Below are positions 1 through 47,894 of a stretch of DNA of 47,894 nt, one piece after another. This DNA is from an uncultured Veillonellaceae bacterium (GTDB taxonomy: Bacteria; Bacillota; Negativicutes; Selenomonadales; Selenomonadaceae). Both the position numbers and the translations under genes were made by a program. Under the pieces are notes generated by a model that was not told the origin of the DNA, did not search any database, and saw only the letters and a program-made list of their open reading frames with translations. Positions within the stretch are counted from its first letter, which is position 1, and each line of letters starts with the position of its first letter. The stretch lies in NCBI GenBank assembly GCA_900316275.1, contig ONCF01000001.1:1-47894 (forward strand). The letters are read 5' to 3'.

Positions 1-144
1 AGTTGGTCCAGATTGTCGTAGATTTTTCGTCTAGGCTAGGAAGGGACTCGCAGGCATAGCGGTGGCTATGCCGAGAGGACCTGACGACGCATAGACGGAA
101 AAGATGCGGCAAGATGGGCTGACGATTTAATCAGCGTTTCCTTA
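1..144. repeat. Palindromic dispersed repeat, copy 1 (left end cut by window)
   Basis: This stretch matches the region 45686-45882 over its whole length, with indels in the middle. Shared blocks are the AGATTTTTCGTCTAGGCTAGG segment on the left, the GGCATAGCGGTG hairpin in the centre, the GACGACGC and GGCGGAAAAGAT or GACGGAAAAGAT segments, and a right end TAATCAGCGTTTCCTTA at 128-144. The arms at about 3-32 and 91-120 are imperfect inverted repeats, and GGCATAGC/GCTATGCC at 53-72 is a perfect 8-bp stem. The outer left terminal repeat seen in copy 2 lies outside the window. No coding frame is evident. It is probably a MITE-like or extended REP-like element; no transposase is visible. Confidence 0.75.
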
Positions 145-149
145 ACATG

Positions 150-177
150 GGAACCGTCAGGTGGCGGTTCCTTTTTT
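150..177 (+). terminator. Rho-independent terminator of a gene upstream of the window
   Basis: GGAACCG (150-156) pairs perfectly with CGGTTCC (165-171) across an 8-base loop and is followed by six T residues (172-177). It lies directly after repeat copy 1 and before the VOC-family gene, so it probably ends a transcript entering from the left. Bases 178-293 hold no recognisable gene; a weak TAGAAT at 245-250 could be a -10 box for the next gene, but no good -35 accompanies it. Confidence 0.8.
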
Positions 178-293
178 GCAGGTTAAATTTTCATAAACAT
201 TGTGCGCTATGCAAGGATTTGGGCCGTAGTGCGCGAATACAAGATAGAATAGAGAGTAAATCAGGTCAGGGGATATTGAGGGAGGAAAGCACG

Positions 294-674
294 ATGAAAT
301 TCAAGGGCTTTGATCATCTGGTCTTGACGACAAACAATCTGCCGGCGTGTATCTGCTTCTATCGGGATGTGCTGGGCATGCGCCTCGAGTCACATGAGGG
401 ACGCTACGCGCTGTTCTTCGGCCAGCAGAAAATCAACATTCACCAACGGCCGGGCGAATATCCGCCCGCGGCGCAGAAGGCTACGCCGGGCAGCCAGGAT
501 TTCTGCCTGGAGGTCGATGAGCCGATTGCTGACGTCTATGCGAAGCTGCAGGAGCGCAAAGCACCCATCGAGCTCGGCCCGGTGAAGCGCTACGGCGCGC
601 GCGGCGACATGGACAGCATCTATCTGCGCGACCCCGATGGCAACCTCATCGAGCTCTGCTGCTACGCGCAGTGA
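294..674 (+). CDS. VOC-family (glyoxalase/bleomycin-resistance fold) protein
   Basis: This 126-residue protein has the length and pattern of a single-module vicinal-oxygen-chelate protein. The FDHLVL start places a potential metal ligand at His8, a second at His50 in INIH, and a third at Glu120 in the DPDGNLIEL ending. The start at 294 is chosen because GGAGGAAAG at 281-289 is a strong ribosome binding site and homology begins there; the frame stays open upstream to 147 but that extension overlaps a terminator and looks non-coding. Members include glyoxalase I, dioxygenases and fosfomycin or bleomycin resistance proteins, and the true substrate cannot be read from the sequence. It is monocistronic, flanked by terminators on both sides. 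Confidence 0.85.
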   Translation: MKFKGFDHLVLTTNNLPACICFYRDVLGMRLESHEGRYALFFGQQKINIHQRPGEYPPAAQKATPGSQDFCLEVDEPIADVYAKLQERKAPIELGPVKRYGARGDMDSIYLRDPDGNLIELCCYAQ

Positions 675-702
675 GCCGGCAACCAAAATAAGTAAAAAAT
701 TC

Positions 703-737
703 AACGGAATGCTACAGAAAAAAGCATTCCGTTTTTT
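703..737 (+). terminator. Rho-independent terminator after the VOC gene
   Basis: ACGGAATGCT (704-713) pairs perfectly with AGCATTCCGT (723-732) across a 9-base A-rich loop, followed by a T run (732-737). It closes the VOC gene transcript 30 bases after its stop codon. Confidence 0.88.
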
Positions 738-772
738 GGTGCAGGAATTACGTAACATTTATAAAAAAAGCC

Positions 773-801
773 TTGACAATTTTGGGGCGGACGTGTATTA
801 T
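773..801 (+). promoter_or_regulatory. Sigma-70-type promoter for the YezD/nif-like locus
   Basis: TTGACA (773-778) and TATTAT (796-801) are separated by exactly 17 bases. This is the best promoter in the left third of the window and sits about 75 bases before the first gene of the nitrogenase-like locus. A start of transcription near 808 would place the inverted repeat at 826-850 in the early transcribed region. Confidence 0.8.
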
Positions 802-825
802 TAAAAACAATCAATGGCATAGATA

Positions 826-850
826 AAACATATATGGATAATATGTGTTT
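826..850. promoter_or_regulatory. Candidate operator: 10-5-10 inverted repeat
   Basis: AAACATATAT (826-835) and ATATGTGTTT (841-850) form an inverted repeat with one mismatch around the spacer GGATA. It lies roughly at +18 to +43 relative to the promoter at 773-801, a position suited to a repressor site for the nitrogenase-like locus. No regulator gene is in the window, so the bound protein is unknown. It could also be only an AT-rich RNA hairpin. Confidence 0.45.
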
Positions 851-874
851 GACTGAAACTTTCGGAAAGGGGCG

Positions 875-1231
875 ATGCCCGTGAAAGTTGGCAAACGTAT
901 CGAACCGGGAGTCATACCAGCCAGCGTGATGCAGTATATCCTGCAATGCCTGCAGGATATCTGTTATGGGCAGGTGGTGCTCGTAGCGCAGGACGGCAGA
1001 CTCATCCAGGTCGAACGGGAAGAAAAGCTGCGGCTGGCGGGAGCGTGTCTCCAGCGGGAGCATGCGAGCATGGCAGAGGAGGAACTCACCGGTCTCGCGC
1101 AGCGCATCCGCACCGCATTTATCCATTTAGACTTTGGCCAACTGGTCATTGTGGTGAAAGCCGGCAACGTGGTGCAGATAGAGCGCACGGTCAAGCAGCG
1201 GTTCACCGGTCTGGATGGAGAGGGCATTTGA
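875..1231 (+). CDS. Tandem YezD/DUF2292-domain protein
   Basis: The 118-residue product holds two copies of a small domain normally found alone in proteins of about 50 to 60 residues. Unit 1 covers about residues 18-53 (YGQVVLVAQDGRLIQVER) and unit 2 about 74-110 (FGQLVIVVKAGNVVQIER). Both follow the YezD pattern of a short helix, [YF]GQ, a beta pair and Q[VI]ER, then K and R residues. The family has no settled function. ATG at 875 lies only two to three bases from the AAAGGGG ribosome binding site; GTG at 881 has better spacing and may be the real start. It is the first gene after the promoter at 773 and precedes the nifB-like gene, so a role tied to that locus is plausible but inferred. Confidence 0.75.
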   Translation: MPVKVGKRIEPGVIPASVMQYILQCLQDICYGQVVLVAQDGRLIQVEREEKLRLAGACLQREHASMAEEELTGLAQRIRTAFIHLDFGQLVIVVKAGNVVQIERTVKQRFTGLDGEGI

Positions 1232-1270
1232 TAGTAATAAAATTTCATATAGAGTGCAGGTCATCTGACG

Positions 1271-1325
1271 AACAGAAGCCTGCCACAGATTATCGAGGGA
1301 TAGTCTGTGGTGGGCTTCTGTTTTT
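1271..1325 (+). terminator. Terminator or attenuator between yezD-like and nifB-like genes
   Basis: A long stem formed by about 1271-1289 (AACAGAAGCCTGCCACAGA) and 1303-1321 (complement ending in GGGCTTCTG) carries one interior imperfection and is followed by TTTTT (1321-1325). It lies between two genes that otherwise appear to share the promoter at 773. No convincing second promoter is visible between 1232 and 1358, so the hairpin may act as an attenuator with read-through into the nifB-like gene. Confidence 0.8.
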
Positions 1326-1358
1326 GCATTCTATCAATGAGCGAAAGAAGGCATTTTT

Positions 1359-2222
1359 ATGGACAATGAACGCGTGCGGGAACTGCATCCCTGCTTCGGC
1401 GCCCGGCAGAACCGGGGGCGCATCCATCTGCCGGTCTGCCCCGGCTGCAACATCGCCTGCCGTTTCTGCGACCGCCAGCAGAATGATGTGGAGCAGCGGC
1501 CAGGTGTTGCCAGTTGCCTCATCCAGCCAGAGGAGGCGGCGGAATACGTCGCGCGGGCGCGACGCTTCTGCCCTGAGCTCAGCGTCGTCGGTATCGCCGG
1601 GCCGGGGGACACGCTGGCCTCGGACCGTGCCCTCGAGACGTTCCGTGCTATCGGCAGACGTTTCCCAGATTTACTGAAGTGCATGAGCACGAACGGCCTG
1701 CTGCTGGACGAACGGGCGGACGAGCTCATCGAGCTGGGGCTCGATACCCTGACGGTCACGGTCAATGCGGTAGACCCCGCTATCGGGGCCCAGATCGTTC
1801 GGGGGATTACCTATCACGGCAGGCATTACAGCGGCGAAGAGGCGGCGACCATCCTCATTCAGAATCAGCTGGCGGGCATCCACAAGGTAGCCGCGGCGGG
1901 CATGCTGGTGAAGGTCAACACCGTACTCATTATGGAAATCAACAGTTTCCATATCAAGGAGATTGCGCGGCAGGTCGCGGCGGCGGGCGCGCAGCTGTAT
2001 AACATCATTCCGCTCATCCCGCAGGCCGAGCTCAAGGACTGCCGGGTGCCGACCTGCCCAGAGATTGAGCGCGCACGCGCCGAGGCGGCACCCTACATCG
2101 ACGTGTTCCGCCATTGCCAGCGCTGCCGCGCCGATGCCGTCGGCGTGCCGGGCAAATCCGAGTGCGGCCGCCAGGTATGGCAGAACGCCTTACGGGTGAG
2201 GGAGACCTTTTCTCACGGTTGA
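1359..2222 (+). CDS. nifB: NifB-like radical SAM FeMo-cofactor core (NifB-co) synthase
   Basis: NifB joins two [4Fe-4S] clusters with a carbide and extra sulfide to make the 8Fe core used by nitrogenases. The 287-residue protein shows the family signatures in order: HPCF (10-13), HLPVCPGC then CxxxCxxC for the SAM cluster (Cys30, Cys34, Cys37), QRPGV, GIAGPGDTLA, STNGL, TVTVNAVDP and a C-terminal HCQRCRADAVG. It lacks the C-terminal NifX-like domain found in many bacterial NifB proteins; a separate NifX-like gene lies at 6210. AAGAAGG at 1344-1350 supports the ATG at 1359. Its presence argues that the component-1 proteins downstream carry a nitrogenase-type metallocluster rather than a simple [4Fe-4S] site as in dark-operative reductases. 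Confidence 0.92.
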   Translation: MDNERVRELHPCFGARQNRGRIHLPVCPGCNIACRFCDRQQNDVEQRPGVASCLIQPEEAAEYVARARRFCPELSVVGIAGPGDTLASDRALETFRAIGRRFPDLLKCMSTNGLLLDERADELIELGLDTLTVTVNAVDPAIGAQIVRGITYHGRHYSGEEAATILIQNQLAGIHKVAAAGMLVKVNTVLIMEINSFHIKEIARQVAAAGAQLYNIIPLIPQAELKDCRVPTCPEIERARAEAAPYIDVFRHCQRCRADAVGVPGKSECGRQVWQNALRVRETFSHG

Positions 2223-2299
2223 GTTTTGGCCACAGGCAAATGGTCTGGGTCATAGCAGTTTTTATCAGTAAAACAAGAGCAACAGAAAGGAAGATTTTC

Positions 2300-3325
2300 A
2301 TGGCTATTCATCATTCGATTACGGAACTCATCGGGCATACGCCGCTTTTGGAGCTCACAAATTACGAGCGGCAGGAGCACTTGCTGGCCGAGGTGGTCGT
2401 CAAGCTGGAATATTTCAATCCGAACCAAAGCGTCAAGGACCGCATCGCCAACGCGATGATTGAGGACGCGGAGCAGCGGGGACTGCTGCATCCGGGTGAC
2501 ACCATCATCGAGACGACGAGTGGCAACACGGGCATTGGTTTGGCAGCGATTGCGGCAGCTAAAGGCTACCATTTCCGCGTCTATATTCAAGACCAGGTCA
2601 GTGAGGAGCGCTTCAAGGTCATCCGGGCTTTTGGCGGGGAGGCCATCAAGCTCGGCGATGACCCGGAGTTGGCAAAAATTCTTGCGGAGACCGACGGCGA
2701 CTTCGTCGAGGCCTGCAAGGCGCTGCACAAGCGTTATGAGGGCAGGAAAGGCGTATTCTTTGTCGATCAGGTCTCCAACCCGGCCAATCCGGACGTGCAT
2801 AAGCGCACGACGGGCCCGGAAATCTGGGCCGACGCAGAGGGCAAGGTCGACATCCTCGTGGCGGCCGTTGGCACTGGCGGCACGATTTCTGGTACGGGTG
2901 CGTTCCTCAAGTCCAAGAACCCTCAGCTGCAGGTGGTAGCTGTGCAGCCGGGGCCGGACTCCCTGCCGACGGAGGACAATCCTGCACCAGAGTATGAAAT
3001 TACCGGTGTGCATCCTTTTGAGGGGGTCGAGCCCCAACGCATCCCCGCGACGCTGGACCGCAAAATTTATGACGACTGGATTGCCGTAGAGGGTATAGAC
3101 GCCGTGCGCACGGCCCGCGCGGTCGCCAAGAGCGACGGTATCCTGATTGGTACGTCCTCCGGTGCCGCCATCTACGCGGCCACGCAGCTCGCGCGCCGCC
3201 CGGAGAACCGGGGCAAGCGCATCGTGGCGGTGCTGGCGGACACGGGCCTGCGCTACCTGTCGACGAATTTGTTTGCCGCCTCGGACGCAGAGGAGGAGCA
3301 GCTGGCAGAAGCCGTGGGACAATGA
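2300..3325 (+). CDS. Divergent cysteine synthase-like PLP enzyme
   Basis: This 341-residue fold-type II PLP enzyme resembles O-acetylserine sulfhydrylase (CysK/CysM). The PLP lysine is Lys46 in NQSVKDR, the substrate loop TSGNTG is at 73-78, and the phosphate-binding GTGGTISGTG is at 191-200; the C-terminal GTSSGAA is also kept. It departs from classical CysK where MPETMSxER is expected: residues 95-104 read YIQDQVSEER. Activated serine or a similar acceptor plus sulfide or a thiol is the likely reaction type. It lies between nifB-like and nifD-like genes, 45 bases before the latter, so it may capture the sulfur product of the reductase or supply cysteine sulfur for clusters. The start follows AGAAAGGAAG. 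Confidence 0.88.
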   Translation: MAIHHSITELIGHTPLLELTNYERQEHLLAEVVVKLEYFNPNQSVKDRIANAMIEDAEQRGLLHPGDTIIETTSGNTGIGLAAIAAAKGYHFRVYIQDQVSEERFKVIRAFGGEAIKLGDDPELAKILAETDGDFVEACKALHKRYEGRKGVFFVDQVSNPANPDVHKRTTGPEIWADAEGKVDILVAAVGTGGTISGTGAFLKSKNPQLQVVAVQPGPDSLPTEDNPAPEYEITGVHPFEGVEPQRIPATLDRKIYDDWIAVEGIDAVRTARAVAKSDGILIGTSSGAAIYAATQLARRPENRGKRIVAVLADTGLRYLSTNLFAASDAEEEQLAEAVGQ

Positions 3326-3370
3326 AATACAACAGGAAACACCTTGACCTAAAGAGGAGAGGATGATTCG

Positions 3371-4882
3371 ATGGCCATACAGTTACAACTATCAGATATC
3401 GGTACCCGCGAGAGCCGTCTGGGCTCCATCACGGGCTATGCGGGAGATTTACAGGACCTGGCCTGCCAAAGCAAATGTGGGACGCTGCGCGGCTGCTCGC
3501 GCTGCTTTTCCCAATCTAGCACCTGCCTGTCCTCCTGCGCCCTGTCACAGCTTTCGGGCATCAGGGATGTGGCCGTCGTGCATCATGGTCCGGCGGGCTG
3601 CTCGACGACGGGCACGCAGAGCTACCGCGTGACGAAGCAGGTGGCCAAAAAGCGCGGTATCGTGAACCATACGGTATATATAGGTACCGATATGAATGAG
3701 CAGGACACAATTTTTGGCGCCAGCGAAAAACTCGCGGCTATCGTGCGCACGACCTACGAGCGCTACCACCCGCAGGCCATCTTTGTCGCCAGCTCCTGCG
3801 CGGCCGGGGTCATCGGCGAGGATATCGACAGCATCGTCGAGACGCTGCGCGAGAAAATCCCCGTGCCCATTGCCGCCGTGCACTGCGAGGGCTTCAAGTC
3901 CCGTATCTGGGCGACAGGTTTCGATATTTCGGATCATGCGGTGCTCACGAGCATTGTGCAGCCGCCCAGGCAGAAACGCAATACCATTAATTTCAAGAAT
4001 TTCTATGAATCCGCCAGACCGGAGATTATCAAGATTTTTGCGGAGTTCGGGGTCAAGCCGGTTTTCCTCTACGCGAATGCGACGGTGGAGGAGCTGGCGC
4101 ACATGTCCGAGGCGCGGGCGACCGTATCTATCTGCGGCACGCTGGGCAATTATCTGGGCACGGCACTGGAGCAGGAATACGGCGTACCGTATGTGCGCAG
4201 TATTAACCCGCTCGGCGTGCAGGGCTTTGAGACCTGGCTGCGCGCCGTGGGCCAGGCTATTGGCGAGGAGGAAAAAGTCGAGGGATATATCGAGCGGGAG
4301 CGGGCCATTTACCTGCCGCAGATTGAGGCGGTCAAAAAAGAACTCAAAGGCCTGCGTTGCGTCATCGGCATGGGGCCGGGCTATACGTTTGAGGTTTCCC
4401 GCGTACTGCAGGAACTTGGTATGGAGGTCGTCTGGGGCGCGGCCTGGCACTATGACAAGCAGTATGATAACGGCAAGGTGCCGCCTTCGATGGATTTCTT
4501 GCTGCAGCATGGCAAGAATTTTAAGGCCAGTGTAGCCGACCAGCAGAATTTCGAGGTGCTCAATATCCTGAACCGCTACCAGCCGGACCTCTATCTGTCG
4601 CGGCACCCCGGCTCCACGGTCTGGGCCATCAAGCAGGGCATTCCCGCCTTGTTTGTCGCCGATGAGTACATGATTTTTGGTTATAAAGGGACGCTGGATT
4701 TTGCCTATGAGGTGCTGAACGCCGTGCGCAACCGCAGTTTTGAGAAAAATCTGGCGGCGCATGTGAAGCTGCCTTACACCAAATGGTGGTATGAGCAAAA
4801 GGTGGATACCTTCCTCGAGCGGCCACAGCAAAAGCAAAAGGCACCGGGTGAGACGGCGGAAGGAGGTGTGGCCCATGGCTAA
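3371..4882 (+). CDS. Nitrogenase-like component 1 alpha subunit (NifD-like 1)
   Basis: At 503 residues this matches NifD-family length. Cys56 (CLSSC), Cys77 (HHGPAGC) and Cys143 (SSCAAGVIGED) correspond to the three P-cluster cysteines of NifD, and Cys255 in SICGTLGNYLG aligns with the FeMo-cofactor cysteine (Cys275 in Azotobacter). In the CEGF segment Gln191 is replaced by Trp180 and His195 by Phe184, and the region of cofactor ligand His442 reads FVADEYMIFGYKG without a histidine. Additional cysteines lie at 32, 36, 42, 45 and 52. It is expected to pair with the product at 4875, with which it overlaps by 8 bases, and to receive electrons from the NifH at 6616. These replacements argue against N2 as substrate. 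AGAGGAGAGG precedes the start. Confidence 0.9.
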   Translation: MAIQLQLSDIGTRESRLGSITGYAGDLQDLACQSKCGTLRGCSRCFSQSSTCLSSCALSQLSGIRDVAVVHHGPAGCSTTGTQSYRVTKQVAKKRGIVNHTVYIGTDMNEQDTIFGASEKLAAIVRTTYERYHPQAIFVASSCAAGVIGEDIDSIVETLREKIPVPIAAVHCEGFKSRIWATGFDISDHAVLTSIVQPPRQKRNTINFKNFYESARPEIIKIFAEFGVKPVFLYANATVEELAHMSEARATVSICGTLGNYLGTALEQEYGVPYVRSINPLGVQGFETWLRAVGQAIGEEEKVEGYIERERAIYLPQIEAVKKELKGLRCVIGMGPGYTFEVSRVLQELGMEVVWGAAWHYDKQYDNGKVPPSMDFLLQHGKNFKASVADQQNFEVLNILNRYQPDLYLSRHPGSTVWAIKQGIPALFVADEYMIFGYKGTLDFAYEVLNAVRNRSFEKNLAAHVKLPYTKWWYEQKVDTFLERPQQKQKAPGETAEGGVAHG

Positions 4883-6179
4883 AATTCTCGATAAGCAACG
4901 TTACAAATGCGCGATGAGCGCGATGTCGACGGTGCAGGCCATCGAGGGGGCCATCCCCATCCTGCATTCCGGTCCGGGCTGCGCCGAGAAGCTGTCCAAC
5001 TCCGCGGGCAGCAGCGGGCATTACTCACCGAACATCTTTCCCTGCACGAGTGTCAACGAGCGCGATGTCGTCTTCGGCGGTGAAAAGAAGCTGCGCGCGA
5101 CCATTACCAACGCGCTGAAGGTCATCGACGCGGACATGTTCATCGTGCTCAGCGGCTGCACGTCGGAGATTGTCGGCGATACGATTGAGGAGGTGGTCAG
5201 TGAATTCCAGGGGGCGGAGAAACCGGTGCTGTTCGCCTCGACGCCTGGTTTCAAGGGCAATAACTACCGCGGTCATGAATGGGTCGTGGATGCCATTATC
5301 GAACAGTATCTGGAGCCAGTGCCCGAGGCGGAGAAAGACCCGTTGCTCGTGAATATTTGGGCGGATGTCCCGTATCAGGACGAGTTCTGGGCGGGCAACT
5401 ACCGCGCGCTCGAACAGCTGCTCCGCGATATCGGCCTCAAACCGAATGTCATCTTCGGCATTCACCGCGGGGTGCAGAACATCAAAAAAATTCCCTATGC
5501 TGGTTTCAATCTGCTCGTTTCTCCCTGGGTGGGGCTGGAAAACGTCCAGCGCATGCAAAAGAAATTTGGCACGCCATACCTGCATTGGCCGACGCTGCCG
5601 ATTGGCGCCTTTGAGACCAGCAAATTTGTACGGGCCGTGGCTGACTTTGCCCAGCTGCCACCGGAACCAGTCGAAAAATACATCGAGGAGCGTGAGTCAG
5701 AGTATTATGGCTACATCGAGCGCTTTGCCGATATCTTTCTCGAGACACGCGCGATGTCCCGCCGGTTCTCGGTGGTGGCCGATGCCCAGTATGCGCTGGG
5801 CATTACGAAATTTCTCGTCAACGACCTCGGCCGCCTGCCGGCCAATCAGTACGTGGTGGACGACACGCCGGCGGAATATCAGGCACCGATTCGCGGCTAT
5901 TTTGCGGATTTGAACTACCATATCCGTGCCAACGTGGCCTTTACCGTCGATGGCTGGGAAATCCATCAGGATATCAAAAATACAGATTATCACGGCTATC
6001 CGCTGATTATCGGCAGTTATTGGGAAAAAGAGCTGGCGCAGGAAACGGACGCGCATTACCTGAATGTCTCGTGGCCGGTCAATGAACGCCTCGTCATCAA
6101 CGGCTATTATGTCGGCTATGGCGGCGGCCTGCGGCTGCTGGAGGATATCTATTCCGTCGTGCGCACGCGGTTCAATTGA
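4875..6179 (+). CDS. Nitrogenase-like component 1 beta subunit (NifK-like 1)
   Basis: The 434-residue protein is a NifK-family subunit. Cys12 (YKCAMSA), Cys36 (HSGPGC) and Cys95 (LSGCTSEIVGD) match the three NifK P-cluster cysteines, so an interfacial 8Fe cluster with NifD-like 1 is likely. GFKGNNYRGHEW and the LLVSPWVGL and GTPYLHWPTLPIG segments are shared with the second NifK-like protein at 11719. It is shorter than classical molybdenum NifK (about 520 residues) because it lacks the N-terminal extension. ATG at 4875 is used because GAAGGAGG precedes it and homology begins there; the gene overlaps the alpha-subunit stop, implying translational coupling. Confidence 0.9.
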   Translation: MAKILDKQRYKCAMSAMSTVQAIEGAIPILHSGPGCAEKLSNSAGSSGHYSPNIFPCTSVNERDVVFGGEKKLRATITNALKVIDADMFIVLSGCTSEIVGDTIEEVVSEFQGAEKPVLFASTPGFKGNNYRGHEWVVDAIIEQYLEPVPEAEKDPLLVNIWADVPYQDEFWAGNYRALEQLLRDIGLKPNVIFGIHRGVQNIKKIPYAGFNLLVSPWVGLENVQRMQKKFGTPYLHWPTLPIGAFETSKFVRAVADFAQLPPEPVEKYIEERESEYYGYIERFADIFLETRAMSRRFSVVADAQYALGITKFLVNDLGRLPANQYVVDDTPAEYQAPIRGYFADLNYHIRANVAFTVDGWEIHQDIKNTDYHGYPLIIGSYWEKELAQETDAHYLNVSWPVNERLVINGYYVGYGGGLRLLEDIYSVVRTRFN

Positions 6180-6209
6180 GGCCGGGGACGTAGATAAAGG
6201 AGGAGTACT

Positions 6210-6572
6210 ATGAGCTACCTACTGGCGGCTGCTTCCAGCGATGGCGTAAATATCGACCGCCATTTCGGTCATGCAGATACGTTCCAGATAGTCGAGCTGG
6301 CGGAGGACGGAACAAACTGGCAAGTTATCGGACAGCGGGAGGTCGTTTCCCCGTGTCAGCACGGCAGTCACGCGGCAGAGGCGATGCAGGCGGCGGTGAG
6401 CCGTCTGGCGGATTGCCGTTATGTGCTGGCGGAGGCTATCGGCCGCGGCGCCTATGCCTCTTTGCAGGCCCAGGGCATCACGCCGCTGGAGACAGGCGAT
6501 ACGCTGCCGATAAGCCAGGCCGTAGAGGATTTGCTGCGCTATGAAAGGCGCAGACATAAACGACCAGTATAA
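6210..6572 (+). CDS. NifX/NifB-C-terminal-like cofactor-binding protein
   Basis: This 120-residue protein belongs to the dinitrogenase iron-molybdenum cofactor family (NifX, NafY, VnfX and the C-terminal domain of NifB). The signature DRHFGHADTFQIVEL at about 17-31 and the later ADCRYVLAEAIGRGAYASLQAQGI are typical. Such proteins bind NifB-co or cofactor precursors and pass them to the scaffold or the apo-enzyme. In this locus NifB lacks its own NifX-like domain, so the two halves appear to be separate polypeptides. AAAGGAGG stands directly before the ATG, and nifH follows after a 43-base gap. Confidence 0.85.
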   Translation: MSYLLAAASSDGVNIDRHFGHADTFQIVELAEDGTNWQVIGQREVVSPCQHGSHAAEAMQAAVSRLADCRYVLAEAIGRGAYASLQAQGITPLETGDTLPISQAVEDLLRYERRRHKRPV

Positions 6573-6603
6573 TTTTTTTGCGATATATAACAGATGAATT
6601 TAG

Positions 6604-7473
<870 letters not shown>

Positions 7474-7510
7474 CAAATTCACGCATGGTCATGCGGGTTA
7501 TCCGAAAACG

Positions 7511-7551
7511 GAAGCCTGCCGCCCCGGTCAGGGGAGCGGCAGGCTTTTTTC
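7511..7551 (+). terminator. Rho-independent terminator after nifH
   Basis: AGCCTGCCGC (7513-7522) pairs perfectly with GCGGCAGGCT (7536-7545), with extra C/G pairing inside and a T run at 7545-7550. It separates nifB-to-nifH from the transporter and the second DK pair. No clear promoter is visible between it and 7567, so partial read-through is likely. Confidence 0.88.
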
Positions 7552-7566
7552 ATAGGGGTGAGTTCG

Positions 7567-8667
7567 ATGAAACATAACATTGCCGCAGTGGCGGCCATAT
7601 TACTGCTCGTCAGCAGCCTGCTTATACTGGGCTGCGGGAGCCAGGCTGATTCTGCCAAGAACGCAGACAGCGAGCCTTTGCAGGTGACCATCCACACGAA
7701 TATGGTCGGCAGCGCGCTGACGGTACTGGCGCAGAATGCCGGTTTTTATGAGGAGGAAGGCGTACCAGTGCAGCTGCAGGTCATGAACGGCCCTTCCTCC
7801 GACTCTCTGTCTGCACTGGCGACGGGGAAGGTCGCGCTCACGACGGGCGGTATTGGCTCGGCTGCCCCACTGCGCATGATAGATGGCGGCGCGGACTTCG
7901 TCATCATCGGCGGGCAGATGAGTGAGGGTGCAGATCTGGTGACTCTGCCAGAGAAAAAGCGCGAGTGGGAAAATCTGACCGCTGAGTCGGTGCAGGGCAA
8001 GCGCATTGGTGTCATCCGCGCGTCCTCTGGTGATATCGCCCTGCGCGGGGCACTGGTGCGTCGGGGCATTGACCTCAGTACCATCCAGTTTGTTGAGCTC
8101 GCCAATGAACCGACCATTATTGAAGCGGTGAAGAAAGGGGAGGTTGATGTCGGCAATGTCGCGACCAATCTGCGGGACACGGCACATGAACAGGGGCTGG
8201 TCTCCTCGCTGCATGTCGATGAGTTGGCACCGGATTTCATCTGCTGCCGTCTGGTGACGACCAGCCAGGAGATTGCGGCGCACCGTCCGGAGCTCGTGCG
8301 TTTCCTGCGGGCGCAGCTCAAGGCCTATCGTATGCTGAAAAATGAGCCGGAGAAGACGCTGGCACTCGTGCATCAGACCATAGAGGTTGATGATAAGATT
8401 TTGCGCAGCCAGCTCTACACCTACGGACATTTTAAGCTTTCACCTGACCCGACGGGCGAGCGCGTCGTGGATTTTTACGATACGATGCGCTATGTCGGCT
8501 ATATTGAGGGCAAGGCGGATATAGCCAAACATATCGATACGAGCCTGTATCAGGAGGCACTCGCCTCGCTGCTGGCAGAGGAGCCGGAAGAGCCTGTCTG
8601 GCAGCAGCTGCGTGAGGAGTATAAACGCAATGATGGTGCGTGGCCGGGAGGTGGTGACCATGCCTGA
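7567..8667 (+). CDS. ABC transporter substrate-binding lipoprotein (SsuA/NMT1-like)
   Basis: The product of 366 residues begins with a lipoprotein signal (hydrophobic core at 5-21, Cys23 in LILGC as the predicted lipidation site). The rest resembles periplasmic binding proteins of the SsuA/TauA/NMT1 type: VTIHTNMVGSAL, the LATGKVALTTGGIGSA core, and GKRIGVIRASSGD. These families bind sulfonates, taurine, nitrate, pyrimidine precursors or related small molecules. The ATG at 7567 is preferred to the GTG at 7558 because AGGGGTG ends six bases before it. It overlaps the ATPase gene by 8 bases. Its place between nifH and the second DK pair suggests it binds the reductase substrate; identity of the ligand is unknown. 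Confidence 0.88.
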   Translation: MKHNIAAVAAILLLVSSLLILGCGSQADSAKNADSEPLQVTIHTNMVGSALTVLAQNAGFYEEEGVPVQLQVMNGPSSDSLSALATGKVALTTGGIGSAAPLRMIDGGADFVIIGGQMSEGADLVTLPEKKREWENLTAESVQGKRIGVIRASSGDIALRGALVRRGIDLSTIQFVELANEPTIIEAVKKGEVDVGNVATNLRDTAHEQGLVSSLHVDELAPDFICCRLVTTSQEIAAHRPELVRFLRAQLKAYRMLKNEPEKTLALVHQTIEVDDKILRSQLYTYGHFKLSPDPTGERVVDFYDTMRYVGYIEGKADIAKHIDTSLYQEALASLLAEEPEEPVWQQLREEYKRNDGAWPGGGDHA

Positions 8668-9475
8668 AGCCAGGTCACCCAAAATCGAGTTTGCGGATGT
8701 TTCGCTGGTCTATCACGATGGGAGCCAGACCAACGAGGTGCTGCACGCGATGAATTTTTCCGTGGCGCCGGGCGAATTCGTCAGTATTATCGGGGCTTCG
8801 GGCTGTGGCAAAAGTACAACCCTCAGCATTTTAGCCGGCTTACAGGAACCCAGCAGCGGACATTATTATATCGATGGTCGGGAAAGTCATGGTACCGGGC
8901 GCAACCGCGGCGTGGTTTTCCAGCATTATGCGCTCTTTCCCTGGATGACAGCGAAGGCCAATGTGGCTTTTGGCGCGCGGCAGGCTCAGCCGGATTTGGC
9001 CTCGCGTGAGGCGGGACAGCGCGCCTGCGAGTATTTGTCCCGGGTCGGTCTGGCAGGAGCGGAGAACCGCTATCCCTACCAGATGTCGGGCGGGATGCAG
9101 CAGCGCACGGCCATCGCCAGGTTGTTGGCGATGAGCCCGGAGATTTTGCTGCTGGACGAGCCCTTTGGGGCCGTCGATGCGAAGAACCGCATGCAGTTGC
9201 AGGACCTGCTGCAGGAGCTTTTACTGCAGGAACAGCGGCGAAAGACCATTGTCCTGGTCACGCACGATATTGATGAAGCTATTCTGCTTTCGGACCGCGT
9301 GTTTTTTATGGATAAGCAAAAGATTGCGGAGGAGTTTACTGTGCCGTTTGCGCGGCCGCGCCGACGTGAACAAATCGTGTTGACGGAGGCCTACCGGCAG
9401 CTGAGCCAAAGTATCCTGAGCTGCTTTTTCCGTACCATCGGGGAGCAGATTGGTGGTGAGGAGGTGGTTATATGA
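8660..9475 (+). CDS. ABC transporter ATP-binding protein (SsuB/TauB-like)
   Basis: This 271-residue ATPase has Walker A GASGCGKST (45-53), Q-loop VVFQHYALFPW, the signature MSGGMQQR (142-149), Walker B ILLLDEP (162-168) and the H-loop in LVTHDIDEA. Sequence and length match the nitrate/sulfonate/taurine branch. ATG at 8660 follows GGGAGGTGG and overlaps the end of the binding-protein gene; the 3' end overlaps the permease start by 4 bases (ATGA). It energises import through the permease at 9472. Confidence 0.9.
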   Translation: MPEARSPKIEFADVSLVYHDGSQTNEVLHAMNFSVAPGEFVSIIGASGCGKSTTLSILAGLQEPSSGHYYIDGRESHGTGRNRGVVFQHYALFPWMTAKANVAFGARQAQPDLASREAGQRACEYLSRVGLAGAENRYPYQMSGGMQQRTAIARLLAMSPEILLLDEPFGAVDAKNRMQLQDLLQELLLQEQRRKTIVLVTHDIDEAILLSDRVFFMDKQKIAEEFTVPFARPRRREQIVLTEAYRQLSQSILSCFFRTIGEQIGGEEVVI

Positions 9476-10212
9476 GTGCGAGGGCAGGCAGGGATATCAC
9501 CGGCATCATTCTGTTGTCGCTCGTCTTGTGGCAGTTTTTCACCAGTGGCGATGCCGTCAATACCATGCTCTATCCGCAGCTGCGTGATATTGTGGCCATC
9601 TTTGCGACGGACTGGCGGAAAATGTTGCTGGGGATAGGCTCATCCATGTATCTTTTGGGCACGGGCATGGGGCTGGCGCTGATTTTGGGCATTGTGCTCG
9701 GCCTGCTTACCGGCGGCAGTACACGTCTCAGTGAGGCGCTGCTGCCGCTGGCGAAGGTCATCAGCCCAGTGCCACCGATTATTTATACGCCCTATGCGGT
9801 GGCCGTGCTGCCGAGTTTTGAGATTGCTTCCATCTTTGTGATTTTCAGCAGTATCTTTTGGCAGATCTATATTCAGGTGGCCACGGCCGTGCGCGGTATT
9901 GACCCCAAGCTGCTGGATTCGGCGCGGACGCTGAATCTGAATGCCTGGTCGATGCTTTGGCATGTGCTCTGGCCCTATTGCCTGCCGCGCATCATGAAGG
10001 CATTGCCAGTGGCCGTAGCCAATGCCTTCATGGTCCTGACGGCAGCCGAGATGATTGGCGCGCAGTCCGGGCTGGGTTACTATGTACGTTATTATGCGGA
10101 CTTTGCGGATTATACCCGGGTTATTGCCGGTATTTTGTTGATTGGTATCGTGGTTTCTCTGCTTAATGGCGGCATAGCGATACTGGAGCGGCGTCTGGTG
10201 CGCTGGCATTAA
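9472..10212 (+). CDS. ABC transporter permease (SsuC/TauC-like)
   Basis: The 246-residue membrane protein has about six hydrophobic segments and the binding-protein-dependent transport inner-membrane loop around residues 138-160 (AVRGIDPKLLDSARTLNLN), where it would contact the ATPase. AEMIGAQSGLGYYVRYYADF near the C-terminal part is typical of SsuC/TauC permeases. It starts inside the ATPase stop (ATGA) and is followed 14 bases later by the second NifD-like gene, so transporter and reductase are likely cotranslated from one mRNA. Confidence 0.9.
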   Translation: MSARAGRDITGIILLSLVLWQFFTSGDAVNTMLYPQLRDIVAIFATDWRKMLLGIGSSMYLLGTGMGLALILGIVLGLLTGGSTRLSEALLPLAKVISPVPPIIYTPYAVAVLPSFEIASIFVIFSSIFWQIYIQVATAVRGIDPKLLDSARTLNLNAWSMLWHVLWPYCLPRIMKALPVAVANAFMVLTAAEMIGAQSGLGYYVRYYADFADYTRVIAGILLIGIVVSLLNGGIAILERRLVRWH

Positions 10213-10226
10213 AGGAGGTTTGTACG

Positions 10227-11735
10227 ATGAAAGTATATAAAGGCACGGCAGAAGTGGAGGTCAGGGACCGCAGGTTGAAAACCATCATTGCCTACGACGG
10301 TTCTGGCAAGCAGCTGTTAGCTGAGGCGGCCACGGGGCATGTGCGCTGCCCAGGACGTGGCTTCAGTCAGTGCAGCGACTGCGCCGAGGGCTGCAGTGAG
10401 TCGATGACGCTCAACGTGCGCGATGCGGCCGTGGTCAGCCATGCACCGCTCGGCTGCATGACGGATGTCTCAGCACAGAATGTGCGTGAGCGCAGTACAG
10501 CCGAGATACAGGGCGCGCCGCCCGCGCGGGCACGCATCATCAGCAGCAACATTCAGGAGAAAGATACGGTATATGGCGCTGCACAGAAGCTGCGGGCGGC
10601 CATCCGCGAGGCGGACCGGCGTTTTCGGCCGAAGACGATTTTCGTCCTGAGTTCCTGCGCGGCGGGCATTATCGGCGAGGATATCGAGAGTATATCCAGC
10701 GAGATGGAGTCAGAACTGGGTTATCCGGTGGTGCCCGTCTATTGTGAGGGCTTCAAGTCCAAGACCTGGTCGTCCGGCTTTGATGCGGGTTATCACGCCA
10801 TTCTCCGCAAGCTGGTGCCACCGCCGCGCAAGACCCAGCCGGATTTGGTCAATATGTTCAATTTTCAGGACAAGGATGTTTTCACCGACCTGTTCAAGCG
10901 TATCGGTTTGCGTATCAATCTGGTCCTGCCGATGACGACGACGATCAAAAATATCGCGCAGCTTTCGGAGGCAGCGTGCTCGGCCCATATCTGCGAGACA
11001 CTCGCGACCTATATCGCCGCCTCGCTCGAGGAGCTTTATGGCGTGCCGGAGGTCAAGACACCGCCACCGTACGGACTGGATTGGACGGACCGCTGGCTGC
11101 GCGAGATTGGCCGCCTGACACATCGCGAGGAGGCGGTAGAGCAGGTCATCGCTGAGGAGCGGGAGCGTATCGCCGCGGAGCTGGCGGACCTGCGGGCGCA
11201 GCTCGCGGGAAAGACCATCTATATCGTTGCGGGCGATACGTATGCGTATAACCTGGCGAATCTCGTGAAAGATTTGGGCTTGCAGGTCGTCGGGTTGAAT
11301 ATGCTGCACCATGACTTGCATCCCGATACGGCAGAGCAGGCGTATCTCCTGCAGGAATTTACGGCTGCCCAGGGGGATATGCAGCGCGTCAGCGTGTGCA
11401 ACAAGCAGCCGTACCGCATTGTGAAGCTTTTGCGCGAGCTGCAGCCGGATTTTGTGGTCGTGCGCCACCCGGGGCTGACTTCCTTTGGCACGAAGGTGGG
11501 CATTCCGACGATTTTGGAAACAGATGCCAATGCCAGCAGCGGCTACGAGGGTGTGCTGAACATGGGGCGACGCCTGCTGCGCGGCTTGCGCTCGCACCGC
11601 TTCACCGAGACGGTCGCGCGTCATGCCCGGCTGCCGTATTCCCACTGGTGGCTGAATGAAGGACAGCTGTATCCAGGCCGGACCGCCGCAACCGTAGCGG
11701 CAGAAGCAGAGGAAGGACGTGAAAAAATTGGCTGA
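10227..11735 (+). CDS. Nitrogenase-like component 1 alpha subunit (NifD-like 2)
   Basis: The second NifD-family protein has 502 residues. Cys56, Cys77 (SHAPLGC) and Cys144 (SSCAAGIIGEDIE) match the P-cluster cysteines and Cys256 (HICETLATYIA) the cofactor cysteine. As in NifD-like 1, the Gln191 and His195 equivalents are Trp181 and Phe185, and no histidine stands near the His442 position (ILETDANASSGYEG). An N-terminal cysteine group is at 41, 49, 52 and 56. It has about 35 residues before these cysteines. The two D proteins share these replacements, so they look like paralogues. Either this pair is a second reductase or a NifEN-like scaffold on which the cofactor matures. AAAGGAGG precedes the ATG. 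Confidence 0.9.
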   Translation: MKVYKGTAEVEVRDRRLKTIIAYDGSGKQLLAEAATGHVRCPGRGFSQCSDCAEGCSESMTLNVRDAAVVSHAPLGCMTDVSAQNVRERSTAEIQGAPPARARIISSNIQEKDTVYGAAQKLRAAIREADRRFRPKTIFVLSSCAAGIIGEDIESISSEMESELGYPVVPVYCEGFKSKTWSSGFDAGYHAILRKLVPPPRKTQPDLVNMFNFQDKDVFTDLFKRIGLRINLVLPMTTTIKNIAQLSEAACSAHICETLATYIAASLEELYGVPEVKTPPPYGLDWTDRWLREIGRLTHREEAVEQVIAEERERIAAELADLRAQLAGKTIYIVAGDTYAYNLANLVKDLGLQVVGLNMLHHDLHPDTAEQAYLLQEFTAAQGDMQRVSVCNKQPYRIVKLLRELQPDFVVVRHPGLTSFGTKVGIPTILETDANASSGYEGVLNMGRRLLRGLRSHRFTETVARHARLPYSHWWLNEGQLYPGRTAATVAAEAEEGREKIG

Positions 11736-13071
11736 GGCGTTAAATTTGATTGAACAGCCGCGTTATGGCTGCGCTCTGGCGGCACAGCAGACGGTGCTGG
11801 CTATCCCTGGGGCGCTGCCCATCCTGCATGCGGGGCCGGGCTGCTCGGCCAAGGCCACGACCTATGCCGTGTCGGGCGCCGGTTTTCAGGGCGAGGGGTA
11901 TGGCGGGGGACCACATATCGCCTCCTCGAATATGGATGAACAGGATGTGGTGTTCGGCGGCGAGAATAAACTGCGCCGTAATGTCAAAGGCGCGCTGCGC
12001 GTGCTCGACGGCGATTTGTACGCCATTCTGACCGGCTGCACGGCCGATATTGTCGGCGACGATACTTTGTCTGTGGCCAGGGATTTTGCGGAGGAGGGCT
12101 ATCCGGTCATCGGCGTTGAGACCGCCGGTTTCAAGGGCTCGAACTACTATGGGCACGAGGAGGTGATGCGGGCCATTATCGAGCAGTATGTCGGGGAGCG
12201 GTCGGCACAGGTCGTGCCGCACCGCGTGAATGTCTTCGCCTCGGTGCCGTATCAGGACCCGTTCTGGCGCGGCGACCTAGAGGAAATCCAGCGCCTCCTG
12301 ACAGCTCTGGGACTTGATGTACATGTGCTGTTCGGCTATGGCTCGGCCGGTGTGTCCGAGTGGCAGCAGCTGCCGGAGGCTGAGTTCAATCTGCTGCTTT
12401 CCCCGTGGGTCGGACGCAAGACCGTCGAGCTGCTCAAGGCGCAATATGGCACGCCTTACCTGCATTATCCCATCCTGCCGGTTGGCGGGGCTGAGACCAG
12501 CCGGTTTCTGCGGGAGGTCGCCACCTACGCGGGCCTGTCCAAGCGGGCAGAAAAAGTGATTGCCCGTGAGGAGCGGCGCTTTTATGCGTACTTTGAGGCA
12601 GCGTCGGATTTCATCACGGAGTATCAGAATAAGCTGCCGGAGGATTTCTATCTCGTGGCGGACAGCCATTATGCTACGGGCATCGCAGCGTTTCTCGTAG
12701 AGGAGCTCGGTCTGCAGCCGGCGCAAATCTACATTACGGAGACGGTGCGCCAGCAGGACCAGCAGGCCATCCGCAAGTTCCTGACCGGGCGGGCGGCAGA
12801 GTTTCAGGACCGCGTGACCTTTGAAAGTGATGGCGGCCTGATTGAGGAGGACTTGCGCCGTCGCCTAAAGGGCAGACCGCGTAGTGTGATTCTCGGCAGT
12901 AACTGGGAAAAATTTGTCGCGCAGGATACAGGTAATCTCTACACCTACGTCAGCCTGCCACTCAACGAGACCCTGATTACGCAACGCAGCTATGCGGGCT
13001 ACCGGGGCGGACTGGCGCTGATGGAGGATCTATACAGCTCAGTTTTCCGTACAGGTACGATAACGCGCTGA
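11719..13071 (+). CDS. Nitrogenase-like component 1 beta subunit (NifK-like 2)
   Basis: This 450-residue NifK-family protein pairs with NifD-like 2 and overlaps its gene by 17 bases. Cys18 (RYGCALAA), Cys42 (HAGPGC) and Cys107 (LTGCTADIVGDD) are equivalent to the P-cluster cysteines. GFKGSNYYGHEE, LLLSPWVGR and GTPYLHYPILPVG mirror NifK-like 1. Translation starts at GTG 11719 with GAGGAAGGA just upstream; no suitable ATG exists nearby. A glycine-rich stretch at about 54-65 (AGFQGEGYGGGP) replaces the serine-rich stretch of NifK-like 1. It is the last gene of the nitrogenase-like locus; no terminator is seen after it. Confidence 0.9.
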   Translation: MKKLAEALNLIEQPRYGCALAAQQTVLAIPGALPILHAGPGCSAKATTYAVSGAGFQGEGYGGGPHIASSNMDEQDVVFGGENKLRRNVKGALRVLDGDLYAILTGCTADIVGDDTLSVARDFAEEGYPVIGVETAGFKGSNYYGHEEVMRAIIEQYVGERSAQVVPHRVNVFASVPYQDPFWRGDLEEIQRLLTALGLDVHVLFGYGSAGVSEWQQLPEAEFNLLLSPWVGRKTVELLKAQYGTPYLHYPILPVGGAETSRFLREVATYAGLSKRAEKVIAREERRFYAYFEAASDFITEYQNKLPEDFYLVADSHYATGIAAFLVEELGLQPAQIYITETVRQQDQQAIRKFLTGRAAEFQDRVTFESDGGLIEEDLRRRLKGRPRSVILGSNWEKFVAQDTGNLYTYVSLPLNETLITQRSYAGYRGGLALMEDLYSSVFRTGTITR

Positions 13072-13143
13072 GGGGGCAGGCGCAGCTGTTACAACGGAAG
13101 ACGAGCCGAACTACATAAATTAACACAGATTCTGCCAAATATT

Positions 13144-13172
13144 TTGTATGGTTTCCGCGTACTTGTTATGCT
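13144..13172 (+). promoter_or_regulatory. Putative promoter of the GH28 gene
   Basis: TTGTAT (13144-13149) and TATGCT (13167-13172) are 17 bases apart, 48 bases before the start of the pectinase gene. The rest of the gap 13072-13219 shows no gene, terminator or clear operator. Confidence 0.5.
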
Positions 13173-13219
13173 AGGATAGACTAAGATTTATCCAGATAGA
13201 CAGGACGGAGGACATACAG

Positions 13220-14650
13220 ATGAAGCGGAATCTTTTTTATGCCTTGGCGGCAGTGGCATGGCTGGCGCTGCCATGGTCGGGAAGTGCTGCAGCTGCAACC
13301 ATTCCCGAACAGGCGGCAGCCATTGCGGCGCAGATTAAGCAGCCCGTCATCCCGCAGGACGTGCGCGTGAGCGTTTGTGACTACGGCGCTGTTTCGGCTG
13401 ACCGTCAGGATGACTTGCCTGCGTTTCAGCAGGCCGTGCAGGCCGTGCATGATAAGGGCGGCGGCGTCGTGGAGGTGCCGCCGGGGCATTTCTACCTCGC
13501 GGGTCCGCTGACGCTGCTGAGCCGCGTGGAGCTGCATTTGCAGGACGGCGCGGTGGTGGAGTTCAGCAATCGCCCGCGCGATTACGAAAAGTATATCGTG
13601 CTTACGCGCTTTGAGTGCACGGAGTGCTATAACTACTCGCCGTTTATCTACGCGAATGGTGCCGAGGACATCGCCATCACGGGCAGCGGCAAGGAGCGGC
13701 AGGGCATCATAGACGGCCATGGCGAGGCCTGGTGGCCCTGGGTCGGCGCGGGCCTCTGGAAAAATTGCGCGCCGAGCCAGTACGAGGACAGCGAAAACCT
13801 CAAGGACATGGGCAATAGTGACGTGCCTGTAGAGCAGCGTGTGTTCGGCAAGGGGCACTACCTGCGCCCGTCGCTCATCGCGCCCTATGCGAGTAAGCGC
13901 ATTCTCATTAAAGGCGTGCGTATCAAGGATTCGCCCATGTACAACGTGGCGCCTGCGCTCTGCGAGGATGTCACGATTGACCACGTGACCATTCAGGCGG
14001 CGGGGCCGAATACGGACGGCGTGGACCCCGATGCCTGCCGCAACGTCTGGATTAAGGACAGCGATTTTACGACTGGCGATGACTGCATCGCCATCAAGGC
14101 CGGCCGCGACAACGACGGCCGCCGTGTCGGCGTGCCGACGGAGAACGTGGTTATCGAGCGCAATGTATTCCACGACGGGCACGGCGGCGTGACCGTCGGC
14201 AGCGAAATGGCGGGCGGCGTGAGCCACGTCTACAGCCTCAATAACCGCATGGACAGCCCCAACCTGCGCTGGGCCTACCGCTTTAAAACGAACTCACAGC
14301 GCGGCGGTGGTCTCACGGACTTCAACGCCTACGGTGACACCATCCAGCAGGTGAGCCGCGCCGTGCTCACGGTCGATATGGCCTACGACGGCGGTGACGT
14401 GGGCGAGTACACGCCAGACATCCACGGTCTGCATATGCAAAACATCACGGCCAACGCGCACCACAAGCCGCTCGCGACAGTTTACACCTACGAGCGCAAC
14501 CCCGTCTACGACTTCACCTGGCAGGACTGCACACTCACCGGCGTCAACGTCTATGACGGCCAGGCCATCCGCTGCGAGAACACGCCACAGGCCAACATCA
14601 CCTACACGAACGTCACCGTCAACGGCAAGCCCTACGTCGGGCCTCAATAA
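13220..14650 (+). CDS. Secreted glycoside hydrolase family 28 (polygalacturonase-like)
   Basis: The 476-residue protein has a Sec signal peptide (hydrophobic stretch 5-26, probable cleavage after the SAAAA stretch) and a right-handed beta-helix enzyme domain. GH28 signatures are present: NTDG at 264-267 with Asp266, the acid pair Asp287-Asp288 in TGDDC, His321 in DGHGG, and Arg354/Lys356 in YRFKT in place of the usual RIK. GH28 enzymes hydrolyse galacturonic acid linkages in pectin; exo-acting members often carry this longer N-terminal domain. CGGAGGAC precedes the ATG. It is flanked by unrelated genes and looks like an accessory plant-polysaccharide function. Confidence 0.9.
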   Translation: MKRNLFYALAAVAWLALPWSGSAAAATIPEQAAAIAAQIKQPVIPQDVRVSVCDYGAVSADRQDDLPAFQQAVQAVHDKGGGVVEVPPGHFYLAGPLTLLSRVELHLQDGAVVEFSNRPRDYEKYIVLTRFECTECYNYSPFIYANGAEDIAITGSGKERQGIIDGHGEAWWPWVGAGLWKNCAPSQYEDSENLKDMGNSDVPVEQRVFGKGHYLRPSLIAPYASKRILIKGVRIKDSPMYNVAPALCEDVTIDHVTIQAAGPNTDGVDPDACRNVWIKDSDFTTGDDCIAIKAGRDNDGRRVGVPTENVVIERNVFHDGHGGVTVGSEMAGGVSHVYSLNNRMDSPNLRWAYRFKTNSQRGGGLTDFNAYGDTIQQVSRAVLTVDMAYDGGDVGEYTPDIHGLHMQNITANAHHKPLATVYTYERNPVYDFTWQDCTLTGVNVYDGQAIRCENTPQANITYTNVTVNGKPYVGPQ

Positions 14651-14720
14651 GTGTAGAATAGTATTACCCCAAAAGTATGGCCGCATGGTTTTGTTGCCAG
14701 ACGGCCTTGCGCTAATTATC

Positions 14721-14749
14721 TTGCACTTTCGTCCTATTCGCCGTAAAAT
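14721..14749 (+). promoter_or_regulatory. Putative promoter of the Rpn-family gene
   Basis: TTGCAC (14721-14726) and TAAAAT (14744-14749) are separated by 17 bases. Transcription would begin near 14756, giving a very short leader of about 10 to 16 bases before the next start codon. Confidence 0.5.
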
Positions 14750-14765
14750 AAGAATAAAGGAGATG

Positions 14766-15623
14766 ATGCACGTGCCGAAATACAAGGACTGGTGGGACTT
14801 GACATTCACGGACGACTACATGTTCAAGTGCGTCATGAAGAACAAGCGGATTTGCATCAACACGTTGAACCGTTTCCTACCGTGGCATATACGCGACATC
14901 GCCTATTATGAGGATGAGAAACCGCTGCAGAGTCACTATGAGGGCAAGGGTGTACGACTGGACGTCTATGTCGAGGATGATGTGCACCGTTCCTATGACC
15001 TTGAAATGCAGGTACGTAAAATCCGTGAACGGGCACCGCTAAATCCGGCGGATACGTCGGAGCCGTCCATCGTGATGGCTAAGCGCATGCGCTTCTATCA
15101 GGGCGAGCTTGATGTTGATCAACTTGTGAAAGGCGGGCTGTACTCTGAGCTCCGGCCAACGGTCATCATGTTCTTCTGCCCATTCAAGGTTTTCGACGGT
15201 TCACGGCACGTCTACAGATTTAAGACGGTATGCGTGGATGACCCTAATCTCGTATTTCCCGATGAAGTCGAGAAAATCGTCATTAGTTCCAAGGGAAGCA
15301 TGAACGATGTTTCACCAGATGTTCAGTCATTTCTTGAGTATCTGGAGGGCAAGGTTAGCGATGATCCATTGGTGAAAGAGATTGAAGAGGAAATCCACAC
15401 TGTTAAGCAGCGCAAGCAGGAGGAGCGTGATTATATGAGCTACCTGATGAATATTCGCGAGGAGCGCGAAGAAGCCAGAGCCGAAGGTAAGACTGAGGGC
15501 GAAGGCGGCATGATTATCAAAATGATCAAAGATAACATGCATCTCGATATGATTCAGCATCTTTCCGGATGGACGGCAGATCAGATTAGAGCACTCGCGC
15601 GTAAGAACGGTTTGGCTATCTAA
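14766..15623 (+). CDS. Rpn-family PD-(D/E)XK nuclease / transposase-like protein
   Basis: The approximately 285-residue protein matches the Rpn/TIGR01784 group (recombination-promoting nuclease, formerly called putative transposase). The N-terminal DLTFTDDYMFKCVM and the catalytic-type pattern LDVYV then YDLEMQ (Asp and Glu-x-Gln) are characteristic. The C-terminal third is charged and helical (EEREEARAEGKTEGEGG), ending in a small helix-turn type segment. The exact start is uncertain: ATG 14763, ATG 14766 and GTG 14772 are all possible and the AAAGGAG site at 14756-14762 best suits the GTG. It has somewhat lower GC than its neighbours, fitting mobile ancestry. Rpn proteins cut DNA and are linked to recombination and phage defence. 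Confidence 0.82.
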   Translation: MHVPKYKDWWDLTFTDDYMFKCVMKNKRICINTLNRFLPWHIRDIAYYEDEKPLQSHYEGKGVRLDVYVEDDVHRSYDLEMQVRKIRERAPLNPADTSEPSIVMAKRMRFYQGELDVDQLVKGGLYSELRPTVIMFFCPFKVFDGSRHVYRFKTVCVDDPNLVFPDEVEKIVISSKGSMNDVSPDVQSFLEYLEGKVSDDPLVKEIEEEIHTVKQRKQEERDYMSYLMNIREEREEARAEGKTEGEGGMIIKMIKDNMHLDMIQHLSGWTADQIRALARKNGLAI

Positions 15624-15688
15624 TTACAATGTTGGAGATGTAACTGACTTGCATCGAAATGGGAGAACTCAATTTAAGTAGTATTGTT

Positions 15689-15719
15689 AGCCGCGCTAAT
15701 TTTTTGGCGCGGCTTGCTT
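15689..15719 (+). terminator. Possible terminator hairpin before pepT
   Basis: AGCCGCGC (15689-15696) pairs with GCGCGGCT (15707-15714) around a T-rich loop. The following bases (TGCTTG) form only a broken T tract, so termination may be weak. Confidence 0.5.
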
Positions 15720-15734
15720 GTTGTGCGGAAATGG

Positions 15735-15764
15735 TTTACAGGAAGGGCGGGACTGCTGTATAAT
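15735..15764 (+). promoter_or_regulatory. Promoter of pepT
   Basis: TTTACA (15735-15740) and a perfect TATAAT (15759-15764) are 18 bases apart, 40 bases upstream of the peptidase T start. Confidence 0.7.
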
Positions 15765-15803
15765 GTATTGTTGATTGACAGAGAATTCAGAGGTGTTTTT
15801 GTG

Positions 15804-17057
15804 ATGCAGATTGGTACGGATGTACTGGTAAAACGTTTTTTGGACTATGTGTCGTATGCGACGCAGTCGGATGAGGAGAACGACCAGGTCTGGCCGTCGA
15901 CGCCGGGGCAGATGGTGCTGGCCAAGCATATCGCGGCGGAGCTGAAGGGGCTCGGCCTGACGGATGTGGAGGTCGATGAGCACGCCTATATCATGGCGAC
16001 GCTGCCGGCGAACGGCTGCGTCGCGGCGCCGACCGTGGGTTTTATCGCGCATCTCGATACGGCGATGGACGCGCCGGGCGATGGCATCAAGCCGCAGATT
16101 ATCAAGGCGTATGACGGGCAGGATATCGTGCTGAACGCGGCGCAAAATATCGTGTTCCGCACGGCGGATTTCCCCGAGATTAAACGCTATGCGGGGCAGG
16201 ATATCATCATGACGGACGGCACGACGCTGCTGGGCGCCGACGACAAGGCCGGCGTCACGAGCATTATCAGTGCCATCGAGTACCTCGTGCAGCACCCGGA
16301 GCTCAAACACGGGAAAATCCGCATCGGCTTTACGCCCGATGAGGAGACGGGGCGCAGCGCGGCGAAATTTGACGTGAAGAAATTTGCGGCGGACTTCGCC
16401 TACACGGTGGATGGCGGCGAAATCGGCGGCCTGGAGTACGAGAATTTCAACGCGGCCAATCCCGTCATCACGTTCCACGGCGTCAGCGTGCACACGGGCG
16501 ACGCCAAGGGCAAAATGAAGAACGCGCTCTCGCTCGCGAGCGAGTGGCAGCAAATGCTGCCGGCGGGCGAGAAACCGGAGTACACCGAGGGCTACGAGGG
16601 CTTTTTCCACGTGTACAAGCTGGCGGGCGGCTGTGAAAAGGCCGTCATGCATATGCTCGTGCGCGACCACGACAAAGAAAAGTTCGCGGCGCGCAAAAAG
16701 CTGCTCGACGAGATGGCGGCGTTCTTCAACGCGAAATACGGTGCGGGCACGGTAGAAATCGAGCCGCACGATGTGTATTTTAACATGCTGGAGCAAATTG
16801 AAAACGGCCATATGTATGTGGTGGACCTTGCAAAACAGGCAATGACGGAACTGGGCCTCGAGCCGGATGTGCAGCCCATCCGCGGCGGCACGGACGGCGC
16901 ACAGCTCTCGTTCCGCGGCCTGCCCTGCCCGAATCTCTTCACGGGCGGTGCAAATTTCCACGGCCGCTTTGAATATCTGCCCGTGCCGTCGTTGCAGGCG
17001 GCGGCCAATACGGTGCTGCAGATTATGCTGGACACGGGTAAACTGATGCGGCGCTGA
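15804..17057 (+). CDS. pepT: Peptidase T (aminotripeptidase)
   Basis: This 417-residue cytoplasmic M20-family dizinc aminopeptidase removes the N-terminal residue from tripeptides. The family motifs are visible: GFIAHLDTAMD (first metal histidine and catalytic Asp), TLLGADDKAG, FTPDEETG with the catalytic Glu pair, DGGEIGGLEYENFNAA, SVHTGDAKGKM and the C-terminal IRGGTDGAQLS and GGANFHGRFE. Length matches the roughly 410 residues usual for PepT. The ATG at 15804 follows CAGAGGTG and a promoter at 15735; the frame stays open upstream but would include the promoter. Confidence 0.95.
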   Translation: MQIGTDVLVKRFLDYVSYATQSDEENDQVWPSTPGQMVLAKHIAAELKGLGLTDVEVDEHAYIMATLPANGCVAAPTVGFIAHLDTAMDAPGDGIKPQIIKAYDGQDIVLNAAQNIVFRTADFPEIKRYAGQDIIMTDGTTLLGADDKAGVTSIISAIEYLVQHPELKHGKIRIGFTPDEETGRSAAKFDVKKFAADFAYTVDGGEIGGLEYENFNAANPVITFHGVSVHTGDAKGKMKNALSLASEWQQMLPAGEKPEYTEGYEGFFHVYKLAGGCEKAVMHMLVRDHDKEKFAARKKLLDEMAAFFNAKYGAGTVEIEPHDVYFNMLEQIENGHMYVVDLAKQAMTELGLEPDVQPIRGGTDGAQLSFRGLPCPNLFTGGANFHGRFEYLPVPSLQAAANTVLQIMLDTGKLMRR

Positions 17058-17065
17058 GGCCTGTG

Positions 17066-17103
17066 TTAGGGGAACGTTGACGTTTTAAGCAGCGTTCCCG
17101 TAA
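17066..17103. repeat. Short hairpin resembling joined ends of the palindromic repeat
   Basis: TTAGGGGAACG (17066-17076) is inverted at 17093-17103 with one mismatch. The right half (17078-17103) resembles the right end of repeat copy 1 (119-145), agreeing at 22 of 26 positions by eye, and the left half resembles the left terminal repeat of copy 2. It may be a remnant carrying only the two terminal repeats, or an unrelated hairpin. It lies in the 81-base gap between pepT and def and has no T tract. Confidence 0.35.
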
Positions 17104-17138
17104 GCTTTCACGCAAAGAAATAAGGAGAAAACGCTTTT

Positions 17139-17606
17139 ATGGCATTACTGGATATCCGCAAGGCGGGCGACCCCGTACTGAAAGAGGTCTGCCAGCCCGT
17201 GGAGAAAATCGACAAAAAACTCAAACAGCTGCTCGACGACATGGCAGACACGATGTACGAGAGCGACGGCGTGGGCATCGCGGCACCGCAGGTGGGCGTG
17301 CCCATCCGTGCCGTGGTCATTGACTGTCAGGATGAGCACGGCCTCGTCGAGCTCATCAACCCGGTCATCACGTTCCGGGAGGGGAAGGCTACGGATACAG
17401 AGGGCTGCCTCTCCGTACCCGATATCTTCGGCGAGGTTGAGCGCGCGGCCAAGGTCAAGGTGGATTACCTGAACCGCCGTGGCAAGCAGCAGCATCTGAC
17501 GGCGAAGGGTCTGCTCGCGCGTTGCATTCAGCACGAGTGCGACCACCTCGAGGGGCAGCTCTTTATTGATATTGCGCAGAGCATTCACAGGGGGCAGGAC
17601 AAGTGA
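17139..17606 (+). CDS. def: Peptide deformylase
   Basis: The 155-residue enzyme removes the formyl group from the N-terminal methionine of new proteins. All three family motifs are present: GVGIAAPQVG (about 45-54), EGCLSVP (about 89-95, metal Cys) and HECDHLEG (about 132-139, two metal histidines and catalytic Glu). It overlaps fmt by 4 bases, the classical def-fmt pairing that joins formyl removal with formyl addition. A GGAGAAAA site precedes the start. Confidence 0.97.
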   Translation: MALLDIRKAGDPVLKEVCQPVEKIDKKLKQLLDDMADTMYESDGVGIAAPQVGVPIRAVVIDCQDEHGLVELINPVITFREGKATDTEGCLSVPDIFGEVERAAKVKVDYLNRRGKQQHLTAKGLLARCIQHECDHLEGQLFIDIAQSIHRGQDK

Positions 17607-18550
17607 AACGCTTTCGGGTCATTTTCATGGGTACGCCGGAGTTCGCCGTGCCCTGCCTCGCGGCGTTGCACGAGCACTGCGAGGTGCTCGGCGTCGTGAC
17701 GCAGCCGGACAAGCCGCGTGGCCGGGGCAAAAAACTTATGCCCACGCCGGTGAAAGCCTGGGCTGTGGCGCACGAGCTGCCCGTGTGGCAGCCGGAGAAA
17801 GTCAAGACGGCGGAGTTCACACAGTTTTTGCAGGCGCAAAAGCCGGACCTCATCGTGGTCGTGGCCTTTGGGCAGATTCTCTCGCAGGCCATCCTCGATA
17901 TCCCGCCCTATGGCTGCATCAACGTGCATGCTTCGCTGTTGCCGCGCTATCGCGGCGCGGCCCCCATGCAGTGGTGTATTATCAACGGCGAGCAGGAGAC
18001 GGGTGTCACGACCATGTTTATGGACGCGGGCCTCGATACGGGTGATATGCTGCTGCGGCAGACGCTGCCCATCGGCCCCGACACGACGCTCGCCAAGGTG
18101 CATGACGGCCTCATGGCCATGGGGGCGGAAGTGTTGCTGCAGACGCTCACACAGCTGTCTGACGGCACGCTCCAGCGCACGCCGCAGACGGGCGAGTCGA
18201 ACTACGCGCCGATGCTCACGAAGGAGACTGGGCATATCGACTGGCGGCAGGGCGCCCAGCAGGTGCACAACCTCGTGCGCGGCCTCGACTCCTGGCCGGG
18301 CGCCTATACGTATCTCGGCGCAGAGAAATACAAAATCTGGCGCACGCAGCTGACGACACAGTCAACGACGGCGGCGCCGGGCACGCTGCTCGCGGCGGAC
18401 AAGCAGCAGGGACTGCTCGTGGCGACGGGTGACGGCGTGCTGCGCGTGCTGGAGCTGCAGGCACCGGGCAAGAAGCGCATGGCCGTGGCGGATTATCTGA
18501 ACGGCCACGGCTTTGTGTTGCCGGCCTGCTTTGCCTCGCCGGAGGCGTGA
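17603..18550 (+). CDS. fmt: Methionyl-tRNA formyltransferase
   Basis: The 315-residue protein formylates initiator Met-tRNA using 10-formyl-tetrahydrofolate. FMGTPEFAVP at the N-terminus, the catalytic region INVHASLLPRYRGAAPMQW, and GVTTMFMDAGLDTGDML are diagnostic; the smaller C-terminal tRNA-binding domain follows from about 205. It starts with GTG overlapping the def stop (GTGA). Confidence 0.97.
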   Translation: MKRFRVIFMGTPEFAVPCLAALHEHCEVLGVVTQPDKPRGRGKKLMPTPVKAWAVAHELPVWQPEKVKTAEFTQFLQAQKPDLIVVVAFGQILSQAILDIPPYGCINVHASLLPRYRGAAPMQWCIINGEQETGVTTMFMDAGLDTGDMLLRQTLPIGPDTTLAKVHDGLMAMGAEVLLQTLTQLSDGTLQRTPQTGESNYAPMLTKETGHIDWRQGAQQVHNLVRGLDSWPGAYTYLGAEKYKIWRTQLTTQSTTAAPGTLLAADKQQGLLVATGDGVLRVLELQAPGKKRMAVADYLNGHGFVLPACFASPEA

Positions 18551-18605
18551 GCGGCAGCGCAGTTATTTTTGATTTGTGTGTTGGCGGAGGTATGCACTAC
18601 CAACC

Positions 18606-19454
18606 ATGCAGGAAAAGAAAAACATCGTAGTGCCGGGACGGCCGAAAAAGCGCCTGTTCCTCGGCCTGTTACTGGGTGCGACGGCTCTGTGGGCCGTCGT
18701 GCTCTATGCTTTATGGTCCATTATGCAGCCGGGACTGGCGGCGCTGGCCACGTGGCTGCCCGCCGTCGTGGGCGGCGTGTTTGCGGCGCTCATCGGGCTT
18801 GTGCTGCTCGGCATTTTGAACATCGTGCTGGCCATCAACCAGCTGCCTTTTTTGCGGCTCTGCCAAAAACAGAGCTATGCGCTCATCAACGCGCTGTTTC
18901 CGTGGGCCGTGCGCCTCGGGCGGCCGTTCGGCATTAAAAGGCGGCAGCTCGAGGGTTCGTTTATCGCCGTGAGCAACGTGCTCTTTCAGCGGCAGCATAT
19001 TCAGGTGCCGGCGGACCGGCTGCTCGTCGTGACGCCGCACTGTTTGCAGCTCGCGACCTGCCCACGCAAGATTACGCGCGACCCGCACAACTGCCAGCAA
19101 TGCGGCGGCTGTGATATCGGCGCACTCGTGGCGCTGGCCGACGAAATGGGTTTCCATTTTTTCGTGGCCACGGGCGGCACGCTCGCGCGGCAGATTGTCT
19201 ACACGACGCGGCCACAGGCTGTGCTGGCCATCGCCTGTGAGCGCGATCTCATGAGCGGCATTCAGGATGTGTATCCGCTGCCAGCCGTGGGCGTGCTGAA
19301 CATCCGCCCGAACGGCCCCTGCTACAACACGCATGTGGACGTGGCAGCCGTGCGGCGCGAGCTCGAGCAGATTATCCTGCCGGGCACGGCGCATCCGCGC
19401 ACGCAGAAAGAGGCCATTCTCGGCCCTATGCAAAGGAAAGAGGACGATGATTGA
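18606..19454 (+). CDS. DUF116 membrane protein
   Basis: The 282-residue protein has two hydrophobic segments near the N-terminus (about 17-40 and 48-75) and a soluble DUF116 domain. This carries a cysteine set CPRK...C..CGGCDIGAL (about 155-175) and later CERD and NGPCYNTHV, consistent with metal or Fe-S binding. Function is unknown. It commonly sits next to fmt and rsmB in Firmicutes and does so here, overlapping rsmB by 8 bases. The start is uncertain: ATG 18606 fits the homology, but its GGAGG at 18586-18590 is unusually distant; GTG 18576 is an in-frame alternative. Confidence 0.85.
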   Translation: MQEKKNIVVPGRPKKRLFLGLLLGATALWAVVLYALWSIMQPGLAALATWLPAVVGGVFAALIGLVLLGILNIVLAINQLPFLRLCQKQSYALINALFPWAVRLGRPFGIKRRQLEGSFIAVSNVLFQRQHIQVPADRLLVVTPHCLQLATCPRKITRDPHNCQQCGGCDIGALVALADEMGFHFFVATGGTLARQIVYTTRPQAVLAIACERDLMSGIQDVYPLPAVGVLNIRPNGPCYNTHVDVAAVRRELEQIILPGTAHPRTQKEAILGPMQRKEDDD

Positions 19455-20790
19455 TCAGGCCCGCCAACTGGCGGTAAAAATCTTAATGGAGGTCTACACG
19501 CAGGACGCCTATGCGAACGTGGCGCTGGCGCGCAATCTGCGTCAGACGGAGCTTACGGCGCAGGACCGGCGCTTTGTGACGGAGCTCGTCTACGGCACAG
19601 TGCGGGCGGGGGAGACACTGGATTGGATACTCCGGCGCTATGTGAACCGGCCACTGAAAAAAATCGAGCCGCGTATTCTGGCTATTTTGCGGCTGGGGCT
19701 CTACCAGCTGTTTTATCTCGATAAAGTGCCGGTCTCGGCGGCCTGCAATACGGCGGTGGAACTCGCTAAGCAAGGCGGGCATCGCGGCAGTGCGGGTTTT
19801 GTGAACGCGGTGCTACGCACGGCCGTGCGCGAGCCGGCCAAAGCGGCATTCCCTACGGGCAAAGGTCACGCGACGGAAAACCTTGCGCTCACGGCCCAGC
19901 ATCCGCAGTGGCTCGTCAAGCATTGGGTCAAAATGTTCGGCTTCGACGCGGCTGCAGCGCTCGCGGCGGCCAACAATACGGAGGCACCGCTTTGCCTGCG
20001 CACGAACACGTTGCGCACGACACCCGCGGAACTGGCGCAGGCGCTCGCGGCGGCAGACGTGACCTGTACGCCCTCACGCTGGGCGCCCGAGGGCTTTGTC
20101 GTGACGGCGCACGGTGCGCTGGACGCGCTGGCACCGTTGCAGGACGGGCGCTGCCAGGTGCAGGATGAGAGTTCGATGCTCGTCGCGCACGTCGTGGACC
20201 CGCAGCCGGGTGAATGTATCATCGACTGCTGCGCGGCGCCGGGCGGCAAGACGACGCACCTCGCACAGCGCATGCAGAACCGCGGCCGCATCGTCGCGGG
20301 TGATATTTACGAGCACAAGCTCGCGCGCATTCAGGAAAATGCCGACCGGCTCGGCATCAGCATCATCGAGCCCGTGCTCGTCGACGCGCGGGAAATCGGC
20401 GCGCGCTATGCAGGCGTGGCCGACCGCGTGCTCGTCGACGCGCCCTGCTCGGGTCTTGGCGTGCTCAGGCGCAAGCCTGACGCGCGCTGGCATAAAACGC
20501 TGGCGGAGGTACAGGCTCTGCCCGCACTGCAGCGGGCAATTTTGCAGAGCGCGGCGCAGGCTGTGCGGCCGGGCGGCGTGCTCGTCTACAGCACCTGCAC
20601 CATCGAGCGTGCGGAAAATAAGGATGTAATAGCGGCGTTCCTGCGCGAGCATGCCGATTTTGCGCTGGAGCCAACGGGACATTTCCTGCCCCTGCCCAGC
20701 GCGCACGCTGAAGACCAGATGATACAGCTGTATCCGCATGTTGACGGTACGGACGGTTTCTTTATCGCCCGTCTGCGCCGTCAGGCGTAA
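19447..20790 (+). CDS. rsmB: 16S rRNA (cytosine-967-C5)-methyltransferase
   Basis: The 447-residue protein has an N-terminal NusB-like RNA-binding domain (about 1-140) and a C-terminal Rossmann SAM methyltransferase domain. CCAAPGGKT is the SAM loop, DAPCSGLGVLRRKPD contains Cys334, and YSTCTIERAEN holds the second catalytic cysteine, as expected of m5C RNA methyltransferases of the RsmB/Sun type. It begins inside the DUF116 gene's last codons (GGAAAGAGG upstream). A 117-base gap with no recognised gene or clear promoter follows. Confidence 0.96.
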   Translation: MIDQARQLAVKILMEVYTQDAYANVALARNLRQTELTAQDRRFVTELVYGTVRAGETLDWILRRYVNRPLKKIEPRILAILRLGLYQLFYLDKVPVSAACNTAVELAKQGGHRGSAGFVNAVLRTAVREPAKAAFPTGKGHATENLALTAQHPQWLVKHWVKMFGFDAAAALAAANNTEAPLCLRTNTLRTTPAELAQALAAADVTCTPSRWAPEGFVVTAHGALDALAPLQDGRCQVQDESSMLVAHVVDPQPGECIIDCCAAPGGKTTHLAQRMQNRGRIVAGDIYEHKLARIQENADRLGISIIEPVLVDAREIGARYAGVADRVLVDAPCSGLGVLRRKPDARWHKTLAEVQALPALQRAILQSAAQAVRPGGVLVYSTCTIERAENKDVIAAFLREHADFALEPTGHFLPLPSAHAEDQMIQLYPHVDGTDGFFIARLRRQA

Positions 20791-20907
20791 GGGGCGCGTG
20801 AGGTTGTGACGGGCCTTAACGGTGGCAGGCGGGCATATGCGGCAACGTGTGCCTTTATGTGCCCTAACGCTGCCGTATAAGTCGGGGGCTTGCCAGAAGG
20901 AGTAACG

Positions 20908-21975
20908 ATGCAAAAGGAAATTTTCGGCTGTACGCTCGAGGAGTTGCAGTCTTTGCTGGCACCTTACAAGGTGCCAAAATTCCGCGCACGGCAGGTTGTG
21001 GAATGGATGTATCAGAAAGGCGCGCGCACGTTTGACACGATGACGAACCTGCCGAAGACCCTGCGCGGCGAGCTGGATGTGGCGTTTCATATCCAGCAGC
21101 CCGCGTGCCGCGATAGGCTGGATTCGTCCGACGGGCACACGTCAAAATTCCTGCTCGCGTTTGCCGACGGTACGGCGGTGGAGACGGTGCTCATGCGTCA
21201 GCCATACGGCAACAGCGTCTGCGTCTCGACGCAGGCGGGCTGCAACATGGGCTGCGCGTTCTGCGCCTCGACCGTACATGGCATGGCGCGTGACCTCACG
21301 GCGGGAGAGATGCTCGCGCAGGTCATCTACATCAACGATCTGCTGCGCACGGCGGAGCAGGGCAAGGTGGACACGCTCGTCATCATGGGCTCAGGTGAGC
21401 CACTTATGAACTATGACGCGGTCATCACGTTTCTGCATCTCTTGCATGAGCCGTACGTGCTCGGGATGGGCTACCGCAACATCACGCTCTCTACGTCGGG
21501 TATTGTGCCCGCCATGTATCTGCTGGCGGACGAGGGCCTGCCAATTTCCCTTTCCGTCTCGCTGCACGCGCCCAATCAGGAACTGCGCAGTGAGCTCATG
21601 CCCATCAACCGTAAATATCCGCTCGCGGACGTCGTAGCGGCGGCCAAGCACTACGCGGAGACAACAGGGCGGCGCGTGACGTATGAGTACATCCTCATCG
21701 ACCAGCTGAATGATGGCGAGGCGCAGGCGCGCGAGCTCGTGAAACTCCTGCGCGGCCAGCTCTGCAGCGTGAACCTCATCCCCATCAATCCCGTGCGGGA
21801 GCGGCAGCTGCTGCGGCCGAGCCGCGCGCGCATCGAGTGGTTCGAACGCTATCTGCGCCAGCACGGCCTGCAGGTGACACTGCGGCGTGAGATGGGCACG
21901 GACATCCAGGCGGCCTGCGGTCAGTTGCGCAACCAGCATCTGCAGGAAAGTACGCAAGGTGCCACGGAGGCTTAA
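20908..21975 (+). CDS. rlmN: Dual-specificity 23S rRNA/tRNA adenine-C2 methyltransferase RlmN
   Basis: This 355-residue radical SAM enzyme methylates C2 of A2503 in 23S rRNA and A37 in some tRNAs. The SAM cluster motif CNMGCAFC gives Cys112, Cys116 and Cys119; VIMGSGEPL, TLSTSGIVP and LSVSLHAPN are conserved, and the catalytic C-terminal cysteine is in IQAACGQL. AGAAGGAG supports ATG 20908. Its length and motifs favour RlmN over Cfr. Confidence 0.96.
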   Translation: MQKEIFGCTLEELQSLLAPYKVPKFRARQVVEWMYQKGARTFDTMTNLPKTLRGELDVAFHIQQPACRDRLDSSDGHTSKFLLAFADGTAVETVLMRQPYGNSVCVSTQAGCNMGCAFCASTVHGMARDLTAGEMLAQVIYINDLLRTAEQGKVDTLVIMGSGEPLMNYDAVITFLHLLHEPYVLGMGYRNITLSTSGIVPAMYLLADEGLPISLSVSLHAPNQELRSELMPINRKYPLADVVAAAKHYAETTGRRVTYEYILIDQLNDGEAQARELVKLLRGQLCSVNLIPINPVRERQLLRPSRARIEWFERYLRQHGLQVTLRREMGTDIQAACGQLRNQHLQESTQGATEA

Positions 21976-21987
21976 CGCAGTGTTTTC

Positions 21988-22016
21988 TTTAAAAAGTACA
22001 GTCTTTTTGTTATAAT
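21988..22016 (+). promoter_or_regulatory. Promoter of the FHA/phosphatase/kinase block
   Basis: A perfect TATAAT (22011-22016) stands 17 bases after TTTAAA (21988-21993), 43 bases before the first FHA gene. It allows the cell-wall signalling block to be transcribed apart from rlmN. Confidence 0.65.
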
Positions 22017-22058
22017 AGGTTAGATGTGCAGGCCCTGCGGGGCGGAGGGAGCGATAGT

Positions 22059-22793
22059 ATGGGATTAGGTAAAATGGAATCCTTCCTCGCCAATCACATC
22101 GAAGGATTCTTCAACAAGAAATTCAGCAGTGACCTCGAGCCGGTGGAGCTCATGCACGGGCTGGAAAAGGAAATCCGCCGGCAGTGCCGCGGCAAAGCGG
22201 GTGAGGCGGCACCGAACAACTTCGTCATCACGCTCGGCACGGAGGACTATCACCGCCTCTGCGCGCAGCGCATTATCGATGAGCTCACGACGTATGTGGA
22301 AAAGCAGGTCATCGTGCAGGATTGTGTGATGGACGGGCAGCTCAGGCTGAGCATCGGCCGCGAGGAGACGCTCTCGCGTGGCCTCTACGAACTGACCTCG
22401 TCCTACGGCGAGGCCGTCAGCGAGGACACGGAGCCGCATACGCTCGTGCTCGAGCGCTCACACCTCGACCCGCAGCGGCCACTCAATTTGCCAGCAGAGC
22501 ATAAATTTGTGTCGCTGGCGGTGACCGAGGGGCCGGATGAGGAGGCCTATCTGGAGTTCGGGGAAAAGCAGATTTATATCGGGCGGCGCGACAAAAATGA
22601 GTTTATTTTGACCGACAAGAATGCTTCGCGCCTGCATGCCTGGATTGATTACCAGCGGCACCGCCATGTGCTGCACGATGCACAGAGCACGAACGGCACG
22701 TTCGTGAACGGCACGCGTGTGCAGGCGGCCTGCCTGCAACCGGGTGACGAAATCCGCATCGGTGAGTCGCTCTTGCGTTACGAGGTGATTTGA
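22059..22793 (+). CDS. FHA-domain protein with N-terminal DUF3662 (FhaA-like)
   Basis: The 244-residue protein has an N-terminal domain (about 1-120, GKMESFLANHIEGFFNKKF onwards) like DUF3662 of mycobacterial FhaA and a C-terminal forkhead-associated domain (about 160-244) with IYIGRRDKNEF, SRLHAWI and NGTFVNG. FHA domains bind phosphothreonine. In the same operon are a PASTA kinase and a PP2C phosphatase, so it is probably a phosphorylation-dependent adaptor. GGAGGGAG precedes ATG 22059. It overlaps the next gene by 1 base. Confidence 0.88.
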   Translation: MGLGKMESFLANHIEGFFNKKFSSDLEPVELMHGLEKEIRRQCRGKAGEAAPNNFVITLGTEDYHRLCAQRIIDELTTYVEKQVIVQDCVMDGQLRLSIGREETLSRGLYELTSSYGEAVSEDTEPHTLVLERSHLDPQRPLNLPAEHKFVSLAVTEGPDEEAYLEFGEKQIYIGRRDKNEFILTDKNASRLHAWIDYQRHRHVLHDAQSTNGTFVNGTRVQAACLQPGDEIRIGESLLRYEVI

Positions 22794-23245
22794 TGCCGTT
22801 TACAGCCTATCTTTTGAAAGGCGTACGCGTCGTACTGGAGTACGGCATGTTGCTCTGGCTGCTCTGGTTCGTGACACGGCTGGCGCGCAGCATGTTTGGC
22901 GAAATGCGCCAGGCCCGGCGCGCGGCGCGGCCGCCGGAGGTGCAACGGGCCGAGGCCGTCATCACTGTGCTGGAGGCCGATGAGCCTGAGCTCGTGGGAC
23001 AGCGCTTTGCCTTTGCCGAGCAGATTACGTTCGGACGCGGCGCAGAGAACGATATCGTGATTCCCGAGAACTTCGTCTCACATCAGCACGCGCGCATTTA
23101 TCAGCAGGGCGGCCAGTACGTGGTCGAGGACCTCGGCAGCCGCAATCATACCTACGTGAACGATGAGCCCCTGCAGGGGGCGGCCTACCTGAAGCCGGGT
23201 GATACCATCCGCATCGGCATGGCTGAGTTCCAGTTCGAGAGGTGA
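22793..23245 (+). CDS. Membrane-anchored FHA-domain protein (FhaB-like)
   Basis: The product (150 residues) has one N-terminal membrane segment (about 6-30, LEYGMLLWLLWFVTRL), a short charged linker, and a C-terminal FHA domain with ITFGRGAENDIVI, VSHQHARI and LGSRNHTYVN. The architecture matches mycobacterial FhaB/FipA, which links kinase signalling to cell-wall and division proteins. ATG 22793 shares one base with the upstream stop codon. Confidence 0.88.
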   Translation: MPFTAYLLKGVRVVLEYGMLLWLLWFVTRLARSMFGEMRQARRAARPPEVQRAEAVITVLEADEPELVGQRFAFAEQITFGRGAENDIVIPENFVSHQHARIYQQGGQYVVEDLGSRNHTYVNDEPLQGAAYLKPGDTIRIGMAEFQFER

Positions 23246-23955
23246 ACGCAGTGTTACAGGTGTTTCAAGCCACGGATATCGGCCGCGTGCGCGCGACCAA
23301 CGAGGATAGCCTCGCCGTCTGTGCGCCCGCGAGCTATATCGTTGCCGATGGTATGGGCGGCGAGGCGGCAGGCGAGGTGGCCAGCCGTATCCTCGTGGAG
23401 ACGATGCAGGCCCAGCTGGCCGTCCGCTCGTCTGTAGACGGTGCAGCGCTGGCCTCGGCCATGCAGGTGGCCAACGTGGCCATTTTGCAATATGCGGCCA
23501 CGCATCCCGGCTGTCAGGGCATGGGCACGACTGCCACGGCGCTGCATATTGAGCAGGACACGGCCTGCTGGGCCCACGTGGGCGACAGCCGCCTCTACCT
23601 GTACCGGCAGGGACAGCTGCAGCAGGTGACGCGCGATCACTCCTACGTGGAGGATCTCGTGGCGAACGGCACGCTGACGCCGGAGGAGGCGCGCGTGCAT
23701 CCGCAGAAAAATATGCTGACGCGCGCCGTGGGCGTGGCACCGGCACTCAAAGTGGATACGGGCACCTTTGCCCTGCAAACGGGCGATATGCTGCTGTTGG
23801 CCACGGACGGGCTCATGAAACATGTGACGGATGAGGATATCGCCGCCCTGCTGGCCCAGCGGCCCGAGGACCCAGCGCAAGCGCTCGTGACGCAGGCGCT
23901 CAACGCGGGCGGCTCGGATAACGTGACGGTCATCGTGGTGGTGAAGGTGTCATGA
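23242..23955 (+). CDS. PP2C-type Ser/Thr phosphatase (PrpC/Stp/PstP)
   Basis: The 237-residue protein contains the PPM phosphatase metal-binding motifs: TNEDS, VADGMGGEAAGE, GDSRLYLY, the DHSYVEDL segment, ATDGL and GGSDNVTVIVV. It would reverse phosphorylation by the PASTA kinase at 26741. Unlike mycobacterial PstP it has no membrane segment, ending after the catalytic domain. It starts with GTG overlapping the FHA gene stop, and shares ATGA with the rodA-like gene. Confidence 0.93.
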   Translation: MNAVLQVFQATDIGRVRATNEDSLAVCAPASYIVADGMGGEAAGEVASRILVETMQAQLAVRSSVDGAALASAMQVANVAILQYAATHPGCQGMGTTATALHIEQDTACWAHVGDSRLYLYRQGQLQQVTRDHSYVEDLVANGTLTPEEARVHPQKNMLTRAVGVAPALKVDTGTFALQTGDMLLLATDGLMKHVTDEDIAALLAQRPEDPAQALVTQALNAGGSDNVTVIVVVKVS

Positions 23956-25235
23956 GGCAGTTTGGCAGCAGCCGGCTCCTGCTCGCGCCTTTGGGCATTG
24001 TGCTGGCCGGTCTGCTTGTACTCATCGCGAAAAAGCATATCCTGGGCTTTGCGAGCCCGACGGAACTGCTCGCCGGTATGGACTGGTCCTTTGCCCCGTG
24101 GCTGGGGCTGGCCTGCGTACTGGCCGTGTTTATTCAGGTGCTGCTCGTGCGCTGCCGCGCCGACAGCTGGCTGTTCCCTATCGCCTTGACCCTTGTGAGC
24201 GTGGGCGCGGTAGAAATCGGCCGTTTGAAAATGGCGCTTTTTGCGCCACAGCTGCGCTGGCTCTGCGTGGCGCTGCTCGTCTTTCTGGGTGTGCTTTCGC
24301 TCTGGCGGCAGTGGCAGCGGCTGCTGGACTATCCCTATCTGTTGGGACTCGTCTGCGTCGTGGTGCTCGGTCTGCCCATGGTGCTGGGCACAGAAATCGG
24401 CGGCAGCAAGAACTGGCTCGTGCTCGGGCCGCTTTCGGTGCAGCCGTCGGAGTTTGGCAAAATTCTCATTCTGTTTTTCCTCGCGGCCTACCTGTCGGAC
24501 CACCGGCAGGTGCTGACGGCCGCGCGGCGGCGTCTGCTCCTGCTGCGCCTGCCGCCTTTGCGCTTTATCGCGCCGCTCATCTGCATCTGGGGCCTCGCCG
24601 TGCTCATGTTCGTCGTGGAGAAAGACCTCGGTTCGGCACTGCTGTTTTTCGGCATCGCCGTGCTCATGACCTACATGGCGACGGGCAGCAAGAGCTACGT
24701 CTTTCTCGCCCTGGCCTTCTTTGGCCTGGCGGCGGCCGTGAGTTATGCGCTGTTCGGTCACGTGCGCGTGCGTGTGGCCATCTGGCTGAACCCCTGGTCT
24801 GACCCGAACGGCATGGCCTATCAGGTCGTGCAGTCGCTCTTTGCCTTCGGCACGGGCGGCATCTGGGGCACGGGCTTCGGCTTCGGCCATCCGGGCTTTA
24901 TTCCCGAGGTGCACACAGACTTCATCTACGCGGCGATTGCCGAGGAGTGGGGCCTCGTGGGCGCACTCATGGTGCTCGTCTGCTATGTGCTGCTGTTCTG
25001 GCGCGGCATCTGCATCGCGCTGGCTTGTAGTGAGGAGAAAAAGGCCCTGTTGGCCGCCGGCTGTGCGGCGCTTATGCTCTTGCAGGCGTTTATCATCGTA
25101 GCCGGCGTCACGAAATTCCTGCCACTCACGGGCATCACGCTGCCGTTTGTGAGCTATGGCGGCAGCTCGCTCGTATCCTGCTTTATGCTGCTGGGCATCC
25201 TGGCGGCACTCTCAGTGGGGAGGCGGACGGCATGA
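23952..25235 (+). CDS. SEDS-family peptidoglycan polymerase (RodA/FtsW)
   Basis: This 427-residue polytopic membrane protein has about ten transmembrane segments and SEDS motifs GSKNWL, LSVQPSEFGKI (near 158-168) and the C-terminal TDFIYAAIAEEWGLVG and TGITLPFVSYGGSS. SEDS proteins polymerise glycan strands from lipid II together with a class B PBP, whose gene follows with a 4-base overlap. Whether it serves elongation (RodA) or division (FtsW) cannot be decided; operon order favours the RodA-like partner of PbpA. Confidence 0.92.
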   Translation: MRQFGSSRLLLAPLGIVLAGLLVLIAKKHILGFASPTELLAGMDWSFAPWLGLACVLAVFIQVLLVRCRADSWLFPIALTLVSVGAVEIGRLKMALFAPQLRWLCVALLVFLGVLSLWRQWQRLLDYPYLLGLVCVVVLGLPMVLGTEIGGSKNWLVLGPLSVQPSEFGKILILFFLAAYLSDHRQVLTAARRRLLLLRLPPLRFIAPLICIWGLAVLMFVVEKDLGSALLFFGIAVLMTYMATGSKSYVFLALAFFGLAAAVSYALFGHVRVRVAIWLNPWSDPNGMAYQVVQSLFAFGTGGIWGTGFGFGHPGFIPEVHTDFIYAAIAEEWGLVGALMVLVCYVLLFWRGICIALACSEEKKALLAAGCAALMLLQAFIIVAGVTKFLPLTGITLPFVSYGGSSLVSCFMLLGILAALSVGRRTA

Positions 25236-26629
25236 ACGATTGGCGTATGCATAGGCAGATTTTGGGCGCGGCCGCCTTCCTGCTCGTCTGCGTGGCGGCG
25301 CTCGGTGCCTATGTCATCTGGCTCATGACCTGGGAGGCTGACGAACTCGCGGGCAATCCGCTCAATATGCGGCGCAGCGCGACACAGGCCAACATCATCC
25401 GCGGCACTATTTTCGACGCACAGGGGCGGGCCCTGGCCCAGAACCGCGCTGACGGCACGCGCAGCTACCCCATGGGGGCGGCGTTTGCGGCCGTCACGGG
25501 CTATACGGGACAGGAAATCGGCAGTGCGGGCATCGAGGCCCATGCGAACCGTGACCTGCTCGGTGAGACGGCGGACATGAGCCGCCTCGGCCCCTTGGCT
25601 CAGCTGTTCCAGTCCGACCGTGGCGACGATGTCTACCTGACCATCGAGAGTGATGCGCAGCAGGCAGCCTACGACGGGCTGGCTGGCCGGCGCGGGGCCG
25701 TCGTGGTCCTGGATGCGGCGACGGGGGCCGTGCTGGCTATGGTCAGCTCGCCCTCGTATGACCCGAACAATATCGAGCAGCAGTGGCAGGCACTGTCGCA
25801 GCAGGAGGGCGGGCCGCTGCTGAACCGCGCCGTGCAGGGCTTGTACCCGCCCGGTTCGACCATCAAGCCGCTCATCGCCGATGCGGCGCTGCGCGAGGAC
25901 GTCACAACGACGAGTGAGACGTTTGACTGCACGGGCGTGCTCGACGTGGGCGGCGGTCATACCATCCGCGAGAGTCACGGTGAGGTGCACGGTACGGTCG
26001 ATTTGCAAAAGGCGCTGACCGAGTCCTGCAACGTGACATTCGGTACACTGGGCATGCGCCTCGGCGACAAGCGCCTGCAGAGCGCGTTCGAGCGTTTCGG
26101 TTTCGACCAGGAAATCGGCGGTGACATTCTGATGACGAAATCACATCTGCCCCCGTTTGGCACGCTGGGCTCAGGCGACCAGGCGCAGACGGCCATCGGC
26201 CAGAGCAGCCTGCTCGTGACGCCTATGCACATGGCGCTGCTGGCGGCGGGCATTGCGAACGGCGGCACCATCATGGAGCCGTATCTCGTGCAGCGCGTCG
26301 TGACGCCGGGCGGCCTTACGGTGCGTGAGACTGTGCCGCAGACCTGGCGTAAGGATGTGACGACGCCCAGCCGGGCTGCGCTCCTCGATACCTATATGGA
26401 GGACGTGGTGAAAAAGGGCACGGGCCGCGCCGCGAATATCAGTGGCGTGCGCGTCACGGGCAAGACGGGCACGGCAGAGAATGCGCAGGGCGAGGATCAC
26501 GCGTGGTTCATCGGCTCGGCGCAGCTGCCGAACCGCAAAATCGTCTTTGCCATTATCGTGGAGAACAGCGGTGGCGGCGGCACGGAGGCCGCGCCAATAG
26601 CGCGCAAGATTATTTTGAGCCTGTCCTGA
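25232..26629 (+). CDS. Class B penicillin-binding protein (PbpA-like transpeptidase)
   Basis: The 465-residue protein has one N-terminal membrane anchor (about 10-32), a short dimerisation region, and a transpeptidase domain. Active-site motifs are SxxK with Ser209 (GSTIK), SxN at 265-267 (SCN) and KTG at 411-413 (GKTGTAEN). The size is closer to mycobacterial PbpA than to the 600 to 700 residue PBP2/FtsI forms. It cross-links peptidoglycan outside the membrane in concert with the adjacent SEDS polymerase. Confidence 0.93.
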   Translation: MNDWRMHRQILGAAAFLLVCVAALGAYVIWLMTWEADELAGNPLNMRRSATQANIIRGTIFDAQGRALAQNRADGTRSYPMGAAFAAVTGYTGQEIGSAGIEAHANRDLLGETADMSRLGPLAQLFQSDRGDDVYLTIESDAQQAAYDGLAGRRGAVVVLDAATGAVLAMVSSPSYDPNNIEQQWQALSQQEGGPLLNRAVQGLYPPGSTIKPLIADAALREDVTTTSETFDCTGVLDVGGGHTIRESHGEVHGTVDLQKALTESCNVTFGTLGMRLGDKRLQSAFERFGFDQEIGGDILMTKSHLPPFGTLGSGDQAQTAIGQSSLLVTPMHMALLAAGIANGGTIMEPYLVQRVVTPGGLTVRETVPQTWRKDVTTPSRAALLDTYMEDVVKKGTGRAANISGVRVTGKTGTAENAQGEDHAWFIGSAQLPNRKIVFAIIVENSGGGGTEAAPIARKIILSLS

Positions 26630-26740
26630 GCACTGGCCAGTACAGCTAGCGGCGCCAGAGAGCATGGCATTTATGATAGATAGGGCGACGCAGATATGTT
26701 CATCAGCGCAGCCCGGGAACGATGGTTAGGAGGAAATGAC

Positions 26741-28486
26741 ATGACCCAGCGGGTATTAGACCAGCGGTATGAGCTGCAGGAAAAAATCGGTGGCGGCGGC
26801 ATGGCTGACGTCTATAAGGCGATGGATCTGGTGCTCGGCCGCACCGTGGCCGTGAAAATCCTGCATGAGCAGTTCAAGAGCGATGAGGAGTTCATCACGA
26901 AATTCCAGCGCGAGGCACAGGCCGCTGCGCGCCTGTCCCACCCCCACATCGTCAATATCTACGACGTCGGGCAGTCGGAGGGCGACCACTATATCGTCAT
27001 GGAGTACGTGCCGGGCACGACGCTGAAAGAGCGCATCAAGCAGCAGGGGCACCTGCCTGTGGCGGAGGCGCTGCAGACGGCGCGGGAAATCGCCAGTGCG
27101 CTGGCACACGCGCATACGCACGGGCTCGTGCACTGCGATATCAAGCCGCACAATATCCTTGTCATGGCCGATGGTCAGGTCAAGGTGGCGGATTTCGGTA
27201 TCGCACGCGCCGTGACGGAGTCGACGATGACCTACAGCGGCAACGTCGTGGGCTCGGTGCATTATTTCTCCCCTGAGCAGGCGCGTGGTACCATGATTAC
27301 GCCGAAGTCGGACGTCTACTCACTCGGCGTCGTACTCTACGAGATGCTCACGGGCCAGCTGCCGTTCACGGGCGAGACGCCGGTCAGCATCGCGATGAAG
27401 CATCTGCAGGAGGAGCCAGTCCCCGTGCGGCAAATTGACCCAGCCATCCCGCCTGTGGTCGAGGCCATTGTGAGCCGCGCCATGAGCAAGGACCCGGCTA
27501 TGCGGCCGGACAGCAACGAGCTCGTGCACGATATCGAGCAGGCCGAGCAGATGCTGCGCGGCAACGCGAACTTTGCGGCGAGCGAGGACCCATATGCGAC
27601 GCGCGTCATGCCCGCAGTGCAGCCCACGGCGCAGCCACTGCCGCCACGTCGTGCACAGCCGGCGGGGCTGGACGAGGAGGCGCCAAAGTCGGCTTTTAAG
27701 TCGAAGAAATTCATCTTTGGTCTCGTGTTCGTACTGCTCATGGGCTTCTTTGTCGGCGCCTTTATGAGCTACGGTGAGTTCTGGAGCACGGCGGAGGTCG
27801 AGGTGCCGAACGTCACGGGCCAACAGCTCGCGGTGGCGCGCCAGACGCTGGAGAACAAGAACCTGCGCGTGAGCGTGCAGGAGGAGAATAACGCCGACGT
27901 GCCAGCGGGCGAGGTCATTGCACAGGACCCGGAGGCCGGTGCCAAGGTCAAGGAAAAGCGCGTCGTGACGCTCAAAGTCAGCAAGGGCGGCCAGGAAATG
28001 GAGATGCCCGACGTGCGCGGTCTCAGCAAAGCGGACGCCATTGCCAAGCTGGAGAAAATGGGCCTCAAGGTCAACGTCTACGAGAAAAACTCGGAGGACG
28101 AGGCGGGCACGGTGCTTGACACTGACCCGCGTCCCGGCAAGAAGATTACGAAGGGCAGTTCCGTCGAGCTCGTCGTGAGCAAGGGCAAGAAGGTCAAAAA
28201 GGTCAACGTGCCGGATGTGGTGACGATGGAGTCCAGCGCCGCCAAGACGCTGCTGCAGGCACGTGGCTTTAAGGTCGAGGTCGTACAGCAGCCGGTGACG
28301 GGCGCCACGCCGGGCACGGTCGTGAGCCAGTCGCTCTCGGGCGAGGCTGACGAGGGCGCTACGGTGACCATCACGGTGGCCGAGCGCAAGCAGAAGGAAA
28401 AAGAGAAGCAGAACCAGAGTGCGGCAGGTGGAGCTGAGAATAATGCAGCCCCCGTGCCGGGAACCGGGACAGGCAAGGGTAAGTGA
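26741..28486 (+). CDS. PASTA-domain Ser/Thr kinase (PknB/PrkC/StkP)
   Basis: The 581-residue protein has a cytoplasmic kinase domain (about 10-270) with GGGGMADVY, Lys39 in VAVKIL, catalytic Asp133 in HCDIKPHN and Asp151 in ADFG. One membrane segment (about 325-345) follows, and then three extracellular PASTA repeats, each ending in a VxKVSKG-, VVSKG- or VTVAE-like strand, that sense muropeptides or lipid II. A basic, glutamine-rich tail ends it. It is the kinase for the FHA and PP2C genes upstream. TTAGGAGGAAA precedes ATG 26741. The preceding 111 bases show no certain promoter. Confidence 0.96.
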   Translation: MTQRVLDQRYELQEKIGGGGMADVYKAMDLVLGRTVAVKILHEQFKSDEEFITKFQREAQAAARLSHPHIVNIYDVGQSEGDHYIVMEYVPGTTLKERIKQQGHLPVAEALQTAREIASALAHAHTHGLVHCDIKPHNILVMADGQVKVADFGIARAVTESTMTYSGNVVGSVHYFSPEQARGTMITPKSDVYSLGVVLYEMLTGQLPFTGETPVSIAMKHLQEEPVPVRQIDPAIPPVVEAIVSRAMSKDPAMRPDSNELVHDIEQAEQMLRGNANFAASEDPYATRVMPAVQPTAQPLPPRRAQPAGLDEEAPKSAFKSKKFIFGLVFVLLMGFFVGAFMSYGEFWSTAEVEVPNVTGQQLAVARQTLENKNLRVSVQEENNADVPAGEVIAQDPEAGAKVKEKRVVTLKVSKGGQEMEMPDVRGLSKADAIAKLEKMGLKVNVYEKNSEDEAGTVLDTDPRPGKKITKGSSVELVVSKGKKVKKVNVPDVVTMESSAAKTLLQARGFKVEVVQQPVTGATPGTVVSQSLSGEADEGATVTITVAERKQKEKEKQNQSAAGGAENNAAPVPGTGTGKGK

Positions 28487-29367
28487 TGCAGCAGGGTAAA
28501 GTCATTCAGGCGTACAACAGCTTTTTCTACGTGCAGACGGCGGCGGGCCTCGTGACGTGCAAGCTGCGCGGGCGCTTCAAGCAGACGCGCCGTTCCACCG
28601 GCGTGGTGCCGGGCGATGACGTGCAGATAGCGCTTCTGCCCGACGGTACGGGCGTTATCGAGCAGCTGCTGCCGCGGCAGACATTGTTGAAAAGACCAGC
28701 AGTGGCGAATGTCACGCAGGTCGTGCTCACATTTGCGGCGGCGCAGCCGGATTTGCATCCGTTGCTCTTGAATCGTTTCCTCGTGCTCGCGGAATGGTCA
28801 GGCCTGCCGCACATCGCCATCTGCATCAACAAAATGGATTTGCGCCCCGAGGCCGACGGTTTTTTACAGGACTATGCGGCCATCGGCTATCCCGTGTTCT
28901 ACGTGTCGGCGGCTGCGCAGCAGGGTATTGAGCCGTTGCGCGCGCAACTGGCAGGGCAGACGACGGTGTTCGCCGGCCCCTCGGGCGTGGGCAAGTCCTC
29001 GCTTTTAAACGCGCTCGATAGCAGTCTCGCCCTGCAGACAGGGCAGGTGAGTGAGAAAATCAAACGCGGTCGCCATACGACGCGCGCGGCGCAGCTCATC
29101 GCTTGGCAGGACGGCTATATCGTCGATACGCCGGGCTTCTCCGCCATGGAGCTCACGGAGCTTGCGCCGCAGGCGCTGCCGGGGTATTTCCCCGAGTTCT
29201 GTCCGTATCTTGATGCGTGCCGCTTCCAGCCATGCAGCCACAGTCACGAGCCGGAATGTGCTATCAAGCAGGCCGTGGCAGACGGCCAGATTACGCAGGA
29301 GCGTTACGACGCTTACCTGAATATTTTAGAAGAAATCAACACTGCAAGAAAGAAGGCCTATAAATGA
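28486..29367 (+). CDS. rsgA: Ribosome biogenesis GTPase RsgA
   Basis: This approximately 293-residue circularly permuted GTPase helps 30S subunit maturation. An N-terminal OB-fold (1-70) is followed by G4 NKMD, G1 GPSGVGKSS and G3 DTPGF in the permuted order, then a C-terminal zinc-binding set C..CxHxHxxxC (CPYLDAC, PCSHSHEPEC). It is translationally coupled to the kinase gene; ATG 28486 shares one base with the upstream stop, and GTG 28483 is an alternative. Confidence 0.95.
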   Translation: MQQGKVIQAYNSFFYVQTAAGLVTCKLRGRFKQTRRSTGVVPGDDVQIALLPDGTGVIEQLLPRQTLLKRPAVANVTQVVLTFAAAQPDLHPLLLNRFLVLAEWSGLPHIAICINKMDLRPEADGFLQDYAAIGYPVFYVSAAAQQGIEPLRAQLAGQTTVFAGPSGVGKSSLLNALDSSLALQTGQVSEKIKRGRHTTRAAQLIAWQDGYIVDTPGFSAMELTELAPQALPGYFPEFCPYLDACRFQPCSHSHEPECAIKQAVADGQITQERYDAYLNILEEINTARKKAYK

Positions 29368-30035
29368 TTAAAATTGCTCCCTCTATCCTCTCGGCGGACT
29401 TCGCCAACCTGGGGGCCGAGGTGCAGAAGGTGGCAACCGCCGGTGCCGACTACATTCATATCGACGTCATGGACGGTACGTTTGTGCCGAACATCACCAT
29501 CGGCTCGCCGGTGGTCAAGAGCCTGCGCAAATGCACGGACGCGACGTTTGACGTGCATCTCATGGTCGAGCATCCCGAGACGCAGATTGAGGCATTCGCC
29601 GAGGCGGGCGCGGATATCATCACGTTCCACGTGGAGGCAGCGCGCCACAGTCACCGCATCATCCAGCAGATTCACGCCGCGGGCTGCAAGGCCGGCATCG
29701 CGCTGAATCCCGGCACGTCGCTGGCCCTGATTGAGGAGCTCGTGGGCGATGTGGACATGGTGCTCTGCATGACCGTGAACCCCGGTTACGGCGGCCAGAA
29801 ATTCATCGAGTCACAGCTGGAGAAAATCCACATGCTGTACCACAATCTGCACGACCTCGAGCTCGACTGCGACATCGAGGTCGACGGTGGCATCAATGCC
29901 GAGACCAGTAAACTCGTGCGGCAGGCGGGCGCGAACGTGCTCGTGGCCGGCAGTGCCGTCTATGGCGCACCGGACGTCCAGGAGGCCATCACGGCTATCC
30001 GGGGCTTCGAGAGTGAGAATGTACATCAGGACTAA
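29364..30035 (+). CDS. rpe: Ribulose-phosphate 3-epimerase
   Basis: The 223-residue TIM-barrel enzyme interconverts ribulose 5-phosphate and xylulose 5-phosphate. APSILSADFANLG, the metal histidine and Asp in YIHIDVMDGTFVPNI, DVHLMV, the MTVNPGYGGQKFI loop and EVDGGINAET are classic. It overlaps rsgA by 4 bases, a pairing common in Firmicutes. Confidence 0.97.
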   Translation: MIKIAPSILSADFANLGAEVQKVATAGADYIHIDVMDGTFVPNITIGSPVVKSLRKCTDATFDVHLMVEHPETQIEAFAEAGADIITFHVEAARHSHRIIQQIHAAGCKAGIALNPGTSLALIEELVGDVDMVLCMTVNPGYGGQKFIESQLEKIHMLYHNLHDLELDCDIEVDGGINAETSKLVRQAGANVLVAGSAVYGAPDVQEAITAIRGFESENVHQD

Positions 30036-30093
30036 GGACTAAAGCGCGGGGGCGCGCAGGGCGGCGGAGCCGTCCGGAGGAGAAAGAAAAATC

Positions 30094-30777
30094 ATGGAAA
30101 AGGCAGTAGTGTTATTATCGGGCGGCCTCGACAGCTGCACGTGCATGGCCGTGGCCCAGAGTAAAGGCTACGAAATCTATCCCATCAGCTTTAACTATCA
30201 TCAGCGGCATAAAATCGAGCTCGAGGGTGCGAAGCAGATTGCGCAGTACTATCATGTACCGCATCATCTCATCATTGAGACGAATATGGACGCCATCGGC
30301 GGCTCGGCGCTCACGGACAGTCACATTGAGGTGCCGGAGGGTGACGTGAACCGTACGACGGTGCCGCCCACGTATGTGCCGGCGCGCAACCTCATTTTCC
30401 TTTCCTATGCCATGGCCTATGCGGAGACGCTGGGCGCGAGCCACGTCTACATCGGCGTGAACTCCGTCGACTATTCCGGCTATCCCGACTGCCGTCCGGA
30501 GTTCATCCAGAAGTTCCAGGAACTCGCGAATTTCGCGACGACGGCCACGGCCGTGGAGGGCAAGCAGATTACGATTGAAACGCCGCTGCAGAACCTCTCG
30601 AAAAAGGCCATCGTGCTGCTCGGCAGCAAGCTCGGCGCACCGTATCAGTTCACGCACAGCTGCTACAAAGGTGGCGCGAAGGCCTGTGGCGTCTGCGACA
30701 GCTGCAAACTGCGCCTGCAGGGCTTTGCCGAGGCGGGCGTCAAGGATCCCATCGCCTACGAGACGGGGAACGACTGA
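30094..30777 (+). CDS. queC: 7-cyano-7-deazaguanine synthase QueC
   Basis: The 227-residue ATP-dependent enzyme turns 7-carboxy-7-deazaguanine into preQ0 in queuosine synthesis. The PP-loop SGGLDSCT lies at about 9-16, VPARNLIFLSYAMAYAE is conserved and the C-terminal zinc site is built from CYKGG, CGVCDSC. CCGGAGGAGAAAG precedes the ATG. The following folE2 shares one base with the stop. queD, queE and queF are not in the window. Confidence 0.96.
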   Translation: MEKAVVLLSGGLDSCTCMAVAQSKGYEIYPISFNYHQRHKIELEGAKQIAQYYHVPHHLIIETNMDAIGGSALTDSHIEVPEGDVNRTTVPPTYVPARNLIFLSYAMAYAETLGASHVYIGVNSVDYSGYPDCRPEFIQKFQELANFATTATAVEGKQITIETPLQNLSKKAIVLLGSKLGAPYQFTHSCYKGGAKACGVCDSCKLRLQGFAEAGVKDPIAYETGND

Positions 30778-31568
30778 TGCAGGACGTACAGAGCAGTGCG
30801 GATGCGCGCGGCATCGCCATCCAGCGCGTCGGCATCACGGAGGCCCACCTGCCGTTTCTCATCAAGACGAAAACGGGCGATTTCCAGCAGGTGCTGGCGC
30901 GCATCCGCTTCACCGTGGCCCTGCCGCAGGAGTACAAGGGCACGCATATGTCGCGCTTTCTGGAAATTCTCATGCCGTGGAGCCAAAAGCCGCTGGCGGA
31001 GCCCGAAATGGAGCAGATGCTCACGGAGGCGCTCGACCATCTGCAGGCGCAGTCGGCCGAGGTCGCGCTGTCCTTTAAATATTTTGTGGCGCGTCAGGCG
31101 CCCGTGAGCGGCAAGACATCGCTTTTGGATGTGGACTGCTGCTTTATGGGGCGCAAGGCGCGCGGCGAGGCCATGCGCTTTACGCTGGGAGTCGATGTGC
31201 CCTTTACTTCGCTCTGCCCGTGCAGCAAGGCCATCTCGCGCTATGGCGCACACAACCAGCGCTCGCTGTGCCGCGCGCAGGTGCGCTTTGCGGCGGGGCA
31301 GGAGTGTATTTTTATCGAGGATCTCGTGGCGCTGCTGGAGCAGCAGGGCTCGTCGCCTATCTATCCACTGTTGAAGCGTGAGGATGAGAAATACGTGACG
31401 GAGTACGCCTACGAGCACCCGAAATTCGTCGAGGATATCCTGCGCGACTGTGTGCTGGCCCTGCGCCAGCTGCCGGGACTTGCGTGGTTTTCGCTCGCCT
31501 GTGAGAATCAGGAGTCCATTCACAACCACAATGCCTTTGCGAGCCATGAGGAAACGCTGCTGCCGTAG
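30777..31568 (+). CDS. folE2: GTP cyclohydrolase type IB (FolE2)
   Basis: The 263-residue protein belongs to the FolE2/MptA family, which makes 7,8-dihydroneopterin triphosphate from GTP and can use metals other than zinc. The family motif FTSLCPCSKAIS followed by GAHNQRS holds the metal cysteine; KTSLLDVDCCF and SLACENQESIHNHNAFA agree with it. Pairing with queC suggests it supplies the first step of the queuosine path, though folate synthesis is equally possible. Confidence 0.92.
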   Translation: MQDVQSSADARGIAIQRVGITEAHLPFLIKTKTGDFQQVLARIRFTVALPQEYKGTHMSRFLEILMPWSQKPLAEPEMEQMLTEALDHLQAQSAEVALSFKYFVARQAPVSGKTSLLDVDCCFMGRKARGEAMRFTLGVDVPFTSLCPCSKAISRYGAHNQRSLCRAQVRFAAGQECIFIEDLVALLEQQGSSPIYPLLKREDEKYVTEYAYEHPKFVEDILRDCVLALRQLPGLAWFSLACENQESIHNHNAFASHEETLLP

Positions 31569-31610
31569 GATAACTAAGGCGGCGGGCATCTCAAAAGGAA
31601 TGAGGTCTGC

Positions 31611-32600
31611 ATGAATAAATTCTACCGACGGCTGATTTTCCTCATCGTGCTGGTGCTGGCCATTTCCGGCGTCGTCATTTATTCGACGGTAGACATCAAC
31701 ACGCTCAGGAGCCTGGACCGCTTCAAGCCGTGGTCGCTGGCCATGGCTGTCTGTGCCGTGAGCCTGGGCCTGTTCTTTGATGGCAGCCGGCTCATGCATC
31801 TGGTGAAAATTTCGCACGAACGCATTTCCCTGTATCAGGCGGTACAGGTCATTTTTGGCAACTATTTCCTCGCGCTGCTGACACCGGGCGCGACGGGCGG
31901 GGCCGTGGCGCAGCTCATGTTCCTGCGCCACGCGGGGGTGCCTACGGGCAAGGCGGCCGTGCTCGTCATCGTGCGCACGCTGCTTTCGATTTTCTTCCTG
32001 ATTCTCTGCATGCCCTTCATCTTCATGCATGACTCGGGCATTTTGCCGGGCATTTCGAACACGACGCTCATGGTCATTACGCTCACGGCGCTCGCCGGTA
32101 TCGTGCTCATCGTCGTGGGCGCGCGGCACGGTTGGCTGGACTACATCGTCATCCACGCGACGCGGCGGCTGCAGAACGCACGGCGGCGCAAGGTTTTCGC
32201 GTTTTACCGCGACACGAAAAGCGCCATCGAACTGCTCTCGCATTCGCCGCGCTACATGCTTATCGTCTTTGCCGAGTCGGGGCTGAACCTGCTCTGCATT
32301 TACGCCATCGTGCCCTGTCTGTTGCTGGGCCTCGGCGTCATGCACGCGGATTGGTACCTCGTCATGGGGCGCATGATTTTCTTGAACATGCTGCTCTACT
32401 TCACGCCGACGCCGGGTGGTTCCGGTATTGCCGAGGGCGGTTTCGTGCTGCTGTTCAGCGACATAGTGCCTGCGGGCACCGTAGGTATCGTGGCCGTCTG
32501 CTGGCGACTCGTCGCTGAGTACATCCCGTTTATGGTCGGTTTCTACTACACGCTGCGCGTGTTCGGCCGCGACTTCCTGAACCGCCAGCTGAACAAGTGA
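31611..32600 (+). CDS. YbhN/UPF0104-type membrane protein (LPG synthase flippase-like)
   Basis: The 329-residue integral membrane protein has about eight hydrophobic segments and matches the lysylphosphatidylglycerol synthase TM-region/UPF0104 family: ALLTPGATGGAVAQLMFL near 82-99 and FTPTPGGSGIAEGGF near 264-278 are typical. These proteins flip or transport lipids; no aminoacyl-transferase domain is present. Substrate unknown. It stands between folE2 and cbiD and ends 14 bases before the latter. Confidence 0.85.
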   Translation: MNKFYRRLIFLIVLVLAISGVVIYSTVDINTLRSLDRFKPWSLAMAVCAVSLGLFFDGSRLMHLVKISHERISLYQAVQVIFGNYFLALLTPGATGGAVAQLMFLRHAGVPTGKAAVLVIVRTLLSIFFLILCMPFIFMHDSGILPGISNTTLMVITLTALAGIVLIVVGARHGWLDYIVIHATRRLQNARRRKVFAFYRDTKSAIELLSHSPRYMLIVFAESGLNLLCIYAIVPCLLLGLGVMHADWYLVMGRMIFLNMLLYFTPTPGGSGIAEGGFVLLFSDIVPAGTVGIVAVCWRLVAEYIPFMVGFYYTLRVFGRDFLNRQLNK

Positions 32601-32614
32601 AAGGAGCGGACGCG

Positions 32615-33838
32615 ATGCAGACTTTGCGCAATGGCTATACAACGGGGGCCTGTGCGGCGGCGGGCGTGTGGGCTGCACTGCGCTTTCTGCACGGCGAGGA
32701 CTATACGCAGGCGCAGTTTGCGGCGCTTGACGGCACGCCGCTCACCATCCCCGTGCGTGCCGTGCGCGAGACGGCAGACGGCATCTGCGCCGAGGTCATC
32801 AAGGATGCAGGCGATGACCCGGATATCACGGATGGGGTCAGCGTCTTTACGACGGTGCGGCTCACGGGCGCGGCGGGCGTGCGCTACCATGCGGGCACGG
32901 GCATCGGCACCGTGACGAAAGCGGGCCTTGCCGTGCCCGTGGGTGAACCGGCCATCAATCCGGGGCCGCGTGCGCTCATCGCGCAGGTGGTGCAGGCGGA
33001 GCTGCGCGGTCTCGCGGCGGGCGTGGACGTCACCATTGCTATCCCTGCGGGGGTGGCGCTCGCGCAGCAGACGCTCAATCCCGTGCTGGGCATCGTGGGC
33101 GGTATTTCCGTCATCGGCACGACGGGGGTCGTGCGTCCCATGTCGGAGGAGGGTTTCAAGAACTCGCTCGTGCCACAAATTGACGTGGCGCTGGCAGCGG
33201 GGGAGGAAACCCTCATTTTTGTACCCGGGAAAATCGGCGAGCGTATTGCGCGTCGCTGGGGACTGCCCGCACAGGCCCTGGTACAGACGAGCAATTTCAT
33301 CGGCTTTCTGTTGCAGGCGGCGGCCGAGCGCGGGGCGCGGCACGTGCTGCTGTTCGGCCATCCCGGCAAGCTCGTGAAAGTGGCGGCGGGCGTATTTCAC
33401 ACGCACAACCGCGTGGCCGACGCACGGCTGGAGACGCTGGCCGCCTACGGTGCCGCAAATGGTCTCACACAAAAGCAGGTACAAGCGGTGCTCGCGGCGA
33501 ATACTACAGAAGACGCGTTAAAAATCCTGCAGGCGGCTGGCCTGCAGGAGCAGGTATGCAGGGTTATCGCGGCGCGGGCCAGTGCGCGCGCCGAGCGCTA
33601 TGTGTTCGGCAAAATGCAGGTCGGCACAGTGCTCGTCGCACTGCAGGGCCAGCTGCTGGGCATGGATGAGCACGCGGCAGCCTGGCTGCGGGAGTGGGGC
33701 GTGACGGCAGATGATGCCGCGGCGTTCATGGCTGGGCATGGCATCCCAGGTAACGGTGCGGCTTCAGACACGGCGGCAGGTCACGCCACGGCCACAGACA
33801 TAGCAGCAGAGCAGGGGGCGCGGGAGCATGGAGCATAA
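32615..33838 (+). CDS. cbiD: Cobalt-precorrin-5B C1-methyltransferase CbiD
   Basis: This 407-residue enzyme methylates C1 in the anaerobic corrin pathway. The N-terminal LRNGYTTGACAAA signature is diagnostic, followed by VIKDAGDDPDITDG, INPGPR and GTTGVVRPMSEEGF. The C-terminal tail after about residue 375 is alanine-rich and probably unstructured. ATG 32615 is preferred over GTG 32597 because AAGGAG lies at 32601-32606. It overlaps cbiE by 11 bases and begins the cobalamin operon; no B12 riboswitch is seen upstream. Confidence 0.96.
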   Translation: MQTLRNGYTTGACAAAGVWAALRFLHGEDYTQAQFAALDGTPLTIPVRAVRETADGICAEVIKDAGDDPDITDGVSVFTTVRLTGAAGVRYHAGTGIGTVTKAGLAVPVGEPAINPGPRALIAQVVQAELRGLAAGVDVTIAIPAGVALAQQTLNPVLGIVGGISVIGTTGVVRPMSEEGFKNSLVPQIDVALAAGEETLIFVPGKIGERIARRWGLPAQALVQTSNFIGFLLQAAAERGARHVLLFGHPGKLVKVAAGVFHTHNRVADARLETLAAYGAANGLTQKQVQAVLAANTTEDALKILQAAGLQEQVCRVIAARASARAERYVFGKMQVGTVLVALQGQLLGMDEHAAAWLREWGVTADDAAAFMAGHGIPGNGAASDTAAGHATATDIAAEQGAREHGA

Positions 33839-34478
33839 AATTATTGTCGTGGGCGCGGGGCCAGGGCATCCCGACTACATGTTGCCCGTGGCGCGGCAGG
33901 CTGTGGCGAAGGCGCGGGTGCTCGTGGCCGGACGGCGACTGCTCGAGCAGTATGGCCAGCCCGGGCAGCAGCTGCGCGTCGTCGATGCGGATATCGCGGG
34001 CGTGCTCGGCTTTATCGCGCAGGCAGTGCGGCAGTGTGATGTCGTGGTACTCGTGGCGGGCGACCCCGGCTATTACTCGCTGCTGGACGCGCTCAGGCGA
34101 CAGTTCACGACCGTGTGTCTGCAGGTTATCCCCGGGCTCAGCGCCATGCAGCTCGCCTTTGCCCGCGTGGGCCTGCCCTGGCACGGCGCGCGGCTCCTGA
34201 GCTGGCACGGGCGCGAGCCAACGGCGGCGGAGCTCACGTACGCGGTCGGGGACTGTCTGGGGTTGCTGACCGACAGCGTGCACAACAGCCAAAGTATTGC
34301 TGTGCGGCTGCAGCAGCTCGGCTGGCCTGCGGACACGCGCCTCTACATCTGTGCGCGGCTCTCCTATGCCGACGAGCAGATTACGGCGACAACGCTGGGC
34401 ACGGCGGCCGTTCAGCCGCCCGTGGGCCATTGCATTTTGCTGGTGTGTGACAGTTTGCGCCAGGAGACGCTAACGTAA
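33828..34478 (+). CDS. cbiE: Cobalt-precorrin-7 C5-methyltransferase CbiE
   Basis: The 216-residue tetrapyrrole methylase has the N-terminal VVGAGPGHPDYML, the LVAGDPGYYSL SAM loop and VIPGLSAMQLAFARVGLPW. It methylates C5 and works with CbiT, which here is a separate gene rather than a CobL-type fusion. The last codons (QETLT and stop) fall in a stretch resembling the left terminal repeat of the palindromic element, see 34462-34538. Confidence 0.94.
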   Translation: MEHKIIVVGAGPGHPDYMLPVARQAVAKARVLVAGRRLLEQYGQPGQQLRVVDADIAGVLGFIAQAVRQCDVVVLVAGDPGYYSLLDALRRQFTTVCLQVIPGLSAMQLAFARVGLPWHGARLLSWHGREPTAAELTYAVGDCLGLLTDSVHNSQSIAVRLQQLGWPADTRLYICARLSYADEQITATTLGTAAVQPPVGHCILLVCDSLRQETLT

Positions 34479-34538
34479 CTGCTGCATGGGGTGTGTACCA
34501 TTGGACAGGCTGGGCCGACGATGATATCAGCCTTTCCT
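34462..34538. repeat. Degenerate short copy of the palindromic repeat
   Basis: AGGAGACGCTAACG at 34462-34475 resembles the left terminal repeat of copy 2 (AGGAAACGCTGATT), and 34512-34538 resembles the right end of copy 1, with GGGCCGACGAT, ATCAGC and TTTCCT blocks conserved (22 of 29 positions by eye). The central part is missing or diverged. It lies at the 3' end of cbiE and fills most of the 94-base gap before cbiT. Confidence 0.45.
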
Positions 34539-34572
34539 GCAGTATTATTGCTTATGAGAAAAGGAAAAAGCC

Positions 34573-35175
34573 ATGAGACATTATCTGGGGATTTCTGACG
34601 AAGAATTTATCCGCAGCAAGCAGGTGCCGATGACGAAAAAAGAGGTGCGCATCCTCACGCTCGTCAAGGCGCGCATCCCGGCGAACGGCGTGGTCTGGGA
34701 CATCGGTGCGGGCACGGGCAGCCTCTCCATCGAGGCGGCGAACCTCTGCCCGCAGGGCAAGGTCTGGGCCATTGAGCGCCGCCCCGAGGCCATCTCGCTG
34801 CTGCGGCTCAACATCGCGAACCTCGCCGTGCCCAACATCGGCATTATCGCGGCCGAGGCACCGGACGGGCTGGAAAAAATCCCTGCGCCCGACTGCGTGC
34901 TCATCGGCGGCACAGGCGGGCAGTTGGAGGATATCCTCGAGGCCGTACATAAACGGTTGCGGCCGCGCGGGCGCATCGTGCTGAACTGCGTGACTGTGCA
35001 GACGATGTACAACGCGCTGAGCTGGTTCCGCGCACACGAGGAGCAGTACGACTACGAGGCCGTGCAGGTACAGGTCTCGCAGCTGCGCCGTGTGGGCAAT
35101 TACGACATGATGCAGTCCGACAATCCCATCTGCATCATCGCGGCCTCACCGAAACATCACATGGAGGTGGCGTAA
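34573..35175 (+). CDS. cbiT: Cobalt-precorrin-6B C15-methyltransferase (decarboxylating) CbiT
   Basis: The 200-residue class I SAM methyltransferase methylates C15 and decarboxylates the acetate on C12. GISDEEFIRSKQVPMTKKEVR at the start and the SAM motif VWDIGAGTGSLSIEAA (about 42-57) are typical; IGGTGG follows near 116. It directly precedes cbiF with a one-base overlap (TAATG). Confidence 0.95.
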   Translation: MRHYLGISDEEFIRSKQVPMTKKEVRILTLVKARIPANGVVWDIGAGTGSLSIEAANLCPQGKVWAIERRPEAISLLRLNIANLAVPNIGIIAAEAPDGLEKIPAPDCVLIGGTGGQLEDILEAVHKRLRPRGRIVLNCVTVQTMYNALSWFRAHEEQYDYEAVQVQVSQLRRVGNYDMMQSDNPICIIAASPKHHMEVA

Positions 35176-35930
35176 TGGTACATATCGTCGGCGCGGGCCC
35201 AGGCGACCCTGAGTTGTTGACCGTCAAGGGCCAGTGTTACCTCGCGGCGGCCGATGTCGTCATCTATGCGGGCTCGCTCGTCAATCCGGCCCTGCTGGGT
35301 GTTTGTAAACCGACGGCGGAGATACACGACTCGGCGCAGCTCACGCTGGACGAGGTGCTGGCCATCATGGCGCAGGCCGAGGCGGCGGGGAAAATGACTG
35401 TGCGCTTGCATACGGGCGACCCGGCCGTCTACGGCGCCATTCAGGAGCAGATGGACGCACTGCGCGCGCGCGGCATCGCCTATGATGTCGTGCCGGGGGT
35501 GAGTTCCTGCTTCGCTGCGGCGGCCAGTTTGCGGCAGGAGCTCACGTTGCCGGGGGTCACGCAGACGGTCATCATCACGCGCGGCGCAGGGCGCACGGCC
35601 GTGCCGGAGCGGGAACGCTTGCGCGCGCTCGCGGCGCACGGCGCGACCATGTGCATTTTCCTTTCCATCAGTTTCCTCGCGGACGTGGTGGCGGAGCTGC
35701 AGGCGGGTGGCTATGCGGCGGACACGCCCATCGCCGTCGTGCAGCGCGCCTCGTGGCCCGACGAAAAAACTGTGCGCGGTACGCTCGCCGACATCTGCCC
35801 GCAGGTGCAGGCAGCAGGCATCGATAGGCAGGCCATGATTATCGTGAGCCCCTGCCTTGGCGCGGAATACGAGCTGTCGCGCCTCTATGCGCCGGAGTTC
35901 TCGCACATGTTCCGGCAGGGCCAGGCATGA
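35175..35930 (+). CDS. cbiF: Cobalt-precorrin-4 C11-methyltransferase CbiF
   Basis: The 251-residue tetrapyrrole methylase shows VHIVGAGPGDPELLTVKG, YAGSLVN, RLHTGDPAVYGAIQEQ and VPGVSSCFAAAA, all CbiF/CobM signatures. It methylates C11 of the corrin ring. Start codon shares one base with the cbiT stop; its end overlaps cbiG by 4 bases. Confidence 0.96.
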   Translation: MVHIVGAGPGDPELLTVKGQCYLAAADVVIYAGSLVNPALLGVCKPTAEIHDSAQLTLDEVLAIMAQAEAAGKMTVRLHTGDPAVYGAIQEQMDALRARGIAYDVVPGVSSCFAAAASLRQELTLPGVTQTVIITRGAGRTAVPERERLRALAAHGATMCIFLSISFLADVVAELQAGGYAADTPIAVVQRASWPDEKTVRGTLADICPQVQAAGIDRQAMIIVSPCLGAEYELSRLYAPEFSHMFRQGQA

Positions 35931-37192
35931 GGACGTGCATCCTCGCGCTGACGCCGACGGGCGCGATGCTGGCCCAGCGTCTGCAAGCGGCCTGCGTGGG
36001 CAAGGCGGTCGTCTGGCTCTCAAAGAGGGCAGCGGCGGGGCTTGATGCAGTTGCTGAGGCAGGGGAAAAACGTACAGTAGCAACTGATGCCATAGCTGGA
36101 GCAACGGTGGAAAGTGCCCCGGCAGGCGCGAAGGCGGCCCAGCGTGTGGTGCGGACGTTCATGCAGGTGGGGCCGGCGCTGCGCGAGGCCTTTGCCGCCT
36201 ATGAGGCCGTCGTGGCCATTATGGCGACGGGCATCGTCGTGCGGTCAGTGGCACCGGTCTTGCAGGATAAATTGCATGACCCCGCTGTCATCGTCTTCGA
36301 CGAGCGCGGGCGGCACGGCATCAGCCTGCTCGCCGGGCATCTCGGCGGCGCGAACGCGCTCACGCGTACACTCTGCGCGGCCGTGGGCGCAGACCCTGTG
36401 CTGACGACGGCCACGGATACTGAGGGGCTGCTGGCACCAGACGCTGTGGCCGCGCATTTGCAGCTGCGTCCCTGGCCGCATGCCAACCTTCAGGCCTGCA
36501 ATGCGGCCCTGTTGGCAGGCGCGGACGTGAGCTACATGCTGGCAGCTAATCTGCCGCATGCAGATTTTTATCGGCAGACACTGGTAAAGTTGGGCGTGCG
36601 CATGCGGGACACTGCAGAGCAGGGCGAATTGTTTACGCCGGTACATGAAGCATCAGACACAGCGGTGCGGGCAGCTGATGAACTGGCAGCGTTGGCGCAT
36701 ACTGTGGCAGCAGAAATTGTGAAGGCCAAGTCACAGCCAGTCTGGCATGTCTGTCTGACAGCCGAGCAGCCCGCACAGGCGGCGCCGCAGACGCTGTATC
36801 TGCTGCCGCGTGCGCTGTGGGCCGGCGTGGGCTGTCGGCGCGGCACGACGGCGGCGGAGCTGCGGGCAGCGCTGGCGACGGCCTGCCAGAGTATCGGCCG
36901 CGATGTTAGCTGGCTCACGGGGCTCGCGAGCACGACGTTCAAGGCAGCGGAGCCCGGGCTGCAAGAGGCGGCGGCGCAGCTGCAGCTGCCACTGCATTTT
37001 TACGACAATGCGACGCTGGCGGCAGTTATTGCGCGTTACCAGTTGCCATGTTCGGCCTTTGTCGCGCAGACCATTGGTATCGGCAATGTCTGCGAGGCGG
37101 CTGCCTTGCAGGCGGTGGCTGGGCAGGGACGTTTTGCCCTGCGCAAGACGAAATTGGGAAAGGTGACGGTGGCACTCGTATGGCAAAGATAA
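35927..37192 (+). CDS. cbiG: Cobalt-precorrin-5A hydrolase CbiG
   Basis: The 421-residue protein opens the delta-lactone and releases the C20-methyl fragment as acetaldehyde. The N-terminal domain contains VVAIMATGIVVRSVAP and HGISLLAGHLGGANALT, and the C-terminal domain VGCRRGTTAAELR, WLTGLASTTFKA and IGIGNVCEAAAL. Between about 55 and 70 and between 220 and 250 are low-conservation linkers, with a threonine/alanine-rich stretch and less GC-biased codons than the rest. It overlaps cbiH by 13 bases. Confidence 0.95.
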   Translation: MRTCILALTPTGAMLAQRLQAACVGKAVVWLSKRAAAGLDAVAEAGEKRTVATDAIAGATVESAPAGAKAAQRVVRTFMQVGPALREAFAAYEAVVAIMATGIVVRSVAPVLQDKLHDPAVIVFDERGRHGISLLAGHLGGANALTRTLCAAVGADPVLTTATDTEGLLAPDAVAAHLQLRPWPHANLQACNAALLAGADVSYMLAANLPHADFYRQTLVKLGVRMRDTAEQGELFTPVHEASDTAVRAADELAALAHTVAAEIVKAKSQPVWHVCLTAEQPAQAAPQTLYLLPRALWAGVGCRRGTTAAELRAALATACQSIGRDVSWLTGLASTTFKAAEPGLQEAAAQLQLPLHFYDNATLAAVIARYQLPCSAFVAQTIGIGNVCEAAALQAVAGQGRFALRKTKLGKVTVALVWQR

Positions 37193-37950
37193 CGGTGGTG
37201 GGCCTCGGCCCTGGTGACGCAGAGGATATGACGCCGCGTGCAGTGGCGGCCATCAGGCAGGCCGCGGTCGTGGCGGGCTATCACACCTATATCCGGCTCA
37301 TCCCCGAGTTTGTGGCAGGCAAACGCGTTCTTGGCACGGGCATGATGCAGGAAATCGAGCGCTGCCAGCTGGCCGTGGCCGCGGCCGCAGCCGGCGAGGA
37401 TACGGTCGTCGTGTCCTCGGGAGATGCGGGCATCTACGGCATGGCGGGGCTCGTGCTGGAGCTGCTGCTCGCGCGGCCGCAAAATGAGCGACCAGTGTGG
37501 GGCGGTGTCGTGGCTGGCATCTCGGCCGTCAACGCAGCAGCCAGCCTGCTCGGCGCGCCGCTCATGCACGATTTCGCCGTCATCAGCTTGTCGGATTTGC
37601 TCACGCCGTGGGCGACGATTGAGAAAAGGGTGGAGCTCGCGGCGGCGGGCGATTTCGTGCTTGCGCTCTACAATCCGAAAAGCCGGCGGCGTGTGCAGCA
37701 GATTGAGCGCGTGCGCGACCTCGTACTGCAGCACCGCGCGCCGACGACGCCCGTGGGTATCGTCACGAACGCGGGGCGTGCGGGCGAGCAAAAGACTGTA
37801 ACCACGCTGGACGCGTTCACGCAGGCGGAGATTGGCATGACCTCGCTCGTCATCATCGGCAACAGCCAGACGTACGTGCGGGAGGGCTTTATGCTGACAC
37901 CGCGTGGCTATGCGCAGAAGGCGGCCATGCAGACCAGTCAACAGGCATGA
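37180..37950 (+). CDS. cbiH: Cobalt-precorrin-3B C17-methyltransferase CbiH
   Basis: This 256-residue tetrapyrrole methylase contracts the ring and methylates C17. VVGLGPGDAEDMT, VAGYHTYI, VVSSGDAGIYGMAG, GISAVNAAASLLGAPLMHDF and LALYNPKSRRR are CbiH/CobJ signatures. The start at 37180 lies inside the end of cbiG and matches the family's N-terminus. It lacks the extra C-terminal domain of some CbiH60-type proteins. Confidence 0.95.
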   Translation: MAKITVVGLGPGDAEDMTPRAVAAIRQAAVVAGYHTYIRLIPEFVAGKRVLGTGMMQEIERCQLAVAAAAAGEDTVVVSSGDAGIYGMAGLVLELLLARPQNERPVWGGVVAGISAVNAAASLLGAPLMHDFAVISLSDLLTPWATIEKRVELAAAGDFVLALYNPKSRRRVQQIERVRDLVLQHRAPTTPVGIVTNAGRAGEQKTVTTLDAFTQAEIGMTSLVIIGNSQTYVREGFMLTPRGYAQKAAMQTSQQA

Positions 37951-38019
37951 ACAAACGGCTTGACGCCAGACGGCAACCATATTTTTCTAATCCAGCAATC
38001 CAGGCAGGAGGCGGCACAG

Positions 38020-38796
38020 ATGATTTTTCTTTTAGCGGGTACACAGGACGGGCGCGAGCTCTGTAAAACACTCCTGCAGGCGGGCTATGCGGTCACGGCC
38101 TCCGTGACGACACAGTACGGCGAGCGGCTGCTCGCGGAGGGACCGCAGGCTGGGCTGACCATCAACGACCAGCCGCTCGACGCCACAGCCATGGCGGCCT
38201 ATCTGCGGGCTAATCGCTGCACGGCGGTCGTGGATGCGAGTCATCCCTACGCCGTGGAGGCGTCGCGCAACGCCATTGCGGCCTGCGATGCACTGACATT
38301 GCCCTATGTGCGCTACGAGCGGCCGCTCAGCGAGCTGCACTACGAGGGCCTGACCGTGGCGCACAGCTGTGACGAGGCCGCCGTGCAGGCCGCGCAGTTC
38401 GGCGAGCGCGTCTTCATCACGACGGGCAGTCATACGCTGACGCATTTTACACGCTCGCCCAGTCTGCAACGTGAGCAGCTCATCGTGCGCGTGCTGCCGA
38501 CGGCGGCCGTGCTGCAGCTCTGCGAGCAGGAGGGGCTCACGCCCAGGCAGATTATCGCCATGCAGGGGCCGTTCTCGCTGGCCATGAATGAGTTGCAGTT
38601 CAAGGAATACGACGCCGAGGTCATCGTCACGAAGAACAGCGGTGCCGTGGGCGGTACGGATGCGAAAATCGCGGCGGCCGCAGCGCTCGGCCTGCCTGTC
38701 GTCGTCGTGGACCGCCCACGTATTGCCTATCCCGCCGAGGCCAGGAGCTTTGCCGAGGTAATGGCTTTTATCAAAAAGGAGGCCGCTCATGCCTGA
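38020..38796 (+). CDS. cbiJ: Cobalt-precorrin-6A reductase CbiJ
   Basis: The 258-residue NAD(P)H-dependent enzyme reduces the corrin ring. IFLLAGTQDGREL, VVDASHPYAVEASRNA, the RYERP segment, FITTGSHTLTHF and IAMQGPFSLAMNELQFKEY are family motifs, and VTKNSGAVGG is near the C-terminus. CAGGAGGC precedes ATG 38020; the 69 bases before it contain no gene. It overlaps cbiC by 8 bases. Confidence 0.94.
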   Translation: MIFLLAGTQDGRELCKTLLQAGYAVTASVTTQYGERLLAEGPQAGLTINDQPLDATAMAAYLRANRCTAVVDASHPYAVEASRNAIAACDALTLPYVRYERPLSELHYEGLTVAHSCDEAAVQAAQFGERVFITTGSHTLTHFTRSPSLQREQLIVRVLPTAAVLQLCEQEGLTPRQIIAMQGPFSLAMNELQFKEYDAEVIVTKNSGAVGGTDAKIAAAAALGLPVVVVDRPRIAYPAEARSFAEVMAFIKKEAAHA

Positions 38797-39427
38797 TTTT
38801 ATCCAGCAGCCCATGGCCATCGAGAGGCGTAGCATGGAGCTCATCGCACCCGCGCTCGCGGGGCTGGGGCTCGATGCGCAGCAGGAGAAAGTCTACGCGC
38901 GGCTCATTCACGCCTCGGGCGACACGGGCTACGCCCCGCTCATCCACTGTACACCGGCGGCCATCACGGCAGGGCTCGCGGCGCTGCGCAGCGGTTGTGA
39001 CATCTTTACCGATGTGGAAATGGTGCGCACAGGCATCAACAAGCGCAAGCTGGCACAGTTCGGCGGGCAGGTGCATTGCCTCATCGCCGACGCGCAGGTG
39101 GCGGCGGCGGCCAAGGCGGCGGGCACGACGCGCTCGCTCATGGCCATGCGCACGTTCGGCCAAAGACTCACGGGCAGTATTGTGGCGCTTGGCAACGCGC
39201 CGACAGCACTCTATGAGGTGTTGCGGCTCGTGGCGGAGGAGGGCGTGCACCCGGCACTCATCGTGGGCATCCCCGTGGGCTTCGTTGGCGCTGCCGATGC
39301 CAAGGCGGCGCTCGCGGCCCAGACGACGGTGCCGTTCATCACCGTAGAAGGGACGAAGGGCGGCAGCCCCATTGCGGCGGCGGCCGTCAACGCGCTGCTT
39401 TACCTCATAGACAATAACCGCGATTAA
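38789..39427 (+). CDS. cbiC: Cobalt-precorrin-8 methylmutase CbiC
   Basis: The 212-residue enzyme moves the C11 methyl to C12, giving the cobyrinic acid skeleton. RLIHASGDTGYAPLIH carries the catalytic histidine, and DVEMVRTGI, IVALGNAPTALYEV, VGIPVGFVGAADAK and EGTKGGSPIAAAAVNAL follow in order. AAAGGAGG is located within the end of cbiJ. Confidence 0.96.
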   Translation: MPDFIQQPMAIERRSMELIAPALAGLGLDAQQEKVYARLIHASGDTGYAPLIHCTPAAITAGLAALRSGCDIFTDVEMVRTGINKRKLAQFGGQVHCLIADAQVAAAAKAAGTTRSLMAMRTFGQRLTGSIVALGNAPTALYEVLRLVAEEGVHPALIVGIPVGFVGAADAKAALAAQTTVPFITVEGTKGGSPIAAAAVNALLYLIDNNRD

Positions 39428-39437
39428 AGGAGTGGTG

Positions 39438-40817
39438 ATGGGCATGGCGAAACGGATTCCCCGCCTCGTGATTGCGGCGGCACAGTCGGGCGCGGGCAAG
39501 ACGACGGTGGCCACGGGTCTCATGGCGGCCTTGTCGGCTAAAGGGTACAAAGTCCAGCCGTTCAAGGTCGGTCCCGACTATATCGACCCCGGCTACCACA
39601 GCCGCGCCTGTGGGCGGCCGGCGGAGAACCTCGACAGCTGGCTCGTACCGCCCGTGCAGCTGCCACAGCTCTTTGCCGAGGCCTGTGCGGGCGCGGACAT
39701 CGCCATCGTAGAGGGCGTCATGGGCCTCTACGACGGCGGGCGGCAGGGCGTCAGCTCGACGGCGGAAATCGCGAAGCGGTTGCAGGCCCCGGTGCTGCTC
39801 GTCATCGACACGCGCGCCATGGGCGCCTCGGCGGCAGCGCTGGCGCTCGGCTTCCGTGACTACGACCCTGAGGTGCGGCTGGCTGGCGTACTGCTCAACC
39901 GTCTGGGCTCGGACACGCACGAGGCTATTATCCGTGAGGCCTGTGCGGTGCGGGATATCCCCGTCTACGGTGCGGTGCGGCGCGGCGCGGGCCTGCAGCT
40001 GCCGGAGCGTTATCTCGGCCTCGTGCCTACGGAGGAAAATCTGGACGGAGCCATAATCCACAAATGGGGTGAGGCTCTGACGCAGGCTGTAGACCTGCCT
40101 GCCATTGTGCAGCTGGCGCAGAGTGCACCGCCACTGGCCGTGGAGATAAAGACGCAGAGTACGCAAGTTTCACCACGCGTGCGCATTGGCATCGCACGCG
40201 ACGAGGCGTTTTCGTTTTATTACGCGTCCGGCTTGCACGCGCTGGAGCGGCTCGGCGCGGAGCTCGTGCCGTTCAGCCCCTTGCATGACCGGGAATTGCC
40301 CGAGGTGGACGGCTGCCTGCTGGGCGGGGGGTTCCCCGAGCAGTTCGCGGCGCAGCTGGCCGCGAACGTGGCTATGCGCGAGGCGTTGCGGTGTGCGGCA
40401 GAGGCGGGGCTGCCCATCTATGCGGAGTGCGGCGGCTATATGTATCTGCTGGAGCAGCTGCAGGACCTCGAGGGCCATGTATGGCCCATGACAGGCATTT
40501 TCCCCGGCCGTGCCGTGATGACGGAGCGTTTGCAGATGGTGGGCTACGTGACGGCCACGTTGCAACAGGATTGTCTGCTGGGTCCGGCGGGCACGTCCGT
40601 GCACGGGCACGAATTCCATTTTTCACAGACGGAGCTGCCGACGGGCGTCACGCGGCCATGGCAGTTCACGCGCCTGCGCGACGGCACGAGTTATGCGGCG
40701 GGGCAGGTGCGGGGAAATGTGCTCGGTAGCTATTTGCACGTGAATTTCGCGGGCTGTCCGGCGGCTGCGCAGCATTTTCTGGAGGTGTGCCGATGTCAGG
40801 CAAAATCGTCTTCGTGA
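39438..40817 (+). CDS. cbiA: Cobyrinate a,c-diamide synthase CbiA
   Basis: The protein of about 459 residues amidates the a and c carboxylates using ATP and glutamine. An N-terminal dethiobiotin-synthetase-like domain has the P-loop QSGAGKTT, GPDYIDPGYH and VEGVMGLYDG. The C-terminal glutamine amidotransferase domain has LLGGGFPE and the cysteine in YAECGGYMYL, with the histidine in GHEFHFS. GTG 39432, ATG 39438 and ATG 39444 are possible starts; AAAGGAG at 39426-39432 favours 39438. It overlaps cobU by 25 bases. Confidence 0.95.
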   Translation: MGMAKRIPRLVIAAAQSGAGKTTVATGLMAALSAKGYKVQPFKVGPDYIDPGYHSRACGRPAENLDSWLVPPVQLPQLFAEACAGADIAIVEGVMGLYDGGRQGVSSTAEIAKRLQAPVLLVIDTRAMGASAAALALGFRDYDPEVRLAGVLLNRLGSDTHEAIIREACAVRDIPVYGAVRRGAGLQLPERYLGLVPTEENLDGAIIHKWGEALTQAVDLPAIVQLAQSAPPLAVEIKTQSTQVSPRVRIGIARDEAFSFYYASGLHALERLGAELVPFSPLHDRELPEVDGCLLGGGFPEQFAAQLAANVAMREALRCAAEAGLPIYAECGGYMYLLEQLQDLEGHVWPMTGIFPGRAVMTERLQMVGYVTATLQQDCLLGPAGTSVHGHEFHFSQTELPTGVTRPWQFTRLRDGTSYAAGQVRGNVLGSYLHVNFAGCPAAAQHFLEVCRCQAKSSS

Positions 40818-41359
40818 CGGGCGGCGCGCGCAGCGGCAAATCGTGCTTCGCCGAGGCCTATGCGGCGCGGACAGGCAGGCGCGTGGCCTACATCGCGACG
40901 GCGCAGTGTTACGACGAGGAAATGCGCCTGCGCGTGGCACAGCATCAGGCGCGGCGGCCGGTCAGCTGGGACACGTACGAGGCCCCTACGGCGGCCGAGC
41001 AGGTTATTACGGCGGCCGCGGCAGAGCATGAGACCATTCTGTTCGACTGCCTGACGCTTTACGCATCGAATTTGCTGTGCACGTTTACCGAGGCGCAGCT
41101 CGCGGACACGGGCTGGGCGGTGGCGCAGGTGCAGGCGGCGGGTGAGCGACTGTTCGCGGCGGCACAGGCGAGCGGGCGCACGGTCATTTTCGTCTCGAAC
41201 GAGGTGGGGCAGGGCATCGTGCCAATGAACCAGCTCGCACGTGTCTACCGCGACGCGCAGGGGTTGCTGAACCAGCGCTTCGCCGCTGCCGCCGACGAGG
41301 CCTATCTCACCGTGTCTGGTATTGCCATAGACCTCAAACGACTGGCCGTACCCTATTGA
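40793..41359 (+). CDS. cobU: Adenosylcobinamide kinase / cobinamide-phosphate guanylyltransferase
   Basis: The 188-residue bifunctional enzyme phosphorylates adenosylcobinamide and transfers GMP to it. The P-loop GGARSGKS lies at about 10-17, YIATAQCYDEEM and HQARRPVSWDTYEAP include the guanylylated-histidine region, and DCLTLYASNLL and SNEVGQGIVP are conserved. GGAGG at 40781-40785 supports ATG 40793. Confidence 0.95.
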   Translation: MSGKIVFVTGGARSGKSCFAEAYAARTGRRVAYIATAQCYDEEMRLRVAQHQARRPVSWDTYEAPTAAEQVITAAAAEHETILFDCLTLYASNLLCTFTEAQLADTGWAVAQVQAAGERLFAAAQASGRTVIFVSNEVGQGIVPMNQLARVYRDAQGLLNQRFAAAADEAYLTVSGIAIDLKRLAVPY

Positions 41360-41376
41360 TAAAAAGGAGTGTCGTA

Positions 41377-42930
41377 GTGACGCAGACGATTATGCTCATG
41401 GGCACGAGCTCGCATGTGGGGAAAAGCATCCTCACGACGGCGCTCTGCCGCATTTTTCATCAGCAGGGGCGGCGTGTGGCACCGTTCAAGGCGCAGAACA
41501 TGGCGCTGAATTCCTTTGTGACGCGTGAGGGCCTCGAGATGGGCCGCGCGCAGGTCGCGCAAGCCGAGGCAGCCGGTTTGCGGCCTGTGGTGGCCATGAA
41601 CCCCGTGCTGCTAAAGCCGACGGGTGAGGCGCAGTCGCAGGTCATTATCAACGGGCGCCCCATCGGCAATATGAGCGCGCGGGACTACCATCTCGGACAC
41701 AAGGAGCAGGCCTGGGCGGCGGTCACGGCGGCACTGCAGGCGCTCGCGGCGCAGTACGATACGCTCGTCATCGAGGGCGCGGGCAGCCCGGCGGAGGTCA
41801 ATCTGCGTGCGGGCGACATCGTGAACATGCGCGTGGCACGGCATTTGCAGGCCCCTGTGCTGCTCGTCGCGGATATCGACCGCGGCGGGGCGCTGGCGGC
41901 GCTCGTGGGCACGCTGGAACTGCTGGACCCGGAGGAGCGGGCGCTGGTCAAAGGCCTCGTCATCAATAAATTCCGCGGCGACGTCTCGCTCTTTACCCCG
42001 GCTATCGACTTTCTCGAGCAAAAGACGGGCAAGCCCGTGCTGGGCGTCGTGCCCTATATCGGTGACCTGGGCATCGAGGAGGAAGACTCGGTCACGCTGG
42101 AGGAAAAGGCGGCGTGTACGCAGAGCAGCGGGGAGACAGCCCTGTCTATCGCTGTGCTCAACCTGCCGAAGCTCTCGAACTTCACGGATTTCGACGCGCT
42201 GGCGGCCGAGCCGGACGTGACGCTGCATTACGTGGCGACGGCGGCCGAGCTCGCAGCGGGGGTGGATGGGCGGCCTTGGGCGCTGGTCATCCTGCCCGGC
42301 TCGAAAAACACGAGTGAGGATCTGCTCTGGTTGCGGGCACAGGGCATAGAGCCGGTGTTGCAACAGCTGCACGCGCAGGGCGTGCCCCTTATCGGTATCT
42401 GTGGCGGCTACCAAATGCTCGGGCAGGAACTACGTGACCCGTTGCAGGTGGAGTCAGCGCAGGGCACGGTGCAGGGGCTCGGCTATTTGCCGGCAGTCAC
42501 GACGTTTACGGGTGAGAAACTTACCGTACAGGTGCGGGCGGACTGTGCGGCGCTGTCCTTCGCGGGGCAGACGCTGACGGCGCAGGGGCTCATGGGCTAC
42601 GAAATCCATATGGGCACGACGGCGTTCACGGAGGATATAGTGCAGCCCTTTTATGTACAGCAGGCTGATGGGCGGCAGACGGTGGATGGTGCCGTGACGG
42701 CGGAGGGGCTCGTGCTTGGCACGTACATGCACGGTTTATTCGATGACGATGTTTTCCGCCGCCAGTTGCTGAATGCCCTGCGCGTGCGGCGCGGGCTGCC
42801 GGCTTTGCCACCGCAGCGCAACCGCCAACGGGAGAAAGAGGCAGCCTATGACCGTCTGGCCGGGATTGTACGCACGCATTTGGATATGGCGCAGCTGGTG
42901 CGCATCATGGCGCAGGGAGGTGGCCGATGA
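41377..42930 (+). CDS. cbiP: Cobyric acid synthase CbiP
   Basis: The 517-residue amidotransferase amidates the b, d, e and g positions. GTSSHVGKSILTTALCR is the P-loop region; PFKAQNMALNSFVT, ARPHLGHKE-like MSARDYHLGHKEQAW and VIEGAGSPAEVNL identify the family. The glutaminase cysteine is in IGICGGYQMLG. GTG 41377 follows AAAAGGAG; the upstream TTG at 41356 is less likely. It overlaps cbiB by 4 bases. Confidence 0.95.
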   Translation: MTQTIMLMGTSSHVGKSILTTALCRIFHQQGRRVAPFKAQNMALNSFVTREGLEMGRAQVAQAEAAGLRPVVAMNPVLLKPTGEAQSQVIINGRPIGNMSARDYHLGHKEQAWAAVTAALQALAAQYDTLVIEGAGSPAEVNLRAGDIVNMRVARHLQAPVLLVADIDRGGALAALVGTLELLDPEERALVKGLVINKFRGDVSLFTPAIDFLEQKTGKPVLGVVPYIGDLGIEEEDSVTLEEKAACTQSSGETALSIAVLNLPKLSNFTDFDALAAEPDVTLHYVATAAELAAGVDGRPWALVILPGSKNTSEDLLWLRAQGIEPVLQQLHAQGVPLIGICGGYQMLGQELRDPLQVESAQGTVQGLGYLPAVTTFTGEKLTVQVRADCAALSFAGQTLTAQGLMGYEIHMGTTAFTEDIVQPFYVQQADGRQTVDGAVTAEGLVLGTYMHGLFDDDVFRRQLLNALRVRRGLPALPPQRNRQREKEAAYDRLAGIVRTHLDMAQLVRIMAQGGGR

Positions 42931-43907
42931 TTACGGCGATTTGGGCGTTCCTCATGGATGCCTGTATAGGCGACCCGCAGAGCCATTGGCACCCCGTGGC
43001 CCTTATGGGACGGCTTATTGCGCTGCTGGAGCGCTTTTTCTACCGCGAGGTGGATAGCGACGCGCGCAAAATGCTCAGCGGCACCATGCTCGTCTGTATC
43101 GTGCTGCTCGTGAGCTATGAGGTGGCGGCGGGCATTATTTATCTCTCGTATCAGCTGCCCGTGAGTTGGGGCAGTGAGGTCGTGAGTGCCTTGATATTGG
43201 CGTTTATGATTACGCCGCGCAGTCTCGCGCTGGCGGGACGACGCGTCTACGATGCGCTCGTGCGCGGTGACCTGCCCGCAGCGCAGCAGGCCGTCGGCAT
43301 GATGGTCGGGCGCGACACGGACAAAATGCACGACGCGGACGTCGCGCGCGCGGCCATCGAGAGCGTGGCGGAGAACACGAGCGATGGCATCATCGCGCCG
43401 CTGTTTTTCTTTGCGCTTGGCGGCGTGCCACTCGCGGTCATGTACCGCGCGGCGAACACCATGGACTCCATGCTCGGCTACAAAACGGCGCACTATCTCT
43501 ATTTCGGCCGCGTGGCCGCGCGGCTCGATGACGCGCTGAACTATATCCCCGCGCGCATGACGGGCCTGCTGTTCGTCATGAGTGCGTTCTTGCTCAGCTA
43601 CGACGGGCACAACGCACTGCGCGTCATGCGGCGCGACGCGGCGAAGCACCCGAGTCCGAACGGCGGCTATGCGGAGGCGGCGATGGCGGGCGCGTTGCAG
43701 ATTCGTCTCGGCGGCGAGAATTCCTATTTCGGCCAGCTCGCGTTCCGCGCCTATATGGGCGACGTTATCACGGTCATTATCCCGCAGCACATCCTCGCGG
43801 CGAACCGCATGATGTACACGGCCACGATGCTGTTCCTGACGCTGGGCTATCTGTTTTTCCAGTATCTGGGGTATAACACCTTTAGTCTGGACTGGCTGTT
43901 TATGTGA
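42927..43907 (+). CDS. cbiB: Adenosylcobinamide-phosphate synthase CbiB
   Basis: The 326-residue inner-membrane protein condenses adenosylcobyric acid with aminopropanol phosphate. DACIGDPQSHWHPVALMGR at the N-terminus, VGRDTDKM, ESVAENTSDGIIAPLFFF and NTMDSMLGYK, HPSPNGGYAEAAMAGAL are hallmark motifs. About four to five hydrophobic segments are visible. In this pathway its aminopropanol donor is made by the CobD and PduX-like proteins nearby. Confidence 0.96.
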   Translation: MITAIWAFLMDACIGDPQSHWHPVALMGRLIALLERFFYREVDSDARKMLSGTMLVCIVLLVSYEVAAGIIYLSYQLPVSWGSEVVSALILAFMITPRSLALAGRRVYDALVRGDLPAAQQAVGMMVGRDTDKMHDADVARAAIESVAENTSDGIIAPLFFFALGGVPLAVMYRAANTMDSMLGYKTAHYLYFGRVAARLDDALNYIPARMTGLLFVMSAFLLSYDGHNALRVMRRDAAKHPSPNGGYAEAAMAGALQIRLGGENSYFGQLAFRAYMGDVITVIIPQHILAANRMMYTATMLFLTLGYLFFQYLGYNTFSLDWLFM

Positions 43908-43920
43908 GCTGGCAAGTGTG

Positions 43921-43975
43921 TGTGTTCACAATCTGTGGCAGTATAAAAAGGCGCCTGGCACAGAGTGTGACCACA
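43921..43975. repeat. Long imperfect inverted repeat between cbiB and cobS
   Basis: The arms 43921-43941 and 43955-43975 are inverted copies matching at 18 of 21 positions around a 13-base loop (TATAAAAAGGCGC). A direct GCTGGCA repeat flanks it on both sides. There is no T tract, so it is not a standard terminator; it may be a processing or attenuation structure or a two-fold protein site in the cobalamin operon. Confidence 0.5.
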
Positions 43976-44011
43976 GGCTGGCAGAAAAGTGTTTTATGGA
44001 AAGGAGTAGGG

Positions 44012-44812
44012 ATGTCCGGAAATATCTGGCTGCGGGCCGCTTTGACGGCGTTGCAGTTCGAAACGCGCTTGCGGGTGCCGCAACGGTGGGTAACTGACGG
44101 CAAGCCTTTGACGGCGGCAGACTTTGGCCGCAGCACGCGCTTTTTTCCGCTCGTGGGGCTCGTACTGGGGCTGAGTGCGCTCGTGCTGGTTGGCCTGTTT
44201 GCCGTGTTCTTTGCGCAGACGTATTTTCTCGCGGTGCTCTGCGTGCTGCTGCCTGTTGCCTTGACGGGCGGACTGCATTGGGACGGCTTCATCGACACGA
44301 TGGACGGCCTCTGTTCGTGGCGCGACCGCGAGCGGATGCTCGAGATTATGCGCGACAGCCGCGTAGGCTCCTATGGCCTGCTCGCCGTCGTATCGCTGCT
44401 GCTGCTGCAAGGGAGCATGTTTCTATCGTTGCCACGGGCGGGCATCATACTGGCTCTGCTGCTCATGCCGCTCCTCGGCCGCTGGGGCATGGTGCTGGCC
44501 ATTGCGGCCTTTCCCTATGCGCGCAATGAGGGCATGGGTAAGGCCTTTGCGGACAGCGCGGATAGAACGACGGTGTGTGTGGCCACGCTGACGGCGGCTG
44601 CCGTGGCACTGCCCTGGGGGGTGCCAGGGCTGCTGGCCTTGCTCGTGAGCGGCGGCGTGGCGTTGTTGGCCGGGCGGCACTGCACGCAGCTGCTGGGCGG
44701 GCTCACCGGCGATACGTATGGCTGTATCGAGCTGCTCACGGAGACAACCGTGCTCTTTACGCTGCTGGCCTGGGCGCAGCAGGCGGGAATGGATTCTATA
44801 CCATGGAAATAA
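44012..44812 (+). CDS. cobS: Adenosylcobinamide-GDP ribazoletransferase (cobalamin synthase)
   Basis: The 266-residue polytopic membrane protein joins adenosylcobinamide-GDP to alpha-ribazole. ALTALQFETRLRVP, FFPLVGLVLG, GGLHWDGFIDTMDGLCSWRD (the metal-binding acidic motif) and MRDSRVGSYGLLAVV are characteristic. AAAGGAG precedes ATG 44012; the preceding open frame up to 43904 overlaps the hairpin and is not needed. It overlaps the pduX-like gene by 10 bases. Confidence 0.95.
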   Translation: MSGNIWLRAALTALQFETRLRVPQRWVTDGKPLTAADFGRSTRFFPLVGLVLGLSALVLVGLFAVFFAQTYFLAVLCVLLPVALTGGLHWDGFIDTMDGLCSWRDRERMLEIMRDSRVGSYGLLAVVSLLLLQGSMFLSLPRAGIILALLLMPLLGRWGMVLAIAAFPYARNEGMGKAFADSADRTTVCVATLTAAAVALPWGVPGLLALLVSGGVALLAGRHCTQLLGGLTGDTYGCIELLTETTVLFTLLAWAQQAGMDSIPWK

Positions 44813-45690
44813 CGGTGCAGGTGCCCGGGGCCGCGGGCGAATTCGTGCAGGGCGTGCAAAACGGGACGCCATTTCTCGTGACCTGCCCCATTGCCTGCTA
44901 TACGACGGTGCGCGTGAGCACGGCACTCACGGGCGTGCAGGGGCTGGGGGCGAAAGCGGTGCAGGCCTTGCAACGGGTGCTGCAGCATTTTGGCGCGCGC
45001 CAGCTGCCTGCGGGCATGCAACTGCAGTCAGATTTGCCACCGGGCAAGGGCATGTCGTCCTCCACGGCCGATATCTGCGCCGTGTCCGCAGCGGCTGCGC
45101 AGGCCCTGGGACACACGCTGTCACCTGTAGAGCTGTTGCAGCTGGCTTGCCACATCGAGCCCAGCGATGGCGTCATGCTGCCGGGCTGGACGCGCATCAA
45201 CCAGCAGACGGGCTATCTCTACGCGCAGTATCAGGACTGGCCGGAGCTGGCGGTCACGGTCTACGACACGGGCGGCACGGTGGATACACAGGCGTTTCAT
45301 GCCCGGCAAATCTCTGCCGGGCTGTGCGAAAACGCAGCCGTCACGCAAGCCTGCAAGCTGCTTCGGCAGGGCACGGCGGCGGATATCGGCCAGGCGGCAC
45401 TGCTCAGCGCGCAGGCCAATCAGGCTGTGCTGCCGAAGGCGGGGCTCACGGAGCTCTGGCAGGCGGCGGAGCCTCTGGGGGCGGTGGGCATCACGGCGGC
45501 ACACAGCGGCACCGTGCTCGGTGTGCTCTGGCCAGTGGGGCAGCGCACGGCCATGGCTCAGCAGCAGGCGCAACGAACCTTGCAGGACTACGTCAACCGA
45601 CAGTTGCCGCAACTGGCCTGCCTGGGCACGTATGCCGTGGTGCCCGGTGGCGTGCGGATACATTTTTCTAAGGAAACGCTGATTAGTTGA
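44803..45690 (+). CDS. PduX-like L-threonine kinase (GHMP family)
   Basis: The 295-residue GHMP-family kinase shows the ATP loop PPGKGMSSSTAD at about 79-90 and PGAAGEFVQG near the start, as in PduX, which makes L-threonine O-3-phosphate for CobD. Operon position between cobS and cobD fits this. It begins within the last codons of cobS. The last six residues (KETLIS) and the stop codon lie inside the left terminal repeat of the palindromic element, so the native C-terminus has probably been replaced by element-derived codons. Confidence 0.88.
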   Translation: MEITVQVPGAAGEFVQGVQNGTPFLVTCPIACYTTVRVSTALTGVQGLGAKAVQALQRVLQHFGARQLPAGMQLQSDLPPGKGMSSSTADICAVSAAAAQALGHTLSPVELLQLACHIEPSDGVMLPGWTRINQQTGYLYAQYQDWPELAVTVYDTGGTVDTQAFHARQISAGLCENAAVTQACKLLRQGTAADIGQAALLSAQANQAVLPKAGLTELWQAAEPLGAVGITAAHSGTVLGVLWPVGQRTAMAQQQAQRTLQDYVNRQLPQLACLGTYAVVPGGVRIHFSKETLIS

Positions 45691-45882
45691 GTTAGGCCAG
45701 ATTGCTGTAGATTTTTCGTCTAGGCTAGGAGGCGGCGCGAAGGCATAGCGGTGCTATGTCGAGCGTCGCTGACGACGCTAAGCAGACACTTAGGGCTTTA
45801 GCCCTTAGTGGTCGCTTATGCTTTAGCTATAGGCGGAAAAGATACAGTAAGATGGGCTGACGATTTAATCAGTGTTTCCTTA
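45669..45882. repeat. Palindromic dispersed repeat, copy 2 (complete)
   Basis: The element is bounded by TAAGGAAACGCTGATTA (45669-45685) and its near-perfect inverted copy TAATCAGTGTTTCCTTA (45866-45882), one mismatch. Inside are inverted AGATTTTTCGTCTA-type arms, the GGCATAGCGGTGCTATGTC hairpin, and an extra nested hairpin at about 45780-45817 (CACTTAGGGC/GCCCTTAGTG core) that copy 1 lacks. Total length is 214 bases, with no coding capacity. Flanks show no obvious target duplication. It separates the pduX-like gene from cobD and could act as a terminator-like or RNA-stabilising structure. Confidence 0.8.
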
Positions 45883-45891
45883 ACAATATGA

Positions 45892-45897
45892 TATAAT
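45892..45897 (+). promoter_or_regulatory. Candidate -10 box before cobD
   Basis: A perfect TATAAT begins ten bases after the end of the palindromic element. No good -35 sequence is found at 16 to 18 bases upstream, where the element's right terminal repeat lies, so any promoter would be partly built from the element. Confidence 0.35.
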
Positions 45898-45940
45898 GAG
45901 ATAAACGATATGCGGGAGAGCAGGGGAAAGGGGTATTTTT

Positions 45941-47017
45941 ATGCAGGCGAATACACACTATGCACATGGTGGCAATATCTACGCGCTCTCGCCGACGGGC
46001 AGCTGGCTGGATTTCTCGGCCAATATCAATCCCATGGGGCTCATGTCGGCCGTGCGGACGGCGCTCACGGAGCACATGGACGCGGTCATGCACTACCCGG
46101 ACCCCGAGGCGCGCGAACTGAAGGCGGCGCTGGCCGAGCATTACGCGCTGCCGGCGGACAATATCATCGTGGGCAACGGCGTGGCCGAGCTCATCTATCT
46201 GTTCTTCCAGGTCGTGCGGCCGCACCGCGTGCTCATCCCCGTGCCGTCGTTCGGTGACTACGAGCGAGCGGCCAGCGCGGCGCACTGCGTCGTGCAGCAC
46301 ATCCTGCTGCGCCCCGAGGCTGGTTTCCTGCCGGACAGAAAGAAAATGCAACAGGCGGCCGCCGTCACGGATTGCCTCATCCTCGGCAATCCGAACAACC
46401 CCACGGGCACGTTGGTCACGCAGGCGGACCTGCTGCCGCTGCTCGAGACGATGCAGGCGGGGCGGCAGTGGCTGCTCGTCGACGAGTCATTCATGGATTT
46501 CTGCGAGGAACGCGTCGATGCGACGCTGAAACAGCTCGTGCAGGCTTATCCCTATCTCGTCGTACTGCAGTCGCTGACGAAATTTTACGCCATGCCGGGC
46601 CTGCGCCTCGGCTACGCCGTGGCCAGTCGCGAGCTCGTGCAGCGCCTCGAGGCGGCCAAGGACGTCTGGAACGTGAACGCGCTCGCGCAGTTCGCGGGTG
46701 TGGCGGCGCTCGCACAGCCGGCCTACGATGCGGCGAGCCGCAGTCTCGTGCGGCAGGAGGCTGATTATCTCACGGCCGAGCTCGAGCATCTGCCGGGCCT
46801 GCGCGTGCTGCCGGGCGCAGCGAATTTCCGCCTCGTTGACATCCACGGCACGGGCTGTACGAGCAGCGAGCTCACGGCGGCTCTGCGCGCGCGTGGCGTA
46901 CTCGTGCGCGACTGCGCGAACTTCGCAGGGCTCGACGACGGCTACCTGCGCCTAGCCGTGCGCACGCACGAGGAAAATAAACAGTTCCTGTCCCATATGG
47001 AGGCTGTTCTGGCTTGA
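45941..47017 (+). CDS. cobD: Threonine-phosphate decarboxylase CobD
   Basis: The 358-residue fold-type I PLP enzyme decarboxylates L-threonine O-3-phosphate to (R)-1-aminopropan-2-ol phosphate for CbiB. HGGNIYAL and LDFSANINPMG are CobD signatures, NPNNPTG is at 150-156, the PLP-phenol Asp181 is in LVDESFMDF, and the Schiff-base lysine is Lys214 in QSLTKFYAMPGLRLGY. GAAAGGGG precedes ATG 45941. Confidence 0.95.
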   Translation: MQANTHYAHGGNIYALSPTGSWLDFSANINPMGLMSAVRTALTEHMDAVMHYPDPEARELKAALAEHYALPADNIIVGNGVAELIYLFFQVVRPHRVLIPVPSFGDYERAASAAHCVVQHILLRPEAGFLPDRKKMQQAAAVTDCLILGNPNNPTGTLVTQADLLPLLETMQAGRQWLLVDESFMDFCEERVDATLKQLVQAYPYLVVLQSLTKFYAMPGLRLGYAVASRELVQRLEAAKDVWNVNALAQFAGVAALAQPAYDAASRSLVRQEADYLTAELEHLPGLRVLPGAANFRLVDIHGTGCTSSELTAALRARGVLVRDCANFAGLDDGYLRLAVRTHEENKQFLSHMEAVLA

Positions 47018-47128
47018 ACAGGTTACGCCACACCTGAATATAGCAACAGCGTGAATAAATTTCCCCAGTACAGATAGGCAAAGGGGCAGGACAAAATAGC
47101 TACAGTCACCAATGGAGGCAAAGCAGGT

Positions 47129-47749
47129 ATGACAAAACTTATCTTGGTACGGCACGGGCAGACGGAGTGGAACAGCAGCGGCAAATATCAGGGACAGTCC
47201 GACGTACCGCTGTCGGAGCGTGGCCTGGCACAGGCGGAGCTTCTGCGCGAGCATTTCCCGGTGGACGCAGTCGATGCCATCTACAGCAGCGACCTCTGCC
47301 GTGCCCGCGTGACAGCTGAGACCATCGCGGCGCGTTTCGGCCTCACGGTGCAGCTGGAGCCCGCTTTCCGCGAGCTCTCCTTCGGCGATTGGGAGGGACT
47401 CACCTACGAGCAGATCGTGAGCGGCTGGCCCGAGGGCATGGCCAATTTTCTCCAGCATCCCGACATCATGCAGATACCCCACGGCGAGACATTCGCTGCT
47501 GTGCAGCAGCGCGCCACGCAGCGCCTGCAGGAGCTCCTCACGGCGCACGCTGGCGACACATTCGTCGTCGTCTGCCACGGCGCCGTCCTGCGCACCATCC
47601 TTTGCCACCTGCTCGGTATCCCCCTCGCCAACGTCTGGCGCCTGCGCCAGTTCAACACCGCCGTGGATATTGTGGATTTCAATGAGGATAACTTCCCCAT
47701 GGTCTCAGTTATCAACAGTACGTCCCATTTGCCGGTGGATATGTTATAA
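47129..47749 (+). CDS. cobC: Histidine phosphatase, probable alpha-ribazole phosphatase CobC
   Basis: The 206-residue protein has the histidine phosphatase core: LVRHGQTEWN with the phospho-accepting His9, RELSFGDWEGLTYEQI, and the second histidine His150 in VVCHGAV. CobC removes the phosphate from alpha-ribazole phosphate or adenosylcobalamin phosphate. The generic family also includes phosphoglycerate-mutase-like enzymes, so the assignment depends on position at the end of the cobalamin genes. AATGGAGG precedes the start; the 111-base gap before it shows no clear promoter. Confidence 0.82.
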   Translation: MTKLILVRHGQTEWNSSGKYQGQSDVPLSERGLAQAELLREHFPVDAVDAIYSSDLCRARVTAETIAARFGLTVQLEPAFRELSFGDWEGLTYEQIVSGWPEGMANFLQHPDIMQIPHGETFAAVQQRATQRLQELLTAHAGDTFVVVCHGAVLRTILCHLLGIPLANVWRLRQFNTAVDIVDFNEDNFPMVSVINSTSHLPVDML

Positions 47750-47793
47750 ATAAAAAGTTATCCACAGAAATGTTGCAAATATAGAAAAAATGC

Positions 47794-47822
47794 TTGACTT
47801 GCCCCTGCGTTTTGAGTAGAAT
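47794..47822 (+). promoter_or_regulatory. Strong promoter at right end
   Basis: TTGACT (47794-47799) and TAGAAT (47817-47822) are exactly 17 bases apart. The transcript would begin near 47829 and continue out of the window. Confidence 0.75.
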
Positions 47823-47828
47823 ATTTCT

Positions 47829-47894
47829 ATGTGATGTTACGGGCGCGAGTTTCCATTAGCCCCGGAGGCCTGCCGGGAACGTCATATGGAAGAT
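47829..47894 (+). ncRNA. Possible structured leader or small RNA (cut by window end)
   Basis: Downstream of the promoter no start codon with a ribosome binding site is seen. The bases can fold as a three-way junction: ATGTGATGTT (47829-47838) pairs with AACGTCATAT (47878-47887) with G-U pairs, enclosing GGGC/GCCC and CCGG/CCGG hairpins. The 5' bases faintly recall the start of 6S RNA, but the visible part is too short to decide between that, a riboswitch leader and chance. Confidence 0.3.

Follow-up and report, generated by a model that had tools for sequence, protein, structure and literature searches.

A three-gene ABC importer in a bacterium of the Selenomonadaceae stands directly ahead of a pair of nitrogenase-like genes, here called D2 and K2, and we think it probable (at roughly 0.6) that importer and D2K2 form one module, which takes up an organosulfur compound from outside and cleaves its C-S bond reductively so that the sulfur can be assimilated. 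The window, meaning the whole stretch of 47,894 nucleotides that was analysed, is one contig (C31) of a 2.19 Mb assembly, and the genes lie within its first 13 kb in a codirectional cluster (0.9-13.1 kb) in the order OscA-like, NifB, CysK, D1K1, NifX, NifH, importer, D2K2. As a galacturonidase-like glycosidase is found downstream of K2, the cluster is considered to end with K2. Its features are as follows.

773..801, +, promoter-like site of the sigma-70 type, TTGACA-17-TATTAT, upstream of the cluster (11/12 consensus matches; a consensus match only)
875..1231, +, tandem DUF2292 / OscA-like (sulfur-starvation response) protein; PF10055 71.5 bits, NF033785 OscA 47.1 bits against a cut-off of 85
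1273..1320, +, very strong terminator-like hairpin with T-run in the OscA-like/nifB-like gap; z -9.2
1359..2222, +, NifB/MarB-like radical SAM protein; PF04055, TIGR01290 NifB 259.5 bits, under the cut-off of 343.65
2300..3325, +, CysK, a cysteine synthase-like PLP enzyme; PF00291, cysKM 322.9 bits, slightly under the cut-off of 344
3371..4882, +, NifD-like 1 (D1); PF00148, best solved relative R. rubrum MarD at 333.8 bits, complete Mar cluster ligands
4875..6179, +, NifK-like 1 (K1); PF00148, three P-cluster Cys
6210..6572, +, NifX/NafY-like Nitro_FeMo-Co domain protein; PF02579 69.4 bits
6616..7473, +, NifH-like reductase component, the only copy in the cluster; PF00142 435 bits, TIGR01287 469 bits, Cys99 and Cys134 conserved
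7510..7552 (approximate limits), +, terminator-like hairpin with T-run in the nifH/importer gap
7567..8667, +, importer binding protein, a lipoprotein of the NMT1/SsuA superfamily; ATG at 7567 (a GTG at 7558 is also possible), lipobox LILGC, CCR motif C226 C227 R228
8660..9475, +, importer ATPase; ATG at 8660, PF00005 115.8 bits
9472..10212, +, importer permease; PF00528 65.6 bits
10227..11735, +, NifD-like 2 (D2); [Fe8S9C] ligands of the Mar type, placed in a separate clade that is sister to MarD
11719..13071, +, NifK-like 2 (K2); P-cluster Cys 18, 42 and 107

The preliminary description had placed the importer between nifH and the second DK pair at 7567-10212, and these limits hold: binding protein and ATPase overlap by 8 bases, ATPase and permease by 4 bases (ATGA), and 14 bases separate the permease from the D2 start at 10227. 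Co-expression of the importer with the reductase had been proposed as well, which seems to stand for D2K2, tightly joined to the importer, but not for nifH, which is cut off by a terminator-like hairpin that had gone unnoticed. Folding of the nifH-importer gap (7474-7566) gave a strong GC-rich hairpin followed by a T-run, with an RNA MFE of -42.9 kcal/mol and a z of -4.5. Since no promoter-like match was found 3' of this hairpin, readthrough or attenuation at this point seems likely, and the tightly coupled unit would comprise the importer and D2K2 only. No riboswitches were found in the window, and two sub-threshold plant-miRNA matches were put down to chance. The OscA-like gene (875-1231) has its own arrangement, with a near-consensus promoter 5' and a very stable terminator-like hairpin 3', after which nifB-like follows; OscA-like sequences were also seen near other group IV clusters (L036, L037, L060, L066, L067, L078, L093 and L096).

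D1 and D2 are both much closer to MarD of R. rubrum, the D protein of methylthio-alkane reductase (Mar), than to any nitrogenase, and for D2 the best solved relative is MarD (9fmg/9d9u) at 400 bits, with nitrogenases at 128 or less. Membership of nitrogenase groups I-III was rejected, as D1 scored 143.4 and D2 144 bits against 653.55 for nifD and other alpha models were also far under. Mapped by sequence onto the published MarD structure, D2 retains the P-cluster Cys66/91/158, Cys270 and Arg428-His429, and the same ligand set is found in D1; the cluster ligands are those described in PMC12552129, where Arg-His is given as a possible Mar hallmark. K2 likewise carries three P-cluster Cys, so that three in D and three in K, the number expected of Mar, are present. 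The second sphere of Mar is only partly kept, with Trp195, Phe199 and His375 retained in D2 and Cys73, Gln74 and His194 replaced by Ser, Met and Thr.

In a tree of D and MarD proteins, for which the program warned of long branches, D2 falls outside the R. rubrum MarD clade, in a 16-row clade (support 100/100) that is sister to the 11-row MarD clade (support of the union 99/98). The latter consists of the R. rubrum protein and ten Negativicutes proteins with its pocket, and D1 belongs to a third clade of four rows. At 67 positions that are invariant in the MarD clade every D2-clade row differs, including two beside the cluster, Cys73 (Ser/Thr/Gly in the D2 clade) and His194 (Thr/Ile/Val/Leu), whereas extra Cys at MarD positions 63 and 70, flanking P-cluster Cys66, occur in every row of the D2 clade and in none of the MarD clade. 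An assignment of D2K2 as isethionate reductase (Isr) failed on two counts, since D1 and D2 keep all the residues that the Isr signature (one P-cluster Cys, no active-site Cys/His) lacks, and since IsrB is not NifB-like and the radical SAM protein of the window reaches 259.5 bits to TIGR01290 NifB. Judged by sequence, D2K2 is neither a nitrogenase, nor a NifEN-type scaffold, nor Isr.

Several other arrangements of such genes were observed. Two more divergent nitrogenase-like DK pairs occur in the same genome (L146 on G000:C61 and L147 on G000:C58), one with its own NifH next to a gene that we take to be HypF-like and the other next to one that we take to be HypE-like, both names having been assigned by reading sequences only. 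At L059:12377-15439 two D2-type D genes in tandem are followed by a single K, and next to D2K2 at L037 and L042-L045, from Kineothrix and Treponema-type genomes, lies a serine-dehydratase-like fusion protein (SDH_alpha).

The linkage of importer and D2K2 is real, and a few genomes conserve it more than chance would allow; a lack of conservation, which the preliminary description had named as counter-evidence, was not seen. The order binding protein, ATPase, permease, D2, K2 was found in four genomes of two classes, representing three Negativicutes families and a Clostridiales MAG; besides the window, the loci are L036/L064, L065 and L097+L038 (across a contig break), one case thus depending on the joining of two contigs. 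In the Clostridiales MAG, CysK lies between the binding protein and the ATPase, and the contig end splits the permease into a piece of residues 9-59 and, on the second contig, one of residues 58-246. At L065:13533-14890 the K2 homologue extends over two ORFs, by frameshift or assembly error. Within a sample of 300 genomes the binding-protein family was present in 3 of the 6 D2-clade genomes against 0.5 expected (P about 0.011, for genomes that are not phylogenetically independent and with that of the window counted among the three), each time with the genes adjacent. An importer was found within 6 kb and on the same strand in 15 of the 16 D2-clade members, the exception being a 6.8 kb contig; eight rows have an Ssu-type and seven a polar-amino-acid-type importer, and a single change on the tree separates them. 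This conserved adjacency, and an importer type that tracks the D2 tree, fit the earlier proposal that the importer is coupled to a nitrogenase-like reductase and hence that the substrate is an external solute. Other group IV clades have MetNIQ-type importers and Cys/Met PLP enzymes nearby, indicating that a neighbouring importer is a general habit and not specific to the window.

The binding protein had been described as belonging to the sulfonate/nitrate/NMT1 class, and this holds at the level of the superfamily only, with "sulfonate" unproven: it scored 65 bits against a cut-off of 20.5 for the NMT1/THI5-like superfamily (PF09084), but reached just 67.5 bits of the 163.5 required by the NCBIfam SsuA_fam model (TIGR01728). 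The AF2 model (mean pLDDT 63) has a type-II binding-protein fold, and its top Foldseek matches, Thi5 and a thiamin-bound binding protein, were tied with TauA, SsuA, CmpA and NrtA. Assignment of a ligand from the fold was therefore abandoned, as CmpA, NrtA, ThiY, SsuA and Thi5 were within a few Z of each other. A comparison of the pocket with TauA, one of the two suggested earlier, gave no more than a hint, at about 16% identity. In this alignment, read by eye, Ser154 is opposite the sulfonate-contacting Thr132 of TauA (residue roles from PMC6906117), and the sulfonate ligand Gln30 is opposite Asn45 in a weak alignment (E 1.5e-5). Nothing in the analysis shows the ligand to be a sulfonate, nitrate, nitrile or thiocyanate, the ligands that had been envisaged, and our leading guess is a methylated organosulfur acid.

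The relatives of the binding protein, all of which carry the CCR motif in the tree examined, show that the importer is not specific to this reductase. The closest (60-63%) are in five same-family genomes that hold no D2-type match at 1e-40, suggesting that the importer has a use without D2K2; one of these loci is beside a CGS-like enzyme and CysK, and one is near an OscA-like gene. Sixteen further homologues are mostly found with corrinoid methyltransferases. Most of the more distant loci are in clusters of URO-D-type methyltransferases, RACo and B12-binding proteins that, by their Pfam content, resemble type I mlp and are often near other DK genes and CysK; in type I mlp clusters (non-selenium) group IV-A MarHDK-like genes and sulfur metabolism have already been noted (PMC10418091). 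At L133:3171-3268 a SAM riboswitch heads an operon of a CGS-like PLP enzyme, corrinoid methyltransferase genes and a CCR-motif importer, and none was found at seven other importer loci of the corrinoid-methyltransferase type. Taken together, these loci place the family in a methyl-sulfur or organosulfur context, whether or not a nitrogenase-like partner is present.

The neighbours in the window have a similar bearing. Indirectly, OscA-like proteins suggest sulfur limitation and CysK suggests sulfide or a thiol as product; work on oscA is cited in PMC2996968. With CGS-type PLP enzymes they make up a sulfur context that speaks for an organosulfur module and, like the precedent of IsrBHDK and SsuCAB (PMC11423573), fits an external solute. 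The preliminary contrast of an external compound "rather than a gas" is too blunt, as Mar takes dissolved small thioethers such as dimethyl sulfide. Gene order, ligand residues, clade, conserved adjacency and sulfur-related neighbours can be read directly from the DNA, and from them we infer C-S cleavage by D2K2, the imported compound as its substrate and the fate of the sulfur. A small organosulfur compound from outside, which probably bears an anionic group, would be captured by the lipoprotein and taken into the cell by the ABC importer. There D2K2, receiving electrons from the single NifH of the cluster, may break the C-S bond reductively at an [Fe8S9C] cluster of the Mar type, which the NifB-like protein would build, cluster precursor synthesis being the role inferred for this radical SAM protein; the released thiol or sulfide could then pass into cysteine or methionine via CysK-type enzymes under sulfur limitation. 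Against such a module are the importer relatives without D2K2, the nifH-importer hairpin and inorganic sulfur use by the host. The last is likely, as an AsrC-like reductase adjoins a sulfate-binding protein in the window's genome, and the organosulfur module would then be a supplement.

Other readings of the same genes were weighed. It is rather unlikely that the importer is a general one for organosulfur compounds or other nutrients that merely lies beside D2K2, the latter acting on an internal or diffusing thioether. The five same-family genomes and the methyltransferase loci described above would fit a general importer, and the Mar substrates are small diffusing thioethers (PMC12552129), but a five-gene order shared by four genomes of two classes and the match of importer type to D2 subclade are not what would be expected of chance neighbours. 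We consider it improbable that the cluster is a second sulfonate system, in which D2K2 would release sulfite from an imported sulfonate as IsrBHDK with SsuCAB does. The overall logic is that of PMC11423573, the binding protein is of the right superfamily, Ser154 is in the place of a sulfonate-contacting residue, and the AsrC-like protein is a candidate sulfite reductase, so that the lack of such an enzyme failed as an argument against sulfonates. However, D2 has the full Mar set in place of the Isr D signature, the binding protein is far below the SsuA cut-off, and, in a weak alignment, Asn45 stands opposite the Gln30 of TauA. The Isr residue pattern is instead seen in a D protein at L073:18416-19837, in a Negativicutes genome, with its own K and an Ssu-type importer adjoining.

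Two further explanations have very little probability. If D2K2 were a NifEN-like scaffold that matures the D1K1 cofactor, the importer being unrelated, the sharing of a single NifH, NifB and NifX by two DK pairs would be accounted for, as with NifDK and NifEN; yet D2K2 has a full P-cluster Cys set, and in G382 and G384 (Treponema and Butyrivibrio; MAGs) no PF00148 pair besides it was found, so that no other DK would be served there. Equally doubtful is an importer for a thiamine precursor or another non-sulfur ligand of the NMT1 type, to which the top Foldseek matches might point, as scans of the window and of relatives gave no TPP riboswitch, the neighbours are sulfur or methyl-sulfur genes, and the operon of one relative is preceded by a SAM riboswitch.

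For most group IV nitrogenase-like enzymes we know of no substrate. Similar pairings of an importer with a nitrogenase-like enzyme are already known, but the D2 clade is uncharacterised, and the adjoining importer provides a handle on it, since the class of substrate on which the enzyme acts should become apparent from what the binding protein binds. More tentatively, and with the odds somewhat against it, D2K2 may be the first of a distinct kind of nitrogenase-family enzyme, a carbide-cluster C-S reductase acting on a water-soluble organosulfur anion such as a methylthio-carboxylate. This anion would enter the cell through an importer dedicated to D2K2, recruited from the CCR-motif family whose members in other loci serve corrinoid methyl-sulfur clusters. 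If uptake and C-S cleavage are indeed coupled, nitrogenase-type carbide clusters would be extended from volatile thioethers to imported solutes, which would bear on how anaerobes scavenge sulfur and release gas.

Among known systems, MarBHDK of Rhodospirillum rubrum (group IV-C), whose substrates include 2-(methylthio)ethanol and dimethyl sulfide (PMC12552129), and ethyl methyl sulfide as well, also combines a NifB-type protein with H, D and K, and all its P-cluster and [Fe8S9C] ligands and the Arg428-His429 hallmark recur in D2K2. Unlike Mar, the window has a dedicated importer, and the D2 clade is separate, with its 67 changed positions and two extra invariant Cys near the P-cluster; D2K2 is built like Mar while departing from it in second-sphere residues and in lying outside the MarD clade. 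The closest functional precedent is IsrBHDK with SsuCAB of Rhodobacter capsulatus, both of which were shown by genetics to be needed for isethionate use (PMC11423573) and in which, too, an Ssu-superfamily importer brings in an external organosulfur compound for a nitrogenase-like reductase. The likeness is one of outline and not of identity, as Isr D is without most cluster ligands, IsrB resembles BciD where its counterpart here is NifB-like, and the Isr importer genes are apart from isrBHDK. The alkanesulfonate importers SsuABC and TauABC have the same ABC importer superfamily and binding-protein fold, whereas the binding protein of the window, with its low SsuA score, belongs to a CCR-motif family of its own and has Arg228 where TauA has Asp205. 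Finally, relatives of the importer sit in corrinoid methyltransferase clusters like those of type I mlp (PMC10418091), from which the cluster in the window differs in having no corrinoid methyltransferase.
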